NCBI GenBank assembly: GCA_035764005.1
Contig: DASTZZ010000025.1
Location: 62,001 to 126,000 of the forward strand
Length of the DNA: 64,000 nt
Source: Terriglobales bacterium
GTDB taxonomy: Bacteria; Acidobacteriota; Terriglobia; Terriglobales; Acidobacteriaceae
Reading direction: 5' to 3'
Shown here: positions 1 to 64,000 of the stretch, piece by piece
Position numbering within the stretch: the stretch's first letter is position 1
Layout: every line of letters starts with the position of its first letter
The notes under the pieces: generated by a model
Database searches by the model: none
Seen by the model: the letters and a program-made list of their open reading frames with translations, nothing else
What the model was told of the DNA's origin: nothing
Program-made: the position numbers and the translations under genes

Positions 1-1
1 G

Positions 2-475
2 GGCGTACTCGACTTCCTCGTCAACAACGCCGGCGCGGCGCACGCGCTGACGAACGTCGATCGGCTCGCGCCGGAAGAGTTTCGGCGCGTAATCGATGTG
101 AATCTTATTGGAACTTTTCTCTGCTGCCGCGCGGCGATCCCGCTGATGAGTACAGGAGCGGTGATTGTGAACAATCTATCCGTAGCAGCACACCAGGCAT
201 TCGCAGGAATGGCGGCTTACAACGCCTCCAAGGCTGGCGCGCTGGCTCTTACAAATGTCTTGCGTGAAGAACTCAGAGATAAGGGGATTCGCGTCCTGGC
301 GCTCGTCCCTGGTGCTGTTGATACCGACATCTGGCAGCAGTTCTGGCCCGATGCACCGCGCGAAAAGATGATGTCCGTTCACGACGTAGCACGAGCCGTC
401 GCACTCGCCCTCTCGATGCCGCCGAACACGTCGATTGACGAAATCAGAATGGGACCGGCGAGTGGAACGTTGTGA
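2..475 (+). CDS. SDR-family NAD(P)-dependent oxidoreductase, 5' end cut by window
   Basis: The frame is open from base 2, so the gene starts before the window. The visible part is about 157 residues. It contains the SDR structural motif NNAG near the cut and the catalytic YxxxK in the context AAYNASKAG, followed by a hydrophobic LALTNVLREEL helix and the 'V.PGAVDTDIW' stretch usual after the active site. The N-terminal Rossmann glycine motif lies outside the window. The family reduces or oxidises carbonyl/hydroxyl groups with NAD(P)H in the cytoplasm; the substrate cannot be told. The protein ends soon after the cofactor/substrate lid, which fits a short (about 230-250 aa) classical SDR. A palindromic repeat begins right behind the stop codon. 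Confidence 0.9.
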   Translation, partial: GVLDFLVNNAGAAHALTNVDRLAPEEFRRVIDVNLIGTFLCCRAAIPLMSTGAVIVNNLSVAAHQAFAGMAAYNASKAGALALTNVLREELRDKGIRVLALVPGAVDTDIWQQFWPDAPREKMMSVHDVARAVALALSMPPNTSIDEIRMGPASGTL

Positions 476-479
476 AGGA

Positions 480-592
480 AGCTGCTTAGCTTCTAAGCTG
501 CTCACCTTCTGAGCAAAACCAGTGGCCCTCGACAAGCGTTGTTCCAATCTTGAACTCGCCTAGAAGCTGAGGGGCTTAGAAGCTAAGCAGCT
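480..592. repeat. Palindromic repeat element, AGCTTCTAAGC family, copy 1
   Basis: A perfect 19-bp inverted repeat has arms at 480-498 and 574-592 around about 75 bp of spacer. The arm core AGCTTCTAAGC is itself nearly palindromic. The element fills the whole gap between two convergent genes (SDR stop at 475, rhomboid stop at 593), so it could also act as a bidirectional terminator. A related copy with the same arm words lies at 50891-51022. Confidence 0.7.
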
Positions 593-1306
593 CTAATACG
601 TGAATCTGGAACGCGGTCGCACGCGTTGAGGCATGAGTTTGATCATGATCAGTCCGGCAAGGAATCCGCCGACGTGAGCCCAGAATGCGATGCCTCCGCC
701 CCCGGTGCGATTGGAATAGGCGATCGAGGTCGCCGCGCCACTCAGAAATTGCAGCACAAACCAATATCCCAAGACGATCCAAGCGGGCAGCCAGATGAAT
801 GTGAAGAAAATGATCAGAGGAACCAAGGTCAGAACGCGGGCGGAGGGGTAGAGAAGAAAATATGCGCCCATGACTCCCGCAATTGCGCCACTGGCTCCCA
901 CACTGGGAATGGTCGAATTCGGATTGAGCGCGATGTGCGCGAGTGATGCGGCCAGGCCGCTGACTACATAAAAAATCAAGTAGGAGAAGTGTCCTAAATA
1001 GTCTTCGATGTTGTCGCCAAAAATCCAAAGCACCCACATGTTGCCGATCAGGTGCAGCCATGAGGCGTGAAGAAACATCGAGGTCAGCAATGGAACCGCG
1101 GACGCATGTGACACATTGAGATTGGCCAAACCTAGGGCAGACAGCACACGGGCAGGCTCGACACCGAATTCGTATACAAATGCTTCGCGACTGTGCGGCC
1201 CTAGCACCAGCGCCTCGTACAGGAATACAAGCGTATTCAGCGCGATGAGCAGGTAGTTGATGAAAGGCGTCGAGAACTTCGGTGTGTCGTCGCGAATCGG
1301 TATCAT
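593..1306 (-). CDS. Rhomboid-family intramembrane serine protease
   Basis: This 237-aa polytopic membrane protein should cleave transmembrane substrates within the membrane. The catalytic serine is S139 in the GASG motif at the start of a helix, and the partner histidine is H211 in HVGGF of a later helix. The HLIGNMWVLW segment (N89) supplies the oxyanion-side asparagine and the family's conserved loop. About six hydrophobic segments can be seen, the minimal bacterial rhomboid layout. The start at 1306 gives the usual short cytoplasmic lead 'MIPIRDD' found in many rhomboids. The gene is convergent with the SDR gene and divergent from truB. Substrates are not known. Confidence 0.93.
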   Translation of the reverse strand: MIPIRDDTPKFSTPFINYLLIALNTLVFLYEALVLGPHSREAFVYEFGVEPARVLSALGLANLNVSHASAVPLLTSMFLHASWLHLIGNMWVLWIFGDNIEDYLGHFSYLIFYVVSGLAASLAHIALNPNSTIPSVGASGAIAGVMGAYFLLYPSARVLTLVPLIIFFTFIWLPAWIVLGYWFVLQFLSGAATSIAYSNRTGGGGIAFWAHVGGFLAGLIMIKLMPQRVRPRSRFTY

Positions 1307-1398
1307 GAGGGAGCGCTGTCAACAGTCCTTAGAACGTAACATATTGCCGAATCACGCTTCCTCGATGTAGTCGGCTCTGCAGCAGCCGGAAAAATGGA

Positions 1399-2322
1399 AT
1401 GATCGACGCCATTCTGGTAGTCAACAAGCCGAGCGGAATGACGTCGCACGACGTCGTGGCACGCGTACGTAGGTTGATAGGGGAGCGCTCGGTGGGGCAC
1501 TTAGGCACGCTCGATCCGCTGGCCACCGGAGTCCTGCCGCTGCTTATCGGACGCTACACCCGGCTCGCGCAGTTCTTCGGAAGCGCCGATAAGAGCTATG
1601 AGGGCATAATCCGGCTCGGATTTGCTACGGATACCCACGACGCCGACGGCGAGCCAGTCGGGCCAATCACCCAGGAAGTTGAAGTAACACTCGAAGAACT
1701 GCAGCATGCTGCACGAAGATTTACCGGAACTATCAAGCAAACACCGCCGCACTTTTCAGCCAAGAAGATTGCAGGAGTTCCGGCGTACAAGTTGGCACGA
1801 AAGAAGCAGGATGTTGAGCTCACCGATGTGCAAGTGCACATCGAGAGCTTTGAAATCTCCCGGCTTGATTCCGACCGCGCGTTTTTTGCCGCCAAAGTAA
1901 GCGCCGGTACCTACATCCGTTCGCTGGCGCATGACTTAGGGCAGCTCCTGGGTGTCGGTGCCCACGTTGCCGAACTGAGGCGCACGGCGTCCGGTGAATT
2001 CGCGCTCGATCAGGCGATCACTCTCGATCGCCTGCAGGCGATGAAGGAAGATGCAGTCGACGAAGGAATTCGTGTCGAAGATTGGATTGGGAAGATTTCA
2101 GTCCACCCGCGCCAAATTCTGCGGCAACTGCCATCTGTCACCGTAAACAGCGAGACGGCAGGGCTGATCGCAAACGGTCGCGCTGTCAATCTGGCAGATC
2201 TTTCAACTGCGCATCAGGTAAAAGTCTTCGCCGGGGAGAAGCAGTTGCTTGCCATAGCCAGCCGAGTCGCGGGAACACTTTTCCAGCCGAAAGTAGTGCT
2301 GGGACCTGGCCATGCCCGCTGA
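1399..2322 (+). CDS. truB: tRNA pseudouridine(55) synthase TruB
   Basis: TruB converts U55 of the tRNA T-loop to pseudouridine. The 307-aa protein opens with the family signature IDAILVVNKPSGMTSHDVV and has the catalytic aspartate D39 in HLGTLDPLATGVLPL. The RNA-binding 'KSYEG..RLG..T.T.D..G' stretch follows, and 'AGTYIRSLAHDLG' lies in the second half. The C-terminal extension of about 60 residues fits a PUA-like domain. Length matches the family (about 300-315 aa). In many bacteria truB sits beside rbfA and infB; here no such neighbour is seen downstream. Confidence 0.97.
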   Translation: MIDAILVVNKPSGMTSHDVVARVRRLIGERSVGHLGTLDPLATGVLPLLIGRYTRLAQFFGSADKSYEGIIRLGFATDTHDADGEPVGPITQEVEVTLEELQHAARRFTGTIKQTPPHFSAKKIAGVPAYKLARKKQDVELTDVQVHIESFEISRLDSDRAFFAAKVSAGTYIRSLAHDLGQLLGVGAHVAELRRTASGEFALDQAITLDRLQAMKEDAVDEGIRVEDWIGKISVHPRQILRQLPSVTVNSETAGLIANGRAVNLADLSTAHQVKVFAGEKQLLAIASRVAGTLFQPKVVLGPGHAR

Positions 2323-2363
2323 ATTTCCTGAGATATTTGCAATGTCCGATAATGGATATTCTG

Positions 2364-2714
2364 TTAACTACGAGCTGGGACTCCACGCAGGGGCGGGTCG
2401 CCCCGAGGTTCCAATAGGCCAGCGAGTTCCCTCTCGAATGCCTCGAGTAGTTTGAGCCGCTCAGCTGACGCTTCAACCAGTTGATCCTTTGATTGAAATA
2501 CCCGACGACCGGCTTGAGTTGTCAGCACGCCGATTCCGTCACCGATTCGCCATCCTGGCCGGCCGACCATGCGCAATCCAGCGCTGGAATCTGCTTCAAG
2601 CAGCACGATGCAATTACCTTTGCTGATCCCAATGGCTCGCGGAAACCGTTCGAAGGTCTGAATATCGAAACCCGCGGCGTAGAGATTTTGAAGGACCTCG
2701 GCTGAATCAAGCAT
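2364..2714 (-). CDS. Hypothetical 116-aa protein, third ORF of an overlapping trio
   Basis: I do not recognise this protein. It is soluble, with no signal peptide or membrane segment. The first half looks alpha/beta (AEVLQNLYAAGFDIQTFERFPRA, then a hydrophobic strand CIVLLEA). The second half carries a charged helix rich in K/E (SKDQLVEASAERLKLLEAFERELAGLL). Its ATG shares 8 bases with the end of the 27-aa ORF upstream, so translation is probably coupled to that ORF and to the ATPase before it. The last about 15 residues are proline/arginine-rich and may be dispensable. It could be a partner or effector of the ATPase, which is inference from the overlap alone. Confidence 0.6.
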   Translation of the reverse strand: MLDSAEVLQNLYAAGFDIQTFERFPRAIGISKGNCIVLLEADSSAGLRMVGRPGWRIGDGIGVLTTQAGRRVFQSKDQLVEASAERLKLLEAFERELAGLLEPRGDPPLRGVPARS

Positions 2715-2790
2715 TGGAACTCAGGTACTTCCCGTCGAGCGCGCCGTCTACCAGGAACCGCAGGCGATGATGTGTGTGCTCTTTAGGCAT
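2707..2790 (-). CDS. 27-aa mini-ORF overlapping both neighbours by 8 bases
   Basis: The ORF begins MPKEHTHHRLRFLVDG and ends SSNA. Its start codon lies inside the last codons of the upstream ATPase gene (ATGCCTAA), and its stop lies inside the start of the 116-aa gene (ATGCTTGA). Both overlaps are exactly 8 bases and each moves the frame by the same step. This symmetry suggests either a translated coupling peptide or a site where ribosomes reinitiate twice. It has no recognisable domain. A frameshift-decayed link between the flanking proteins is the alternative. Confidence 0.45.
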   Translation of the reverse strand: MPKEHTHHRLRFLVDGALDGKYLSSNA

Positions 2791-4102
2791 GAGCCTTCTG
2801 CGCTCGCCCGCTCGGCACGAAAGTCGATTCAACGGCGACCGGCCCATCGCCGTGACGGTGTTCATCCAAACGTCTTTGTAATCGTGCACCTGCCTGTGTC
2901 TTCTTCAAGTCATAGATTGCAAGTTCGTGAGGTTTTAAAGTCCCAGCGGAGACTTGGCCCTGTAAAGCTTCAAGTAAACCTTGACTATGGGCAGTCATCA
3001 CGAGCTGATGCCCAAGTCGGACCGACTCGGCGAACATTCGAGCCAGGTGAGCCTGCGACTCAAGATGCAGCCCCGCTTCCGGCTCTTCGATCAGAATCGT
3101 GCTGTTCTTAGGAGCCGCAAAGATCTGGGTGATGATGGGCAGAACCTGCTGAGCTCCACACCCCGCAGATTCAAAACCGAGCGGCGTATCGAAATCTGAA
3201 TCCAGATATCCGGCGTGGAGCAACTCTTCCCGGACCCAGCCACTTGTGAGCGACCTCATTCCGAAGAGCTCGGCCCAATGCTGAATCTGACGTGCCTGGG
3301 CAAGGTGCCGGGGATGAGCGAACAGGACTGACAGCACGGCGATGGTGCGCTCGCCGCGCCGTCCGACGCTTAGCGGACCATTCTCCGCCTGAGGAGTTTC
3401 GCGCACTGGCATCCGGCTTGGACCGAGCATGAAAAGCTTCTGCTTCAAGCAAGCAATGAGAAAAGACATGTACAGGCCGAATCCGACGAATGTATGTTGC
3501 GTCGACTCATCGACCTCATCGCCCCCAATCGCTTTAGTTCCCATGAAGAGCTTCGGCGAGAGAACAGCATTACCGCTGACGGCGGGCGTGAACATCCGTT
3601 CCAGAGCCGAGCGCGAGTGGTACTCAAGCAAAGAACCGTGTCCTTTCTTGATGAGTCCACGGCCCAACGGCATCGTTGCGTTAGTGGCGATCAACTCGCC
3701 ATCGAGATACAGATGATGCTTCCACTCTTCGGTGCCACGACGATGTTCGACCGTATAACCGATCGATTCGGCCCGGAGGTCGGCGTCAAAATTGTGTTTG
3801 CGCAGCCAGGAGCGGAGATGCTCGCCGGCTTCGATTTCCAGGCCCAGCACTAAATGGAGATCCTGCTCGGGCTTGTGGAATGCCGATTGACCGTTAGCTC
3901 CTAAATCGACATGCCGATCGCTCCAGCGCACCTGCGGCGGCTGTTCCGGAATGGGAGTGCTCTGGGCGAAGAGCCCGATGGATTCGAGGGCAGAGCTCTT
4001 GCCTGCTCCGTTTGGACCGGTTAGGAGGGTCAACGGTCGAAGATCAAATTCAACTTGCTCCCCGAACGTCTTAAAGTTCTGGATGCGTAGTCTGGTTAAC
4101 AT
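2783..4102 (-). CDS. AAA/ABC-type ATPase (SMC/OLD-like AAA_21 fold)
   Basis: This 439-aa protein starts like RecF/OLD-type ATPases (LTRLRIQNFKTFGEQVEFDL). It has Walker A GPNGAGKSS at residues 29-37 and a late Walker B ILIEEPEAGLHLESQ at about 336-350. The next strand ends in 'MTAHSQ', which carries the switch histidine. The middle about 250 residues form a variable insert without an evident coiled coil. There is no C-terminal TOPRIM nuclease, unlike true OLD proteins. Related ATPases often serve with a small partner in defence or repair modules; here the partner would be the 27-aa and 116-aa ORFs overlapping its 3' end. No substrate can be assigned. Confidence 0.8.
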   Translation of the reverse strand: MLTRLRIQNFKTFGEQVEFDLRPLTLLTGPNGAGKSSALESIGLFAQSTPIPEQPPQVRWSDRHVDLGANGQSAFHKPEQDLHLVLGLEIEAGEHLRSWLRKHNFDADLRAESIGYTVEHRRGTEEWKHHLYLDGELIATNATMPLGRGLIKKGHGSLLEYHSRSALERMFTPAVSGNAVLSPKLFMGTKAIGGDEVDESTQHTFVGFGLYMSFLIACLKQKLFMLGPSRMPVRETPQAENGPLSVGRRGERTIAVLSVLFAHPRHLAQARQIQHWAELFGMRSLTSGWVREELLHAGYLDSDFDTPLGFESAGCGAQQVLPIITQIFAAPKNSTILIEEPEAGLHLESQAHLARMFAESVRLGHQLVMTAHSQGLLEALQGQVSAGTLKPHELAIYDLKKTQAGARLQRRLDEHRHGDGPVAVESTFVPSGRAQKAHA

Positions 4103-4241
4103 GGCATGTCCTTCTACGAGGCCTGGTTCTGATGCAGGGGGAGCTGCTGCGATAGGCTTTTGGAATCACATCATAGCCGGAAGTCGGACTGTGCGAAACT
4201 CCGATTTCACTCAAAAGTAGTCGATTTGCGAGGAGGTGTTC

Positions 4242-4742
4242 GTGGCCGCCAAAGTGAACAGACGAACTGTTGATTTGTCCCAATATCCAGACCTGGTGGT
4301 GATCTATCTGGGCATGCGCGTAAACGTCTGGTATGGACTGAAGCGCCTGATTGGGCTTGGGCCGCAAATCAGCGTCTCAGTTGCCGCCAAACCCGATGGC
4401 CTGTTGCATCACGAGCAGATCATCTACTCGCTGTTCCCTCCTCATGCCGGCATGCGGCAATACTGGCGAGATTTGCCGTCACTGCTTGCGTGGACACGCA
4501 GCGATCCTCATCGCCGTTGGTGGAAAGATTTCCTGCGCGATAGCGGAGGCACCGGGTTTTGGCATGAAACCTACAGCATGCGTGGAGGAATGGAGGCTAT
4601 CTATGACGACGTCCCACGGCGAATCGGATTCGCGGCGTTTGCTCCCACGATCGAGGCACATGGGACTGTGTTCAGCGCATCGAGGCGAATTGGACGGGAC
4701 GACGTTCCTAATCCAGCAGTGGAAGAGGCTGAGCTGAGATAA
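4242..4742 (+). CDS. DUF4188 / Af470-like monooxygenase-fold protein
   Basis: The protein resembles the DUF4188 family, a ferredoxin-like dimeric alpha/beta fold that includes putative haem-dependent monooxygenases or aldoxime-dehydratase-like proteins. Typical features seen are YLGMRVNVWYGL early, GLLHHEQIIY in the middle, WRDLPSLLAWTRSDPHRRWW and the GFWHETY segment containing the conserved histidine. The start chosen is GTG at 4242, because AGGAGG at 4231-4236 sits 5 bases upstream; the GTG at 4236 overlaps that ribosome binding site. The length (166 aa) fits the family. The catalytic activity is not established. Confidence 0.75.
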   Translation: MAAKVNRRTVDLSQYPDLVVIYLGMRVNVWYGLKRLIGLGPQISVSVAAKPDGLLHHEQIIYSLFPPHAGMRQYWRDLPSLLAWTRSDPHRRWWKDFLRDSGGTGFWHETYSMRGGMEAIYDDVPRRIGFAAFAPTIEAHGTVFSASRRIGRDDVPNPAVEEAELR

Positions 4743-4761
4743 GCTGAACGACAAGAAACCA

Positions 4762-5247
4762 GTGACCACTCCTGCCACAGTACCCGCGATTACGATTCGC
4801 GAGACGCGTCCCGCTGATCTCGAAGAGATCCTCCGGCATCGACGAATGATGTTCTACGACATGGGATATCAAGATATCGCGGCGCTCGATCTTATGGTGC
4901 AACGGTCGCGGCGAAACATCGCACGGTACCTCGCGGATGGCTCCTACCGAGGTTGGTTCGCGGTAAGAGCCGATGATCGCGTTGTTGCCGGAGTCGGTTT
5001 GATCATTACCGAGTTGGTATCAGGTCCTTTTAGCCCTGAGCAGACCTGTCGCCCATATTTGCTGAATGTCTATACTCATCCAGATTTTCGAAACCAAGGT
5101 CTGGCACGACAACTTACAGTGAAGGCCATCGAGTGGTGTCGCATGCAAGGCTTCAAAGTCGTCTGGCTGCACGCCAGTAAATATGGAAAGTCCTTATACG
5201 AATCTCTGGGCTTTGAACAGACGAACGAAATGAAGTTGATGTTGTGA
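4762..5247 (+). CDS. GNAT-family N-acetyltransferase
   Basis: This 161-aa protein should transfer an acetyl group from acetyl-CoA to an unknown amine. It shows the GNAT order: ITIRETRPADLEEI at the N-terminus, a central strand GWFAVRADDRVVAGVGLII, the motif-A region LLNVYTHPDFRNQGLARQL with the R/Q-x-x-G-x-A pyrophosphate loop, and the closing WLHASKYGKSLYESLGF strand-helix. The start is GTG at 4762, 19 bases behind the DUF4188 gene, so the two are probably co-transcribed. The ribosome binding site is weak. Confidence 0.88.
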   Translation: MTTPATVPAITIRETRPADLEEILRHRRMMFYDMGYQDIAALDLMVQRSRRNIARYLADGSYRGWFAVRADDRVVAGVGLIITELVSGPFSPEQTCRPYLLNVYTHPDFRNQGLARQLTVKAIEWCRMQGFKVVWLHASKYGKSLYESLGFEQTNEMKLML

Positions 5248-5307
5248 ACTTCTCTGAAGAGCAAGTGTATGATGCCGTCTCGCTCTTCGCCGTAAGGAGG
5301 ATTGCTG

Positions 5308-6219
5308 ATGACGAAGAACCATTCGATTCTCTTCAAGCATCTCGGCTGGATTACGCTGCTGCTGATTTTTGAAACGTTCGCCTCAGGGCAAGAGATCGCT
5401 CGACCTCCCATCAGTGGCTTTTCGCACGTGAGTTTCTACACGACCCAAGCGGACGCGGCCAAAAACTTCTATGTCAACTTACTCGGCATGTCACCCGCTC
5501 GTCAGTCCGGCAGCTACCTTGTCGGACGTCAGCGCGTAACCGTAATTCCTGAGAATCCTCCCAATCCTCCTTCCCTGCTGGCGAACATCGGATTTGCCAC
5601 GACCGATGTCGAAGCTATGCGCAAATACCTGGAGGCTCATCACGTGCAGGTACCGCCTGCCGTGCAGAAGGATTCAAACGGCACGCGCTGGTTTGAAGTG
5701 AACGATCCTGAAGGCAACCACATTCGTTTTGAACAGGTGACCGGGAAAAGACCTAAAACGAGAGATCCTCTGTCATCCCAACTCATTCATGTTGGTTTCA
5801 TGGTCCATGATCGATCTGCGGAGGACGCGTTCTATCGCGAAATTCTGGGATTTCGGCCGTATTGGTTCGGTGGACGAACAGATGACCGTGTCGATTGGGT
5901 TGCGTTGCAGGTACCTGAAGGGCATGAGTGGATCGAATACATGCTCACCGACAAAGACGCACAGATGACACCTGAACGGCTTGGAGTCCTCAATCATTTT
6001 TCACTCGGTGTTACCGACATGAAGGAAACGGCAAAACAACTCGAAGCTCGCGGCTGGACTTCAAATTCGAGAAGCCACATGCAGATGGGTCGAGACGGAA
6101 AATGGCAGCTCAACGTATATGATCCCGACGGCACTCGCGTCGAATTTATGGAGTTCACGCCGACTCAGACGCCGTGCTGCTCTCCCTTCACCGCGCCACA
6201 TCCATCCGCAAACAACTGA
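5308..6219 (+). CDS. Exported VOC-fold (glyoxalase/dioxygenase-like) protein, tandem domains
   Basis: Two vicinal-oxygen-chelate domains follow each other at about residues 35-150 (SHVSFYTTQADAAKNFYVNLLGM to PEGNHIRFEQ) and 155-290 (LIHVGFMVHDRSAEDAFYREILGF to DPDGTRVEFMEF). Each has an opening histidine and a closing glutamate, positions that commonly bind metal. A hydrophobic N-terminal segment (WITLLLIFETFASGQE) reads as a signal peptide, so the protein acts outside the cytoplasm, which is unusual for glyoxalase I. The start is ATG 5308 because AAGGAGG at 5294-5300 is 7 bases upstream; the TTG at 5302 is too close. The reaction is unknown. Confidence 0.8.
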   Translation: MTKNHSILFKHLGWITLLLIFETFASGQEIARPPISGFSHVSFYTTQADAAKNFYVNLLGMSPARQSGSYLVGRQRVTVIPENPPNPPSLLANIGFATTDVEAMRKYLEAHHVQVPPAVQKDSNGTRWFEVNDPEGNHIRFEQVTGKRPKTRDPLSSQLIHVGFMVHDRSAEDAFYREILGFRPYWFGGRTDDRVDWVALQVPEGHEWIEYMLTDKDAQMTPERLGVLNHFSLGVTDMKETAKQLEARGWTSNSRSHMQMGRDGKWQLNVYDPDGTRVEFMEFTPTQTPCCSPFTAPHPSANN

Positions 6220-6450
6220 TGCGCGGCGCGGCAGCAAGCATCACACTTTCCTATAGCTCGCATTAGCTATCCTTACTATAGCAATGATAGATATGACCAA
6301 TCAGATTAACTTATAAGTATAGCTATATCTACGTTTTGTATTCTCTCCATAGAAACTATTCATTGGACGATTCAGCCTATCGAATAATAGCGTGTACTTC
6401 ATCATTGACGCTTATCTCAGAAGATAAGCGCACGAGGTGAAGCGACGACT
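6220..6450 (+). promoter_or_regulatory. AT-rich promoter island upstream of the porin, with palindromes
   Basis: The 231 bases between the VOC gene and the porin are far richer in A+T than their surroundings. They hold perfect palindromes ACTTATAAGT (6309-6318) and TATAGCTATA (6318-6327), which share one base, and several more CTATAGC / GCTAT words in both orientations from about 6250 to 6290. The layout suggests a strong promoter with operator sites for a dimeric regulator of the porin. The exact -10 and -35 cannot be fixed by eye. Confidence 0.55.
6409..6430 (+). promoter_or_regulatory. Perfect 9-bp hairpin in the porin 5' leader
   Basis: CGCTTATCT (6409-6417), a CAGA loop and AGATAAGCG (6422-6430) form an uninterrupted hairpin. 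It ends 4 bases before the GAGG ribosome binding site (6434-6437) and 20 bases before the porin ATG. It has no T-run behind it, so it is not a classic terminator. A role in mRNA stability or in control of ribosome access is more likely; an operator for a dimeric repressor is the alternative. Confidence 0.5.
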
Positions 6451-7743
6451 ATGACCCGCCGTACTCGATTTTTGGCCGCCATGTTTGCTTCTCTGTTGCC
6501 TTTTGCTTCCCCAAATCTCTGCCAGGCTCAGACCGACGCTCCCACTGCTACCGACCTAAATGCCAAAGTAGAAGAACTGCAGCGGGAACTCGAAGATGTG
6601 CGCGCGCAATTGGCCGCTCTCAAGAAGGAGAGCACGGCAGCAACCACTGCTCCGGCTGCAGCTGCTGTGGCTCCAGCGCCGCCCGCAAACTCCAGTTCGA
6701 CATCGCTCTCCAGTTTGCTGGGACCCACGAGCTTCAGTGGTTTTGTCGATACCTACTACGCTTACAACTCGAATCAACCAGCTTCTCGCACGAGTAGCTT
6801 CCGCAGCTTCGATACACAGGCGAATCAGTTCGCATTGAATCTGGTTGAACTCGTCGTCGATAAGCAGCCGGTCGCAACCAACAGTCGCACCGGCTATCAC
6901 GTTGCGTTAGGATTTGGTCAGGCGATCAACGCAATCAATGGCAGTGATCCCGGCGGCTTGGGATTCGATCAATATCTCAAAGAGGCTTACTTCTCTTACC
7001 TGGCTCCAGCCGGCAAAGGTTTACAGGTTGATGTAGGTAAGTTCGTGACGCCTGCTGGCGCTGAAGTCATTGAAACTAAAGATAACTGGAACTACTCTCG
7101 CGGTTTATTGTTCTCTTATGCGATTCCGTACTATCACTTTGGTCTGCGTGCAAAGTATGCCTTCAATGACAAGTATTCGCTCACTGGCTACGTTGTGAAC
7201 GGATGGAACAACGTAGTCGATAACAATACCGGCAAGACATATGGAATGAGCCTTGGTTGGAATGTTACAAAGAAAGTTAGCGTGACTCAGAACTACGTGG
7301 CCGGTCCTGAGCAGCCTACGAACTCCAACTGGCGTCAGCTTTGGGACACTGTAATCACCTACTCTCCTACCGGCAAGCTCTCTCTGATGGCAAATACAGA
7401 CTACGGCCGCGGAGACCGCGCAACCGGGATCGTCCACCCAGTGTTCTGGACTGGAGTCGCGGGCTACGTGAAGTATGCCTTCAGTCCGAAGTATGCGGTC
7501 GCGACTCGTTATGAGTACTACGATGATCACGACGGCTTCACGACTGGAACCGCGCAGAACTTCAACGGCATCACGGGAACCTTTGAGCGGACGGTAGCAA
7601 GTCACATTCTTACGCGCCTGGAGTTCCGCCGGGACATGTCGAATCGCCCGACGTTCATCAAAGGCAACAACAATGCAGCCATGGCGCAGAACACTGCGGC
7701 AGCAGGGCTGGTGTTCATCTTCGACAGCCGTGAGGCGAAGTAA
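6451..7743 (+). CDS. Outer-membrane beta-barrel porin (BBP2/OmpL-like) with N-terminal coiled coil
   Basis: The 430-aa product has a signal peptide (to about residue 27, ...NLCQAQ) and a short coiled coil, LNAKVEELQRELEDVRAQLAALKKE. This is followed by an Ala/Pro/Ser linker and a beta-barrel of alternating aromatic strands from SFSGFVDTYYAYNSNQ to the end. Such coiled coils trimerise or tether porins to peptidoglycan. The barrel resembles the 'putative beta-barrel porin-2' family of Acidobacteria and Bacteroidetes. It lacks the usual terminal phenylalanine, ending FDSREAK. Function: diffusion of small solutes through the outer membrane, specificity unknown. A dedicated promoter region and a hairpin terminator bracket the gene, so it is probably monocistronic. 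Confidence 0.85.
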   Translation: MTRRTRFLAAMFASLLPFASPNLCQAQTDAPTATDLNAKVEELQRELEDVRAQLAALKKESTAATTAPAAAAVAPAPPANSSSTSLSSLLGPTSFSGFVDTYYAYNSNQPASRTSSFRSFDTQANQFALNLVELVVDKQPVATNSRTGYHVALGFGQAINAINGSDPGGLGFDQYLKEAYFSYLAPAGKGLQVDVGKFVTPAGAEVIETKDNWNYSRGLLFSYAIPYYHFGLRAKYAFNDKYSLTGYVVNGWNNVVDNNTGKTYGMSLGWNVTKKVSVTQNYVAGPEQPTNSNWRQLWDTVITYSPTGKLSLMANTDYGRGDRATGIVHPVFWTGVAGYVKYAFSPKYAVATRYEYYDDHDGFTTGTAQNFNGITGTFERTVASHILTRLEFRRDMSNRPTFIKGNNNAAMAQNTAAAGLVFIFDSREAK

Positions 7744-7760
7744 AAGTGGCGACGGATTGG

Positions 7761-7790
7761 AAGCAAGGGTCGGCAAGCCTGCCCTTGCTT
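7761..7790 (+). terminator. Probable terminator behind the porin
   Basis: AAGCAAGGG (7761-7769) pairs perfectly with CCCTTGCTT (7782-7790) around a 12-base loop, starting 17 bases after the porin stop codon. The 3' T-run is short (CTTTCC), so termination may be partial. Confidence 0.6.
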
Positions 7791-7844
7791 TCCACTATGA
7801 TGGAAGTCTCAAATCGGAGTTAATTTCGGTCTCATTTTTCGTTC

Positions 7845-8612
7845 ATGCTCGATGTCGAATATGCGCAGCTAGCCGTCGGCTCGCACCATCGCGATTCCAA
7901 ACATTGCTTCGCATCGATTACGCCCAAAACGGCTGAACAAGCTCGCACCCACGGCTGGATGTTTGCCATTGCCGACGAGATTGGCTCTGAACACGGGCGC
8001 GATTTCCGAAGCGCCACGGCTCTGGAGACCGTGTCCTCGGGCTTTGGCTCGGCGAGTCCATACGAACTGCAGCGGGCGCTACTGCCGCGTCTGATCCAGC
8101 AGGCAAACTCCAGGCTTGTGCGGGATAACAGAAAGCCAGAATCGCAAATTGCATTCGCGGCATGTGCTTTGCGGTCAGATACTGTTGTGATCTGCCACGT
8201 AGGAGACCTGCGTTGCTATCTGATTCGACGCGCTCATGCGGAGTTGTTGACGCGCGACCATACCGTTGTTAACGATCAGCGTCGACTAGGCTTGGTGCCG
8301 AATCAGGACGTCGTACGGTCTGCATCGCGTCAGCAGTTGGCGCGTTCTCTCGGCAACAACGTCTTCGTGGCAGTTGACATCGCGGAACGCCAACTTATTG
8401 CGGGAGATGTGCTGCTTGCCTGTTCGTATGGATTTTATTCAAAGATGCCGGAAGCGGATATGGAGTTGATTATCAGCGACAATCGCAGGCTGGAGGTTGC
8501 AGCTAGCGAACTCATCTCAGCCGCCGCCAAGAGCAACGAGAACGCCATCATCAGTGTGCAGCTTATTCGTGTCCAAGATACGGAACGGGCGGACACTAAG
8601 CGTTCGCAGTAG
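7845..8612 (+). CDS. PP2C-like protein phosphatase with degenerate metal sites
   Basis: The 255-aa protein follows the PPM/PP2C layout: ADEIGSEHG in place of DGMGGHxxG, a clear HVGDLRCYLIR strand (family VGDSRaYl), LTRDHTVVNDQRRLGLV (family T-DHS-v..l...G) and LARSLGNN. However, the metal ligands are largely lost. The opening NED motif reads DSKH, the late SDG motif reads CSYGF and the final DN motif reads NEN. It is therefore probably a catalytically weak or dead pseudophosphatase that may bind a phosphoprotein or regulate a kinase. It has no signal peptide or membrane segment. No partner kinase is visible nearby. Confidence 0.72.
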   Translation: MLDVEYAQLAVGSHHRDSKHCFASITPKTAEQARTHGWMFAIADEIGSEHGRDFRSATALETVSSGFGSASPYELQRALLPRLIQQANSRLVRDNRKPESQIAFAACALRSDTVVICHVGDLRCYLIRRAHAELLTRDHTVVNDQRRLGLVPNQDVVRSASRQQLARSLGNNVFVAVDIAERQLIAGDVLLACSYGFYSKMPEADMELIISDNRRLEVAASELISAAAKSNENAIISVQLIRVQDTERADTKRSQ

Positions 8613-8647
8613 TCTCGAAAGAATTTGAATTCTTGTGCACGGCAGGT

Positions 8648-9826
8648 CTATTTGCCTCCTGTAACCGAGGCTGTCTCCGCGCGGGGAGCAAAGTAACCCT
8701 TGCGGCCACGCACTTTGTACTTCTTATTGACCGACTCGATATCGATAGTGCGGTATTTGCCGTCGGCTACAAAGTCAGCGGGTTTATAGGAGATCGCGTA
8801 CTGGCTACGCAATTCTTCCTGAATTTGGGAAAACGCGTCGGCGACCTCTTCGATTTTGAAGGGGAAGAAGGCGCGGCCTCCAGTGGCATCGGCGATGGCT
8901 TCAAGAATCTTGTCGCCTCGAGTTTTCGTGCCGCTCACATTGGTGCTGATGGTGTAAACGACAACGTCGGCGCGCTCTGCTTCTTCGATGGCATCATCGC
9001 GAGTCACACGACTCTGGTTGTCCTCACCGTCGGAAAGAAGAATGATGGCGCGGCGTACGCCACCTTCAGCATTCTTTTTCTCCAGCTTGTCGCGGCAGGC
9101 GCCATAGATGGCGTCATACATAGCTGTGCCGCCGCCCGGCCGCAGCATGCGAACACCATTGGCGAGCCTGTCAGCGTTGCCGGTGAAATCCTGAGTTATC
9201 TCCGGAGTCGTGTCGAAACCGAGAACGAAAGCTTCGTCGCGGCTGGGGTGAATAATCTGATTCAGGAACTCAATCGCCGCCTGCTGCTCAAAACGAAAAC
9301 GGTCGCGAATTGAATTGCTGGAATCCACGAGCAGTCCGACTCGGAGAGGCAGATTCGTTTCCGAGACGAAGCTGCGAATGTTGGCCGGAGGCATGCGGTT
9401 GTCCAACACACGAAAATCGCTCGCTTTCAGATCTTTCACATAGTGGTTGTGTTTGTCGGTGACGGCGAACACAACATTCACTTCGTTAACAGCCGTTCGA
9501 ATGGTGAGCGGAGGGGCCTGATCGGCCGCAGTCTCGTTCGAGTTCTGGGCTGTGCTGGCTGGCTGTGCGGCCGTATTCTGCGGCTGCGGAACAGGGCGGG
9601 GCTTTGGATCGAGACTTTCGAGAACCGGCTGACCGGGCTTCTCCCGATGTTTCAATTCCGGCTGCCGAGCGGGTTGCTGTTGCGCGGTTGGCGCCGGAGG
9701 CGGCGCGGCCTGCTGCTCCAGAGTTGCTGATGGAGCCGAGGGAAGGCTTGTTGCATCCTGAGCGGACGCATTGGCACACAACACCGCTGCGAGCGGCGCA
9801 ATTGCAAAAAGACGGGTAAATCGCAT
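8648..9826 (-). CDS. Exported VWA-domain protein (VWFA-related Acidobacterial family)
   Basis: A signal peptide (ending ...CANASAQ) is followed by a proline/glutamine/alanine-rich linker to about residue 100. A short beta domain comes next (NEVNVVFAVTDKHNHYVKDL), then a von Willebrand A domain with an intact MIDAS motif DSSNS and the later T/D sites (GGGTAMYDAI, LLSDGEDNQS). This order matches the family found in many copies in Acidobacteria. The VWA domain should bind divalent metal and a protein partner in the periplasm or at the surface; the ligand is unknown. It is convergent with the PP2C-like gene, with only 35 bases between the stops. Confidence 0.9.
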   Translation of the reverse strand: MRFTRLFAIAPLAAVLCANASAQDATSLPSAPSATLEQQAAPPPAPTAQQQPARQPELKHREKPGQPVLESLDPKPRPVPQPQNTAAQPASTAQNSNETAADQAPPLTIRTAVNEVNVVFAVTDKHNHYVKDLKASDFRVLDNRMPPANIRSFVSETNLPLRVGLLVDSSNSIRDRFRFEQQAAIEFLNQIIHPSRDEAFVLGFDTTPEITQDFTGNADRLANGVRMLRPGGGTAMYDAIYGACRDKLEKKNAEGGVRRAIILLSDGEDNQSRVTRDDAIEEAERADVVVYTISTNVSGTKTRGDKILEAIADATGGRAFFPFKIEEVADAFSQIQEELRSQYAISYKPADFVADGKYRTIDIESVNKKYKVRGRKGYFAPRAETASVTGGK

Positions 9827-9916
9827 GGAAAGATTAATTATATTCCGGTTCTTACGAAGATTTCACGTTACTCAAGAGCACTTCTCATACCACTTTCGCG
9901 GATTGTCGTTGCGCGT

Positions 9917-10936
9917 TCATGATGCTGGAAAGCCTAACTGTTTGAGGAAGTTCTGAAGTTCTGTCGGCAGCACTCGTTCAAATCGCATTCGCTCGTGGGT
10001 AGCAGGATGAATAAACTCCAGCACTGCAGCATGAAGAAAATTCCGGTTCAACGAGAGTTGCTGATCCTGCTTCGGTGATCCCGATTGCCCAACTCGCATG
10101 TCCTGACGCCGAAGAGCACGTGGAGCTCCATAGAGAGCATCTCCAACAACTGGATGATGCAGCGATGACAGATGCACTCGGATCTGGTGCGTTCTACCGG
10201 TTTCGATTTCGACCTCGAGCAGCGCGAACTTTCCGAACGCGGTCTCGGCTTTCTGGGTCACGCGATAGTGGGAGACTGCTGCTCGTCCTCCTGAACGTCG
10301 CGTGGTCATGCGCGTTGGGCGGAGGCGGTCGCGGCTAATCTCAGCGTCAACAGTTCCCTTCTCCGGCGGCCAGCCCATCACCAGCGCAAGATATTTCTTC
10401 TTCACTTGTCTTGAGGCGAACTGGGCCGCCAACTTGCGATGAACCTCGTCGGTTTTGGCAATGACCATCAATCCGCTCGTCTCTTTATCGAGCCGGTGAA
10501 CGATTCCAGGCCGTGCTTCGCCTCCCAGTTCGCTGAGCTTCCGAAAGCGGAATAGCAGCGCATTCACCAGTGTGCCGCGATTGCGCTCCTCATCTCCGGC
10601 CCCCGCGTGGACGATCATGCCGGCAGGCTTATTCACCACAGCCAGGTATTCGTCCTCATAAACAACATCGACAGGGATGTCCTCTGGCAGTGCTTTCAGC
10701 GGCGGGCGCTCGATCTCGCCGGTAATCTCGATCAGTTCATCGCCCCGCAGCTTGAGCGAAGACCTTGCAAGGGTTCCGTTGACGGTAACCTTCTCCTGCT
10801 CGATCAGGTCCTGCACCCGTGCTCGGCTCAAATTTTCGAGTGAGGAAGTGAGGAATTGGTCCAAACGGCGTCCTGAGTCCTCGGGATTGGCACGAAGTGT
10901 ACGGATGGCCGGCGGTGTGTCGGGACGATCCATCAA
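9917..10936 (-). CDS. RluA/RluD-family 23S rRNA pseudouridine synthase
   Basis: An S4 RNA-binding domain at about residues 20-70 (RRLDQFLTSSLENLSRARVQDLI) precedes the catalytic domain. Its active-site motif HRLDKETSGLMVIAKT carries the catalytic aspartate. YLALVMGWPPEKGTVDAEI and GRTHQIRVHLSSLHHPVVGDALYG are further family landmarks. With an S4 domain and 339 aa it fits RluD, which modifies helix 69 of 23S rRNA, but RluC-like specificity cannot be excluded by eye. The gene is divergent from the ABC exporter, which starts 100 bases away. Confidence 0.93.
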   Translation of the reverse strand: MMDRPDTPPAIRTLRANPEDSGRRLDQFLTSSLENLSRARVQDLIEQEKVTVNGTLARSSLKLRGDELIEITGEIERPPLKALPEDIPVDVVYEDEYLAVVNKPAGMIVHAGAGDEERNRGTLVNALLFRFRKLSELGGEARPGIVHRLDKETSGLMVIAKTDEVHRKLAAQFASRQVKKKYLALVMGWPPEKGTVDAEISRDRLRPTRMTTRRSGGRAAVSHYRVTQKAETAFGKFALLEVEIETGRTHQIRVHLSSLHHPVVGDALYGAPRALRRQDMRVGQSGSPKQDQQLSLNRNFLHAAVLEFIHPATHERMRFERVLPTELQNFLKQLGFPAS

Positions 10937-11036
10937 GCTGGACTGCTCGTCAGGAGGATATCCTTAGCCGGGAAATCTGTTCCAAGCCGGTGCGACCTTC
11001 TCATTGCTCCTCCATCTAAAATGAAATCAGCTCCCC

Positions 11037-12959
11037 ATGGCCGACGCCCATCAGGAAGAAGAGGTACTAGGAAAAGCATATGACAGCCGCCTGATGAAGC
11101 GGTTGCTGGCCTATTTGGTTCCTTACAAATGGCAGACGCTGCTCGCGATCGTCGCCATTCTGGTGAAAGCTGGAGCCGACGTCGTCGGCCCTTACCTGAC
11201 TAAAGTTGCTATCGATAAGTACCTGGCGAGCGCCCGTGCCGGAGTGCGGCATCCGTTTCTAGATTCCTGGCTGAGCTCGCGTCCTCTGGTCGGCATCGGC
11301 CAGATCGCGGCGCTTTACGTTTCCCTCCTCGCAATCAGCTTCTGCATGGAGTTCCTGCAGACCTACTACATGCAGTGGGTCGGGCAGAAAGCGATGTTCG
11401 ACCTGCGCAGCCAGATCTTTGCTCATCTGCAGCGCCTGCATGTCGCTTTCTTCGATCGCAACCCTGTAGGGCGACTCGTCACGCGCGTTACCACGGACGT
11501 GGACGCCGTGAATGAAATGTTCACGTCAGGCGTGGTCGCGATCTTTGAAGACGTGTTCGTGCTTGCCGGCATCGTTGGCTTCATGTTGTGGATGAAGTGG
11601 TGGCTAGCGCTGATCACCTTTGCCGTTCTGCCGCTGATCTTCTGGGCAACGATGATCTTTCGCAAAAGTGTCCGCGAGTCCTATCGACGCATTCGCGTCG
11701 CCATTGCCCGCATCAATGCTTATCTTCAGGAGCACGTAAGCGGCATTGTCGTTTTGCAGCTTTTTAATCGCGAGAAGCGGGCGTACAAGAGCTTCGAAGA
11801 GGTAAACGCGCAACACATGGATGCCTACAAAGACGCCATCCTTGCGCACGCGATCTACTACCCCACAATCGAAATTCTTTCCGCGATCGCCATTGCCAGC
11901 GTTATCTGGTTCGGAGGACGTCAGGCGCTAATCGACGCAGGTTTGCTCGGTACTCTGGTCGCTTTCATTCAGTACGCCCAGCGCTTCTTTCGGCCCATTC
12001 AGGACCTGAGCGAGAAATACAACATTCTGCAGTCGGCGATGGCATCAAGCGAGCGCATCTTTAAGCTCATCGATACGCCTGTTGAAGTCGCCACTCCCGC
12101 GGAGCCGAGATGTGTGGATGGTCCTGGCCGAATCGAGTTCGAGAACGTTTGGTTCGCGTACCAGCGAGTGAAATCGAAGAAGCACGAGGGTAATGGATTC
12201 TCCGAACAGCCTTTAGCTCATGAAGGAGAGCTCGATTGGGTGCTGCGCGATGTGTCGTTCACCATCGAGCCAGGCGAGACGGTTGCAATCGTCGGCCACA
12301 CCGGCGCGGGAAAGACCACGATCATTTCCCTTCTGCTGCGCTTCTACGACATTCAACGAGGATCGATTCGCCTCGATGGAGTCGATATTCGCGACATGAA
12401 TCTCGCCGATCTGCGCCGCCGCTATGGAGTGGTGCTGCAGGATCCATTCCTGTTCTCTGGCACAGTCGGCGACAACATTCGTTTAGGTTCAAAATGGGTG
12501 AGCGAGAAGATGGCCGAAACTGCGGCAGACGATGTGAATATCGGCAACTTCATCCGCACCCTTCCCGCCGGCTTCAAGGAACCCGTGCGCGAACGCGGCA
12601 GTACACTGTCGACCGGACAGAAGCAACTGATCTCGTTCGCTCGCGCTTTGGCGCATCAACCGCGAATTCTCATTCTCGACGAGGCCACATCCAGCGTCGA
12701 TACCGATACGGAACTGCGAGTTCGTGAAGCGCTCACGACGATGGTGGAAGGACGCACGTCAATCATCATCGCCCACCGACTCTCCACGGTTCAGCGGGCC
12801 GACAAAATCATCGTCATGCACAAAGCTCATCTGCGCGAGATCGGAACTCACCAGCAGCTGCTGGCACACCGCGGGATTTATTGGAAGCTTTACCAGCTTC
12901 AGTACAAGGATCAGGAGATGGCCACTTCCTCAGGAAACTTGATCGGTGAACGGTACTGA
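11037..12959 (+). CDS. ABC exporter, fused transmembrane and ATPase domains (MsbA/LmrA type)
   Basis: The 640-aa half-transporter has six membrane helices (residues about 20-330) and then an ATPase domain. That domain shows Walker A GHTGAGKTT at about 420, Q-loop VLQDPFLFSG, signature LSTGQKQ, Walker B ILILDEATSS and switch IAHRLST. It should work as a homodimer exporting lipids or hydrophobic compounds across the inner membrane. An insert of about 25 residues between the two domains (VKSKKHEGNG...LAHEGELD) is unusual. The stop codon lies inside a REP half-site (12950-12960), so the last residues GERY are encoded partly by the repeat. Confidence 0.94.
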   Translation: MADAHQEEEVLGKAYDSRLMKRLLAYLVPYKWQTLLAIVAILVKAGADVVGPYLTKVAIDKYLASARAGVRHPFLDSWLSSRPLVGIGQIAALYVSLLAISFCMEFLQTYYMQWVGQKAMFDLRSQIFAHLQRLHVAFFDRNPVGRLVTRVTTDVDAVNEMFTSGVVAIFEDVFVLAGIVGFMLWMKWWLALITFAVLPLIFWATMIFRKSVRESYRRIRVAIARINAYLQEHVSGIVVLQLFNREKRAYKSFEEVNAQHMDAYKDAILAHAIYYPTIEILSAIAIASVIWFGGRQALIDAGLLGTLVAFIQYAQRFFRPIQDLSEKYNILQSAMASSERIFKLIDTPVEVATPAEPRCVDGPGRIEFENVWFAYQRVKSKKHEGNGFSEQPLAHEGELDWVLRDVSFTIEPGETVAIVGHTGAGKTTIISLLLRFYDIQRGSIRLDGVDIRDMNLADLRRRYGVVLQDPFLFSGTVGDNIRLGSKWVSEKMAETAADDVNIGNFIRTLPAGFKEPVRERGSTLSTGQKQLISFARALAHQPRILILDEATSSVDTDTELRVREALTTMVEGRTSIIIAHRLSTVQRADKIIVMHKAHLREIGTHQQLLAHRGIYWKLYQLQYKDQEMATSSGNLIGERY

Positions 12960-13022
12960 CCGCGGGTATGAGCGACGCGGCGCAAAGTCAGTACCGTCCG
13001 CGGTAGCGGATGGGTGAGTCTG
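12950..13022. repeat. REP copies upstream of the RAYT gene, paired as a REPIN-like hairpin
   Basis: The half-site ACGGTACTGAC (12950-12960) is the exact reverse complement of GTCAGTACCGT (12987-12997). The second site continues through CCGCGGTAGCGG to a 36-bp unit at 12987-13022. That 36-bp unit is repeated in perfect inverted orientation at 13692-13727 on the other side of the transposase gene. Two facing REP sites with a short spacer are the usual REPIN form. Confidence 0.85.
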
Positions 13023-13025
13023 GTT

Positions 13026-13571
13026 TTATCGATTCCGCCCGAGTGCCAGGTCCCGAAAAACGAGAAGATGGTGGATCGAGTTCCGGAATGGGACCATCTT
13101 GACCGCTAGCCACGTACTGAATAGCACGCTGGAGCCAACATCGGTCCATACATATCGCTTGCTTCCGCTATCAGCCCACGGCGTATGCGAATGCAGCCAA
13201 CGTCCATCCTGCCGCAACTGCCGGGTGGAATTTGCTTTGAGCGCATTCAGCACGCGCTCGGGTCTAAGTGAACCGGTAGACACCACGGTGTGTACATGAT
13301 TGCTGCGAACGTTGATGGCTTTCAACTCCCAACTGCGGAATTGGCATGTTTCATGGATCGCAGCTTCCACTGACTGACGCTGTATATCCGTCAACTTTAC
13401 AGGAGCAAACTTCAGGTGGCGAACGTTATATTCGTGCCAGTTCGGATTAGCGATTATGTACTCAGAGTTGTACTGGTTCCGATGTCGATCAATAGATCCG
13501 CGTTCGTCGCCGTGCAGCCAGGTCCCATAGCACCTGAAGGTGATGAGATATGCCAGTGGAGTGTCAGGCAT
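13026..13571 (-). CDS. REP-associated tyrosine transposase (RAYT, Y1/HUH family)
   Basis: The 181-aa protein is an IS200-like single-domain Y1 transposase of the kind that mobilises REP elements. It has the opening strand LAYLITFRCYGTWLHGDERG, the HUH metal motif in NVRSNHVHTVVS and a candidate catalytic tyrosine in SGSKRYVWTD. The start chosen is ATG 13571 (MPDTPLAY...); an in-frame ATG at 13700 would add 43 unrelated residues and run into the flanking REP. The gene lies between perfect 36-bp inverted REP copies 4 bases beyond its stop and about 120 bases before its start. It should cut REP DNA as single strand. It appears intact. Confidence 0.9.
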   Translation of the reverse strand: MPDTPLAYLITFRCYGTWLHGDERGSIDRHRNQYNSEYIIANPNWHEYNVRHLKFAPVKLTDIQRQSVEAAIHETCQFRSWELKAINVRSNHVHTVVSTGSLRPERVLNALKANSTRQLRQDGRWLHSHTPWADSGSKRYVWTDVGSSVLFSTWLAVKMVPFRNSIHHLLVFRDLALGRNR

Positions 13572-13691
13572 TGGCCAAGAGTATATAGAAAGTGGGCTGA
13601 GCTTCAGCAGGTGGAACAGTAGTAGATGCCCGCCGAAATTAATTGAGAGTGAAGAGCTGCAGCTCGCGAGCTCGAAGGCGGCATGACAGCG

Positions 13692-13727
13692 CAGACTCAC
13701 CCATCCGCTACCGCGGACGGTACTGAC
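13692..13727. repeat. REP copy on the 5' side of the RAYT gene
   Basis: This 36-bp unit is the perfect reverse complement of 12987-13022, with no mismatch. The core is CCGCTACCGCGGACGG, with a GC-rich imperfect palindrome at its centre. A 28-bp portion recurs at 29826-29853. Confidence 0.9.
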
Positions 13728-13756
13728 TCTGCCGGGCCTCCAGTTGTTGTGCCCAA

Positions 13757-14476
13757 TCAGGCCTGTGCCTGCTCCCCAATCGCATGTCCCACCGCGGCGA
13801 CCGCCAACAAGCGTGTTGAATCAAGAGTAGGCAAGGGGCAATCTTCGGGTAGCACCAAAAGCGGAATCTCGGTGCAGCCAAGGATTACGCAGTCGCATCC
13901 TCGATCCTTCAGTCGATCAATCACTTGGTTGTAGAGCAGACGTGAACTCTCAGGAAACTTTCCTTGCACGAGTTCGTTCCAAATGATGTCGTCCACAATC
14001 CTCTGATCCTCCGCGCACGGTGGTAGCACTTCCATGCCTCTTGTGCGAAACACCTCGCGGTACATCGGACCGTTCATCGTGAATCGCGTTCCCAGCAGCG
14101 CAGCCTTTTTCCAGCCATTTCGCACCGCTTCGTCAGCCACAACTTCGCCAATATGAAGCCACGGAATCGGAGATTCCTGAATGAAATACGGCCAGGAAAG
14201 GTGGCACGAGTTATCCGGGCAAATGGCGAAATCCGCTCCTGCATTCCCCACCACCTTGGCCGATTCCAGCATGAGCTTGCCGACGCCCCGATAGTCGCCG
14301 GAATTGAAGGCCGGCATCCAGTCAGCCATGGGAATCGAGTGAAGCGTGACTTTGGGATGGTTGTAGGTTCCCAACAGCGGTTCCGATGCCTGCGCAACCG
14401 TGCGATAGCAAAGTGCCGCGCCTTCTGCACTGCATGCGACGATGCCGATATGCTTCACCTGATTCTCAGCCATCAT
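13757..14476 (-). CDS. Aspartate/glutamate racemase-superfamily protein
   Basis: About 239 aa from ATG 14476, whose A is shared with the stop of the upstream phosphoesterase (TAATG); ATG 14473 is the alternative. A 51-residue extension to 14629 lies inside the phosphoesterase gene and is rejected. The opening VKHIGIVACSAEGAALCYRT, the central ADFAICPDNSCHLSW and the C-terminal CVILGCTEIPLLV are superfamily landmarks. The second catalytic cysteine (GCTE) is present, but the first, normally C in CNTAH, reads D in DNSCH. It may therefore be a one-cysteine racemase, an isomerase or a binding-only relative. Cytoplasmic. Confidence 0.82.
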   Translation of the reverse strand: MMAENQVKHIGIVACSAEGAALCYRTVAQASEPLLGTYNHPKVTLHSIPMADWMPAFNSGDYRGVGKLMLESAKVVGNAGADFAICPDNSCHLSWPYFIQESPIPWLHIGEVVADEAVRNGWKKAALLGTRFTMNGPMYREVFRTRGMEVLPPCAEDQRIVDDIIWNELVQGKFPESSRLLYNQVIDRLKDRGCDCVILGCTEIPLLVLPEDCPLPTLDSTRLLAVAAVGHAIGEQAQA

Positions 14477-15375
14477 TACGCCGATCTCAGCGTCACTAGT
14501 GTGACTTCCGGCGGCGCGCAGAACCGAAACGGTAGCGCCACAGTTCCGATGCCGCGATTGGTATAGAGCTGAAGATTGCGTACTCGGTAATAACCGCGGT
14601 AGTACTTCTTCGCCAATGGTGGAAGCCACAGTGGATGGATTCCAGGGAAGCGAATTTGTCCTCCATGCGAATGTCCGGAAAACTGAACGTCGATTCCATA
14701 TCGGGACGACTCATCGGCGAAATCTGGTTCGTGCACCAGCAAAACCTTAGGTTCGCTCGCAGGCACACCCTGCATCGCCTGCTCCAGAGCCGCCTTGCCG
14801 AACATCGCGTCGTTCAATCCGAGCAGCCAAAACCGATCACCGTGGCGCTCAACTACTTGATTCGCATTTCGCAACAGAGTAATTCCGTGTGACGTAAGAG
14901 CTTCGGCTACAAGCTCCGGATTTGTCGCATAGTCATGATTTCCCAGAACGGCAAAGCTGCCATACGGCGCCTCGAGACGCGCGAGAAGCTTGGCACAGGG
15001 CTCCGCTTTCTTTGCTCCGTCTTTCGAGCGTCCGATCAGTGATTCGGTCACGAAATCGCCAAGCAAAAAGACGACATCTGGTTTTAACTGATTGGCGTCA
15101 TGGACTGCGGCGCTGATCTCGTGCTCGCCCGTATAGGGGCCATAGTGAAGATCGGAAATGAGAGCTATCTTGAATCCGTCAAAGGCTGCCGACAGGCGGT
15201 TGACTTTTAAATTGAGCCGGGTCACATCGACGACGTTGGGTTCAATGAGACCTGAATACCCGGCCAATCCGATGGCCAGCACACCGGCTCCCAAACTGGC
15301 ACGCTTTAAGAAAGTGCGGCGGCTTAACTTTGGCGGCAAGATGGTTTCGTTCTGATCGGTCGTGAGGGTGGTCAC
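14476..15375 (-). CDS. Tat-exported calcineurin-like metallophosphoesterase (YkuE/LpxH-like)
   Basis: The 299-aa protein begins with a twin-arginine signal, LSRRTFLKRASLGAGVLAIG, so it is exported folded. Dimetal-phosphoesterase motifs follow in order: LISDLHYGP, LLGDFV, GNHDY, VHEPDF and GHSHGGQ. This set with a Tat signal resembles YkuE-type phosphoesterases that act on envelope lipids such as UDP-sugars or phospholipid headgroups. The stop overlaps the racemase start by one base, so the pair is one operon. Confidence 0.92.
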   Translation of the reverse strand: MTTLTTDQNETILPPKLSRRTFLKRASLGAGVLAIGLAGYSGLIEPNVVDVTRLNLKVNRLSAAFDGFKIALISDLHYGPYTGEHEISAAVHDANQLKPDVVFLLGDFVTESLIGRSKDGAKKAEPCAKLLARLEAPYGSFAVLGNHDYATNPELVAEALTSHGITLLRNANQVVERHGDRFWLLGLNDAMFGKAALEQAMQGVPASEPKVLLVHEPDFADESSRYGIDVQFSGHSHGGQIRFPGIHPLWLPPLAKKYYRGYYRVRNLQLYTNRGIGTVALPFRFCAPPEVTLVTLRSA

Positions 15376-15543
15376 TCCTCATTAGACTACAAGTGAAAGC
15401 CTTACCGGGACACCGGATTCAAACTGGGCACCTTTCGGGGCTACACGGTGTCAAAAGAAATTGCGCAAGCTCGGCAATCGCGCCGTTCAACTCACGGGCA
15501 ACTTCAGGCAGTTCGCTCCTTGAAATCGTGCTAACGCCTGATA

Positions 15544-16929
15544 GTGCCTCACGTCCAAAAGCAGCTAAGATACTGGCGCGAGTCTCTCGACTCGCCTGAT
15601 GACATCTCCACAGTGAAACAGGTACTCGAAGCTCCGGAAGTTCAAAGCGCTGCTGCAGCACCGGCTCCGCAATTAGTTGTTCCAGAGCCGCCAAAACACG
15701 GCAGAGCGATGACCTGGTGGGGCTTGGGCTTGGTGGCGGTTGCTTTGATAGCTGTCCTGACCTTCAGAGCTGTTCGCCGTTCCGAGCCACTCGCAAATTC
15801 CGCAGCTTCGATATTTACCGTACAACGAGCTGATTTCGTTCGCACCGTTCGGCTCACCGGAACAGTTGAGGCAGTCAATTTCCTTGCCATCGCCGCTCCC
15901 CGCCTCTCCGGACCCGGATTGGGAACCTTGGTGATCACGAAACTGATGCCAAGCGGAAGCCACGTCAAGAAAGGTGACCTTCTGGTTCAGTTCGATCAAC
16001 AGCAGCAAATTCGAAATGCACTCGACCAGGAAGCGACCTACCAGGATTTCGTCGAACAGATAAACAAGAAGAAGGCTGATCAAGCAGCCACGAAAGCCGC
16101 CGACGACAGTGCGCTGCATCAGGCGGAGAACGACGTAAATTCCGCCGCGTTCGAAGTCAAACGCAACGAGATTCTCTCCAAAATCGACGCTGAAAAGAAC
16201 AATCTCGCCTACGAGCAAGCCAAAGCAACCTACGAGCAGCTAAAGAAGACGTTCGCGCTGAAGCGCCAGGCCGCTGCGGCAGAGCTGAAGTCTCTGGAGA
16301 TCCAACGTGATCGTGCTCGCGACGCGATGGACTACGCGCGCAAGAACACCACGAGGCTTGAGATTCACGCGCCCATCGATGGCATCGTGGTGCTGAACAC
16401 CATCTGGAAGGGCGGGCAGATGGGTGAGGTTCAGGAAGGCGACGAAGTTCGCGCCGGCATTCCCTTCATGCAGATCGTGAATCCCGGCGCGATGCAGGTG
16501 CGCGCGCGGGTGAATCAGGCCGACGTCTCGATGCTACACGTGGGTCAACCAGTACGCGTTGGTCTGGACGCATATCCGGATCTGTCATTCAAGGGCAAAG
16601 TCGATCGCATCGCCGCTATCGGCGTCACCAGCAGTCTGAACGACCGCGTCCGATCATTCAACGTGCTGTTCTCGATCGAAGGCTCCGATGCTCGACTCAT
16701 GCCCGATCTGTCTGCGTCACTCGATGTAGAACTTGAGCGCATCCCGAACTCGCTCATCGTTCCACGTGATGCCGTTGTGAGCTCCGGAAATGAGCACTAC
16801 GTTGTACTCGATTCCGCGTCGCGCTCGTCTCGCGAGCCGGTTCATATCAAGGCAGAGAACGATACCCAAGCAGCGATTTCCGGAATCTCGGAAGGTACAC
16901 GCGTGCTGCGCAATGTGAGCCAGCAATGA
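15544..16929 (+). CDS. Efflux periplasmic adaptor (HlyD/MacA-like), first of three
   Basis: The protein has one membrane helix (WWGLGLVAVALIAVLTF, residues about 60-76). It continues with the split lipoyl halves (LVITKLMPSGSHVKKGDLLVQFD and APIDGIVVLN), a long alpha-hairpin of charged heptads, and beta-barrel/membrane-proximal domains (VRARVNQADVSMLHVGQPVRVGLDA). It would link an inner-membrane transporter to TolC. The GTG start at 15544 gives 461 aa; GTG 15613 is a possible shorter start, as neither has a strong ribosome binding site. The stop overlaps the next adaptor by ATGA. Confidence 0.9.
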   Translation: MPHVQKQLRYWRESLDSPDDISTVKQVLEAPEVQSAAAAPAPQLVVPEPPKHGRAMTWWGLGLVAVALIAVLTFRAVRRSEPLANSAASIFTVQRADFVRTVRLTGTVEAVNFLAIAAPRLSGPGLGTLVITKLMPSGSHVKKGDLLVQFDQQQQIRNALDQEATYQDFVEQINKKKADQAATKAADDSALHQAENDVNSAAFEVKRNEILSKIDAEKNNLAYEQAKATYEQLKKTFALKRQAAAAELKSLEIQRDRARDAMDYARKNTTRLEIHAPIDGIVVLNTIWKGGQMGEVQEGDEVRAGIPFMQIVNPGAMQVRARVNQADVSMLHVGQPVRVGLDAYPDLSFKGKVDRIAAIGVTSSLNDRVRSFNVLFSIEGSDARLMPDLSASLDVELERIPNSLIVPRDAVVSSGNEHYVVLDSASRSSREPVHIKAENDTQAAISGISEGTRVLRNVSQQ

Positions 16930-18182
16930 AGTCCTTCATCAAGAAGCGAAGGTGGTTGCTCGGCAGTGGTTTCATTGTGGTACTGGCGGCAGTCGTCTTC
17001 GTCTCCGTTCGTTCCTCGCATGCAGCAGCAACTGCGATTCCGACCGCGGAAGTCCGTCGCGGCGAGTTCGTGGACTATCTCTCTATTCGCGGAGAGATCA
17101 AAGCGCGCGAATCAAAAACGCTCACCGCTCCTTCCGCAGCAGGAGACTTACAAATCATCAAGCTCGCGCACACCGGTCAGCAGGTGAAGGCCGGAGACGT
17201 AGTTGTCCAGTTCGACACCACTACGGTGCAGCGCACGCTCGAACAGAAGCGTACCGATCTCGCCTCCGCCGAAGCTCAGATACGCCAGCAGGAAGCGCAA
17301 GAGCACATGACCGAGGAGCAGAACCTGACCGACTCGCTCGCGGCCAAGTACAACGTTGAGAGCGCGCGCCTCGATGCCAGCAAAGCCGAAATTCTGTCGG
17401 TCATCGACGGTGAGAAAAACAAGTTAGCTTTGGCTTCATCGCAGGAAAAATATCGCGAGGCGCAAACCAAGCTCGATTCCGGAAAGGTCGGCTCCGCTGC
17501 GGACATCGCGCAACAAAAGAAGAAGCGCGACAAAGCTCTCTTCGACGTTCGACTCGCCGAGCACCAGATCGCTTCCCTCACCTTGCGCGCTCCCAGCGAT
17601 GGCGTAGTTACCCTTTTACCGAATTTTCGTTCCGTGATGTTTGGCGGCAATGCTCCTGATTTTCGTGAAGGAGATCACGCCTGGCCGGGGGCCGCAATCG
17701 CCGAAATTCCCGACTTGAGTTCGGTTCGATTCGAAGCGCGAATTGAGGAAGCCGATCGTGGCAAGCTCAAAGCCGGCCAGAGCGGAACCGTGCACGTCGA
17801 TGCCGTTCCCGATACCGATTTTTCCGGATCGGTACGCAGCATCAGCACGATTGCTCAATTGGATTTTACGAACTGGCCGCCGGCGAAGAACTTCACGCTC
17901 GACCTCAAGATGGATCGCACCGACACGCGCATCCGGCCAGGGATGAAGGCGAATGCGCGCATCGCCGTCGAGACTATTCCCGATTCGATACTCATTCCGC
18001 CGCAGGCAATCTTCCCCAAAAATGGTTCGAGTGTGGTGTACGTTCAGAACGGCCGAAAGTTCGACGAAAAGACGGTGCGCGTGGGGCGGCGCAGTGGTGA
18101 TACGGTTCAGGTCATTGATGGACTGCGCCCGGGCGAGCGCGTTGCGCTGAAGAATCCAACGGAGCTGGCGCAGAACAAATGA
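16926..18182 (+). CDS. Efflux periplasmic adaptor, second of three
   Basis: 418 aa, with an N-terminal signal anchor (WLLGSGFIVVLAAVVFVSV) and the same lipoyl-hairpin-barrel order as its neighbours. The first lipoyl half is LQIIKLAHTGQQVKAGDVVVQFD and the second is LRAPSDGVVTLLPN. An insert (MFGGNAPDFREGDHAWPGAAIAE) follows the second lipoyl half and is shared in kind with the third adaptor but not the first. Overlaps of 4 bases on both sides (16926-16929 and 18179-18182) couple its translation. Confidence 0.9.
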   Translation: MKSFIKKRRWLLGSGFIVVLAAVVFVSVRSSHAAATAIPTAEVRRGEFVDYLSIRGEIKARESKTLTAPSAAGDLQIIKLAHTGQQVKAGDVVVQFDTTTVQRTLEQKRTDLASAEAQIRQQEAQEHMTEEQNLTDSLAAKYNVESARLDASKAEILSVIDGEKNKLALASSQEKYREAQTKLDSGKVGSAADIAQQKKKRDKALFDVRLAEHQIASLTLRAPSDGVVTLLPNFRSVMFGGNAPDFREGDHAWPGAAIAEIPDLSSVRFEARIEEADRGKLKAGQSGTVHVDAVPDTDFSGSVRSISTIAQLDFTNWPPAKNFTLDLKMDRTDTRIRPGMKANARIAVETIPDSILIPPQAIFPKNGSSVVYVQNGRKFDEKTVRVGRRSGDTVQVIDGLRPGERVALKNPTELAQNK

Positions 18183-19483
18183 AGACCAAGCGTCGCATCA
18201 TCGCGTCCGCAATCGTGCTGGTGATTGCTGTATTTATCGGCAAAGGTATTGTTAATGCGGCGCGCAGTCTCTCGACACCAGAGGCGCCGATTCCGACCGC
18301 TCGCGTCGAACGCGGAGATGTTCAGATCGACGTCTTCACCTCTGGCGAGCTGCGAGCCCCGCACAGCATCTCTCTCATCGCGCCTTCCGTGAACGGAACA
18401 CTTCAGATCGTCTCAATGGCGAGCACCGGAGCAGCGGTAAAGCCCGGCGACGTGGTTATCCAGTTCGATCCCAGCGAGCAGCAATACAACTTCGAGCAGG
18501 CCGAATCGCAGTTGCGGCAGGCGGAGCAGGACATTACGAAAGCCAAAGCTGATGCCGCTGTTCAGGCTGCACAGGATCAGACCGATCTGCTGAAGGCGCG
18601 CTTCGATGTGCGCCGCGCCGAGCTTGAGGTCGGTCGCAATGAGCTTGTGAGCTCCATTGACGCGGAGAAGAACAATCTTGCCCTCGAAGAAGCCAAGCGC
18701 AAGTTGGCGCAGCTCGAGCAGGACGTGAAGTCGCGCGCAACTTCGGGCCAAGCCGGTATTCGCGTGCTCGAAGAGAAGCGCAACGCCGCGCGTTTGGCGA
18801 TGGACGTGGCGAAGCACAACATCGAGAACATGACTCTCAAATCGACGATCTCGGGCATCGTTGCTGCCAAAGAAAATCGCGACACCCTTGGAGGAATTTG
18901 CTGCTTCCCGGGAATGGTCTTGCCGGAGTATCGCGCCGGCGACCTGGTTCAGTCCGGGCGCGTTCTCGCCGATGTGCTCGACATCGATCAGATGGAAGTA
19001 CAGGCCAAGGTGAGCGAGACCGACCGGTCGAATATCGCTCCCAACGAAAGCGCCGAAGTTCAGATCGACGCCCATCCGGGCGAAGTCTTGCCGGCCAAGG
19101 TGAAGACCGTTGCCGGCCTTGCTCCACACGACTTCTGGGGTGGTAACTCGCAAGCCAAGTTCCCGGCGACATTCCAGCTTGAACGCAATTCGCCTGATCT
19201 GCGTCCTGGCATCTCGGCGCTCGTAAAGGTACATGGGGTGCGTTTGAGCGACGTTCTGTATTTGCCTGCGCAATCGCTGTTCGACAAAGACGGAAAGCCC
19301 GTTGTCTATGTGAAACACGGAGACGATTTCCAGGCCACTGCGGTGAAAGTGAAGTACCGCAGCGAAAGCCGCATTGTTATCGAAGGTCTGCAGGAAGGGA
19401 CCGAGGTTTCCGTTATAAATCCCACCAATAAGCAGAAGTCAGGACCACGCTCCAGTTCGATGCTGGCGAGCGGAGCACTGTAA
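18179..19483 (+). CDS. Efflux periplasmic adaptor, third of three
   Basis: 434 aa, with a signal anchor (IIASAIVLVIAVFIGKGIV), lipoyl halves LQIVSMASTGAAVKPGDVV and LKSTISGIVAAKEN, and a hairpin with the repeated 'SSIDAEKNNLALEEAK' heptads. The insert contains GGICCFPGMVLPEYRAGD, with a cysteine pair absent from the other two adaptors, followed by the barrel domain. Paralogy with the two preceding genes is clear from the shared 'EILS/ELVS-ID-EKNNLA' hairpin sequence. It ends one base before the permease start (TAATG). Confidence 0.9.
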   Translation: MKTKRRIIASAIVLVIAVFIGKGIVNAARSLSTPEAPIPTARVERGDVQIDVFTSGELRAPHSISLIAPSVNGTLQIVSMASTGAAVKPGDVVIQFDPSEQQYNFEQAESQLRQAEQDITKAKADAAVQAAQDQTDLLKARFDVRRAELEVGRNELVSSIDAEKNNLALEEAKRKLAQLEQDVKSRATSGQAGIRVLEEKRNAARLAMDVAKHNIENMTLKSTISGIVAAKENRDTLGGICCFPGMVLPEYRAGDLVQSGRVLADVLDIDQMEVQAKVSETDRSNIAPNESAEVQIDAHPGEVLPAKVKTVAGLAPHDFWGGNSQAKFPATFQLERNSPDLRPGISALVKVHGVRLSDVLYLPAQSLFDKDGKPVVYVKHGDDFQATAVKVKYRSESRIVIEGLQEGTEVSVINPTNKQKSGPRSSSMLASGAL

Positions 19484-20772
19484 TGGCTGCTCCGACGATA
19501 TCGCTGGCCGCAATCCGCCAATTCAAGGCTCGTTATCTTCCCGATCTGGGACTTGGCTTCCAGAACCTGCTCCTTCACAAGCTGCGCTCGCTCTTGACGA
19601 TGCTCGGCATGATCTTCGGTGTCGCCGCTGTGATCGCCATGCTTTCGATTGGCGCCGGAGCGCGCCAGCAGGCGATGGCCTTCATCGAGCAGTTGGGCGT
19701 GCGCAACCTCATCGTGGAAGCACATGAGGCGAATTCATGGCAGGACTGGCAGGAGGCGCGCAAGACTTCTCCGGGTTTGACCCTGCAAGACTATCGCGTA
19801 ATCCGCGCCACTACACGCGACGTAGTTGCATCCACGCCTCGCAAGAAATTCGTTCCAACGAAATTGCTGCCCAAGGCGCAAGGAGATGCCCCTCTCATTT
19901 ATGGCGTCGAGCCGAGTTATCTGAACATTGCCGGTCTGCGCATTGTGTCTGGACGATTCTTCGATGAAGAAGACGCCGGCTCGGCGGCAAACGTCGCGGT
20001 GCTGGGCGAGGCGGCGCGATTTGCGCTGTTTCCGCAGCAAGATCCAGTTGGCAAGTACATCAAGGTAAATGACCAATGGCTGCACGTGATCGGAGTGGCA
20101 GGTCCTCAGATGACTTCAGGCGGCGCAATCGAGGGTGTTTCAAGCCAGGATCTGAACAATCTGATTTACGTTCCGCTCAATTGCGCGATGCTGCGCCTCG
20201 AAGATAATCGCAGCGGCTTCCGCGATGAGATCGATGGCATCTATCTCCAGCTTGCTTCCGCAGACGATAGCCCCACGGTCGCAGAGATGGTTCGCGGCGT
20301 TCTGAACGTCTCGCATCACGGCCGATCAGATTTCGGCATTCTAGTTCCCGCCGAACTGCTGGCACAGCAGAAGCGCACGCAGCGCGTCTTCAACCTGGTG
20401 ATGGTCGCCATTGCTTCGATCTCGTTGCTGGTCGGCGGCATTGGGATCATGAATATCATGCTCGCCAACATCCTCGAACGTACACGCGAAATCGGCGTTC
20501 GGCGCGCAATTGGCGCGCGCCGCAGCGACGTCGTTCGTCAGTTCCTGGTGGAAGCGGTCCTGATCTCGTTCGTGGGGGGAATGCTCGGTATCGTTTTGGG
20601 AATGACGATGTCGAAGACCATCGCTGTGCTTGCTGGGTGGTCCACGGTCACCAGCATCAGCTCTATTGTGTTGTCCTTCGCATTCTCGGTTTCCGTTGGA
20701 TTGATCTTTGGTCTCTATCCTGCGGTCAAAGCCGCCAAGCTCGATCCGGTTGAAGCGATTCGCTACGAATAA
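19483..20772 (+). CDS. MacB-like ABC permease (FtsX fold), ATPase domain absent
   Basis: 429 aa: a first helix (LRSLLTMLGMIFGVAAVIAMLSIG), a periplasmic MacB core (residues about 65-290), then three helices. The FtsX signature GGIGIMNIMLANILERTREIGVRRAIGARRSDV is clear, and the C-terminal ending KLDPVEAIRYE is typical. This is the permease half only, with no Walker motifs. Family members need an LolD/MacB-type ATPase, but none is encoded in this operon, so it must be supplied from elsewhere. The context (three adaptors before, TolC after) indicates a tripartite efflux pump or exporter. Confidence 0.92.
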   Translation: MAAPTISLAAIRQFKARYLPDLGLGFQNLLLHKLRSLLTMLGMIFGVAAVIAMLSIGAGARQQAMAFIEQLGVRNLIVEAHEANSWQDWQEARKTSPGLTLQDYRVIRATTRDVVASTPRKKFVPTKLLPKAQGDAPLIYGVEPSYLNIAGLRIVSGRFFDEEDAGSAANVAVLGEAARFALFPQQDPVGKYIKVNDQWLHVIGVAGPQMTSGGAIEGVSSQDLNNLIYVPLNCAMLRLEDNRSGFRDEIDGIYLQLASADDSPTVAEMVRGVLNVSHHGRSDFGILVPAELLAQQKRTQRVFNLVMVAIASISLLVGGIGIMNIMLANILERTREIGVRRAIGARRSDVVRQFLVEAVLISFVGGMLGIVLGMTMSKTIAVLAGWSTVTSISSIVLSFAFSVSVGLIFGLYPAVKAAKLDPVEAIRYE

Positions 20773-20793
20773 GGTACTTTGGGAGATTTTCTG

Positions 20794-22440
20794 ATGAAGT
20801 CTGCAGTCCTGCGTGTTTTAGCACTACTCGCTGTTATCAATGTTGCGTCAGCGTTGAGCGCTCAGACGTTCCCGGCGCCCGATTACTTTCGCCAAGCGTT
20901 CAGCTTTCCACACGTCCAGACGCAGCTCTCGGGCCCGCAAAGCCTCGATGAATACATTGTCAACGGGAAACTCCACCTATCGTTGCAGGACGCGATTCGC
21001 TTGATGCTGCTCAACAACACCGAAGTGCGGATCAGTCAGGGGCAGCTCGATCAGACCTCTTTTGGAATCGGCAGAGCATATTCGAACTTTGATCCGGTTC
21101 TCAATGCCAGTTTCCTGCCACAACGTTCAAGTGAGCCGACCACCACTGCTCTGGCGGGCGCACAAACGCTGAGTCAGCTGCAGCAAAGCACGAACGTCTC
21201 CTACAACCAGCAATTCCAAAGTGGGACAAACTTTTCTCTCGGTTTCAGCACCCAGCGCTTTACCACCAACAGCAGCTTCGCTCTTTTCAATCCATCGTTC
21301 ACTTCCGGCGCCACATTCACGGTCGGGCAACATCTGCTCCGCGGACGCGGATACGTTGTGAACCACGGTCCAATTCTTATTGCCCAGCGCAATGTGAAGC
21401 AGGCGAGAGCTAACTTTGAAGCGCAACTGAACGATTCGATTCTCGGCGTGATCAATCAGTATTGGAATCTCGTAGAAGCGCAAAAGAATCTCGCCGTCGT
21501 GCAAGACTCGCTGCATTTAGCCGAGGAATCGTACAAGCACGACAAGCGCGCGCTGGAACTTGGCGCGCTATCGCCGCTCGACATCTATCGCTCCGAAGCT
21601 ACGGTCGCGCAACGCAGGCTGCAGGTGATTCAAGCGGAATACGCGGTGAAGCCGCTCGAAGACCAGTTCCGCCGCACCATCGGCGCCGATCTCGATTCGC
21701 GCGCCGGAGCTCTTGATCTTGACCTCGTCCAGAACGCTGAAGTCTCAGGCGATCTGATGTCGGAGGACATTCCAACAGCTATAGAGACCGCGCTCAGCAA
21801 GCGTCCCGAATTGGAAGCGGTGCGCCAACAGCTTGCGAACGATGACACCAGCGTCTATATCGCTCACAATAGCCTCCAACCCGACCTCAGCCTCACTGGC
21901 GCATACACGTCGAACGGAATCGGCGGCAATGTGATCGATACATCGAGCGGAGCTCCTGTTGTGGTGGCGCGCGGAGGTTTGCTCGATGCCCTCGGGCAAG
22001 TGGGCGGATTCGGATTCCCCACCTACAGCGTTGGACTGAATCTGCGGCTGCCAATTAAGAATCGTCAGGCGGAAGCCGACCTCGGTTCTGCTCTTGTATC
22101 GAAGCGAACTGATCTCTATCAATTTCGTTCACGTCAACAGGCCATCACGCTGGAGGTCCGCAACGCCGTTCACCAGCTTGAGGTCAGCAAGCTCTCGCTT
22201 TCCGCCGCTGCCGACGCTCTCGATCTCGCAAAGAAAACTCTGGCAGCCGATCAGCGCAAGTACGAGCTAGGCGCTGAGACGATCTTCTTCGTGCTCGACG
22301 CGCAGAGTACGGTTCAGCAGGCCGAACAGAGCTACCTGCAGGCACAGATCGGGTACCAGCTTGCGCTTGCTCAACTCGATCACGCAACCGGCAATCTACT
22401 CGAGCACAATCGTGTGCTCATCGCCGATTCGATTCACTGA
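20794..22440 (+). CDS. TolC-family outer-membrane efflux channel
   Basis: Signal peptide (to about ...SALSAQ), then two TolC repeats. Each carries the long coiled-coil pairs that form the periplasmic tunnel: residues about 195-290 (SILGVINQYWNLVEAQKNLAVVQDSLHLAEES...) and about 430-530 (AITLEVRNAVHQLEVSKLSLSAAADAL...). The ATG at 20794 is chosen because GGGAG (20781-20785) is 8 bases upstream; the TTG at 20779 lacks a site. The length is 548 aa, longer than E. coli TolC because of an N-terminal extension. It ends the efflux operon. Confidence 0.93.
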   Translation: MKSAVLRVLALLAVINVASALSAQTFPAPDYFRQAFSFPHVQTQLSGPQSLDEYIVNGKLHLSLQDAIRLMLLNNTEVRISQGQLDQTSFGIGRAYSNFDPVLNASFLPQRSSEPTTTALAGAQTLSQLQQSTNVSYNQQFQSGTNFSLGFSTQRFTTNSSFALFNPSFTSGATFTVGQHLLRGRGYVVNHGPILIAQRNVKQARANFEAQLNDSILGVINQYWNLVEAQKNLAVVQDSLHLAEESYKHDKRALELGALSPLDIYRSEATVAQRRLQVIQAEYAVKPLEDQFRRTIGADLDSRAGALDLDLVQNAEVSGDLMSEDIPTAIETALSKRPELEAVRQQLANDDTSVYIAHNSLQPDLSLTGAYTSNGIGGNVIDTSSGAPVVVARGGLLDALGQVGGFGFPTYSVGLNLRLPIKNRQAEADLGSALVSKRTDLYQFRSRQQAITLEVRNAVHQLEVSKLSLSAAADALDLAKKTLAADQRKYELGAETIFFVLDAQSTVQQAEQSYLQAQIGYQLALAQLDHATGNLLEHNRVLIADSIH

Positions 22441-22960
22441 CGGGAAATTTCTTTCCGCGCTTAGAGAAGTCGGCAGTACGGCATTCCGCGTGCTCACAGC
22501 AGTCGCGACCAACCGCGGACTTTCCGCTTGACAATCGACAAGATCCGGGATAGCACAAGAGTATGGGGCTATTTTCCCAATTTCGGAATGCAACCGTGGA
22601 CCGAGGTGCTTTCATTCTCAAATGGAACTCGGGGGTTAACGCCGAAAGTGCTGGGGTTAACGCCGTGGAAATTTCGGGGTTAACGCCGTGGAAAACTGGG
22701 CGTTTACCCCGTGGAAATTCCGGGGTTAACCCCGGGGTTCAATTCGGCTATTCGGATCGTGAAATCGACGCCAGCATGTGGCGGAACTCTCGTTGTGTGT
22801 TCGGTTTAAATCGGCAAATGCCAAGACATCCTCGTCGTCTGTTGACGCAAGATATTGCGCATGGTCGTTTCGGCGTGATTTACTGCCAGCCTGAAACGAT
22901 TTAGCCGTCTAGTGGGAGCTTTCGCGCCGTTCACAAAATGACTCTTCAGGAATCCAATCG
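22441..22960. other. Gap before the GH3 gene; no gene apart from a tandem repeat block
   Basis: This 520-base gap holds a TTGACA at 22528-22533 with a poor -10 (TAGCAC) 17 bases on, a possible weak promoter for the GH3 gene. It also holds the GGGGTTAACGCC repeat block at 22632-22740. A 113-codon ORF runs through the repeat but has repeat-derived, low-complexity sequence and is not accepted as a gene. Confidence 0.6.
22632..22740. repeat. Tandem repeat block, GGGGTTAACGCCGTGGAAAT units
   Basis: Units beginning at 22632, 22653, 22676, about 22698, 22722 and 22734 share GGGGTTAAC followed by GCC or CCC and usually GTGGAAA. The spacing is 21-24 bases, except the last unit at 12. One unit reads GGGCGTTTACCCC and another ends in the perfect palindrome GGGGTTAACCCC. 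The units contain the HpaI-like GTTAAC centre, so each is also a small inverted repeat. The period is too short and too variable for a CRISPR array. Confidence 0.75.
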
Positions 22961-25627
22961 ATGAACATTCCGCCTTTTGTAGGTGCTCTTCTGCTGTTCT
23001 CTGTCGCAACGCTAGCTGTTGGCCAACAGGCGTCTCCTGAAGTCCCGGCCAGCGCACCTTATGAGAACGCTTCGCTTCCCCTTGAGCAACGCGTTGACGA
23101 TCTCGTCTCTCGCATGACGCTGGAGGAGAAAGTCTCTCAACTAGGGCACACGGCCGACGCCGTTCCCCGTTTGGGAATTCCAGAATACAACTGGTGGAAC
23201 GAAGGCTTGCACGGAGTTGCACGCGCAGGAGTCGCGACTGTCTTTCCGCAGGCGATCGGGATGGCGGCAACTTTCGACGAGCCGCTGATGCATCAGATCG
23301 CCACGGTAATCAGCACGGAATTTCGCGCTAAGTACAACGCCGAGCGTCATCCGGACGGATCTACCGAGTGGTATCGCGGTCTTACCGTCTGGTCGCCGAA
23401 CATCAACATCTTCCGTGACCCGCGCTGGGGACGCGGGCAGGAGACCTATGGCGAAGATCCATTCCTCACGTCGCGCATGGGGCTCGCGTTCGTCACCGGT
23501 CTTCAGGGTGACGACCCGAAGTACCTGAAGACGGTTGCGACTCCCAAGCACTTCGCCGTACACAGCGGACCGGAGCCAACTCGGCACTCCGTCGACGTGC
23601 AGGCGTCGCGTCACGACATGGAAGACACGTACCTTCCTGCGTTTCGCACGACCGTCATGCAGGGCAAAGCCGAGTCGGTGATGTGCGCGTACAACTCGCT
23701 GAATGGACAGCCTGCATGTGCTAACAACGTGCTCCTTGATGAACATTTGCGGCACGACTGGGGATTTCAGGGCTATGTCGTTTCAGATTGCGGAGCTGTG
23801 ACTGACATCTCGGACAACCATCACTTCACCAAAACGATGGAAGAAGGCGTTGCTGCGGCGATCAAAGCAGGCACGGATCTGATTTGCGGCAATCCGCGAA
23901 CTCGCGTAAAGACCGAACGCGATGCCGCGCTCAAAGCCGTGCAGGAGGGTATTCTCAGTGAGGCCGATATCGACCGCGCGATGAAGCGTCTGTTCACTGC
24001 GCGTTTCCGCCTTGGGATGTTCGATCCACCCAGCGCTGTTCCCTTCTCTCAGATTGGAATCTCCGAAAACGATACGGAACAGCACCGCCAACTAGCATTG
24101 AGAACGGCTCGCGAGTCCCTGGTGCTGTTGAAGAATCAAAACAACTTTCTTCCTTTGAAGAAAACGTATCAGACCATTGCAGTCATCGGTCCGGATGCTG
24201 ACAATCTCGACGCACTGGTCGGCAATTACAATGGCACGCCATCTCATCCGGTGACAATTGTCGATGGAATCCGCAAGCGTTTTTCGCAATCAAAGATTGT
24301 TTACTCGCAGGGAGTAGGACTCACCGGCCCGATCGTACGGGCGATTCCCTCTGACTCGCTCTTTACCGACGCCTCCCGCAAGCAGCACGGCTTGAAAGCG
24401 GACTATTTCGGGAATGTCGATCTCAAAGGCGCTCCGGTCATGAGTCGGGTTGACGCCGACGTAAATTTTGCCTGGGGAGATCGCGGCATCTCACCGCAAC
24501 TGCTCAAGAACTATTCCGTGCGCTGGACTGGAATCATCGTTCCTCCGACAACGGGCGACTATCTCGTAGGCTTCACCGGGCAGGATGGATTCCGCATGTG
24601 GCTCGACGGCAAGCTCGTCGCCGAAGAATGGACGATTCATCATCCCGCCGACACCATCACCACGAAGGTCCATCTCGACAAAGGTCATGCGTACTCGGTG
24701 AAGATCGAATACTTCCAGACGATCCGCAGCGCCGAAGCGCGCCTGGTTTGGAGCAAGCCCGGCGATGGTCAGGACGTCATCAATGTCGCTCGCAATTCCG
24801 ATTTGGTAATCATGGTTCTCGGACTTTCCCCGCGCATCGAAGGCGAAGAGATGAACGTCCACACCGAAGGATTTGCCGGCGGCGATCGCACCAGCCTCGA
24901 TCTTCCCGCGCCCCAGAAAGAACTTCTCGAACAGATTTATGCCTTGGGAAAACCGATGATTCTGGTCCTCACCAACGGAAGCGCGTTGGGCGTGAATTGG
25001 GCCGAGGAGCACGTTCCCGCGATCCTCGAAGCGTGGTATCCAGGTGAAGAAGGAGGAACCGCCGTGGCCGAGGCGATCGCCGGCGATTTCAGCCCCGGCG
25101 GCCGCCTGCCGGTCACCTTCTACAAATCCATTGACCAGCTACCCGCGTTCGAAGACTACTCAATGGCGAAGCGCACCTATCGCTACTTCGACGGCGAACC
25201 ACTATATCCATTCGGCTACGGGCTGAGTTACACGACGTTCGCATACCGCAACCTGCAGATCGACAATCCGAACGTTGCGGCGGATGGAACGGTGCGTCTC
25301 TCAGTCGATGTGGTGAACACCGGCCAAAAGAAAGCGGAGGAAGTCGTCGAACTGTATCTCGCGCACCAGGGAGTCCAGGGAGCAGCAATACGTGCGCTGA
25401 AAGGATTCCAACGCATCACGCTTGATGCAGGAGATCAACGTACCGTGTCTTTTGCATTGAGCGGTCGAGACTTAGGAATCGTGGATCCGGAGGGCAAGCA
25501 CCGGATTGTACCCGGCACCGTCGATGTGTGGATTGGAGGTGGCCAGCCGATTTCCCGAAATGGAACTACGCCTGCGGGCGTGAAAGGACAGTTCTCGATC
25601 ACATCGGAAGTTACTTTGCCGGATTAG
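22961..25627 (+). CDS. Secreted GH3 glycoside hydrolase (beta-glucosidase/xylosidase) with PA14 insert
   Basis: 888 aa with a signal peptide (to ...LAVGQQ). The GH3 N-terminal barrel contains RMTLEEKVSQL, NIFRDPRWGRGQETYGEDP, KHFAVHSGPE and the nucleophile region YVVSDCGAV (D at about residue 276). The GH3 C-terminal domain follows (LVLLKNQNNFLPL). A PA14-type insert at about 470-590 (KADYFGNVDLKGAPV to YFQTIRSAEARLVWSK) usually limits or directs substrate binding. A fibronectin III-like domain closes the protein. The motif set resembles beta-xylosidase/beta-glucosidase BglX-Xyl3A enzymes; the exact sugar is not decidable. Acts in the periplasm or outside the cell. Confidence 0.93.
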   Translation: MNIPPFVGALLLFSVATLAVGQQASPEVPASAPYENASLPLEQRVDDLVSRMTLEEKVSQLGHTADAVPRLGIPEYNWWNEGLHGVARAGVATVFPQAIGMAATFDEPLMHQIATVISTEFRAKYNAERHPDGSTEWYRGLTVWSPNINIFRDPRWGRGQETYGEDPFLTSRMGLAFVTGLQGDDPKYLKTVATPKHFAVHSGPEPTRHSVDVQASRHDMEDTYLPAFRTTVMQGKAESVMCAYNSLNGQPACANNVLLDEHLRHDWGFQGYVVSDCGAVTDISDNHHFTKTMEEGVAAAIKAGTDLICGNPRTRVKTERDAALKAVQEGILSEADIDRAMKRLFTARFRLGMFDPPSAVPFSQIGISENDTEQHRQLALRTARESLVLLKNQNNFLPLKKTYQTIAVIGPDADNLDALVGNYNGTPSHPVTIVDGIRKRFSQSKIVYSQGVGLTGPIVRAIPSDSLFTDASRKQHGLKADYFGNVDLKGAPVMSRVDADVNFAWGDRGISPQLLKNYSVRWTGIIVPPTTGDYLVGFTGQDGFRMWLDGKLVAEEWTIHHPADTITTKVHLDKGHAYSVKIEYFQTIRSAEARLVWSKPGDGQDVINVARNSDLVIMVLGLSPRIEGEEMNVHTEGFAGGDRTSLDLPAPQKELLEQIYALGKPMILVLTNGSALGVNWAEEHVPAILEAWYPGEEGGTAVAEAIAGDFSPGGRLPVTFYKSIDQLPAFEDYSMAKRTYRYFDGEPLYPFGYGLSYTTFAYRNLQIDNPNVAADGTVRLSVDVVNTGQKKAEEVVELYLAHQGVQGAAIRALKGFQRITLDAGDQRTVSFALSGRDLGIVDPEGKHRIVPGTVDVWIGGGQPISRNGTTPAGVKGQFSITSEVTLPD

Positions 25628-25687
25628 ATGTGCGCACTCCGTAGAGATCCAGGAAGTGCGTGATTCCGATGATGCCTCTTTGAACAA

Positions 25688-25856
25688 CACTGTCATCCCT
25701 CGCGCAGCCGCAAACAGCCACAGAGGATCGAGAATTTGTTTTAGCTGCGCGGGGGACCTGCTGTTTTGGCGCGCTACGGAACAGCAGATCCCCCGCGCCG
25801 CAAACCAAAGGTTCCACGCAACAAAAGTATTTACTGCGGCGCGAGGGATGACAGTG
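25688..25856. repeat. Nested palindromic element, copy 1 (169 bp)
   Basis: Perfect 17-bp terminal inverted repeats CACTGTCATCCCTCGCG (25688-25704) and its complement (25840-25856) enclose a second, inner inverted repeat. The inner arms are GCGCGGGGGACCTGCTGTT and AACAGCAGATCCCCCGCGC, with one mismatch. The element is non-coding and occupies most of the gap between the convergent GH3 and M1 genes. A diverged copy with the same order of arms lies at 46241-46410. Confidence 0.85.
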
Positions 25857-25911
25857 GTTATGAGAGCACGTGAACTGGACCACCAGAGGCTGTTCAAGAA
25901 ATGCGTGTTGC

Positions 25912-28500
25912 TCAGTTCCCACTGGCCTGCGCACTGCTGTGATCTGCCAGCCACGATTGCAGGTTCGAGCCTTGCAGCTTCTTCAGGTCGGTGCATGAGT
26001 TGATGCGCTCGACAGCCTGACGCAACGCGCGTTCCGACGCCGGAAGCGGATGCACTTTGAAGAACGCGCTTACGTTCGAAGCTGCATCCTCGTTGCAGAA
26101 CTGACCGGCTGCGGTCACGATTCTCGATGCGCTCGAGGTCGTGAGCTGCTTCTCGACATCGCTCCAATGCGTCTCAATGTACTTCCAGGCGAGCTGGCGA
26201 GTCTCAGGATGGCGGAGGAAATCGCTGAGATAGTATGCGGCGTCCTGGTTGCGAATGGCACTCGATGTTCCAAGTTGAACCGCTTTTGGCAGAATCTCCG
26301 GATTTTCAAAATGGGAAAGCGCACTCATGTAGCGGCGACGCAAAACCTGATCGGATGTTCCGTTCAATGCCTTTACGAAACGCTCGAAGAGCGCCTGGTC
26401 TCCCTGCGTTGCGGCGATTTCCATGGCCGGCGAAGCCATCAGGGAATCTACGTTGTCGGGATTCTGCAGCGCCTTGTCGGTGATCTGGCGGGCTTCGGCG
26501 ATAACGTCAGGATCCCGGCCAATCAGTCCGAGCGTTTCGAAGAGATCGGCATGGAGTGCCTTCTCTTCCACATCGCCTGTGTTTGCAGTTGCGGTGTAAG
26601 GCGGCTTCAGCAGCGTGCGCACGAACTGGCGGAACTGATCGCGATCCTGATCGCTGACGAGCTTGTCGTTGATGTACTCCAGACTGGTTAGGACCTCCTC
26701 CCAGACCTGACGCTGCCGGTCTCCCTTTAAGTGAGACGTCAGGTCGAGATAGTGGCTGATCGAGATTCGTCCAACATGCACGAGCGCCCACTCGTCGCCC
26801 AGCATCGAAATGCGTTCGGCGGGATTGAGTCCGGACTCCAATACTTGCGTCAGCTTGTCCCGAAGTGGAGCGTCGTATTCGGTGCGATAGTAACCGCGTC
26901 CATTGGCATTCGCGAATACCGGAGTCGATTCGGACATTTTCGTTTCCTGACCGCGACTCTGCATCAGCAGACAAGATGCCGTGCTATCGGAAGAGGCGGC
27001 TCGCCAGCAAACCGGAATAGTCCACATCTGCTGCGATGTGCCAAGCAGTTGTCTGTCGGCAAAGAATCGCTCCTGCGAGATCGTGAGCTGGGGGTCCTGG
27101 GAAATATGCAGCAGTGGTTCGCCGGCTTGAACGACGAAGCTCGACATGATCTTGTCAGCCGGCTTATTCGAGGCCGCTGTGATCGCGTTCCAGAAGTCTT
27201 CTGCAGTGGCATTGCCGTAAGAGTGTGCTCGAAGATAGTTCTGCACGCCTTTGCGGAAGAGTTCGGGATCAACGTAGTGCTCGACCATGCGCAGCACCGC
27301 CGCAGCTTTGCCGTATGCAATGCCGTCAAACAGCTCGTTGATTTCATCAGGCGTTTCGGCCTTTTGACGGATCGGGCGCGTGTTCTTCAGGGCGTCGAGC
27401 GAAAGCGTGCGACTCGTATCCGCAACGTCTTCGAGTTCGGCGTGCCATTCCGGCTTCCACTTTTGGACTGGCTTCGATTCCATCCAGGTGGCGAAGCCTT
27501 CGTTCAGCCAGAGATTGTCCCACCATTTCATGGTGACCAGATCGCCGAACCACTGATGCGCCATCTCATGGGCTACGACCGACGCGACGAGATGATAGTT
27601 GTCCACGGTTGCAATCTTGGGATCGAGCAGCATCTCGCTCTCGCGATAAGTGATCGCTCCGGCGTTCTCCATGGCTCCGGCTTCGAAGTCGGGGATCGCA
27701 ATGAGATCAAGTTTCCCGAATGGATACTTGATGCCGAAGTAGTCGTTGTAGAAATGCATGATGTACTCGGCAGCTTCGAGCGCAAACTTGCCTTGATCTT
27801 TTTTGTCGGGCGTGGCGCAGGCGCGAATCGGGATGTCGTCGGCCGAGCCACCTACGCATTCGAAGTCACCAACCAACATTGCGACCAGATATGTCGAGAG
27901 CTTCTTGGTGGTCGCGAACTTCAGAGTGTGCTTGTCTGGCTCAGGGCCAGGAGTGTCGGAGACCAGCTTCTCATTCGAGATTGCCGTGTCGCCTTTATCA
28001 ACGATCAGCGTGATGTCGAACGTAGCTTTCTTGTCCGGCTCGTCGAAGCACGGAAAAGCTCGGCGAGCATCGGTCGGCTCAAACTGCGTGACCGCATAGC
28101 CGCGTTTCGCCGTCCGGCTCAAATAGAATCCGCGCAGTTTGTCGTTCAATATGCCTGTAAAGACAATGTGCAGACGTGTCGAACCCGCAGCGAGCGTGCT
28201 CGGAGCGATGATCGTCGCCTGTTCTCGATCGGGATCGACTGTGACTCTTGCCGATTCAGGAGTGCCGTGGATTTCCACCATAGCGGAGGTGAACTTGATT
28301 TCAGCCGCATTCAGCGTAATCAGCTTCGTAGGCTTGAGAATTCGAACGTCGATAACTTCGTCCCCAGCAAACGTTGCGGTTTTCAAATCGGGAGTAAAGC
28401 TGAGCTGGTAATGTTCGGGCACGACTCCGGTTGGCAGGCGCTGCGCCTCGGCTCCGGAGCAACAAAGCAACAATACACAGGCAAAAATCAGATTTCTCAT
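25912..28500 (-). CDS. Exported M1-family zinc aminopeptidase
   Basis: The protein has a signal peptide (MRNLIFACVLLLCCSGAEA), the substrate-binding GAMENAG motif, and the zinc site HEMAHQWFGDLVTMKWWDNLWLNEGFA (HExxH plus downstream E). A long C-terminal helical ERAP-like domain is also present. It removes N-terminal residues from peptides in the periplasm or outside. The ATG at 28500 is preferred because GAGGAG lies 5 bases upstream; the GTG at 28506 overlaps the spacer. Only 9 bases separate it from the hutI stop, so it is probably the last gene of the hut operon, linking peptide breakdown with histidine use. Confidence 0.95.
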   Translation of the reverse strand: MRNLIFACVLLLCCSGAEAQRLPTGVVPEHYQLSFTPDLKTATFAGDEVIDVRILKPTKLITLNAAEIKFTSAMVEIHGTPESARVTVDPDREQATIIAPSTLAAGSTRLHIVFTGILNDKLRGFYLSRTAKRGYAVTQFEPTDARRAFPCFDEPDKKATFDITLIVDKGDTAISNEKLVSDTPGPEPDKHTLKFATTKKLSTYLVAMLVGDFECVGGSADDIPIRACATPDKKDQGKFALEAAEYIMHFYNDYFGIKYPFGKLDLIAIPDFEAGAMENAGAITYRESEMLLDPKIATVDNYHLVASVVAHEMAHQWFGDLVTMKWWDNLWLNEGFATWMESKPVQKWKPEWHAELEDVADTSRTLSLDALKNTRPIRQKAETPDEINELFDGIAYGKAAAVLRMVEHYVDPELFRKGVQNYLRAHSYGNATAEDFWNAITAASNKPADKIMSSFVVQAGEPLLHISQDPQLTISQERFFADRQLLGTSQQMWTIPVCWRAASSDSTASCLLMQSRGQETKMSESTPVFANANGRGYYRTEYDAPLRDKLTQVLESGLNPAERISMLGDEWALVHVGRISISHYLDLTSHLKGDRQRQVWEEVLTSLEYINDKLVSDQDRDQFRQFVRTLLKPPYTATANTGDVEEKALHADLFETLGLIGRDPDVIAEARQITDKALQNPDNVDSLMASPAMEIAATQGDQALFERFVKALNGTSDQVLRRRYMSALSHFENPEILPKAVQLGTSSAIRNQDAAYYLSDFLRHPETRQLAWKYIETHWSDVEKQLTTSSASRIVTAAGQFCNEDAASNVSAFFKVHPLPASERALRQAVERINSCTDLKKLQGSNLQSWLADHSSAQASGN

Positions 28501-28509
28501 TCTCACTCC

Positions 28510-29790
28510 TCAATGTACAGCGAGTTTGCCGTTCAGCACTGTGGCGCGGCAATGTTCAGTGCCGAACCAGTAGCAAATCTCGCGATAATCTTTCACATCG
28601 AAAATGGCCAGGTCAGCGTCTTTTCCTGGCTCAATACTTCCCTTGCGACTGGCGAGTCGCAGTGCGTGCGCTCCGTTGATCGTCGCTGCCGAGATCGCCT
28701 CCCCCGGACTCATCCGCATCTGCGTACAAGCCATCGAGAGCATCAATGTCATGCTCGTCGTGGGCGACGTTCCCGGATTGAAATCTGTCGCTAGCGCGAC
28801 TGCAGCGCCGGCATCGATCAAGCGTCGTGCCATTGGATACGAGTGCGCGAGGAAATACGAAGCTCCCGGAAGCAGCGTGGCGATGGTGTTCTGTCCGGCA
28901 AGAGCTTCAAGATCTCTGTCACGCAGGCAATCGAGGTGATCGAACGAAGCGGGATCGAATTCCGCGAGGCTTGAAAGATCGTGCGGGGTGAATTGGCATA
29001 CATGTGCGCGCACATCCAAGCCCGATCGTTTGGCAGCTGCGAATACGCGCTCGGTCTGCTGTAGAGAGAAAGCTCCACGCTCGCAGAAGACGTCAACGAA
29101 TCGAGCGAGGTTCTCTTCCGCGGCCTTGGGAATCATCTCTTTGCAGATTACGTCCACGTATTCGTCTGACTTACCCTGGAACTCTGAAGGAACTACGTGA
29201 GCCGCAAGCAGAGTAGGAACAACGGTTCCATGCCAGCGAGTTGCCGCGCAGCGAATCGCATGCAGCGACTTGAGTTCGGAATCGGTACTCAAGCCGTAAC
29301 CGGATTTAGCTTCCACCGTCGTCGTTCCCGATCTCTGCATTCGCTCGCAGACGCGCAGTACCTTGCAAGACAGCTCTTGAGGGCTTGCGCTCCTCACGCC
29401 TTCCAGGCTGGAGCGAATACCGCCTCCAGCTTTGGCGATTTCATCGTAGGTGCTCCCCTGAATGCGCTGCTCGAAATCGATCAGCCTGGGAGAGGTAAAG
29501 ACTGGATGGGTGTGAGAGTCGACAAATCCTGGCAGGACTACGCCGCCAGCGCAGTCGAAATTCTGCAGATCTTCCCCGGCTAAGTTGCGAGTGATGTCGC
29601 TTTCGCGACCAGCTTCGGCTATCCTGCCGTTCCGAATCAGAACTGCTGCGTCATATACGATGCTAAGCTCGGCTAAGTCGGCCCTGCGTCTCGGCTGCTC
29701 TTTGCCACTTGGGTGCGTCAACGCAAGCAATTGACCGATGTTGGTCAGGAGTAGTGGTGTTGTGAGTCCTGGCTGGTCGGGAGCAATCAC
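28510..29790 (-). CDS. hutI: Imidazolonepropionase HutI
   Basis: HutI hydrolyses 4-imidazolone-5-propanoate to N-formimino-L-glutamate in histidine degradation. The 426-aa amidohydrolase shows [15 protein letters not shown] (zinc-binding HxH), [38 protein letters not shown] and the late [13 protein letters not shown] aspartate loop. It starts at GTG 29790, which overlaps the hutU stop as GTGA, so the two are translationally coupled. hutH (histidase) and the formiminoglutamate enzyme are not in the window. Confidence 0.96.
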
Positions 29791-31556
29791 TCTGCATCAC
29801 CCGAGGATGACTTGAAGGGTATTGACCCATCCGCTACCGCGGACGGTACTGACTTGGCTGCGGAGCGCACCGATCCAGTCGATGGCATGGGCAGGCGGAT
29901 GCCCTTGCGTTCTGCAAACTCCCGAGCTTCTTCGTAGCCTGCATCGGCATGGCGGGCGATTCCAATGCCAGGATCGTTGGTGAGCACGCGCTCGATGCGC
30001 TTGGCCATGAGATCGGTACCATCTGCGACTGTCACCTGGCCCGCATGTTGTGAGTAGCCGATGCCAACACCACCGCCGTTGTGAATCGAAACCCAACTCG
30101 CGCCGCTCGCTGTGTTCAGAAGTGCATTGAGAAAGGGCCAATCTGCGACTGCATCGCTGCCGTCTTTCATTGCTTCCGTTTCCCGGAAAGGAGAAGCAAC
30201 CGAGCCACAGTCGAGATGATCACGGCCGATCACAATAGGAGCTTTGATCTTGCCGCGCTTGACGAGATCATTCATCGCAACTCCAAATTGGGCACGCTCG
30301 CCGTAACCGAGCCAGCAGATGCGCGCGGGCAGTCCCTGGAAGCGAATGCGCTTGCGAGCCAGGTTGATCCATCGGCTCAGGATCCGATTCTCGGGAAACA
30401 TATCCAGGATCAGCTCATCGGTCACTGCAATGTCGGATGGCTCGCCTGAAAGAGCTGCCCAGCGAAAGGGACCGCGTCCTTCGCAGAAGAGTGGACGAAT
30501 GTAGGCTGGCACGAATCCGGGAAAATTGTAAGCGTTCTTGACGCCGCGCTCGAAGGCGAAGGTGCGGATGTTGTTGCCATAGTCGAATGTGACCGAACCG
30601 GACTTCTGCAGGACCAGCATGCCTTCAACGTGCCGTGCGATCGAATCGAGCGAGCGTTCAAGGTAACCTTTCGGATCACGTCGCCGGAGTTCATCCGCTT
30701 GCTCGACGCTCAACCCGGAAGGAATGTAGCCATTCAAGGGATCATGCGCCGAGGTTTGATCAGTAAGTAGATCGGGCTTAACTCCACGCGCAGCCAATTC
30801 GGGAATCACATCCGCACAGTTTCCGATCAAACCGACGGAAACCGCTTCCCTTTTGCGAATCGAGTTCTTCAGGATTCGCAGCGCCTCGTCGAGGCTGTTG
30901 ACCATGAAGTCGCAGTAGGCGGTCTTCAGGCGTTTCTTGATGCGCTCGGGATTGACATCAATTCCGAGGAAGCACGCGCCTGCCATAGTTGCCGCCAGGG
31001 GCTGGGCTCCTCCCATACCTCCCATGCCGCCGCTGACGATCAGTTTGCCGGCAAGGTCGCCTGCGAAATGCTTCTCCGCTACCGCAGCAAAGGTCTCAAA
31101 TGTACCTTGGATGATTCCCTGCGAACCGATGTAGATCCACGACCCGGCGGTCATCTGGCCGTACATGGTGAGGCCGACGCGTTCGAGCTCGTTAAACTTT
31201 TCCCAATTCGACCACTGCCCAACCAGGTTTGCATTCGCGATCAGCACGCGCGGAGCATAGTCGTGAGTCTTGAAGATGCCGACCGGTTTGCCGGATTGCA
31301 CCAGCAACGTTTCGTCCGATTCGAGATCGCGTAGCGACCGAACGATGGCGTCATAGCATTCCCAGTTCCGCGCGGCCCGTCCCGTGCCTCCATAAACGAC
31401 CAAATCCTCCGGGCGCTCGGCGACCTCATCATCGAGGTTATTCATGAGCATGCGCAATGCAGCTTCCTGTTGCCAACCCTTGCAGGAAAGCTGCGTACCG
31501 CGCGGAGCTTTGATGCGGTGCTTGGTGATTGGAGGAACTTCGATATCAACCGGCAT
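29787..31556 (-). CDS. hutU: Urocanate hydratase HutU with a repeat-derived C-terminus
   Basis: HutU hydrates urocanate to imidazolonepropionate using tightly bound NAD. The protein begins [32 protein letters not shown] and contains [35 protein letters not shown], and the C-terminal [26 protein letters not shown], all urocanase landmarks. At 589 aa it is about 30 residues longer than usual. The extra tail [17 protein letters not shown] is the translation of a REP element (29826-29853). The enzyme core is complete before it. First gene of hutU-hutI-M1 aminopeptidase. Confidence 0.97.
29826..29853. repeat. REP copy inside the hutU reading frame
   Basis: The 28 bases from CCCATCCGCTACCGCGGACG to CGGTACTGAC match positions 13700-13727 of the RAYT-flanking REP exactly. 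They lie about 36 bases before the hutU stop and are read in frame as [10 protein letters not shown]. The REP keeps the frame open and adds residues to the C-terminus. Confidence 0.88.
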
Positions 31557-31658
31557 GAGCGCGCTTTACCTCATTTGAGCAAACTCTGTAGCCTACGTCT
31601 TGAACAGGGCTGTAATCAAGAACCGAGCAGGTACAATATCTGCTCTGCACAAAGACGA

Positions 31659-32546
31659 ATGCGAAAGCTGGACTCGCAAGAGCGCTGGAACCTGAGCTAC
31701 AGCATCACCGGCATGCTTTCCGAAGCTTCGGATGCGCAGACTGCCGTCGACAACATTCTCTCTACGGTTGGCGCGGCGCTCGGATTCGTTGCTGGTTCTT
31801 TTTGGGCAGTGGATGAGCTCCACGCTGCGCTGCGAAGCACCACGTTCTGGACGCGCGACGATCATCAATATCCGAGTTTTGAGCTCGTAACCCGCGTCCG
31901 CAGTTTCCATTATGGCGACGGCCTGCCAGGCACGAGTTGGAAGGCTCGCCACGCGGTTTGGTTCACCGACATCACCAAAGAATCGAACTTCCCTCGAGCT
32001 TCCGTCGCCGCTCTCGAGGGCTTGCACACTGGAGTAGCGTTCCCTGCTTATCAGGCGCGCAGAGTCTTCGGAGTGTTTGAATTTTTCAGCCCGGACCTCC
32101 TGACATCCGATCCCGAAACGGAACAGTTCCTCAGCGCCCTGGGAGCTCAGGTCGGCCTTTTTCTGCAGTACTACGGCATCAGTGATGTAATCCAGGAGGG
32201 CGACCGCCTGCGCATTGCGGCCGAGCGGTCACTCGATGCAGTCCTCACGATTGACGAGCAAAGCACGGTCATTTATGCCAACTCGGGAACGTTGCGAATC
32301 CTCGGATATGAGCCAGACGAACTCATCGGAGGTAATCTGACGCGCATTATTCCTGAAGAATTCCGTTCGTTACACGAGCGTGGGCTGCGGCGTTACATCG
32401 AAACCGCCAATCGGAAGCTTGACTGGTCGGGGACGGACCTACCGGGTCTTCACAAAGATGGAGGCATCGTCCCGCTCACGATCGCGTTCGGAGAGTTCCA
32501 GCGAGGCGGTCAACGAGTGTTCACGGGATTCATTCGCCCACGTTGA
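31659..32546 (+). CDS. GAF-PAS sensor protein without output domain
   Basis: From ATG 31659 the protein has about 295 residues. A GAF domain covers about 5-160 (WNLSYSITGMLSEASDAQTAVDNILSTVG to LFLQYYG) and a PAS domain about 165-290 (RIAAERSLDAVLTIDEQSTVIYANSGTLRILGYEPDELIGGNL to FTGFIRPR). It stops right after the PAS core, with no kinase, GGDEF or DNA-binding part, so it must act by binding another protein. The longer frame to 31470 would overlap the divergent hutU start and is rejected. The next genes are convergent. Confidence 0.82.
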   Translation: MRKLDSQERWNLSYSITGMLSEASDAQTAVDNILSTVGAALGFVAGSFWAVDELHAALRSTTFWTRDDHQYPSFELVTRVRSFHYGDGLPGTSWKARHAVWFTDITKESNFPRASVAALEGLHTGVAFPAYQARRVFGVFEFFSPDLLTSDPETEQFLSALGAQVGLFLQYYGISDVIQEGDRLRIAAERSLDAVLTIDEQSTVIYANSGTLRILGYEPDELIGGNLTRIIPEEFRSLHERGLRRYIETANRKLDWSGTDLPGLHKDGGIVPLTIAFGEFQRGGQRVFTGFIRPR

Positions 32547-32555
32547 GAGATCCGC

Positions 32556-32978
32556 TTACCAGGTGTTGTAGGCAGTTCCGTCGCTGCCCGTCTCGCTTGA
32601 GCCGCTGTGGACATCTGTAATGCCCGGTTCGGTTTGATCCAGACTTTGCAGTGTGTCGGAGGTTTCGGCCTGCCAGGTGTCTGCAGAATTGGTGAATGGG
32701 TCCTTGGGGATCATTCGCAGGTATCCGGCATCGACCAGGTCCTGTAACGACTGCGGCGCTTTTTCCTTGTCCATCGTGTAATTATCGATCTGATCGCGCA
32801 TCGTCTTCAGGTCCTGCCGCAGAACTGCTTCTTTGGCGCGGATCACGGATTGCTGATATGCGGGAACTGCGATTCCGATGAGGATCAGAATGATGGAGAT
32901 CACGATCATCAGCTCGATAAGCGTAAAACCGCGACGAGAGCGCAAGATCGGCGTTCCGAATTGGGAGCGTTTCACCAT
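32556..32978 (-). CDS. Type II secretion/type IV pilus-like pseudopilin (GspG-like), second
   Basis: About 140 aa, with a prepilin leader MVKRSQFGTPILRSRRG cut before FTLIELMIVISIILILIGIA, the typical GFTLIE site with glutamate at +5. The soluble part 'AVLRQDLKTMRDQIDNYTMDKEKAPQSLQDLVDAGYL' is that of a GspG-type major pseudopilin. It ends GTAYNTW, almost identical to the end of its neighbour (GTKYNTW). The ATG at 32978 lies inside the last codons of the first pseudopilin (7-base overlap). The 25-residue N-terminal extension of the longer frame is rejected. Confidence 0.9.
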   Translation of the reverse strand: MVKRSQFGTPILRSRRGFTLIELMIVISIILILIGIAVPAYQQSVIRAKEAVLRQDLKTMRDQIDNYTMDKEKAPQSLQDLVDAGYLRMIPKDPFTNSADTWQAETSDTLQSLDQTEPGITDVHSGSSETGSDGTAYNTW

Positions 32979-33478
32979 GTATTGTATTTTGTGCCGTCGA
33001 GGGCCGTGCCCTCGCTCTTGGTGTACACGTCGAAGACGTTCTGCCCACCCCATGAACTAGAGTCAGGATCGTCTTGATTCGAGCGCAATCCCCAATCTGA
33101 ATCGCCCGTCATTGGATCGACAGGAATGCGCCGCAGGAAGCGCAGCTTCTTACCCTGGACGTCCACACCATCAACCAGCGTTTGCAAATCTGGCGGGTAG
33201 CCGAGGCTGTCGAGTTTCGTTTGAAAGGCATTGCGGTCAGCAGCATCTTTGTATCGATCAATAGCGTCGCGCATCTCCCACAGATCGCGGCGGAGCTCAA
33301 TCTCTTTCTCGCGCTTGATGCGCACGCGCACAATGGGAACCGCTGCTGCGGCCATAATCCCGATGATCGTGAACGCCACGATCAACTCGACCAACGTGAG
33401 GCCGCGACAATTCCCGGTCCTTCTAGAGCGTACGACTGAATGCATATAAATATTGTCGCTCCAGAAGCTACTGAACAT
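32972..33478 (-). CDS. Pseudopilin (GspG-like), first
   Basis: Prepilin-type N-terminus with the cleavage site before LTLVELIVAFTIIGIMAAAAVP (leader ends RTGNCRG). The region after it (EKEIELRRDLWEMRDAIDRYKDAADRNAFQ) is close to the second pseudopilin, and the C-terminus is GTKYNTW. The start may be ATG 33478, which overlaps the secretin stop by 11 bases, or ATG 33445, which gives a shorter leader of 14 residues with GGAG 13 bases upstream. Pseudopilins form the piston or short pilus that pushes substrates through the secretin. Confidence 0.9.
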   Translation of the reverse strand: MFSSFWSDNIYMHSVVRSRRTGNCRGLTLVELIVAFTIIGIMAAAAVPIVRVRIKREKEIELRRDLWEMRDAIDRYKDAADRNAFQTKLDSLGYPPDLQTLVDGVDVQGKKLRFLRRIPVDPMTGDSDWGLRSNQDDPDSSSWGGQNVFDVYTKSEGTALDGTKYNTW

Positions 33479-35804
33479 TTACTGTCATTTGCGAGCCAAG
33501 TACCTGAATCGGCTGCTGCTGACTGTTGCGGGCACCCGGACGCGTAATACTGAGAACGGTGGGACCTTTATCTTTTGCAGTGAATGTGATGGTGAAAACG
33601 GTTCCCTGGCCGCTGACGCCGGCAGCTCCGGGCGGACGAGAAGCCGATACGACCAGCATTCCGCTATTCGGGTCATCACGCTGGACGAGGGCAACCGGCT
33701 GGCTGTCTTTGGTAAGGAAATCGCCGTTATCGATCTTCGCAACCGAGAGATGCTTCGGATCGTATGCAATCTGCACCGGGACAGCGGCGACGTCGGTTCC
33801 GCCTGTCATATTCACATTTACGCTGAACGTCGCGCCATTCGTTGTCGTGATCGAAGCGGGTTCAAAGCGCAGCGCTGCGGCCCCAGCCGAAGCCGGCTGC
33901 TCAGGCTGGGTTTGTGGCGGAGCCGGCACGGCCCCAGAGTTGGGTAAACCTTGGCTTTGAGGCTGCTGAGGTGTTGTCGCTGGCCGGGGTGATGCAGCCG
34001 GAGATTCACCTTGCGCGCCGCGCCCAGGGTGATTCGCAAACCTGAGTTCCACGTTGTTGGCGGTGCCAACGTCGATCGGTCGCAGGTTGAGATCACTGAC
34101 GTCCTGGTTTCGTACCAAATGCGGAATTAGCACAAACACAACTTCGTTCTGCAGATGGTCGACTTTTTCGCTGCCGAAAAGGTACTTGAGAATTGGAATT
34201 TGTCCTAAACCGGGAATGCCGCCATAGCTCTTCTGATCCTGATCCTCAAAAATCCCGCCGACGAGATTAACCTCGCCTTCGCGAAGGCGGATTTGATGAT
34301 CGATTTTGCGCTGGCTGATGACCGGCTGCGAGATACCTCCGATATCGACTGTGTTTGTTTGCGACGTGATATCCATGGTGACCTTTAGCGTAATGTCACC
34401 GTTCAGGTGAACGGTGGGTTGCAGGTCGATATTCACGCCCACGTCTAAGTAAGTGAACTGGGTGTTAACCAGCGGATTAATTCCCACACCGCCGATGCCG
34501 GGTTGAAACGAACCAGTTGCGATAGGAATTCGCGAGCCGATCCTCATTGAGGCCTTTTGACCGTCTGACGCTCGAATCTCAGGATTTTGCAAAAGCTTGG
34601 TATTGGAATCACTTAAAAGTGCGTTTAATTGCGCCTGCGGAACACTGACTGAAAAATTCGTGGCGTTCAGATTCTTAAAAGAGTTAAGTGTGAGGTTATT
34701 GGTGGGAGTAGCGGGAGTACCGTTCGTGTTGTTTCCGTTGTTGTTATTCGAGGTAGTAGTTTGACCTGGCGTCGTAAGTTGCACGCCAATCGGGCCATTC
34801 GCCAGAGGTGGACTGAATCCCAAGTTACGGATCTTTTCGCGCGAGACCTGCATCACTGCCACATCCACTACGACTTCTGCTCGGCTCTTATCTAGATCAC
34901 TGACCAGTTTCTCTGCCAATGCGACTTGATCTGGGGTTCCGCGCACGATGAGCGCGTTCTCTGCAGCGATCGGCTGTACTCGCGTGATATCCAGGATAGT
35001 TCGCAACGTGTTCGCAATATCCTGAAACTCGGTCTGGCTGGCTGCGTTGGTGAGATAGAAAGTCTTCACCACGCTTTGATCCAGGTCCTTGCGCTTCGTA
35101 GGCGTATTCGGAGCGACGAAGATCGTATTCGGGGTCACCGGACGCCAGAACGTATTTGACTGAATGGCGACCAGACTCAGCGCGTCCTGCAGCGTGACAT
35201 TGTTCAGTTCGAGCATAGGAAGCTGCCGGGACACGTAATCGGGATCGAACAGAACGTTGATCCCCGCCAGCTTGCCGATCGTCTGGTAAACGGTCTTGCT
35301 GTCATTGGCTATGCGGAGCGTGATTGCCTGGTCATTGATGGGTGCCAGCGTGACCGGTCCCTGCGCTTGCTCAATTCGCTGACGGAGAATGTCGGCGCGA
35401 TCAGGCGGCTTCGGCTCACTGCTGCCCGGGTTGGCAGCATTCATCATTTCCTTCGTCCGCGCGATCTCCTGTTGCGCTATAAAGCTCGAAGGATCGATCT
35501 GGAACGCCGTCTGGAATTCCTGCAGAGCCTTTTCGAGATTACCGGCATCGCGCAGCCGCTGGCCTTGCTTCACGTGAACGGCCGCAGCCTCGAAGCGCAT
35601 ACGCTCGTACGAAGCGCGATAGCGCAAGTCGGTCGGCTTTTTTTCGTAAGCGGCTTTGAAATCTTCGTAGGCTTCGAGATAATTCTGCCGCGCTTCGGCG
35701 TTCTGGCCCTTCTTGAAAAGCGTCTTGGCGGAATCGTCGGCGAATGCGGGAACCACTAAGGCGAGTGACAACAGCACCGCTGTACTTCGGGTGGGAATTC
35801 TCAA
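33468..35804 (-). CDS. Secretin (PilQ/GspD type) with TPR front and cohesin-like C-terminus
   Basis: The start chosen is TTG 35804: AAGGAG lies 5 bases upstream and the product then begins with a clean signal peptide (MRIPTRSTAVLLSLALVVPA). The longer frame to 36182 overlaps smpB and is rejected. Order of parts in the 778 aa: TPR-like repeats (about 25-125), secretin N domains (LRIANDSKTVYQTIGKLAGINVLFD; VRGTPDQVALAEKLVSDLDKSRAEVVVDV), the secretin barrel (RIGSRIPIATGSFQPG to VFVLIPHLVRN), and a Pro/Gln linker. The last domain is a cohesin-like beta sandwich (ALRFEPASITTTNGATFSVNV to the end). Secretins form the outer-membrane pore of type II secretion or type IV pili. The terminal cohesin domain would face the outside or the periplasmic exit and is unusual. 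Confidence 0.9.
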   Translation of the reverse strand: MRIPTRSTAVLLSLALVVPAFADDSAKTLFKKGQNAEARQNYLEAYEDFKAAYEKKPTDLRYRASYERMRFEAAAVHVKQGQRLRDAGNLEKALQEFQTAFQIDPSSFIAQQEIARTKEMMNAANPGSSEPKPPDRADILRQRIEQAQGPVTLAPINDQAITLRIANDSKTVYQTIGKLAGINVLFDPDYVSRQLPMLELNNVTLQDALSLVAIQSNTFWRPVTPNTIFVAPNTPTKRKDLDQSVVKTFYLTNAASQTEFQDIANTLRTILDITRVQPIAAENALIVRGTPDQVALAEKLVSDLDKSRAEVVVDVAVMQVSREKIRNLGFSPPLANGPIGVQLTTPGQTTTSNNNNGNNTNGTPATPTNNLTLNSFKNLNATNFSVSVPQAQLNALLSDSNTKLLQNPEIRASDGQKASMRIGSRIPIATGSFQPGIGGVGINPLVNTQFTYLDVGVNIDLQPTVHLNGDITLKVTMDITSQTNTVDIGGISQPVISQRKIDHQIRLREGEVNLVGGIFEDQDQKSYGGIPGLGQIPILKYLFGSEKVDHLQNEVVFVLIPHLVRNQDVSDLNLRPIDVGTANNVELRFANHPGRGAQGESPAASPRPATTPQQPQSQGLPNSGAVPAPPQTQPEQPASAGAAALRFEPASITTTNGATFSVNVNMTGGTDVAAVPVQIAYDPKHLSVAKIDNGDFLTKDSQPVALVQRDDPNSGMLVVSASRPPGAAGVSGQGTVFTITFTAKDKGPTVLSITRPGARNSQQQPIQVLGSQMTVNVQ

Positions 35805-36074
35805 ACCAGCTCCTTCGAGCCCTGTCCGCCGGAGATTCGCCGGCGGCAGGTTTGTCTTAGGCGGCAAAGCAGCGCGAACTTCGTTCCGATCAGACTGCTC
35901 CGGCATAAGCGGATCGGGATGCCGCTCCCGGAATCTCCGCAAGTCGCTGTTACATAACATCTTTTGCCAGTTGCGGAATTGCCGATTATAGCATCTGAAC
36001 GCGGGCTGCCTTTTCGCTTGCACCAATTCTTGCATGGTACGATTTGAATTTGTCCGCAATGGGGATTTACCGCT

Positions 36075-36599
36075 ATGGCTCGGCCCACCGTCCAAACCAA
36101 ACCCGACAAGCCGAAGAATGTGAAACGCGATCCAGTGGCTTCGGGAGAGCGGGACGCGGCGGTCAATCGGGCAGCCTCGCACAACTACTTTCTGCTGGAA
36201 AAATACGAGGCGGGAGTCCAGCTTCGAGGTACCGAAGTGAAGTCAATCCGGGCAGGGCAAGTCCAACTTAAGGACGCCTATGGACTGGTGAAAGACGGCG
36301 AAGCCTGGCTGCTGAATGCCCATATTGGGCCCTACGAACATGGCAACATCTTCAACCACGAGCCGACGCGCACCCGCAAGCTTTTGCTGCACCGCGAAGA
36401 AATCAGGAAATTAATCGGAAAGACGCAGCAAAAGGGTTTAACGCTCATCCCAACTCGTGTCTATTTCCGAAATGGGAGAGCGAAGTGCGAACTCGCTCTC
36501 GCGCGTGGCAAGCAGGATTGGGACAAGCGAGAGACCGAACGGCGTCGAACGGCGGATAAGGAAGCACGAGAAGCAATTGCGCGCAGTCGCCGCCCTTAA
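36075..36599 (+). CDS. smpB: SsrA-binding protein SmpB
   Basis: SmpB binds tmRNA and brings it to stalled ribosomes for trans-translation. The 174-aa protein has the conserved ASHNYFLLEKYEAGVQLRGTEVKSIRAG, the HIGPYEHGNIFNHEPTRTRKLLLHREEI region and the basic C-terminal tail (GKQDWDKRETERRRTADKEAREAIARSRR), which enters the mRNA channel. An N-terminal lysine/proline-rich extension of about 30 residues precedes the core. The tmRNA gene ssrA is not seen in the window. Confidence 0.97.
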   Translation: MARPTVQTKPDKPKNVKRDPVASGERDAAVNRAASHNYFLLEKYEAGVQLRGTEVKSIRAGQVQLKDAYGLVKDGEAWLLNAHIGPYEHGNIFNHEPTRTRKLLLHREEIRKLIGKTQQKGLTLIPTRVYFRNGRAKCELALARGKQDWDKRETERRRTADKEAREAIARSRRP

Positions 36600-36613
36600 A
36601 AGGGCAACAGCGT

Positions 36614-36697
36614 TTCGAGTTTCAGGTTTCGAGTTTCGGCAAAGCCAGCTGCAACGTGAATGGTCGGCAAAGGCTTTGCCGAAACCTGAAACTCGAA
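36614..36697. terminator. Nested inverted repeat between smpB and pepA, probable terminator
   Basis: Outer arms TTCGAGTTTCAGGTTTCG (36614-36631) and its exact complement (36680-36697) pair over 18 bp. A second pair, GTTTCGGCAAAGCC (36633-36646) with GGCTTTGCCGAAAC (36672-36685), overlaps the outer right arm, so the two hairpins compete. Followed by CTTTTCC on the plus strand. It may be a repeat element doubling as a terminator. Confidence 0.6.
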
Positions 36698-36752
36698 GCT
36701 TTTCCTGCATTTCGTGACTCCGTGGTGAAAACGCATTTATAAAAGGGAAAAA

Positions 36753-38264
36753 ATGAAGATTGATCTAGTCATCAAGAACGCTGCTGAAGTCGAAACTGAA
36801 TGCCTCGTAGTTCCCGTTGTCGATAAAGGAGAGAAGGACAAAGCCGTAGCCTCGCTGCTGACGGCAGAAAAACCGCTGCAGGATGCCGCGCAGGAGCTGG
36901 TCACCTCTGGCGAGATCGGAGGCAAGCCGCTGGAGATGGCACTGCTCTATCGCCCGATGGGGGTGAAAGCCAAGCGTGTGCTCCTCATCGGCGGAGGCAA
37001 AGAGGGAAAATTCAGTCCCAACGATCTACGCAAAATCTCCGGAGCTGCCGCGCGGTATCTGAAGCCGAAAAACATTCGCCATCTCGCTATTGCTCTTCCG
37101 TCCAACGTTCACTTCCATGCCGACAACGCGGTTCGCGCTGCGGTGATTGGAGCGTGTATCGGCGACTTCGATCCTGATGTCTACAAGAGCGATCGCAAAG
37201 ATCAGCGACTGGAATCGCTATCGATCGTCGCGCCTCCCGGCAGCGATGAAAAGCTCCTGCGCTCAGCACTGAACGAAGGACGAATCATCGGAGAATCACA
37301 GAACTTCGCGCGTGAGCTGGTCAATGAGCCGGGCAATCGCCTCACTCCAACTATCCTGGCAGAGCGCGCAAAGAAGATGTGCGCCGAAAACGGATTGGAA
37401 TGCGAGGTCCTCGGTCCGAATGAAATAAAAGCCCTGAAGATGGGCGCCTTCTGGAGCGTCGCGCAAGGCTCGGACGAGCCTCCGGCGATGATCATCGTGA
37501 AGTACTCGCCTGCTGGAGCGCCGGCGCAGCCCGTTTTGGGACTTGTGGGCAAAGCGATCACTTTCGACACCGGTGGCATTTCCATCAAACCCGCGGATGG
37601 CATGGAGAAAATGAAGTACGACATGGCCGGCGGCGCAGCCATGCTCGGCGCCATGCGGGCAATCGCGCAACTTAAGCCCAAAGTCAAAGTGAATGCCGTG
37701 ATCTGCGCATCGGAAAACATGCCTTCCGGCAAGGCGCAGAAACCGGGCGACGTGCAGATCGCGATGTCAGGCAAGTCCATCGAGATCATTAACACCGATG
37801 CCGAGGGCCGCCTCGTCCTCGCCGATGGTCTCACGTACGCACGTACCAAATTGGGATGCACGCACCTGATCGATGCCGCAACTTTGACCGGCGCATGTGT
37901 GGTAGCGCTCGGCATGGTCAACGCTGGCGTGTTTGCGAACGACGATGCGCTCTACGAGCGCTTCCACAAGGCGCTGCATCAGGCCGGCGAGAAGATGTGG
38001 CGCTTACCGGTCGATGACGAGTACCGTGACATGATTAAGTCCGGCATCGCCGACATCATGAATAGCGGTGGACGCTACGGCGGGGCCGTGACGGCAGCCA
38101 TGTTCCTCAAGGAATTTGTCGAAGACAAGCCCTGGATTCACCTCGACATTGCGGGCACAGCCTGGGTCGACGAGGCCAAACCCTTCATCGCGAAAGGACC
38201 GTCAGGAATCGCGGTGCGGAGTCTGATCGAATTCGTGCGCAGCTTCGAAACGCACCCTGCTTAA
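36753..38264 (+). CDS. pepA: Cytosol (leucyl) aminopeptidase PepA, M17
   Basis: 503 aa, the usual length for M17. The N-terminal macro-like domain (to about 170) is followed by the catalytic domain with VGKAITFDTGGISIKPADGM (K and D metal ligands), MKYDMAGGAAMLGAM, and the family signature NTDAEGRLVLADGLTYA. It cleaves N-terminal leucine and other residues with two metal ions in a cytoplasmic hexamer. The gene follows smpB after an inverted repeat, suggesting its own promoter. Confidence 0.97.
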   Translation: MKIDLVIKNAAEVETECLVVPVVDKGEKDKAVASLLTAEKPLQDAAQELVTSGEIGGKPLEMALLYRPMGVKAKRVLLIGGGKEGKFSPNDLRKISGAAARYLKPKNIRHLAIALPSNVHFHADNAVRAAVIGACIGDFDPDVYKSDRKDQRLESLSIVAPPGSDEKLLRSALNEGRIIGESQNFARELVNEPGNRLTPTILAERAKKMCAENGLECEVLGPNEIKALKMGAFWSVAQGSDEPPAMIIVKYSPAGAPAQPVLGLVGKAITFDTGGISIKPADGMEKMKYDMAGGAAMLGAMRAIAQLKPKVKVNAVICASENMPSGKAQKPGDVQIAMSGKSIEIINTDAEGRLVLADGLTYARTKLGCTHLIDAATLTGACVVALGMVNAGVFANDDALYERFHKALHQAGEKMWRLPVDDEYRDMIKSGIADIMNSGGRYGGAVTAAMFLKEFVEDKPWIHLDIAGTAWVDEAKPFIAKGPSGIAVRSLIEFVRSFETHPA

Positions 38265-38270
38265 CGTCCT

Positions 38271-38540
38271 TTTCACCACGGAGACACGGAGTCACGGAGA
38301 AAGCCTTTTCATTTTGTCATTCCGAACCTCCTGCTGGCGGTGGTGAGGAATCCCTATTGGCTTTCGCGAGCGCTGTTTGAGTTTGTATTGTCCCAGCCTT
38401 CAATGCCTTTTAGAGTCCTGCGCGAGAGTTCATCGCGACCTCTGCTTTTGTAGTCGTCGATAGAGATTCCTCGCCGCAGAATCGGCGCTCGGAATGACAA
38501 ACGAATACCGCCCCCGTGCCTCCGTGTCTCCGTGGTGAAA
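38271..38540. repeat. Triply nested palindromic element, CACCACGGAGACACGGAG family (270 bp)
   Basis: Perfect 21-bp terminal inverted repeats (38271-38291 and 38520-38540) enclose a 13-bp perfect pair TTTGTCATTCCGA / TCGGAATGACAAA (38313-38325 and 38489-38501). A further pair GAGGAATC / GATTCCTC lies inside. The centre is non-coding. The whole gap from pepA to the tRNA (38265-38597) is this element plus about 57 bases in which nothing else is seen. Confidence 0.85.
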
Positions 38541-38597
38541 CCGCTCCGAGCTGCTGGAGAAGCTCTGCTATACTGTGAACGGCCTCGCCACCAGTGT

Positions 38598-38682
38598 GCG
38601 GAAGTGGTGAAATTGGCAGACACACCATCTTGAGGGGGTGGCGCCGAAAGGCATGGGGGTTCAAGTCCCCCCTTCCGCACCA
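38598..38682 (+). tRNA. tRNA-Leu (anticodon GAG)
   Basis: Class II tRNA, 85 bases with the CCA end encoded. The acceptor GCGGAAG pairs with CTTCCGC. The D-arm is GGTGAAATTGGCAGACACA and the anticodon stem is CCATC/GGGTGG-type with GAG at 38632-38634. A variable arm GCGCCGAAAGGCAT and a T-arm GGGGGTTCAAGTCCCCCC complete the cloverleaf. The GAG anticodon reads CUC/CUU leucine codons. Confidence 0.96.
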
Positions 38683-38777
38683 TAGATTTTGCCCCGCCTT
38701 CGCAGCATCCAGTCTTTCCAGCCCGTTGAAGCTGATGGACTTACGCCTGCAGGGCCCCGAAAGGTAACTCGCTCGCA

Positions 38778-39122
38778 ATGATGTATCTGATTCTGGCTAT
38801 TCACATTGTCGTTTGCTTCTTCATCGTCATCGTCGTCCTGCTGCAGAGCGGCCAGAGTGGCGACGTGGCCGCAGCTTTCGGCGGCATGGGATCGCAGACG
38901 GCCTTCGGCCCGCGTTCGTCGGCCAATGTTCTGACGAAGGCAACCACGTGGTCCGCAGTGATCTTCATGATCACCTCGATCGTTTTGTCGGTGATGATGA
39001 GCCGTCGTCACACTGGTTCGGTGCTGGAGAACACGAAACCAACGAAGCAGACGACCGCTCCGGCGCAGCCCGGCGCGCAGTCCAAAGGCTCGAACAGCGA
39101 GCCTCAGCCAGTCACGCGGTAA
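38778..39122 (+). CDS. secG: Preprotein translocase subunit SecG
   Basis: SecG assists SecYE in protein export. Two membrane helices are visible (LILAIHIVVCFFIVIVVLLQ and WSAVIFMITSIVLSVMM), with the conserved loop LLQSGQSGDVAAAFGGMGSQTAFGPR between them. A hydrophilic tail of about 35 residues rich in T, P, Q and S extends past the second helix, as in other Acidobacteria and proteobacteria. ATG 38778 and the overlapping ATG 38781 are both possible starts. Confidence 0.95.
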   Translation: MMYLILAIHIVVCFFIVIVVLLQSGQSGDVAAAFGGMGSQTAFGPRSSANVLTKATTWSAVIFMITSIVLSVMMSRRHTGSVLENTKPTKQTTAPAQPGAQSKGSNSEPQPVTR

Positions 39123-39130
39123 GTATCGGC

Positions 39131-39141
39131 GTCAGTACCGT
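39131..39141. repeat. REP fragment downstream of secG
   Basis: GTCAGTACCGT matches the first 11 bases of the REP found at 12987-13022, but the rest has diverged. It lies in the 34-base gap before the MBL gene. At 11 bases, a chance match is possible. Confidence 0.35.
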
Positions 39142-39156
39142 GCGTAGGTACAAGCC

Positions 39157-39789
39157 TTGATCCACGAGATTTTCCCCGTTGGCCTTCTCGGCTGTAACTG
39201 CTCGGTGATCGGTGACGAGAGCACACGCGAAGCGCTTGTGATCGATCCCGGCGACGAGATTGAGCGGATCCTCGCCGTCCTCAATAAGCACCAGCTCAAG
39301 CTCAAGCAGATCATCGTCACTCATGCGCACATCGACCACGTCGGCGGGGCAATGAAGCTGAAGCAGGCCACGGGCGCCCCGATTTTGCTCAACAAGAACG
39401 ATTACGCGCTGCTGAAGATGTTGGATATGCAAGCAGCCTGGATTGGAACGAAACCTCCCGGCGCTGTCGAAATCGATCAGAGTGTCGGGGATCATGATTC
39501 GGTTCAGTGCGGGAAGCTCCAGGCAGTCGCAATGCACACGCCGGGTCATACGGAAGGAAGTATCTGTATCTACTTCCCTGTGGAGCAAAAGCTCATAGCC
39601 GGCGACACTCTGTTTGCGGGCAGCATTGGAAGAACTGACCTGCCCGGCGGCTCCTTCAATAAGATCATCACTTCTCTGCACGATCGCGTGCTCGCGCTGC
39701 CAGACGAAACGGTGGTCGTCCCAGGTCACGGTCCGCTCACAACGATTGGGGAAGAGCGGCAGAGCAATCCGTTTCTGGTGAAGCGCTAG
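39157..39789 (+). CDS. Metallo-beta-lactamase-fold hydrolase (glyoxalase II-like)
   Basis: 210 aa, with the dimetal signature THAHIDHVGG (HxHxDH), MHTPGHTEGSICIYF (third His) and LIAGDTLFAGSIGRTDLPGG (bridging Asp), and a final HGP. This is the short MBL form, often a hydroxyacylglutathione hydrolase-like or persulfide-dioxygenase-like enzyme; the substrate is unknown. It starts at TTG 39157. Its end overlaps the convergent aminotransferase gene by 4 bases. Confidence 0.9.
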   Translation: MIHEIFPVGLLGCNCSVIGDESTREALVIDPGDEIERILAVLNKHQLKLKQIIVTHAHIDHVGGAMKLKQATGAPILLNKNDYALLKMLDMQAAWIGTKPPGAVEIDQSVGDHDSVQCGKLQAVAMHTPGHTEGSICIYFPVEQKLIAGDTLFAGSIGRTDLPGGSFNKIITSLHDRVLALPDETVVVPGHGPLTTIGEERQSNPFLVKR

Positions 39790-40970
39790 GCCGAATCAGA
39801 GCCGATTCTTTTCAGAACCGCCTGCAGGCCTTCCGCGAATACAGCATTGGGCGTAATGAGACTTAGAACCAGATATCCATCGCTCTGGAAGTCATAGAAA
39901 TGACCTGGATGCACAACAACTCCTGACTTCTCGATAAGTTCAATTGCGAGTTCTTCATCGGATTGGCGGACAGGTACGCGGAGCACGACGTACCATCCGC
40001 CTTCGACTCGTAAGCGCTGGATTTCAGGGCAGGTCTGCAACTGGTCATCGACAAATTCCAAATTGGAACGGACTCTTTTCGTAAGCTGCGGTTGTACCTT
40101 CGTTCTCTGATGCAGCAAGGCAGGAATTGCATGCTGCACGGGCGCGTTTTGGGAAAGATAAGTGTCCGCAATTACCTCAAGACGCTGGTGCGCCTCTCGG
40201 CGCAGCTCTTCAGGACCGCTGAGAACCATCCAGGCAACCTTCATCTGCGGAAGGCAGGAGATTTTCGATAGTCCACTGAGCGCAAACGAAAGGCACTCTC
40301 GTGAAATAGCAGCGCTCATTTCCGCTTCAGCCTCTACTTCGTAGTCAAGAAACACCTCGTCGGAAATGAGCGCCAAGTCTCGTGCAGCGCAGAAAGCCTG
40401 CAACTGACGAAGCTCCGGGTTGTGTACGAATGATCCAGTGGGATTGTTGGGATTTACGATGAGGATCGCGCGAGTTCGCTCGGTTACTGCGCCCGGCAGT
40501 CCACCGATATCGATCTGCCAACCGTGATCGTAAAAAAGGTCGTAGCGGCGAAGCCTTACGTCTTGAATGTCTGCAAGAAAATCGAAGAGCGGGTAGCTCG
40601 GGCGCGGAACCAGGACTTCATCACCGGGATCGCATAGCAGCCGAAATAGGTACGAGTACGCTTCACTTGTACTGGTGGTCAGGAAAATCTGCTCCGGTGA
40701 AACCTGATCCTCCTGCCGAATTGCGTTCGCTTTGCAGTACTCGGCGACGGCGCGACGAGCTGACAGAAGCCCCTGCGGTTGAGGATCATAGGTGAGCGAC
40801 TCAACGCGATGAAGTGAGTTCATTATGGACGCAGAATCAAATTCGAATCCGCACTCGGTGGGATTGGAAATCGTCAGATCGAGCAGCTTAGTTCCACGTG
40901 CGCGAGCTGTCGTGAGAGCCCGAGAGAAGCGGTTCTGGCCCAGTTCCCATTCCGTTCTTCGCGCGAACAT
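39786..40970 (-). CDS. PLP-dependent class I/II aminotransferase
   Basis: 394 aa, fold type I. Features: NPTECGFEF and SARRAVAEYC near the N-terminus, YLFRLLCDPGDEVLVPRPSYPLFDFLA, ILIVNPNNPTGSFV (PLP-binding Asn), and SDEVFLDYE (PLP-pairing Asp). FALSGLSKISCLPQMKVAW holds the Schiff-base lysine. It transfers amino groups between an amino acid and a 2-oxo acid; an alanine- or aspartate-type substrate is likely but not shown. The start codon lies 3 bases from the divergent TfoX-like gene. Confidence 0.92.
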   Translation of the reverse strand: MFARRTEWELGQNRFSRALTTARARGTKLLDLTISNPTECGFEFDSASIMNSLHRVESLTYDPQPQGLLSARRAVAEYCKANAIRQEDQVSPEQIFLTTSTSEAYSYLFRLLCDPGDEVLVPRPSYPLFDFLADIQDVRLRRYDLFYDHGWQIDIGGLPGAVTERTRAILIVNPNNPTGSFVHNPELRQLQAFCAARDLALISDEVFLDYEVEAEAEMSAAISRECLSFALSGLSKISCLPQMKVAWMVLSGPEELRREAHQRLEVIADTYLSQNAPVQHAIPALLHQRTKVQPQLTKRVRSNLEFVDDQLQTCPEIQRLRVEGGWYVVLRVPVRQSDEELAIELIEKSGVVVHPGHFYDFQSDGYLVLSLITPNAVFAEGLQAVLKRIGSDSA

Positions 40971-40996
40971 GGATGTTCAATGTAACATCTGAGGTC

Positions 40997-41368
40997 ATGA
41001 CTCGGTCACGCCAGCCGCGCAAGCAACAGGGAGCGAAGAATGGGCAGCAGCCAATCGATTCAAGCTTCGCTCCGGTGGTGAATGCCTTCTCCCGCCGCCG
41101 CGATGTAACTTACGGCAAGTTGATGTCTTCTTATGGATTAAAGGTGAACGGCAAAATCTTCGCTATGTTTGGGCGCGGTAAGTTCGTTGCCAAACTCCCA
41201 AAGAGCAGGGTCGACGAACTCGTAACCCAAGGTAGAGGAGAACGCTTCGATCCCGGCCATGGGCGCCTCATGAAGGAGTGGATTGCAATCGATTCAGAGC
41301 CGGGACGCTGGACGCACTTGGCAGAAGAAGCATACGAGTTCGTCAAGAAGACTGTCTCCACAACTTAA
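40997..41368 (+). CDS. TfoX N-terminal-domain-like small protein
   Basis: About 123 aa from ATG 40997 (an ATG at 40973 would add 8 residues). After a basic, disordered start, the core GKLMSSYGLKVNGKIFAMFGRGKFVAKLPKSRVDELVTQGRGERFDPGHG resembles the TfoX N-terminal fold: surface strand 'KvFaMf..GkfVaKL', then a loop with FDP. The ending WTHLAEEAYEFVKK also fits. TfoX-type domains occur in competence regulators and in many small proteins of unknown role. It is divergent from the aminotransferase. Function not assignable. Confidence 0.65.
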   Translation: MTRSRQPRKQQGAKNGQQPIDSSFAPVVNAFSRRRDVTYGKLMSSYGLKVNGKIFAMFGRGKFVAKLPKSRVDELVTQGRGERFDPGHGRLMKEWIAIDSEPGRWTHLAEEAYEFVKKTVSTT

Positions 41369-41439
41369 CGGGTGCGACTGCGCAAAAGTAACGGAGAGCC
41401 AACCAGAGGATCTGATTCGCTCTCTCTTGATGCTGGGAA

Positions 41440-42180
41440 TTATTTACTGAGTTGAACGGGTTTCGTGAGTTTGAAGCTGAGAGCATACTCAGCTGGGATT
41501 TCAATTTCTTTATTCCCGGTAAAAGCAGTACCCGCAGTGCCCGCTCCAGCTCCGGCGAGCGCTCCTATCGCAGCTCCTTTTCCGCCGCCGGCGAGTCCGC
41601 CGATTAGCGCTCCCAGACCGGCGCCACCGCCGATCATCGTTGCCGAACGTTTACCCTTTCCTTTTTCCGTACGAGCGACAGCAGCGGTATCGACGGGAAC
41701 GTTTTGTCCGTTAATTTCGACGGAGGTCAGCCTCAGTCCGAGCATCGCTCCGCCTTTGAAGCGTCCAAGGGGATGAGCTGTCGTCACGGTGCCGGTTGCC
41801 TTTGCACCGTCGGGAATGGCGACTGAGCCGCCAACATCTACCGGACGAGCGACCGTGGCAGTGAACGTCTCGCCAGCCTGGCTCGTTTTCGAACTGAGCG
41901 CCTGACCGGTGCGAACTGTGATCACCGTGCCCGCAGGTATGGTAACGGGAGCGGGTTGTGTTGCCGCGCGCGTCTTCAGCGTCGGAGAAGGTGCTGCCGC
42001 GTTCTTACTAGTGTCCGAAGCGCTGGAAGTCTCGCCTCCGGCACCGGGCGTCGAAGTCGCGGACGGCTGGCTCGCAGGAGCAGGCTCGTTGTTGGCATTG
42101 TTTTTGTTTCCACAGGCGCTGGCGAACATCATCAACGCCGCGATCAGAGGCAGGGTGAGCTTCTTCATGTGGGGGATCAC
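41440..42180 (-). CDS. Lipoprotein with glycine-zipper tail
   Basis: 246 aa. A signal peptide ends in a lipobox FASAC, so the protein is probably lipidated at the cysteine. An N/A/P/S-rich linker follows, then a beta-rich domain (TIPAGTVITVRTGQALSSKTSQAGETFTATVARPVDVGG) with repeated 'G.A...G' strands. A glycine zipper (GGGAGLGALIGGLAGGGKGAAIGALAGAGAGTAG) comes near the end and could insert in a membrane. The GTG start at 42180 has GGAG 6 bases upstream; the internal ATG at 42168 is the alternative. Function unknown; the beta domain resembles outer-membrane-associated proteins of Acidobacteria. Confidence 0.82.
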   Translation of the reverse strand: MIPHMKKLTLPLIAALMMFASACGNKNNANNEPAPASQPSATSTPGAGGETSSASDTSKNAAAPSPTLKTRAATQPAPVTIPAGTVITVRTGQALSSKTSQAGETFTATVARPVDVGGSVAIPDGAKATGTVTTAHPLGRFKGGAMLGLRLTSVEINGQNVPVDTAAVARTEKGKGKRSATMIGGGAGLGALIGGLAGGGKGAAIGALAGAGAGTAGTAFTGNKEIEIPAEYALSFKLTKPVQLSK

Positions 42181-42210
42181 TGGCTTCTCCTCGAGGGGAA
42201 CGAGAAATGA

Positions 42211-42254
42211 TCACGCACGAAAAAATGCGTGACGAAAGCTTCGCGAACGAAGCT
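42211..42254 (-). terminator. Two adjacent hairpins behind yebC
   Basis: On the minus strand AGCTTCG-TTCG-CGAAGCT (42254-42237) is followed closely by TCACGCA...TGCGTGA (42232-42211), whose loop contains TTTTTT. The first is a 7-bp stem with a UUCG-type tetraloop. The pair lies between yebC and the lipoprotein gene, where a terminator is expected. Confidence 0.55.
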
Positions 42255-42295
42255 ATCACAGATTCAGCGACGCAGGGCGCGGAGCGTCAGCGAAG

Positions 42296-43042
42296 TTAAC
42301 CGGCGACTTCTTCTAGCTGCTTGGTATCGACATCGAAATTCGAATACACGTGTTGCACGTCGTCGTGATCTTCGAGAGCTTCGAGCAGGCGGATCATCGT
42401 GTTGGCAGCCTGGCCTTCGAGCTTGATGTAGTTCTGCGGAATCATCGAGACCTCGGCCACAGTCGTCTCCAGCCCCGCTCCTTTGACCGCGTTCAGGACA
42501 CTCTCAAAGGCCGATGGATCGGTAACAATCTCCCAATCGTTGCCATCATCGCGCAGGTCGTCGCCGCCGTTTTCAAGTACAAGCGACATCAGATCGTCTT
42601 CCTTCGCTGCCGATTTGGGAACGACAATGTATCCCTTCTTGTGGAACATCCACGCAACGGAACCTGATTCGCCCAAGTTCCCACCATTCTTGGTAAAGGC
42701 GTGACGAATTTCGCTCACCGTGCGATTGCGGTTATCGGTCGTGACATCGACAAGCAGTGCCACGCCACCCGGCCCGTAGCCCTCGAACAGGATCTCTTCG
42801 TAAGTTGCGCCGGGTAGTTCGCCCGTGCCGCGCTGGACTGCGCGCTTGATATTGTCGGCCGGCATGTTCTCGGCTTTGGCAGCAGCAATAGCGGTGCGCA
42901 GACGGGGATTTCCCTCGGGATCGCCGCCGCTCTTGGCAGCCATCGTGATTTCCTTTATTAGCCGAGTAAAAATCTTGCCGCGCTTAGCGTCCAGCGCGCC
43001 CTTCTTGTGCTTAATTGTGGCCCATTTTGAGTGGCCAGACAT
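42296..43042 (-). CDS. yebC: YebC/PmpR-family (TACO1-like) protein
   Basis: 248 aa, starting MSGHSKWATIKHKKGALDAKRGKIFTRLIKE, the family's highly conserved N-terminus. GGDPEGNPRLRTAIAAAKAENMPADNIKRAVQ and the acidic C-terminal EDHDDVQHVYSNFDV follow. Family members bind DNA as regulators or bind the ribosome to ease translation of polyproline stretches. The second role is of interest because a Pro-rich leader peptide controls proB in this window, but no link is shown. Confidence 0.95.
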   Translation of the reverse strand: MSGHSKWATIKHKKGALDAKRGKIFTRLIKEITMAAKSGGDPEGNPRLRTAIAAAKAENMPADNIKRAVQRGTGELPGATYEEILFEGYGPGGVALLVDVTTDNRNRTVSEIRHAFTKNGGNLGESGSVAWMFHKKGYIVVPKSAAKEDDLMSLVLENGGDDLRDDGNDWEIVTDPSAFESVLNAVKGAGLETTVAEVSMIPQNYIKLEGQAANTMIRLLEALEDHDDVQHVYSNFDVDTKQLEEVAG

Positions 43043-43180
43043 GTGACAACCTCAAACCTTGGATTAATGCAGAGCAGCTCTCCAAATGCCCGCATCCGCA
43101 TGAGAACAAACGAGAAGTATAGCACGCGGGCTCGCTGATTTTGGCGCGTGATCGTGCCTACGGATGGCGCGACGCGACCG

Positions 43181-43666
43181 TTAGCGGCTGATGATTTGCT
43201 TTGGCCGCCTGTGCGCGTAAATAACCGCGAGCAGCGGAGGGGCCAGCAGAACTCCCCAAAAAGGAATGACGAATCCCAGCACGATGGGCGCAAGTATCGA
43301 TGCCCAGATGGGGACCCGATTGCTGCGCTTCATCAGATAAGGCTGAAGCACCAGGCCATCGATGACGGCAATGATTGCGTACAGAATGAACACGTACAGC
43401 AAATGCATCAACGCGTCTGACTTGGCGGCAAACAGCGTTGTCAGCGCCGGCCCAATAACCGCGATCAGCGGTCCGAAATTGGGAATGAACTGACAGGCCC
43501 CGCCAATCACCGCCCAGACTGGGGCCAGCGGCACGCGCAGAATCAGCAAACCGATCAACCACATCGCTGCTACCGCAGCCGCATCTTGCAGTGTGGCGAT
43601 GAACCAGTTCTTCAGGGCGGAAGCCGTGGTCTGGACATGTGAGCGAAAATCCATCTTCTTGTTCAT
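43181..43666 (-). CDS. AI-2E-family transporter, N-terminal half missing
   Basis: The product covers only the C-terminal half of the family: LKNWFIATLQDAAAVAAMWLIGLLILRVPLAPVWAVIGGACQFIPNFGPLIAVIGPALTTLF, a further helix pair, and GFVIPFWGVLLAPPLLAVI. The family is normally about 350 aa with eight helices; here 161-168 aa and about four helices remain. Upstream there is only a 137-base gap before the divergent GH31 gene, with no sign of the missing part. The start is ATG 43666 or TTG 43687. Probably a decayed gene. Confidence 0.7.
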   Translation of the reverse strand: MNKKMDFRSHVQTTASALKNWFIATLQDAAAVAAMWLIGLLILRVPLAPVWAVIGGACQFIPNFGPLIAVIGPALTTLFAAKSDALMHLLYVFILYAIIAVIDGLVLQPYLMKRSNRVPIWASILAPIVLGFVIPFWGVLLAPPLLAVIYAHRRPKQIISR

Positions 43667-43824
43667 ATTAGATGCCGAACTCTGCAAAGCACTTCATTTT
43701 CCATGGACCATGCGCAATGATTCGCTGCTCGGTCGCGTTTTTTATTACTTTTGCTTGAACAATTCTTGTTCGAGCCTGAGAATGTAGCGCGTCTGTTCTA
43801 CTAAAACGATTGAGCGCACCCCAC

Positions 43825-46173
43825 ATGAGACTCGCTCGCATTCTCCTCTTGCTCCCTGCGTTCCTCATTTCCAGTATTTTGCCGCTAAACGCGCAATGGA
43901 AGCCGCGGAATCCTGTCACCGCCGTGCAGCAACAGGCAGACGGTGTAGTGCTGACCATGGGCACAGGCACATTGCGCATTCAGGTCTGCTCCGATTCGAT
44001 CGTGCATGTGCTCTATTCGCCCACCAAAGACTTCCCCTCGCGACCGGAGTACGTGGTTGTAAAGCAGTCCTGGCCGGCGGTTGATTGGAAGCGTGAAGAC
44101 AACGGCGATAAAGTCCAACTCTCCACTGCGCGCCTGCGCATCGCGGTCGACCGTACCGACGGATCGATCGCCTATAGCTCCGCCGATGGCAAGCCACTCA
44201 TGAACGAGGCGAATCGGATGATGAGGCCCGTTCAGGTGAATGGAGAGAACACCTACCATGCCGAATCATTGGTGAGCATGTATGGCTCTCAAGAGGGCCT
44301 CTATGGATTGGGGCAGCACCAGGCCGGTGTCTGGAATTACCGCGGTGAGTCGGTCGATATTTCACAAGAGAACACGAACATTGCCGTTCCCTTTATGGTT
44401 TCATCGCGCGGCTATGGACTGTTTTGGAACAACGACTCGCGCAGCCGCTTCAACGATCGCTTTCTTCATTATCTGTACATCAGCTCCGAAGTTGCCGATG
44501 TAATCGACTACTACTTCTTCTATGGGCCGGAACTCGATAAACTCATCGCCGATTACCGCGAGCTGACCGGACGAGCCCCAATGTTCGGTAAATGGGCGTA
44601 TGGGTTCTGGCAGTGCAAGAACCGCTATAAAACGCAAGACGAGCTGCTTGGGGTCGCAGCGAAATATCGCGAGCTGAAGATTCCCGTCGACAACATCGTG
44701 CAGGACTGGTTCTGGTGGGTGCGTAAAGGCGAGTTTGTCTTCAACAGAAACTATCCCGACCCGAAGGCAATGATCGACGAACTTCATCGCGAGAACTTCC
44801 ACCTGATGATCTCCGTTTGGCCTTTCTTCGAGCCCGGCTCGTCCGAATACGACTACATGAATAAACAGGGCTGGTTCATCGACAAGTTTAAATTCGCTAA
44901 GCCGCCGTTCCACGCGGATGGCATGGCCGTTTACGATGCGTCCAATCACGAAGCGCGCAAATATTACTGGAGCTTGCTCGACAAGGGTCTCTTCAAACTC
45001 GGGGTAGACGCCTGGTGGATGGATACCACCGAGCCTGAAACCGAAGGTCAGGAAGAGAATATTCAGCTCGGACACAAGCTCGCCATCGGCAGCGGCGATC
45101 GCTACGTAAATCTCTTCCCGCTCATGACCACATCCGCCGTTTACCAGGGGCAGAGGCAAGCTTCATCAGATAAGCGCGTCTTCATTCTTTCGCGTTCCGC
45201 GTTCGCGGGCTCACAGCGCAATGCGGTCACGGCATGGTCGGGGGATGTGAACTCCACGTTTCTCAGCTTTAAACGCCAGATTCCCGCGGGACTGAACTTC
45301 GCTCTTTCTGGAATTCCTTATTGGACTACCGATATCGGCGGCTTCGTAGACGGCAATCCCGACGATCCTCAATATCGCGAGCTCTTCATCCGGTGGTTCC
45401 AATATGGGACTTTCTGCCCAATTTTCCGTGTTCATGGCACTCGAACGACGAATCAGAATGAGCTTTGGTCCTATGGTCCCGAAGCGCAGCAGATTCTCAC
45501 CAGCTTTGACAATCTTCGTTATCGATTAATGCCGTACATCTACTCGCTCGCCTGGCAGGTGACTCACAACAGTTACACGATTATGCGTCCGCTGGTGATG
45601 GACTTTCCTTCAGACCAGCGCGCCATCAACGTCGGCGATCAGTTCATGTTTGGACCGGCGATCATGGTGAATCCCGTAACGGAACCAGGAGCGACCATGC
45701 GTCATCTGTACTTGCCGAAAGCGAAGTGGTACGACTTCTGGACGGGAGCCACGCAGGACGGCGGAGTGGCGATCGACAGCCCAGCACCTCTCGACAAGCT
45801 TCCGCTCTATGTGCGCGCCGGATCGATTCTGCCGATGGGCCCCGAAGTGCAATACGCTTCCGAAAAGCCCGCCGATCCAATCGAGATCAGAATCTATCCC
45901 GGAGCGAATGCTGATTTCGCAATCTACGAAGACGAAAACGACAACTACGATTACGAGAAAGGGGAGTATGCGGTCATTCCGCTGCACTGGAATGATTCGA
46001 CAGGTACGCTGACGATCGGCGATCGCACGGGAAGCTTTCCTGGAATGATGTCGGCCCGATCGTTTCAAATCGTTCTGGTCCGAGAGGGACACGGCACAGG
46101 TGAGGCGTCGATCTCAGCGCCAGACAAAACAGTCCAATACTCAGGCAAGCAGGTGGCTGTTCCAGTTCGGTGA
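43825..46173 (+). CDS. Secreted GH31 alpha-glycosidase (alpha-xylosidase-like)
   Basis: Signal peptide (MRLARILLLLPAFLISSILPL...), then the GH31 N-terminal beta domain. The catalytic barrel has GFWQCKNRYKTQDELLGVAAKYRELKIPVDNIVQDWFWW, DAWWMDTTEPE (nucleophile Asp) and RSAFAGSQRNAVTAWSGDV (acid/base region). Beta domains end the protein. Length about 782 aa from ATG 43825; the TTG at 43810 adds 5 residues. The motif set fits YicI-type alpha-xylosidases, which release xylose from xyloglucan fragments, but alpha-glucosidase activity is possible. It pairs in theme with the GH3 enzyme at 22961. Confidence 0.92.
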   Translation: MRLARILLLLPAFLISSILPLNAQWKPRNPVTAVQQQADGVVLTMGTGTLRIQVCSDSIVHVLYSPTKDFPSRPEYVVVKQSWPAVDWKREDNGDKVQLSTARLRIAVDRTDGSIAYSSADGKPLMNEANRMMRPVQVNGENTYHAESLVSMYGSQEGLYGLGQHQAGVWNYRGESVDISQENTNIAVPFMVSSRGYGLFWNNDSRSRFNDRFLHYLYISSEVADVIDYYFFYGPELDKLIADYRELTGRAPMFGKWAYGFWQCKNRYKTQDELLGVAAKYRELKIPVDNIVQDWFWWVRKGEFVFNRNYPDPKAMIDELHRENFHLMISVWPFFEPGSSEYDYMNKQGWFIDKFKFAKPPFHADGMAVYDASNHEARKYYWSLLDKGLFKLGVDAWWMDTTEPETEGQEENIQLGHKLAIGSGDRYVNLFPLMTTSAVYQGQRQASSDKRVFILSRSAFAGSQRNAVTAWSGDVNSTFLSFKRQIPAGLNFALSGIPYWTTDIGGFVDGNPDDPQYRELFIRWFQYGTFCPIFRVHGTRTTNQNELWSYGPEAQQILTSFDNLRYRLMPYIYSLAWQVTHNSYTIMRPLVMDFPSDQRAINVGDQFMFGPAIMVNPVTEPGATMRHLYLPKAKWYDFWTGATQDGGVAIDSPAPLDKLPLYVRAGSILPMGPEVQYASEKPADPIEIRIYPGANADFAIYEDENDNYDYEKGEYAVIPLHWNDSTGTLTIGDRTGSFPGMMSARSFQIVLVREGHGTGEASISAPDKTVQYSGKQVAVPVR

Positions 46174-46240
46174 TCGACGTACGATGATCCGCGCAATTGG
46201 AGAATTACACCGCTTTCCAGCTTGCACCGCCTTTTTAGAT

Positions 46241-46410
46241 ACTGTCATGCCTCGCGCAGCCGCGAATCAGATAAGGCTTGGACAATTTGATGTTTGCTGC
46301 GCGGGGCACCCGCTTTTCTGTCGGCTGCGCGGAACAGCAGGTCCCCCGCGCCGCAAGATCGCTTTGATGTAGCAGCAATGCACTTGCCTACGGCGCGAGC
46401 GAAGACAGTT
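46241..46410. repeat. Nested palindromic element, copy 2
   Basis: Same order as 25688-25856: ACTGTCATGCCTCGCGCAGC at the left end, then TTTGCTGCGCGGGG, AACAGCAGGTCCCCCGCGCC, and CGGCGCGAGCGAAGACAGT at the right end. Arms are less perfect than in copy 1. The flanks extend the pairing: CTTTTTAG precedes it and CTAAAAAG follows. It fills most of the 260-base gap between the convergent GH31 and carB genes. Confidence 0.82.
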
Positions 46411-46433
46411 CCTAAAAAGATGCGTAGAGATGA

Positions 46434-49400
46434 TTACTTCGCAATGGCGACGCGTTCCGCGTGCAGGTGCTGCAGCACTCTCACTGATATCTGTCCACCT
46501 TGCCGCGAGGCAATTCCATCCGCAGCAGCGCGAGCCGCAGCCATCGTGGTGAGAGCAGGAATGCGCTGTGTTACGGCAGCGCGGCGAATTGCCTGCTCGT
46601 CGAACCAGGGATCCTGCCCCTGCGGCGTATTGATGATGAGTTGAATGCGCTCGCCCTTAATCAAGTCGACGACGTTCGGGCGCCCTTCCTTGACCTTGTA
46701 GACGCGCTCGACCGGCAGACCTGCACGCTCCAAGATGTTCGCCGTGCCGTGAGTCGCCACGATGTTGAAGCCAAGTTCGACAAACCGCTTTCCCAATTCG
46801 GCAAGGCCGTCCTTGTCCCGATCGGCGATGCTGATGAACACCGTTCCGCTCGTCGGCAGACTCTGGCCTGCTGAAAGCTGCGCCTTTGCAAACGCCTCTC
46901 CGAAGGTGTCGCCCACCCCCATCACCTCGCCCGTCGATTTCATTTCGGGACCGAGCACCGTGTCCACTCCGGGAAACTTGTTCCACGGGAATACTGGACT
47001 CTTCACGAAATAGCAATCGCCGGTTTCCAGATCGGTGCGTCGCTCCACATTTTCAGGCAAGAACTCGCGAAGCTTACGTCCGGTCATCAGGCGAGCAGCA
47101 ATCTTTGCTAGCGGAACGCCGGTAGCTTTCGACACATATGGAACGGTTCGCGAGGCGCGTGGGTTCACTTCAAGGACGTAAACCTTATCGCGCTGAATCG
47201 CGAATTGAATGTTCATGAGCCCGATAACTTTGAGAGCGCGAGCAAGCTTGAACGTGTACTCCCGCATGGTATCGAGCAGGTGCGGTGCAATCTCCACCGC
47301 GGGCAGCACGCATGAGGAATCACCTGAATGAATTCCGGCTTCTTCGATGTGCTGCATGATTCCTGCGACTACGACGTCCTCGCCGTCGGACAGCGCATCG
47401 ACATCAACTTCAACTGCAGCTTCGAGGAAGTGATCAATCAATACCGGTCGTTCCTGGGAGTATTCGACCGCTTCTTTCATGTAGCGAATCACGGAAGCAT
47501 CGTCGTAGGCGATGACCATTGCGCGCCCGCCAAGCACATATGACGGACGTACCAGAACGGGATAGCCGACCGCGTTTGCGCCTTTCACTGCCTCATCGAC
47601 ACTCGTGGCCATGGCCCCCGGCGGCTGCGGGATTCCTAGTTCCTCGATCAGTTTGCCGAAGCGCTTGCGGTCTTCTGCCAGGTCAATCGACTCCGGAGAG
47701 GTTCCGATGATTGGCACTCCAGCAGCCTTGAGCGGCAGAGATAGATTCAGCGGAGTCTGTCCGCCAAACTGTACGATCATGGCGACGGGTGCGCCACTCG
47801 AAGCTTCGTGCTCGTACACGGCAAGCACGTCTTCCAGAGTCAGTGGCTCGAAGTAGAGCCGATCGCTGGTGTCGTAGTCAGTCGACACCGTTTCGGGATT
47901 ACAGTTGATCATGATGGTCTCGTAACCATCTTCGCGCAACGCGAACGAGGCGTGGCAGCAGCAGTAATCGAATTCAATTCCCTGCCCGATGCGATTTGGC
48001 CCGCTGCCCAGAATGATGACTTTTTTCTTGCCGGTCGGAGGCGCTTCGTCCTCCTCTTCGTACGCTGAGTACAGATATGGGGTGTAGCTCTCGAACTCTG
48101 CCGCGCAGGTGTCCACCAGCTTGAATACCGGCTTTAACCCATTCTTCGCGCGGAGGTGGCGAACTTTCTCGGCCGCTCCTTTGCTGTCGCCAATCTTCCA
48201 AGAATCCGCCAGCCGCGCATCGGAGATGCCCATGCGCTTGGCTTCGCGCACAAGCTGCGGCGGGACAGAATCGATCGGATGCTTCTCGATCTCCTTCTGC
48301 ATGTCAGAGATTTCTTTCATCTGCTGCAGGAACCACGGATCGATGGCGGTAATGCGCGCGAGTTCTTTGACTGTGTGTCCCTCGCGCAACGCATACCGCA
48401 GATACATCAGGCGCTCAGGATGAGGGGTGACCAGGCGCTGCATGAGCCGTCGCGGCTCGATGTCTTCTGCTGTGGCTCGCTTTCCGGTGTCGAGAGAGCG
48501 AACGCCTTTCATCAGCGCTTCTTTGAACGTGCGGCCGATCGCCATGGCCTCGCCGACCGATTTCATCTGTGGACCGAGGCCTTCTTCCGCTCCAGGAAAT
48601 TTCTCGAACTGCCATTTGGGAATTTTGACGACTACATAATCAATGGTTGGCTCAAAGCATGCTGGGGTCTTGCGCGTGATGTCGTTGGGAATTTCGTCGA
48701 GTGTATAGCCGACTGCGAGGCGCGCGGCAATCTTCGCAATCGGGAATCCCGTTGCTTTCGACGCAAGGGCCGAAGAACGCGAGACGCGCGGATTCATCTC
48801 GATGACGACCATGCGTCCGTTCGTCGGATGTACTCCAAACTGAATATTCGATCCGCCGGTCTCGACGCCGATCTCGCGAATGACGCGAATCGCCGCGTCG
48901 CGCATACATTGGTATTCGCGATCCGTGAGCGTCTGGGCAGGCGCGACGGTGATCGAGTCGCCCGTGTGGACACCCATGGGATCGAAGTTCTCAATCGAGC
49001 AGACAATGATGACGTTGTCTCTCAAGTCACGCATCACCTCAAGCTCGTACTCTTTCCATCCGAGAACAGATTCCTCGATAAGAACCTCGTGAACCGGAGA
49101 GAGATCGAGTCCACGGGCAAGAATCTCCATCAACTCTTCGCGGTTGTAGGCGATGCCGCCGCCAGATCCGCCGAGCGTGAACGAAGGCCGAATGATCACC
49201 GGAAAACCAATTTTGCCGGCAAATTCGATGCCATCGCGCAGATTGTTGACGAGTGCCGATTTGGGAACATCGAGGCCGATGCGCGTCATCGCATCCTTAA
49301 ACAGCAGCCGATCCTCGGCCATCTTGATCGCACGCAACTGCGCTCCGATCAGCTCGACGCCATACTTGTCGAGCACTCCCGAATCGGCGAGCTCGACAGC

Positions 49401-49712
49401 AAGGTTCAGAGCCGTTTGTCCGCCCACCGTCGGCAGCAGAGCAAACTTGCCACCGATCTTCATCTCCGATTCAAGGCGAATGATTTCTTCGAGGTACTCG
49501 CGAGTGAGCGGCTCGATGTAAGTACGGTCGGCCAGTTCCGGATCGGTCATGATCGTCGCCGGATTCGAGTTCGCCAGCACGACTTCGTAACCTTCGGCCT
49601 TGAGAGCTTTGCAAGCCTGTGTGCCGGAGTAATCAAACTCAGCCGATTGACCGATCACAATTGGACCGGAGCCGATGACCAGAATCTTTGATATATCGTT
49701 GCGGCGAGGCAT
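46434..49712 (-). CDS. carB: Carbamoyl-phosphate synthase large subunit CarB
   Basis: 1,092 aa, full length. Two homologous ATP-grasp halves are visible: the first begins [24 protein letters not shown], the second [22 protein letters not shown]. Each has its ADRKRF/DRLLF-K and [18 protein letters not shown] / [18 protein letters not shown] motifs. The oligomerisation segment lies between them and the MGS-like allosteric domain is at the C-terminus ([19 protein letters not shown]). It makes carbamoyl phosphate from ammonia supplied by CarA for pyrimidines and arginine. It sits 6 bases behind carA. Confidence 0.98.
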
Positions 49713-49718
49713 TGGTTC

Positions 49719-50849
49719 TTAGCCCTTCCACTCCTGCATCATCTTCACGAAATCGCCAAACAGGTAATGCGAGTCATGCGGGCCCGGCGAGGCTTCCGGA
49801 TGGTATTGGACCGTGAACAGCGGCATCGTGCGATGGCGCAAGCCTTCGAGCGTGCCATCGTTCAGATCGAAGTGCGTCATCTGGACTTCGCTTTGCTTGA
49901 GCGAGTCTGGATCGACGGCGAAATTGTGATTGTGCGCCGTGATCTCGATCTTGCCTGTTCGCTCCTGGCGCACAGGATGATTGCCACCGTGATGTCCGAA
50001 CTTCAGTTTGTAGGTCTTGCCGCCGAGCGCCAGTCCAACTAACTGATGCCCCAGACAGATTCCGAAGATGGGAGTTTTGCCCGCCAGCTTGCGAATGTTC
50101 TCCTGGGCGTAGGTCACCGGTTCGGGGTCTCCGGGGCCATTCGAGAGAAAAACTCCATCGGGCTTGAGAGCCAGCACATCTTCTGCACTCGTTTCCGCGG
50201 GAACGACTGTGACGTTACACCCCTGATCAACCAGCATGCGCAGGATGTTCTGTTTGATCCCGTAGTCGTACGCGACAACGTGCAGCGCGCTCTCCGGATC
50301 GAGTTCTTTTATCTGCCGCGCCGGGTACGTCACGATCGGACCTTGGTTCCACGAGTAGCGCTGCTTCGTGCTCACCACGCGTGCGAGATCGGTTCCATCC
50401 ATTTTGGGAATCGAACGCGCCTTGGCTACGAGCTTTTCCGTATCCGACTCGATCAGCGAGATCACGCCGCGCATCACGCCATGCGTGCGCAGATGGCGAA
50501 CGAGCGCGCGCGAATCGATGTCGGCGATTACAGGAATGTTGAAGCGCTCGAGGTATTCATCGGCAGCCTGTTGTGAACGCCAGTTCGAGCTGATAGGCGA
50601 AAACTCGCGAACGACGAGGCCTTCAATAAACGGTCGAACAGCTTCGTTGTCTTCTGGGTTGGTACCGTAATTACCGATTTGGGGGTTGGTGAGTACTACG
50701 ATCTGACCGGCATAGGAAGGATCGGTGAAGATTTCCTGGTATCCGGTGAGAGATGTATTAAAAACGACTTCCCCGTAGCACTCTGCTTTCGCTCCGTAGC
50801 CTTTGCCTCGGAAGATGCGGCCATCTTCCAGCGCAAGGATTGCTTGCAC
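49719..50849 (-). CDS. carA: Carbamoyl-phosphate synthase small subunit CarA
   Basis: 376 aa. The N-terminal domain ([37 protein letters not shown]) precedes a class I glutamine amidotransferase with [11 protein letters not shown], the nucleophile [13 protein letters not shown] and the His/Glu pair [11 protein letters not shown]. It hydrolyses glutamine and channels ammonia to CarB. GTG 50849 has GGAG 6 bases upstream. A palindromic repeat lies just upstream in the gap to lepB. Confidence 0.97.
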
Positions 50850-50890
50850 CTGTTTCTCCGGGGGTGGATTTTACCGATTCTATCACGCAA

Positions 50891-51022
50891 CTTAGCTTCT
50901 GAGCTGCTAAGCTGCTGAGCTTCTAGCTGAATTTTTCTTCGTGAACGATTCTCGCTCGAGCATGATTCTCGCTGAACTGAGCCGAGACTCTGGCTCAGGA
51001 GCTGAGCAGCTTAGAAGCTAAG
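50891..51022. repeat. Palindromic repeat element, AGCTTCTAAGC family, copy 2
   Basis: Left arm CTTAGCTTCTGAGCTGCTAAGC (50891-50912) and right arm GCTGAGCAGCTTAGAAGCTAAG (51001-51022) pair over 22 positions with two mismatches. They share words with the element at 480-592. Inside is CTCGCTCGAGCATGATTCTCGCTG with further short pairs. It lies between lepB and carA, which are on the same strand, so it could attenuate or separate their transcription. Confidence 0.75.
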
Positions 51023-51028
51023 AAGCTG

Positions 51029-51595
51029 CTAGCGCAAAATGCCCAACTTATCCACAGGCCAGTAAACGAAGACGGCTTTTCCGTAGATATAGCTCTGATC
51101 CACTGCTCCAAAATCGCGGCTGTCATTTGATAGCGAGCGGTGATCGCCAAGCACGAAATACGAATTCGGTGGAACCGTCATTTCTGCCATCGAGCGATAG
51201 TCGAAGTATTCGCCGGGAACGTATGGTTCTTTGATTGGACGTTCGTTCACGTACACTTGCCCCTCAACGATGCGCACGCGGTCTCCTGATACTCCAATCA
51301 CGCGCTTGATGTAGCTCTTCGATGGATCAAACGGATAATGGAAGACAACGATATCGCCACGTTCGATCGGCTCGAGCTTATAAACGAACTTGTTGATGAA
51401 GATGCGCTCCTGGTCCTGCAGACCCGGTAGCATGCTCGTGCCTTCGACGCGCACGGGCTGATAGAGAAACACAATGAAAAAAGCGGAGAGTCCCAGCGCG
51501 ATCAGAAGATCGCGGCCCCAACTCCAAAGCAAGCGCTGGCGGCGCGACGGTTGGGCTGGAGGTTGTATCGTCGGTGGCGTGCTGGATTCAATCAC
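51029..51595 (-). CDS. lepB: Signal peptidase I LepB
   Basis: 188 aa, the short S26 form with one membrane anchor (LIALGLSAFFIVFLYQPV). The catalytic serine is S54 in GTSMLPGL and the base is K97 in SYIKRVIGVSGDRV. FVLGDHRSLSNDSRDFGAV is the C-terminal box. It removes signal peptides from proteins exported through Sec or Tat. It may start the carAB transcript, but a repeat separates them. Confidence 0.97.
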   Translation of the reverse strand: MIESSTPPTIQPPAQPSRRQRLLWSWGRDLLIALGLSAFFIVFLYQPVRVEGTSMLPGLQDQERIFINKFVYKLEPIERGDIVVFHYPFDPSKSYIKRVIGVSGDRVRIVEGQVYVNERPIKEPYVPGEYFDYRSMAEMTVPPNSYFVLGDHRSLSNDSRDFGAVDQSYIYGKAVFVYWPVDKLGILR

Positions 51596-51666
51596 AAGAG
51601 ATCAGAATCAAGCTCGGGCATTACCACGGTGCCCCACTCGGTCTACTCCTCATTATAAAGACACAG

Positions 51667-52650
51667 TCAGTAGCCTTTTTGTTTATCCACTTCTCCCAAC
51701 AGCGGCTCACCCGTGGCGTAGCGACGCAGATTCTCGCTGATGCGCTTGAAGTGCCGCTCCCAGAGCTTCTCCGTGAGAGCCGCAGTATGAGGAGTGATGA
51801 ACAGGTTTTCGATTTTCCATAACGGCGAATCTGCGGGCAGAGGTTCGGTTTGGAAGACGTCCAGAGCTGCGGCTCGTATCTTGCCCTGCCGCAGAGCTCG
51901 CCCAAGCGCCTCTTCATCCACGAGCGCTCCGCGGCTAACGTTTAGAAAGGAGGCATCGCCGCGCATTTTCGCGAATGCCCGGTCATCGAAGATAGCTGCT
52001 GTTCTTGGAGTGAGCGGGGCGGCCAGGAGAACGTAGTCAGATTCGCTGAGCAACTGATCGAGTTCACCGGGTCCGAAAACGCGGTCAGCTCCTTCCGCTC
52101 CACGCTCGGGGTGCTCGCGAACGGCAATCACTCGCATGGCTAGTGCCTTCGCCAGTCTGACGCTCTCGCGTCCGATCGCGCCGAGCCCAATCACGCCCAA
52201 AGTTGCTCCCGCGATTTCTCGCGGACGCGCAAAGCTACGCCACAGGTCCTGTTGTCCCCAGCGATGCTGCTGTTGGAATTTCATCGCCCACGGCAGTCCC
52301 TTGGCGAGCCCGAGGATGAGCGCTACCGCGTGCTCGGCAACAACTGGTCCGTGGATTTCCGTCGAGTTGGTCACGCGTACATCACTCGCGACCAATTCGG
52401 GAAACATAAGCTGATGCACGGCAGCCGTTGTGGCGTGAATCCATCGCAGTTTCTTAGCCTCTTTGAATTGTTCCGGACGGAGCTGCCAGCCCACCAAGAC
52501 ATCGGCATCGACAAGTTTGTCTGGCAGGTCCTCGAGATTGGTGAGCTGAATGAACCGGTGCTCGGGAAAATCCTGCTGCAGACGCGGGCCGAGCCACTCC
52601 GGCGCGTTCCACAGTTCAAAGCGATGATGAATGGCCAACAGGACTTTCAA
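51667..52650 (-). CDS. D-2-hydroxyacid dehydrogenase (NAD-dependent)
   Basis: 327 aa. The NAD-binding motif is GVIGLGAIGRESVRLAKAL. The catalytic Arg (NVSRGALVDEEAL), Glu (ALDVFQTEPLPADSPLW) and His (ITPHTAALTEK) are all present. Family members reduce 2-oxo acids such as hydroxypyruvate or glyoxylate, or oxidise phosphoglycerate; the substrate cannot be chosen here. Its protein begins KVLLAIHHRFELWNAPEWLG, without the ACT domain of SerA. It sits 58 bases after proA on the same strand. Confidence 0.93.
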   Translation of the reverse strand: MKVLLAIHHRFELWNAPEWLGPRLQQDFPEHRFIQLTNLEDLPDKLVDADVLVGWQLRPEQFKEAKKLRWIHATTAAVHQLMFPELVASDVRVTNSTEIHGPVVAEHAVALILGLAKGLPWAMKFQQQHRWGQQDLWRSFARPREIAGATLGVIGLGAIGRESVRLAKALAMRVIAVREHPERGAEGADRVFGPGELDQLLSESDYVLLAAPLTPRTAAIFDDRAFAKMRGDASFLNVSRGALVDEEALGRALRQGKIRAAALDVFQTEPLPADSPLWKIENLFITPHTAALTEKLWERHFKRISENLRRYATGEPLLGEVDKQKGY

Positions 52651-52708
52651 CGGGAGCTGATGATGCTATGCAATATGAATAATCGCAACCATCATATTCT
52701 TCACCTCA

Positions 52709-54037
52709 TCATCCCACAGCAACTTCGGTGGCATTGAGCTCGTGTTTAAACTTTCGAGCACGAGCACCGATGTATTGGCTAACGCATTGTCCTTTACCCA
52801 CGAGAATGTACTTGTACGTAACCAGTCCTTCCAGTCCTACCGGACCTCGGGCGTGCAGTTTGCCCGTCGCGATGCCCACTTCGGCTCCGAAGCCATAGCG
52901 GTATCCATCGGAGAAACGCGTTGAGACGTTGTGAAACACTCCCGCGGAGTCAACTTCAGCCAGGAACTTTTCGGCCGTTTGTTGATCCTCGGTAATGATC
53001 GAGTCGGTGTGATGCGATCCGAAGTGGTTGATATGCGTAATTGCCTCGTCGCAGCTTTCGACCACGCGCAAGGCGAGCGTGAGGGATCCATATTCGGCGT
53101 GCCACTCGCTCTCTTTCACGAGATCGATTCCATTGCCGCAAATGGCCCGGGTGCGCTCGCAGCCTCGGACTTTCACTCCCCCGAGTTGAAGCAACTCCAC
53201 CAATCTCGGAAGAAAGTCGTTTGCAATGTTGCGGTGAATGAGAACGGTTTCGACTGCGTTGCAGGTTGCGGGCGCCTGAATTTTGCTGTCGAGAATCACG
53301 GAAGTAGCCAGATCGAGATCAGCAGCAGCATCGACGCAGACGTGGCACACACCGTCTGCATGCCCAAGCACCGGAATCCGTGTATTGGCTGAGATGAAGC
53401 GGACCAGTTCTGAGCTTCCACGAGGCACCACCAGATCGATGTACTGATCCAGTTTCAAAAGCTCGCGCAGTTCTTCCCTGCTCTTCACATTAGTGAGCGC
53501 ATCAGCCGGAATTCTGGCGCGTTCATATGCGCTCTTGAAAATTCCAAGGAGTATTTCAGTGGTTCGAGCGATCTCCACACCGGCTTTGATCATGAGCGCG
53601 TTACCGGACTTAAACGCGAGGGCTGACAACTGCACCACAGCGTCCGGGCGCGCTTCAACTACCGCAGCGATCACTCCGAAAGGGCACGATATTTTTGTGA
53701 GTTCCAGTCCATCGTCCAATTCGGATTGATGAAGAATTTTTCCGACTGGGTCCTCCAGACCGCTCACAGCATTCACACTTCGAGCCATCTGCGAGAGCTT
53801 CTCTTCATTGAGAGTCATGCGGGCGAGAGCAGACGAGGAGATTCCATCCTGACTAGATCCATTTCTGGCTGCAATTACATCCTGACGATTCGCTTCGAAA
53901 ATGGTCTCAGCGGATTGTTCGATCTCGGCAGCAACGGCTTCAAGGACCTGCTGCTTCGCTTCTGGGGCTAATGCCGCAAGCTGGCGCGAGGACTGCTTCG
54001 CCGCGACAGCTGCGCTCTGTGGATTTGTATGAGTCAT
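52709..54037 (-). CDS. proA: Glutamate-5-semialdehyde dehydrogenase ProA
   Basis: 442 aa, about 20 longer than usual at the C-terminus. It reduces gamma-glutamyl phosphate to the semialdehyde for proline synthesis. FGVIAAVVEARPDAVVQLSALAFKSGNAL, VPRGSSELVRFI and the catalytic cysteine in IQAPATCNAVETVLIH are visible, with GPVGLEGLVTYKYI near the end. Its ATG overlaps the proB stop by ATGA. Confidence 0.97.
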   Translation of the reverse strand: MTHTNPQSAAVAAKQSSRQLAALAPEAKQQVLEAVAAEIEQSAETIFEANRQDVIAARNGSSQDGISSSALARMTLNEEKLSQMARSVNAVSGLEDPVGKILHQSELDDGLELTKISCPFGVIAAVVEARPDAVVQLSALAFKSGNALMIKAGVEIARTTEILLGIFKSAYERARIPADALTNVKSREELRELLKLDQYIDLVVPRGSSELVRFISANTRIPVLGHADGVCHVCVDAAADLDLATSVILDSKIQAPATCNAVETVLIHRNIANDFLPRLVELLQLGGVKVRGCERTRAICGNGIDLVKESEWHAEYGSLTLALRVVESCDEAITHINHFGSHHTDSIITEDQQTAEKFLAEVDSAGVFHNVSTRFSDGYRYGFGAEVGIATGKLHARGPVGLEGLVTYKYILVGKGQCVSQYIGARARKFKHELNATEVAVG

Positions 54038-54825
54038 TTCACCTCCACGGAAGCGACTAACGTTCCAATCTGGTCACCACTCAAAATTCTCTCCAGAACA
54101 TCTGGCGTGCGGCCGTTCGCAATTACAGCTACTGTGTGGCGTTCGCGCGTCGCATGGATTGCGGCTTTCACTTTGGCCCGCACACCACCGCGGCCATTGC
54201 GGCTTTCGCCATTCGCTTCCACGTGTTCGCCCTGGAGTTCGGAAATCAACGCTGCCTCGGGATCCTCTGGATGAAGGTCATAGACGCCATCCACATCGGT
54301 GAGAAAGACGAGCAAATCAGCATGAAGTTCGCGCGCGATCAGCGATGCGAGCATATCGTTCTCGGAGAATGCGCGGGCGGAGTCGCTTTCGACCTGGGAA
54401 CCGCTGATCGCATCGTTCTCATTGAGAATTGGTAATGCTCCGGCCTCGATCAGATGCTGAAGAGTTTGGATCAGCTTTCTACTGCGGGAGGGCGTCGCGA
54501 AATCTTCGGCTGTGACCAGAATTTGACCCACGTGGATGCTGTGCGAACGGAAGGCTTGCTGATATACGGAGGTCAGAACGCTTTGCCCGGTTGCCGCACA
54601 CACCGAAACCAATTGATGGGAAACTCCAAGTGCACTAGCTCCGATTCCGACCGCTCCCGAGGAGACAAGCACTACACGACATCCGCGCGAGCGTAGTCGT
54701 GCGATCGATGTCACTAATCGGTCCAATACTTCATTCGCAACCGAGCCGTCTGCGCCGATCAACACCTTGGTTCCAACTTTAACGACTATGTCATCGGCAT
54801 TGGCTAATCTGTTTCGAATCGTCAT
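54034..54825 (-). CDS. proB: Glutamate 5-kinase ProB, short form without PUA domain
   Basis: 263 aa, the amino-acid kinase domain only: VVKVGTKVLIG, VVLVSSGAVGIGASALG, LPILNENDAISG, FSENDMLASLIARELHADLLVFLTDVDGVYD, and RGGVRAKVKAAIHATRERHTVAVIANG. Enterobacterial ProB has an added PUA domain (about 367 aa); this one resembles the shorter bacterial type. It phosphorylates glutamate, the committed and proline-inhibited step. GGAG lies 6 bases before ATG 54825. The leader upstream carries an attenuator. Confidence 0.96.
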   Translation of the reverse strand: MTIRNRLANADDIVVKVGTKVLIGADGSVANEVLDRLVTSIARLRSRGCRVVLVSSGAVGIGASALGVSHQLVSVCAATGQSVLTSVYQQAFRSHSIHVGQILVTAEDFATPSRSRKLIQTLQHLIEAGALPILNENDAISGSQVESDSARAFSENDMLASLIARELHADLLVFLTDVDGVYDLHPEDPEAALISELQGEHVEANGESRNGRGGVRAKVKAAIHATRERHTVAVIANGRTPDVLERILSGDQIGTLVASVEVK

Positions 54826-54851
54826 TCCAATCTCCGTCTAAGCAGAAACAA

Positions 54852-54884
54852 AAAGGCCCACAGTCTCTGCGACCGTGGGCCTTT
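54852..54884 (-). terminator. Attenuator terminator 27 bases before proB
   Basis: On the minus strand AAAGGCCCAC (54884-54875) and GTGGGCCTTT (54861-54852) form a perfect 10-bp stem with a 13-base loop. TTTTTGTTT follows directly. This is a canonical rho-independent terminator and it faces toward proB, so transcription entering proB must pass it. Confidence 0.88.
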
Positions 54885-54934
54885 GGGATGATTGCGCTTT
54901 ATCTATTCACAAAGTCATTTCCCAAAGCGGTCGC
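54869..54934 (-). promoter_or_regulatory. Antiterminator pairing of the proB leader
   Basis: GCGACCG-C-TTTGGG (54934-54921), inside codons 19-23 of the leader ORF, can pair with CCCAAA (54887-54882) and CGGTCGC (54875-54869). That is 13 bp in two blocks around an internal loop. It consumes the 5' arm of the terminator (54884-54875) from both sides, so the two folds exclude each other. A ribosome stalled at the upstream Pro codons would leave 54934-54921 free; one reaching the stop at 54915 would cover it. Confidence 0.78.
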
Positions 54935-54989
54935 GGCGTACCGGTGACGGGCACGGGTTCGGCGATGGCGTTGAGAAAACCTGACTCAT
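54915..54989 (-). CDS. ProB leader peptide, 24 aa, alternating proline
   Basis: The ORF reads MSQVFSTPSPNPCPSPV and then seven more residues ending FGK. Proline occurs at 8, 10, 12, 14 and 16, five of nine consecutive residues and five of all 24. Its stop is 31 bases before the terminator stem begins. The peptide is non-hydrophobic and would have no other obvious role. No ribosome binding site is seen; a promoter at 55028-55000 would put the transcript start 3-4 bases before the ATG, which suits leaderless translation. It is probably the ribosome-stalling sensor of an attenuator. Confidence 0.78.
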   Translation of the reverse strand: MSQVFSTPSPNPCPSPVRRDRFGK

Positions 54990-54999
54990 GAATGAACTA

Positions 55000-55028
55000 A
55001 TTTTCCGGAATAGAAAGAACTTTGTCAA
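55000..55028 (-). promoter_or_regulatory. Promoter candidate for the proBA leader
   Basis: A perfect -35 TTGACA (55028-55023), a 17-base spacer and GAAAAT as -10 (55005-55000, four of six matches). The start would fall near 54993, just in front of the leader ATG at 54989. It separates proBA transcription from the GHMP kinase gene, which ends at 55087. Confidence 0.6.
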
Positions 55029-55086
55029 CAACAATCGATCTCTCAACCCAAAAAACTGACGCTTCCCAAAACCGACAATTCCCACT

Positions 55087-56151
55087 TCAGGATTGACTTA
55101 CGACAGTTACTCCATCGGGATTCACACGAAATGGCAGCACGCGGCCGCCGTTCTTGTGAATCGCCTCCGCCACGGAATCGTGACTACCCTCGCGAACGAA
55201 TAAGACGAAACAACCGCCACCGCCGGCTCCACAGACTTTTGCAGCCACTGCTCCCTTTCGCTTTGCGGCTGCGATCAGTTTCTCGATGAGCGGTGTGCTA
55301 ATTCCCGGAGCATTCGTGCGGCGAAGCTTCCATTCTTCACCAAGCAGCCTTCCCACTTCGGGCCAGTCGCCGGATTCGAGAGCCGCATGCATGGAGCGGG
55401 CGATCTCGCCGATTTGCTGGAAGTTGCGAAACACGCGCTTGTCGCCGTTGATGTGCGCCTTGAATACTTCCCAATTGTTGATTCCAGATTGCCGCGGAGC
55501 TCCCGTATAAACGAGCACAAATCGAGACTCAATGTCCTCGGGCGCGACGGCGATTGACTGGCGATGGATTCCATCTACGTCCAGATGAATCGCGTTCACT
55601 CCACCATAGAGAGCGGGATAGTAGTCCTGGCATCCTGTCGGGACCTTGATGAGTTGCGCTTCAACGTTCTGAGCGATCTGCCGAATCTGTTCGCGATCGA
55701 GCTGGCGTCTGTTGTAGCGCGCCAGAGCGGCAACGGTTGCGACCATCAGCGCGGACGATCCCGAGATCCCCGCCCCTGCCGGCGATTCCGAATTGGTTTC
55801 TATCGTGAATCCACGGCCATTTGCCGGACCTGCAGGCATGAAGAAATGAATGAGATGCGCGGCCAGATGATGCTGGACTTTCTTTGCCCGGCAAAACTCG
55901 TCGAAATCGCGGAAGTGATCTTCGCGGCCAGTATCGATGGATTTGAAATGGATGGAAGCGTCACGACCGGGAATGATCTGGCAGCGGGTGAGAATGTTTA
56001 CCGCAAAATTAACCGTCACAGCTCCGGGGTGAAAGAGATACAAGGGCCAGAGATCGAGCGTACTGCCGGCGAGGTCGACTCGACAGGAAGCGTGGGCAAC
56101 GATGTCAGCGGTTGCAGGCTGTGGTTGAGAAGAAGCTAAGGATTTCGGCAT
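55087..56151 (-). CDS. GHMP-family sugar kinase
   Basis: 354 aa. N-terminal HASCRVDLAGSTLDLWPLYLFHPGAVTVNFAVN and the ATP-binding SPAGAGISGSSALMVATVAAL are the GHMP signature. GCQDYYPALYGGVNAIHLD resembles heptose/fucose kinase family members, and VCGAGGGGCFVLFVREG near the end is motif 3. It phosphorylates a sugar or sugar phosphate, possibly a heptose 7-phosphate or galactose-like substrate for cell-envelope use. Its ATG overlaps the accA stop by one base (TGATG). Confidence 0.88.
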   Translation of the reverse strand: MPKSLASSQPQPATADIVAHASCRVDLAGSTLDLWPLYLFHPGAVTVNFAVNILTRCQIIPGRDASIHFKSIDTGREDHFRDFDEFCRAKKVQHHLAAHLIHFFMPAGPANGRGFTIETNSESPAGAGISGSSALMVATVAALARYNRRQLDREQIRQIAQNVEAQLIKVPTGCQDYYPALYGGVNAIHLDVDGIHRQSIAVAPEDIESRFVLVYTGAPRQSGINNWEVFKAHINGDKRVFRNFQQIGEIARSMHAALESGDWPEVGRLLGEEWKLRRTNAPGISTPLIEKLIAAAKRKGAVAAKVCGAGGGGCFVLFVREGSHDSVAEAIHKNGGRVLPFRVNPDGVTVVSQS

Positions 56152-57146
56152 CAGCTCTCAGTGAAGAACTGGGCGATGTTGCGAAATTTATCGTAGCGCG
56201 CAGCCAGCAGTTGATCGCACGGCATCGACTTCAGCTCACGCAGATACCGCTGAAGGGCTTCATCGAGCAACGCGGCGGCAGCATCGGGATCGTTATGAGC
56301 ACCGCCATCCGGTTCTGGAATGATACCGTCGATGCATTTGAGCTCTTGCAGATCCTCGGCGGTAATTCTCATCGCCTGCGCAGCCGCTTCTTTCTTCGTG
56401 GCATCGCGCCACATGATCGATGCGCAGCCTTCGGGCGAGATCACGGAGTAAATGGAGTTCTCCATCATCAGCACACGATCGGCAACGGCAATCGCCAAAG
56501 CTCCGCCGCTGCCTCCTTCGCCGGTCACAATGGCAATGGATGGCACTCGCAGCCGCGCCATTTCCCGCAGGTTCACAGCGATTGCCTCCCCCTGACCACG
56601 CTCCTCGGCTCCCAATCCGGGAAATGCTCCCGGGATGTCGATAAAGCTGATCACAAGACGGTGAAACTTCTCCGCCAGCTTCATTGCGCGCAGAGCCTTG
56701 CGGTAGCCTTCAGGATTCGCCATGCCGAAGTTTCGCTGGACACGCTGCTTGGCATCGCGTCCCTTCTGCGTTCCGAGCAGCAGGACCTCTTCACCGTGGA
56801 AACGGGCCATCCCGCAAAGCAGGGCTGGATCGTCTGAAAAACGGCGATCGCCATGAATCTCGCTCCAGTCCGAAAATATCCGGTCTACATAATCCTGAAA
56901 ATACGGGCGCTGCGGATGCCGTGCGAGTTCTGTCTTTTGCCACGCTGAGCTGACGGTCTCAAGCTGATTGCGAAGCGCTTCTATCTGGCGGTGAAGTTCA
57001 TAGAGCTGCTGCTTGGTTTGAATGTCGGCGCCGGGAATAGATTCCAAATGCGATATCTGGCGCTCGATACTTTCTATGTCTTTTCTGGCCTTAGTAGCTG
57101 CGTCCATGAATGGAGGAGGTGTGGCACTGAGGGCAGTAGCGCTCAA
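56151..57146 (-). CDS. accA: Acetyl-CoA carboxylase carboxyltransferase alpha subunit AccA
   Basis: 331 aa. N-terminal coiled segment (ESIERQISHLESIPGADIQTKQQLYELHRQIEALRNQLETV), then the carboxyltransferase domain with RHPQRPYFQDYVDRIFSDWSEIHGDRRFSDDPA, RNFGMANPEGYRKALRAMKLAEKF, FIDIPGAFPGLGAEERGQGEAI and VTGEGGSGGALAIAVADRVLMMENSIYSVISPEGCASI. It transfers the carboxyl group to acetyl-CoA with AccD for fatty-acid synthesis. It starts within a 4-base overlap of the dnaE stop. Confidence 0.98.
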   Translation of the reverse strand: MSATALSATPPPFMDAATKARKDIESIERQISHLESIPGADIQTKQQLYELHRQIEALRNQLETVSSAWQKTELARHPQRPYFQDYVDRIFSDWSEIHGDRRFSDDPALLCGMARFHGEEVLLLGTQKGRDAKQRVQRNFGMANPEGYRKALRAMKLAEKFHRLVISFIDIPGAFPGLGAEERGQGEAIAVNLREMARLRVPSIAIVTGEGGSGGALAIAVADRVLMMENSIYSVISPEGCASIMWRDATKKEAAAQAMRITAEDLQELKCIDGIIPEPDGGAHNDPDAAAALLDEALQRYLRELKSMPCDQLLAARYDKFRNIAQFFTES

Positions 57147-60100
57147 TCAATCACCTGAACGCTGCCACGTCCGCAGAGTTCCTCTGCGCGTGAAATGAAA
57201 AGCCGGTCAGCTTGAACATTATATCCGTCCGCCTCCATCACCACCATAAAGTCGCCCGGGCGTTCCAAATTGAACAAGACCTTTGCTTCCCCCTTGCGCT
57301 CGCGGAAGAGACTGTGGAGAGCGTCTACGGTTTCAGTTTGAGCAGCATCAAGCGGCAGACGAATTCGCAGGGAACGGGGCAACTTTGGCTTTGCTTCGTC
57401 AAGCGATTGAATATTGGAAATCGCCAACTTCGGATTGGCGCCCTCCTCAACGCGGACGGAGCCGTAAACCAAAACGGGAACCTCCATCTTCAACTTCTCA
57501 GCCAGCCGTCTGTAGGCTTCGGGAAAGACAATGGCCTCGATTGAGCCGGCCATGTCTTCCAGTACTGCCTGAGCATAGAGATCGCCTTTGCGCGACTTCA
57601 CCACGCGTACTCCGGCGATGATTCCTGCGGCTTTAATTTCATCTTTGCCAGTGCCCTGCTTCATGGCGCTGATCGCAGCCGTATCGAGGGCATTCAAATC
57701 GAGCAGCTTGTCGCGATACTTCTCCATCGGATGACCAGTGATGAAGAAGCCAAGAATTTCTTTCTCGGCAGCGAGCCGCTGATGCTCGTCCCAATCTGGA
57801 ACATCCGGCAAACGGTCTTCTTGCTGCGGCATCTCTGACTGGAAAACACCGAAAAGGCCGTGCTGGCCCATCTCGGCGTCGCGTTGCGTTTTCTGAGCGC
57901 GCTCGATTGCCTTGTCGAGTCCGGCCATGAGCTGAGCACGCGTGCCGAACGCATCCATTGCACCGCTTTTGATCAGAGACTCGAGCACGCGTTTATTCAG
58001 CAAACGCAGGTCGACCTTCTCGCAGAACTCGAAAATCGACGAGAACTTCCTGATCTCCTTACGTGCCTGAAGAATGGAATCAATGGCAGTGCGGCCGACA
58101 TTCTTTACCGCAGAGAGGCCGAAGCGGATTGCATTGCCATGCGGAGTAAAGTTGGCGTCGCTGAAATTGATGTCAGGCGGTTCGACCGGAATGCCCATTT
58201 CTCGACACTCGTTGATGTACTTCACCACTTCGTCCGTGCTGCCTGCCTGAGAAGTAAGCAGCGCCGCCATGAACTCTACCGGGTAATGCGTCTTCAGATA
58301 TGCGGTCTGAAACGCGAGCAGCGCATAGGCGGCGGAATGGGATTTGTTAAATCCGTATCCGGCAAACTGTTCCATCAAATCGAAGATCTTCACGATCTTC
58401 TTTTCCGGGAAGCCACGCTCGACCGCGCCCTTCACGAAACGATCGCGCTGCTTGGCCATCTCCTCCGGATTCTTCTTGCCCATCGCGCGGCGCAACAGAT
58501 CGGCTTCGCCAAGAGAGTATCCCGCGAGACGGTTGGCGATCTGCATGACCTGCTCTTGATAGACGATCACGCCCAAGGTCTCTTTCAGAATCTCTTCCAA
58601 TTCGGGAAGTTCATATTCGACTTTACGGCGTCCATGCTTGCGCTCGATGAAGTCGTCGATCATCCCGCCCTGGATTGGGCCAGGACGATAAAGAGCGTTC
58701 AGAGCAGTAAGATCTTCAACCGTAGTCGGCTGATAACGACGCAGCACATCTCGCATTCCCTGAGATTCAAACTGGAACACGCCTGAGGTCAGGCCAGTGT
58801 GAAAGACTTTTTGGTAGGTGACTGAATCGGTGAGTGGAAGAGCAAGCAAATCGAGCTTCTCTCCGCGTGTCTGCTCGATGAGACGAAGCCCGTCGTCGAG
58901 GATCGTCAGGGTGGTCAACCCAAGGAAGTCCATCTTGAGCAGACCGATCTTCTCGACCGCCTTCATATCGAAGGCAGTCACGATTTCGTCGTTCTTTGTC
59001 TTGTGCAGCGGGACTAGTTCAGTAAGCGGCTGTGGAGCGATCACCACGCCTGCGGCGTGAACGCCGGAATTGCGCACAAGACCTTCGAGCTTGCGGGCAA
59101 TATCGATCAACTCGCGAACCTGCGGCTCGTTGTCGTATGCCTGCTGCAGAGGCGGAGAATCCGTGAGAGCCTGCTCAATGCTGATGTTGAGCGTCGTCGG
59201 AACCATTTTGGCGATGCGATCCACGTCGCCATACGGAATTTCCATGGCACGGCCTACATCCTTAATCGCGGCCTTCGCCGCCATGGTGCCGAAGGTGATG
59301 ATCTGGGCAACCTGCTCGCGTCCATATTTGCGAGTGACATAGTCGATAACTTCTCCTCGCCGATTCATGCAGAAATCAACGTCAATATCAGGCATCGACA
59401 CGCGTTCCGGATTCAGGAATCGCTCGAACAGGAGTTCGTTCTGCAGGGGATCAATATCGGTGATACCCATCGCATAGGACACCAGCGATCCGGCGGCTGA
59501 ACCGCGGCCCGGACCGACAGGAATGCCGTTTTCCTTCGCGTAACGAATGAAGTCCCACACAATGAGGAAGTAGCCCGAGAACTTCATCTGCTTGATGCAA
59601 TCGATCTCGCGAGAGAGTCGCTGCTCGTAATCGCTGATGGTCTTCCGCAGCTCGCCTTTCGCCTCCAGCCCGCGAATGATCTCCAGTCGGCGCGCGAAAC
59701 CCTGACGGCAGACCTGCTCGAAATAGCTGTCGAGGTCTTCCCCTTCTGGTACATCGAAGCGCGGAAACGGATTCTGCACCTTGCCGATCTTCACATTGCA
59801 GCGCTCTGCAATTGCCATTGTGCGTTTGAGCGCGTCAGGAATCTCGCCAAAGACGCGGTGCATTTCGTCGGCGGACTTTACGAAGAACTGATCGCTGTCG
59901 AACTTGAAGCGTTTCTCATCGCGAATGGACGACGCGGTCTGCACGCAAAGCAGGACCTCGTGTGCGTATGAGTCTTCACCGCAGATGTAGTGGCTATCGT
60001 TTGTGGCAACCAGCGGAATGCCGAGTTCTTTTTCGAGCCGCAGCAAATCTGGACGAATCTGCTTTTCCAACGCGAGTCCCTGGTCCTGGATCTCGAGGAA

Positions 60101-60610
60101 GAAGTTCCCTTCTCCGAAGATGTCGCGATACATCGCGGCGGTGTCGCGGGCCGCTTCATATTTGCCGGCCATCAGGTTTTCGCAAAGCTCACCAGCAAGA
60201 CATCCCGACAGACCGATGAGTCCCTTCGCGTGCTGCGCGAGAAATTTCTTGCTCACGCGAGGCTTGTAATACATGCCGTGCAGCGAAGCTTCCGAAGTGA
60301 TCTTTACCAGGTTGCGATAGCCTTCTTCGTTCTCCGCCAGCACCAGCAGATGGTTGTACTCATCCCCTTCAGGCGCTGCGCGGTGGTCATCTTTCTTGCA
60401 GATGTAAAGCTCGCATCCGATGATCGGCTTTATGCCGGCGTTCTTGGCAGCGTTGTGGAAGGCAACTGCACCAAAAATGTTGCCATGGTCAGTCATGGCA
60501 ACCGAACTCTGCCCAAGGTCAGCGACTCGCTTGACCAGCTTATCTACATCGCACGCGCCGTCCAGAAGGGAGTAGTCGGTATGGAGATGCAGGTGGGTAA
60601 ACTCAGGCAT
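57143..60610 (-). CDS. dnaE: DNA polymerase III alpha subunit DnaE
   Basis: 1,155 aa. PHP domain (FTHLHLHTDYSLLDGACDVDKLVKR), polymerase palm with the catalytic aspartates in RVSMPDIDVDFCMNRRGEVIDYVTRKYG and GPGRGSAAGSLVSYAMGITDIDP, then a tudor/OB region with 'IAGVRVVKSRKGDLYAQAVLEDMAGSIEAIVFPE'. This is the replicative DnaE1 type. It precedes accA, an order found in other bacteria. Confidence 0.98.
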   Translation of the reverse strand: MPEFTHLHLHTDYSLLDGACDVDKLVKRVADLGQSSVAMTDHGNIFGAVAFHNAAKNAGIKPIIGCELYICKKDDHRAAPEGDEYNHLLVLAENEEGYRNLVKITSEASLHGMYYKPRVSKKFLAQHAKGLIGLSGCLAGELCENLMAGKYEAARDTAAMYRDIFGEGNFFLEIQDQGLALEKQIRPDLLRLEKELGIPLVATNDSHYICGEDSYAHEVLLCVQTASSIRDEKRFKFDSDQFFVKSADEMHRVFGEIPDALKRTMAIAERCNVKIGKVQNPFPRFDVPEGEDLDSYFEQVCRQGFARRLEIIRGLEAKGELRKTISDYEQRLSREIDCIKQMKFSGYFLIVWDFIRYAKENGIPVGPGRGSAAGSLVSYAMGITDIDPLQNELLFERFLNPERVSMPDIDVDFCMNRRGEVIDYVTRKYGREQVAQIITFGTMAAKAAIKDVGRAMEIPYGDVDRIAKMVPTTLNISIEQALTDSPPLQQAYDNEPQVRELIDIARKLEGLVRNSGVHAAGVVIAPQPLTELVPLHKTKNDEIVTAFDMKAVEKIGLLKMDFLGLTTLTILDDGLRLIEQTRGEKLDLLALPLTDSVTYQKVFHTGLTSGVFQFESQGMRDVLRRYQPTTVEDLTALNALYRPGPIQGGMIDDFIERKHGRRKVEYELPELEEILKETLGVIVYQEQVMQIANRLAGYSLGEADLLRRAMGKKNPEEMAKQRDRFVKGAVERGFPEKKIVKIFDLMEQFAGYGFNKSHSAAYALLAFQTAYLKTHYPVEFMAALLTSQAGSTDEVVKYINECREMGIPVEPPDINFSDANFTPHGNAIRFGLSAVKNVGRTAIDSILQARKEIRKFSSIFEFCEKVDLRLLNKRVLESLIKSGAMDAFGTRAQLMAGLDKAIERAQKTQRDAEMGQHGLFGVFQSEMPQQEDRLPDVPDWDEHQRLAAEKEILGFFITGHPMEKYRDKLLDLNALDTAAISAMKQGTGKDEIKAAGIIAGVRVVKSRKGDLYAQAVLEDMAGSIEAIVFPEAYRRLAEKLKMEVPVLVYGSVRVEEGANPKLAISNIQSLDEAKPKLPRSLRIRLPLDAAQTETVDALHSLFRERKGEAKVLFNLERPGDFMVVMEADGYNVQADRLFISRAEELCGRGSVQVID

Positions 60611-60722
60611 TCTGACGGCTCGTTACTCTCAATTTTACTCGGAGAACATCTGAAACCCTGCCTGCGGATATCGGCGCGCGTAAGTGGAAAACGCGGTAAT
60701 ATCCGCGCGAATTACCCTCCAT

Positions 60723-60751
60723 TTGACAGTCTCAAACGGTACAGGCACAAT
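60723..60751 (+). promoter_or_regulatory. Promoter candidate for the 36-aa membrane protein
   Basis: TTGACA (60723-60728), 17-base spacer, CACAAT (60746-60751). The start would be near 60758, giving a leader of about 42 bases before ATG 60800. It lies in the divergent gap upstream of dnaE. Confidence 0.6.
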
Positions 60752-60799
60752 CTCGCCTCTCCCCACAATTCCTCCCCAAAGTCACTACAGGAGCAAGGT

Positions 60800-60910
60800 A
60801 TGGGTTTGCTGTTTGGGGTCGGTGTTATTTGGTGTATCGCAATGTTCGTAGCAGTCGCTCTCTGCCGTGCGGCGGCGGCGCAAGACGTCCGCGAGCAGGT
60901 CGGCGACTAA
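60800..60910 (+). CDS. 36-aa single-pass membrane microprotein
   Basis: The ORF starts MGLLFGVGVIWCIAMFVAVA and ends QDVREQVGD. One hydrophobic segment covers about residues 3-22, and a short charged tail follows. GGAG (60790-60793) lies 6 bases before the ATG, and the promoter above is well placed. No family is recognised. The ORF stands alone between the divergent dnaE gene and the convergent DUF4136 gene. Candidate real small protein, unknown function. Confidence 0.6.
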   Translation: MGLLFGVGVIWCIAMFVAVALCRAAAAQDVREQVGD

Positions 60911-60934
60911 GTTCAAGTCTCAGCGCGGCTTCGG

Positions 60935-61507
60935 CTAAGGCTTCTTGGACTTCTTCGCTGCGGCCTCAACTTCATCCTTGAAGTTCTTGAAGAGCGGCGG
61001 ATTCTTGCCCACGAGTCCGTCATGCTGTGTAGCTACCCAGAGCCGCGCTGCCTCCCTGCCATCATCGGCTTGATATACCGCGAGGTAGTCGTCAGGCGGG
61101 CCCACTTCCGCCCCGAACACCGGGCCGATGCTCGTTGAAGTTCGCCGACCTGTGGTCGGATCAATGCTGCCGGCGCCAACGCGAATTCCGCCCGTGCCTG
61201 AAGCCGCCCTGCCGGTGCGCACGGCAATCAACAGGTCGGCATCGGCCGGATTGATGGTGATGGTGTAACGCTTCCATGTACTCAGGGAGTCATAGATGTT
61301 CGCGATCGCCTGTCGATCGTCAGGCACAACCTTTGTGGAAGCGAACGAACGAAAATCAGTTTCCGCAATGAATCCCTCTGCCGTCTCATACCCGAGAGCA
61401 ACGTATCTTGCCTGCAGTACCAAAGCGGGAATACTTGGAGCCTTAGCGTAGCTTTGCAGAGCCAAGACAAAAATGGAAAGCAGCAACACACTCAAGGACT
61501 TGCGCAC
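60935..61507 (-). CDS. Exported DUF4136-type protein
   Basis: About 190 aa from GTG 61507, which has GGAGG 5 bases upstream; the longer frame to 61615 is rejected. A signal peptide (MRKSLSVLLLSIFVLALQSYAKA) precedes a domain with FRSFASTKVVPDDRQAIANIYDSLSTWKRYTITINPADADLLIAVRTG, then a glycine/threonine-rich middle and a basic lysine-rich end. It resembles DUF4136 lipoprotein-like families but lacks a lipobox cysteine. Function unknown. Confidence 0.7.
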   Translation of the reverse strand: MRKSLSVLLLSIFVLALQSYAKAPSIPALVLQARYVALGYETAEGFIAETDFRSFASTKVVPDDRQAIANIYDSLSTWKRYTITINPADADLLIAVRTGRAASGTGGIRVGAGSIDPTTGRRTSTSIGPVFGAEVGPPDDYLAVYQADDGREAARLWVATQHDGLVGKNPPLFKNFKDEVEAAAKKSKKP

Positions 61508-62276
61508 TGTTCCCTCCACGGAGCGAAATTCTAATGCAACATTACGCCCTAAAAATTGCCAAACACTCGCGGCCAAGAAAGTTTCGGAAACGGTCGCGAT
61601 TCGAGAAACAAGCAATTTTCAGCTTCTAGATCACCTGAGCAAGGGCCCCCTCCCCCTCCCCCCTGCCTCGTCCAATGCACAGTCGTTCAATCCAGAAGCT
61701 TTAACTCTGCTTTTGCGACATTCATCCCAATTTTGAACACAACATCTTGTGATTCCAAAATCGAAATCAGAATATGTTGCGATCACTACTTCCTTCTCAC
61801 CAGGTTTCGCCGTTTTCCGCGAGCTCAGACCGGAGGCGAGGACGAGTCAGCCGAGTCCAGTATTGCCTATCAATTTTTGGTGCCATGCAGCCAAGCAACT
61901 GACTTACAACCACCATCGTGGCTAACAATGAGAAATAAGAAACCAATGCCAAGCTCCGCATCTGCGTATTCTCTTTTTATTCGCCTAATCATTCTAGAGC
62001 ATTTGTCCAGAATCCGCCAGTGAAATCAGAAACATCCTCTCCAAATCCGGACGGAAACCCAGTGTCCCACGCCTTTGAGCGACGGTATTTTAATCCGTTA
62101 CTCAAAAATGCCGTGAGAGCCTGGTGTTCAACAATGCAGGCGATTGCTACGTGAGCGCACACCCATGCTTGGATTGTTTGGTATCGATATTCGTTAATGT
62201 GTCACAATTGCTGGTACCCGAAATGAACAGCAGGAGATGCAATTTTCCGCATCACCGCTGTGATCAGTCGTAGAAC
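61508..62276. other. Long gap with no gene seen
   Basis: About 770 bases between the DUF4136 gene and tRNA-Leu. The stretch is richer in A+T than its neighbours and includes a run of C (GGGCCCCCTCCCCCTCCCCCC near 61643-61662). No ORF here has a credible start or family resemblance. I see no structured RNA. It could be a remnant of inserted DNA, since it abuts a tRNA with a duplicated 3' half. Confidence 0.5.
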
Positions 62277-62361
62277 GCGAAAGTGGCGGAATTGGCAGAC
62301 GCACCAGACTTAGGATCTGGCGGGTAAAACCGTGAGGGTTCGAGTCCCTCCTTTCGCACCA
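62277..62361 (+). tRNA. tRNA-Leu (anticodon TAG)
   Basis: 85 bases with encoded CCA. The acceptor GCGAAAG pairs with CTTTCGC, the anticodon stem CCAGA pairs with TCTGG and the anticodon TAG is at 62311-62313. The variable arm is GCGGGTAAAACCGT and the T-arm AGGGTTCGAGTCCCT. Reads CUA and other CUN leucine codons. The 3' half is repeated at 62453-62506. Confidence 0.97.
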
Positions 62362-62452
62362 TTCCTTACTCTTTCCTCTGGATCCTTCGGCAACACAGCC
62401 TCAGGATTTCGCCTGCTGCCTCCCGCTTCGCTCACGCCCGCAAAACGGCTCA

Positions 62453-62506
62453 ACTTAGGATCTGGCGGGTAACACCGTGAGGGTTTGAGTCCCTCCTTTC
62501 GCACCA
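62453..62506 (+). repeat. Duplicated 3' half of tRNA-Leu(UAG)
   Basis: 54 bases match 62308-62361 with only two changes, running from the anticodon loop (ACTTAGG) through the T-arm to CCA. The acceptor 5' side and D-arm are absent, so it is not a tRNA gene. The copies are 145 bases apart, with 91 bases between them. Direct repeats of a tRNA 3' end are the usual trace of integrase-mediated insertion (att sites). Confidence 0.9.
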
Positions 62507-62629
62507 GAAACCCGGCACTCGGCTTTGGGCAGTCGGCACTCGGTCCTTGCGGCCGTCGAGAGCTGCTTCTGCTGTCCTGCTTCCTGATAGGATTGCTGGT
62601 CTCAGAATTCCAGACAACATCAATCCGCA

Positions 62630-64000
62630 ATGACAAAGACGATTCTTCTCCTCTTCTGTCTTTCTGCTTTTGCGTTTTCTCAAAACAACAATTCGCATTC
62701 CAACCCACAGGCGGCCGCTAATGACCAGCACTCTTCCAGTGACCGTCTGTCCGGACTGAAGCGCAATGACGGATTCATTCCGTTCTTCTGGGACGCGAAG
62801 AAAGGTGAGCTGCTCTTCGAGCTCTCGCTCGAACGGCTCGGTGGCGACTTCATTTATTTCACCGGACTGAGCAGCGGCGTTGGCTCGATCGAGATGTTTG
62901 CCGATCGGAGCAGCGTCGGCGGCTCGCAGCTTTGCCGATTCGTGCGCTCCGGACCGAAGGTGTTGGTCATTGCCGAGAACACCAGCTTCCGCGCCGAGAA
63001 CGGTAGTTCCGAATTGAAGCACTCGGTTGAGCGCAGCTTTCCCACTTCGGTCATCGCCGCTCTGCCCGTCGAGTCGGAGCAGGGAGACAGTCTGGTCGTA
63101 AACGCCAATCCATTGGTGGTCCGCGATGCCACTGGATTGCTGAACCAATTGCGCCGTCCTTCGCGCGCCATCAATGGAGTGGTTCGGCAGGTTGCAAATG
63201 AGAATGGTGCGAACTGGCGACTTGACGGCGAGCGCAGCGCGGTGGACATGGAGCACACGCGCGCTTTCCCGCAGAATACCGAAGTCGAGAACATTCTGAC
63301 GTTTGTCAGTGATTCGGGAAGTCGAGCCGTGAACAATCCAGAACCGGGAGTGCTCACTGTGCACGAGCATATTTCTTTGCTTGCGCTTCCGCCTGCCGGA
63401 TATCAGCCGCGCGTTGCCGATCCTCGCGTCGGATTTTTCGGCGAGCAGTTTGATGACTTCTCTCGCAGCTACAAACAGTCGCTGAGCCAGAACTTTATTG
63501 ATCGCTGGCGACTGGAGAAGAAGGATCCACGCGCCGCGATCAGCGAGCCGGTTAAGCCGATCACTTTTTACCTTGACCGTGCCATTCCCGAGCCGATGCG
63601 CTCGGCTGCGCGTCGTGGTGCGTTGTGGTGGAACCAGGCATTCGAGCAGGCGGGATTTCGCAATGCGCTCGTAATGGAAGACCTGCCTGAAGGCGCTGAT
63701 CCGCTCGACGTGCGCTATCCCACGATTCAATGGACAAACCGCAACGGACGCGGCTGGTCCGTTGGCATGGTGCAAACCGATCCGCGCACCGGCGAGATTC
63801 TTCATGCTGTGGTGCAGCTGGACTCTCATCGCATGAGGACGGTCAACAACTACTGGGACGTGGTCACGCCGGGCGCAGCTTCGGGTCGCGACGATTCCGA
63901 AATGGACCTGTTCGCAGAACTCGACAATGCCGATCCGCAGCTCTCGGAAGATGAAGTCCTGGTTCGACGCATCGCACTCCTTGCCTGCCATGAAATGGGA
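62630..64000 (+). CDS. Exported zinc-dependent metalloprotease (DUF5117/DUF4953 type), 3' end cut
   Basis: The frame is open from ATG 62630 to the window edge (457 codons). It begins with a signal peptide (MTKTILLLFCLSAFAFSQ), then KRNDGFIPFFWDAKKGELLFEL and LGGDFIYFTGLSSGVGS. The DUF5117-like domain follows (VRSGPKVLVIAENTSFRAEN; ITFYLDRAIPEP), then EPMRSAARRGALWWNQAFEQAGF. The last residues are LACHEMG, the start of an HEMGHxLG zinc motif. Full-length relatives are about 800-900 aa, so half is outside the window. It probably degrades proteins in the periplasm or outside. No strong ribosome binding site is seen. Confidence 0.85.
   Translation, partial: MTKTILLLFCLSAFAFSQNNNSHSNPQAAANDQHSSSDRLSGLKRNDGFIPFFWDAKKGELLFELSLERLGGDFIYFTGLSSGVGSIEMFADRSSVGGSQLCRFVRSGPKVLVIAENTSFRAENGSSELKHSVERSFPTSVIAALPVESEQGDSLVVNANPLVVRDATGLLNQLRRPSRAINGVVRQVANENGANWRLDGERSAVDMEHTRAFPQNTEVENILTFVSDSGSRAVNNPEPGVLTVHEHISLLALPPAGYQPRVADPRVGFFGEQFDDFSRSYKQSLSQNFIDRWRLEKKDPRAAISEPVKPITFYLDRAIPEPMRSAARRGALWWNQAFEQAGFRNALVMEDLPEGADPLDVRYPTIQWTNRNGRGWSVGMVQTDPRTGEILHAVVQLDSHRMRTVNNYWDVVTPGAASGRDDSEMDLFAELDNADPQLSEDEVLVRRIALLACHEMG

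Follow-up and report, generated by a model that had tools for sequence, protein, structure and literature searches.

What controls proBA in a soil acidobacterium whose proB gene is preceded by a short, proline-rich open reading frame (ORF) and a terminator? The usual account of proline synthesis has it regulated through ProB feedback or, in Bacillus, by a T-box. A sequence-only reading of the locus had proposed that the ORF encodes the leader peptide of a ribosome-mediated attenuator. We analyzed the whole stretch of DNA that contains the locus (64,000 nucleotides, referred to here as the window) together with related genomes, and our computations covered the ORF with its promoter spacing and terminator, the alternative pairing, the conservation of these features, and the match between sister elements and their amino acids. 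Our sequence data strongly suggest that the proBA leader is a ribosome-mediated transcription attenuator, which would respond to proline. It is very probable that the Pro-rich ORF and the terminator work jointly as a switch for proline shortage in this organism.

A proline-rich leader ORF precedes proBA

Read along the minus strand, positions 54825-55028 of the window comprise a sigma-70-like promoter, then an ORF of 24 codons in which five Pro codons alternate with others, a terminator, and finally proB. The ORF (54915..54989, minus strand; MSQVFSTPSPNPCPSPVRRDRFGK*) carries Pro at residues 8, 10, 12, 14, and 16, as the sequence-only reading had noted, and these residues are encoded by CCA CCG CCG CCG CCG (54942..54968, minus strand). 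Homologous ORFs are present in the congeners L003, L004, and L005. A promoter had been placed at 55028-55000, and we found there a predicted -35 box (TTGACA, 55028-55023), a 17-nt spacer, and a -10 box (GAAAAT, 55005-55000) on the minus strand. Downstream, proB (54034..54825, minus strand; glutamate 5-kinase, 263 aa) matches TIGR01027 just over the cut-off and has a Shine-Dalgarno sequence, GGAG (54832..54835, minus strand), 6 nt 5' of its ATG, while proA (52709..54037, minus strand; glutamate-5-semialdehyde dehydrogenase) matches NF001221 and TIGR00407. Short ORFs (10-50 aa) with at least five Pro in ten residues occur six times on both strands of the 64-kb window, and among them the proB leader ORF alone has a P.P.P.P pattern and it alone is followed by a terminator. 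As expected of an attenuator, the proB leader repeats codons for the amino acid that its operon produces (26 curated proB leaders).

Terminator and predicted antiterminator of the proBA leader

An intrinsic terminator (regions 3:4; 54852..54884, minus strand) lies between the leader ORF and the first gene, again as expected of an attenuator. It has 14 pairs and a 5-nt loop followed by TTGTTT (dG -25.7), and it ends 26 nt before proB; the sequence-only reading was right about its presence but gave it 10 bp and a distance of 27 bases. Region 2, the 5' strand of the antiterminator (GCGACCGCUUUGGGA, codons 19-24; 54920..54934, minus strand), is predicted to pair with region 3a (UCCCAAAG; 54881..54888, minus strand), which overlaps the 5' arm of the terminator, and with region 3b (CGGUCGC; 54869..54875, minus strand), which lies inside the terminator 5' arm and loop. 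The resulting antiterminator comprises 15 bp with a 5-nt bulge (54934-54920 with 54888-54881 and 54875-54869). An antiterminator that would block the terminator had been described at this site, and the pairing held up with an extent slightly larger than first proposed.

Folding of the leader RNA, suggested earlier as a check, agreed with this arrangement. When the RNA from just past the control codons through the terminator 5' arm was folded, the predicted antiterminator of the window, GCGACCG-CUUUGGGA : UCCCAAAG-gccca-CGGUCGC, had an energy of -26 kcal/mol (z -3.3), and 0/200 shuffles were as good. The minimum-energy fold switches to the terminator when the 3' arm is included. The sequence right after the control codons is predicted to form an antiterminator that is mutually exclusive with the terminator, although single-register covariation in the genus g111 is not significant. 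Single-sequence folding also predicts a candidate 1:2 hairpin over the Pro codons (CGUGCC-7-GGUACG; 54937..54955, minus strand), which might act as an anti-antiterminator or a pause hairpin.

We found support for the antiterminator in relatives as well. Its energy compared with shuffles gives z -3.7 to -3.8 in congeners and z -3.5 and -3.6 in two distant lineages, and the energy of the duplex between regions 2 and 3 is below that of shuffles in most lineages (combined z approximately -6.2 over eight); by the same measure, lineage L151 has no significant antiterminator. The inner helix reads UUUGGG:CCCAAA in the window versus UUGGAG:CUCCAA in a congener, so that pairing is kept through two double changes. 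In g111, 68.5% of cells pair in the named structure in a single register versus 31-44% when the register is slid, while the corresponding covariation score is no better than that of shuffles. The antiterminator was missed by consensus folding of MAFFT alignments, and RNAalifold returned the terminator only. A pairing register that changes from one subclade to the next is the apparent reason for the weak covariation and for the RNAalifold result. Since folding did not find the antiterminator and covariation was not significant despite high pairing, we adopted pairing energy relative to shuffles; swaps of region 2 between lineages discriminate only partly in the GC-rich g111.

Conservation of proB leaders in Acidobacteriota

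The sequence-only reading had made its proposal depend on conservation in relatives, and the ORF, promoter spacing, terminator, and antiterminator all recur in the genus and in the phylum. Within the genus of the window, 4/6 genomes contain proB and all four, the window included, contain the leader. The three congeners share the order of promoter, ORF, and terminator with the window, and they match it in promoter spacing and in the terminator AAGGCCCACGGTC, while peptide and RNA sequence are quite different (VKLQTLIPSPLPCTPPVYLRPRDWSERFHDA and two close variants versus MSQVFSTPSPNPCPSPVRRDRFGK in the window). The genes upstream of the leader also differ between the congeners and the window. 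An insert of approximately 240 bp separates the terminator from proB in L003 and L004 and is absent from the window and L005; its ends, ACTGTCATCCTGA / TCAGGATGACAG, are MITE- or REP-like.

Overall, we curated 26 Pro leaders ahead of proB from five families of Acidobacteriota. Further leader peptides include MMIFPNLSLLPCPPARSVGLPWKRSAETK (L012), MASSGSPMPCCCPPCPRRHTGGWGL (L021), MVLQVPNPLPTAGAPRPEAMPCVWTLAAS (L121, another family), MDTKHHTQPQSRLPRVAQTAQAVPCPRRRRTSSRLGSV (L126), MHLALDLRRSPAPAPARRPRLPDRLGSCIA (L152), and MTSAAVRPASPRPSHLGAPERVPSA (L151). In g111, a Pro leader of 22-23 codons (type MIPVVTINPRPSHPITGRPVGGL) precedes proB in 16/16 proB-bearing genomes surveyed. A codon-by-codon comparison of 14 equal-length g111 leaders found Pro throughout at two core positions, where its codons vary synonymously: 124/263 single-base differences at the Pro-core codons are synonymous (47%), versus 51/244 and 47/188 in the other frames (21-25%). 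The control codons are therefore under coding constraint, as an attenuator predicts. An alignment of relatives, also proposed by the sequence-only reading, bore out the conserved Pro-rich ORF and terminator but yielded no significant single-register covariation in g111.

Not every proB gene has a leader of this kind. An unbiased scan detected leaders in 18/106 proB upstream regions versus 1/106 reverse complements and 6/1060 dinucleotide shuffles, and most proB genes in the window's own family are without one. A wider contig scan mainly brought up proB genes from haloarchaea and other distant organisms, and these had no leaders. Five pattern hits (L037, L061, the longer ORF of L128, the GTG ORF of L142, and L156) were rejected as chance on reading. 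In the order as a whole, proB was matched at 1e-25 in only 79/298 genomes. The genes proB and proC co-occur in the genus of the window, with both in 4/6 genomes and neither in 2.

Promoter spacing suggests leaderless translation

Since the start codon in the window sits 10 nt 3' of the -10 box, the leader mRNA is predicted to be leaderless, and the spacing between promoter and start thus favors the earlier suggestion of a near-leaderless transcript. Promoter-like hexamers with 16-18-nt spacing and a start codon 6-11 nt past the -10 box, mostly exactly 9, were found in 26/26 curated Pro leaders, where for L012, L021, L129, and L130 the in-frame start was chosen to suit the promoter spacing. The near-constant spacing is informative because the fitting let the distance from -10 box to start range over 3-14 nt. 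These data suggest that proB leaders may be translated leaderless from a predicted transcription start, and the near-constant spacing makes leaderless leader translation testable beyond Actinobacteria.

Leaders matched to other amino acid genes

A second Pro leader is present in the genome of the window ahead of proC (L254:1296-1443), where MFLRSFNPPIPCPPPACARWCGWMEDA is accompanied by a terminator and a predicted antiterminator (z -3.1; z -3.9 to -4.4 in congeners). A similar promoter stands immediately 5' of its start codon, again a predicted leaderless layout. A Pro leader of this predicted layout, with a terminator, also precedes proC in L252, L253, and L255. In the genome of the window, proC probably shares the type of control proposed for proBA. 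The genome also contains a His leader, MRQLHHHRHYHHVANVSADRL, with a terminator ahead of hisI-hisG, approximately 450-520 nt before hisG (L211), for which Rfam gave no match. Congeners carry MSSLRHHRHHHHAANVSAELSSE-like peptides ahead of hisI-hisG, and His leaders are found in L207-L210 as well. For trpE and ilvB in the genus of the window we found no leader peptide with a terminator; ilvB closely follows another gene. As side observations, the string GCAATCA(T) stands directly before the terminator in several Pro and His leaders of Terriglobia (54900-54885 in the window; L012, L021, L207-L210), and L208:3452-3555 has a weak match to the molybdenum-cofactor riboswitch (34 bits versus a gathering threshold of 36) that is cut by the end of the locus.

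In a blind search, a covariance model trained solely on the proB leaders of g111 was run over 297 genomes of the phylum and gave additional strong hits in g111-type genomes, which belong to a different acidobacterial family from the window. All 25 strong hits that were read (25/25) precede proC (HPRPST), pheA (FFFSF), or asnB (NRNTNR) (L232-L251, L256-L260). Weaker hits include YYW before DAHP synthase (L263, L264, L265, L269), ISMISI before ilvA (L271), and, in another family, LFLIVLVLVI before a dihydroxy-acid-dehydratase-like (ilvD-like) gene (L266). The identities of proC, pheA, and asnB were confirmed by NCBIfam, while DAHP synthase, ilvA, and ilvD were named by eye from sequence. The weak hits L261, L262, L267, L268, L270, L272, and L273 were set aside as ordinary terminators or chance.

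The matching of leader codons to the gene below fits control by tRNA charging rather than chance. Because a second Pro leader stands at proC and amino-acid-matched leaders stand elsewhere, control by cognate tRNA charging is supported, and together with the conserved layout these leaders strengthen the attenuator interpretation of proBA. As of 2010, almost no predicted attenuator in Acidobacteriota had an assigned function (PMC2965389). Leaders matched to amino acids across the phylum appear to be undescribed there, and the Asn leader on asnB seems undescribed too. We consider it likely that Acidobacteriota hold a set of undescribed ribosome-mediated attenuators, of which at least the Pro class is leaderless, and that these cover Pro (with proBA and proC forming one regulon), Asn (asnB), Phe, aromatic amino acids (DAHP synthase), His, and Ile, with the Pro and Asn classes being new as leader peptides on their own biosynthetic genes.

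Proposed mechanism and alternative explanations

From these features we infer the transcription start, translation, stalling, and proline response of the proBA leader. Transcription would begin at, or a few nt from, the leader start codon, and a ribosome would initiate the leader peptide without a Shine-Dalgarno sequence. With plentiful prolyl-tRNA the ribosome would reach the stop codon and cover codons 19-24 (region 2), the terminator (54884-54852) would form, and transcription would end ahead of proB. With scarce prolyl-tRNA the ribosome would stall at Pro codons 8-16 and leave region 2 free to pair with the terminator 5' arm, and proBA would be transcribed. Since region 2 consists of codons 19-24, a ribosome that has reached the stop codon would mask it and one on the earlier Pro codons would not, a geometry suggested by known ribosome footprints. 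A point against is that stalling at the last Pro codon would place the ribosome partly over the antiterminator.

The same RNA switch might instead be set by slow X-P peptide bonds, through limiting EF-P or nascent-chain arrest, rather than by uncharged tRNA-Pro. The alternating Pro codons and their partly conserved neighbors (PRPSHP in g111, PC in Terriglobia) would suit this, and in Salmonella the Pro-codon leader mgtP regulates mgtCBR, there via proline-charged tRNA (PMC3641672). Against it, the codons in sister elements of like build (Phe, Asn, His, Tyr/Trp, and Ile) correspond to the genes downstream, and RNA pairing of the Pro-codon region can account for the conserved neighbors, which makes slow peptide bonds an improbable signal here. 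The P-x-P-x-P design allows tRNA shortage to be separated from the intrinsic slowness of proline.

We give very little weight to the hairpin being a mere terminator of the upstream GHMP-kinase-like gene (55087-56151) beside a chance Pro-rich ORF. That gene shares the strand of the leader and stops approximately 100 nt 5' of it, but a predicted promoter lies between the two, congeners keep the leader behind other upstream genes, and the chance controls are low for both the ORF count in the window and the scan of proB upstream regions. Control of proBA by another leader RNA switch (T-box, riboswitch, or protein-bound leader), with an incidental ORF, draws on the T-box that governs proBA in Bacillus. 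No Rfam family, T-box included, matched the window at E up to 1, and in 12 relatives nothing relevant was matched, with the T-box unmatched at E up to 0.5. Such a switch is also hard to reconcile with the coding constraint on the Pro core and with sister elements codon-matched to their genes, and we regard it as highly improbable.

Comparison with known systems

Our search of the open-access literature turned up no leader-peptide attenuator of proBA, proC, or asnB (a report in a subscription journal is possible), in line with the earlier statement that none was known for proBA. An attenuator of this kind at proBA and proC would add a missing amino acid to those sensed in this way. The Bacillus proBA T-box resembles the present leader in operon, in its uncharged tRNA-Pro signal, and in transcription attenuation, but it binds tRNA directly and has no leader peptide, and the present locus has no T-box match. 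Low charged tRNA-Pro leads to more transcription at Salmonella mgtP (PMC3641672). The mgtP and mgtA leader ORFs share with the proBA leader a Pro-codon ORF in the leader, whereas they serve magnesium transport and virulence genes, have a Shine-Dalgarno sequence, and use adjacent Pro codons. Actinobacteria offer known, partly tested examples of leaderless leader peptides (Corynebacterium glutamicum ilvBNC; Streptomyces lividans trpL and leuL), with the start codon at or one nt from the transcription start and no ribosome binding site (PMC11857589; PMC8079986); they concern other amino acids in another phylum, and the start site of the proBA leader is a predicted one. Like the his, trp, leu, ilv, thr, and pheA leaders, the proBA leader combines a short ORF of cognate codons with mutually exclusive antiterminator and terminator before a biosynthetic operon; unlike them, the proBA and proC leaders use Pro, in alternating rather than tandem codons, and are found in Acidobacteriota.
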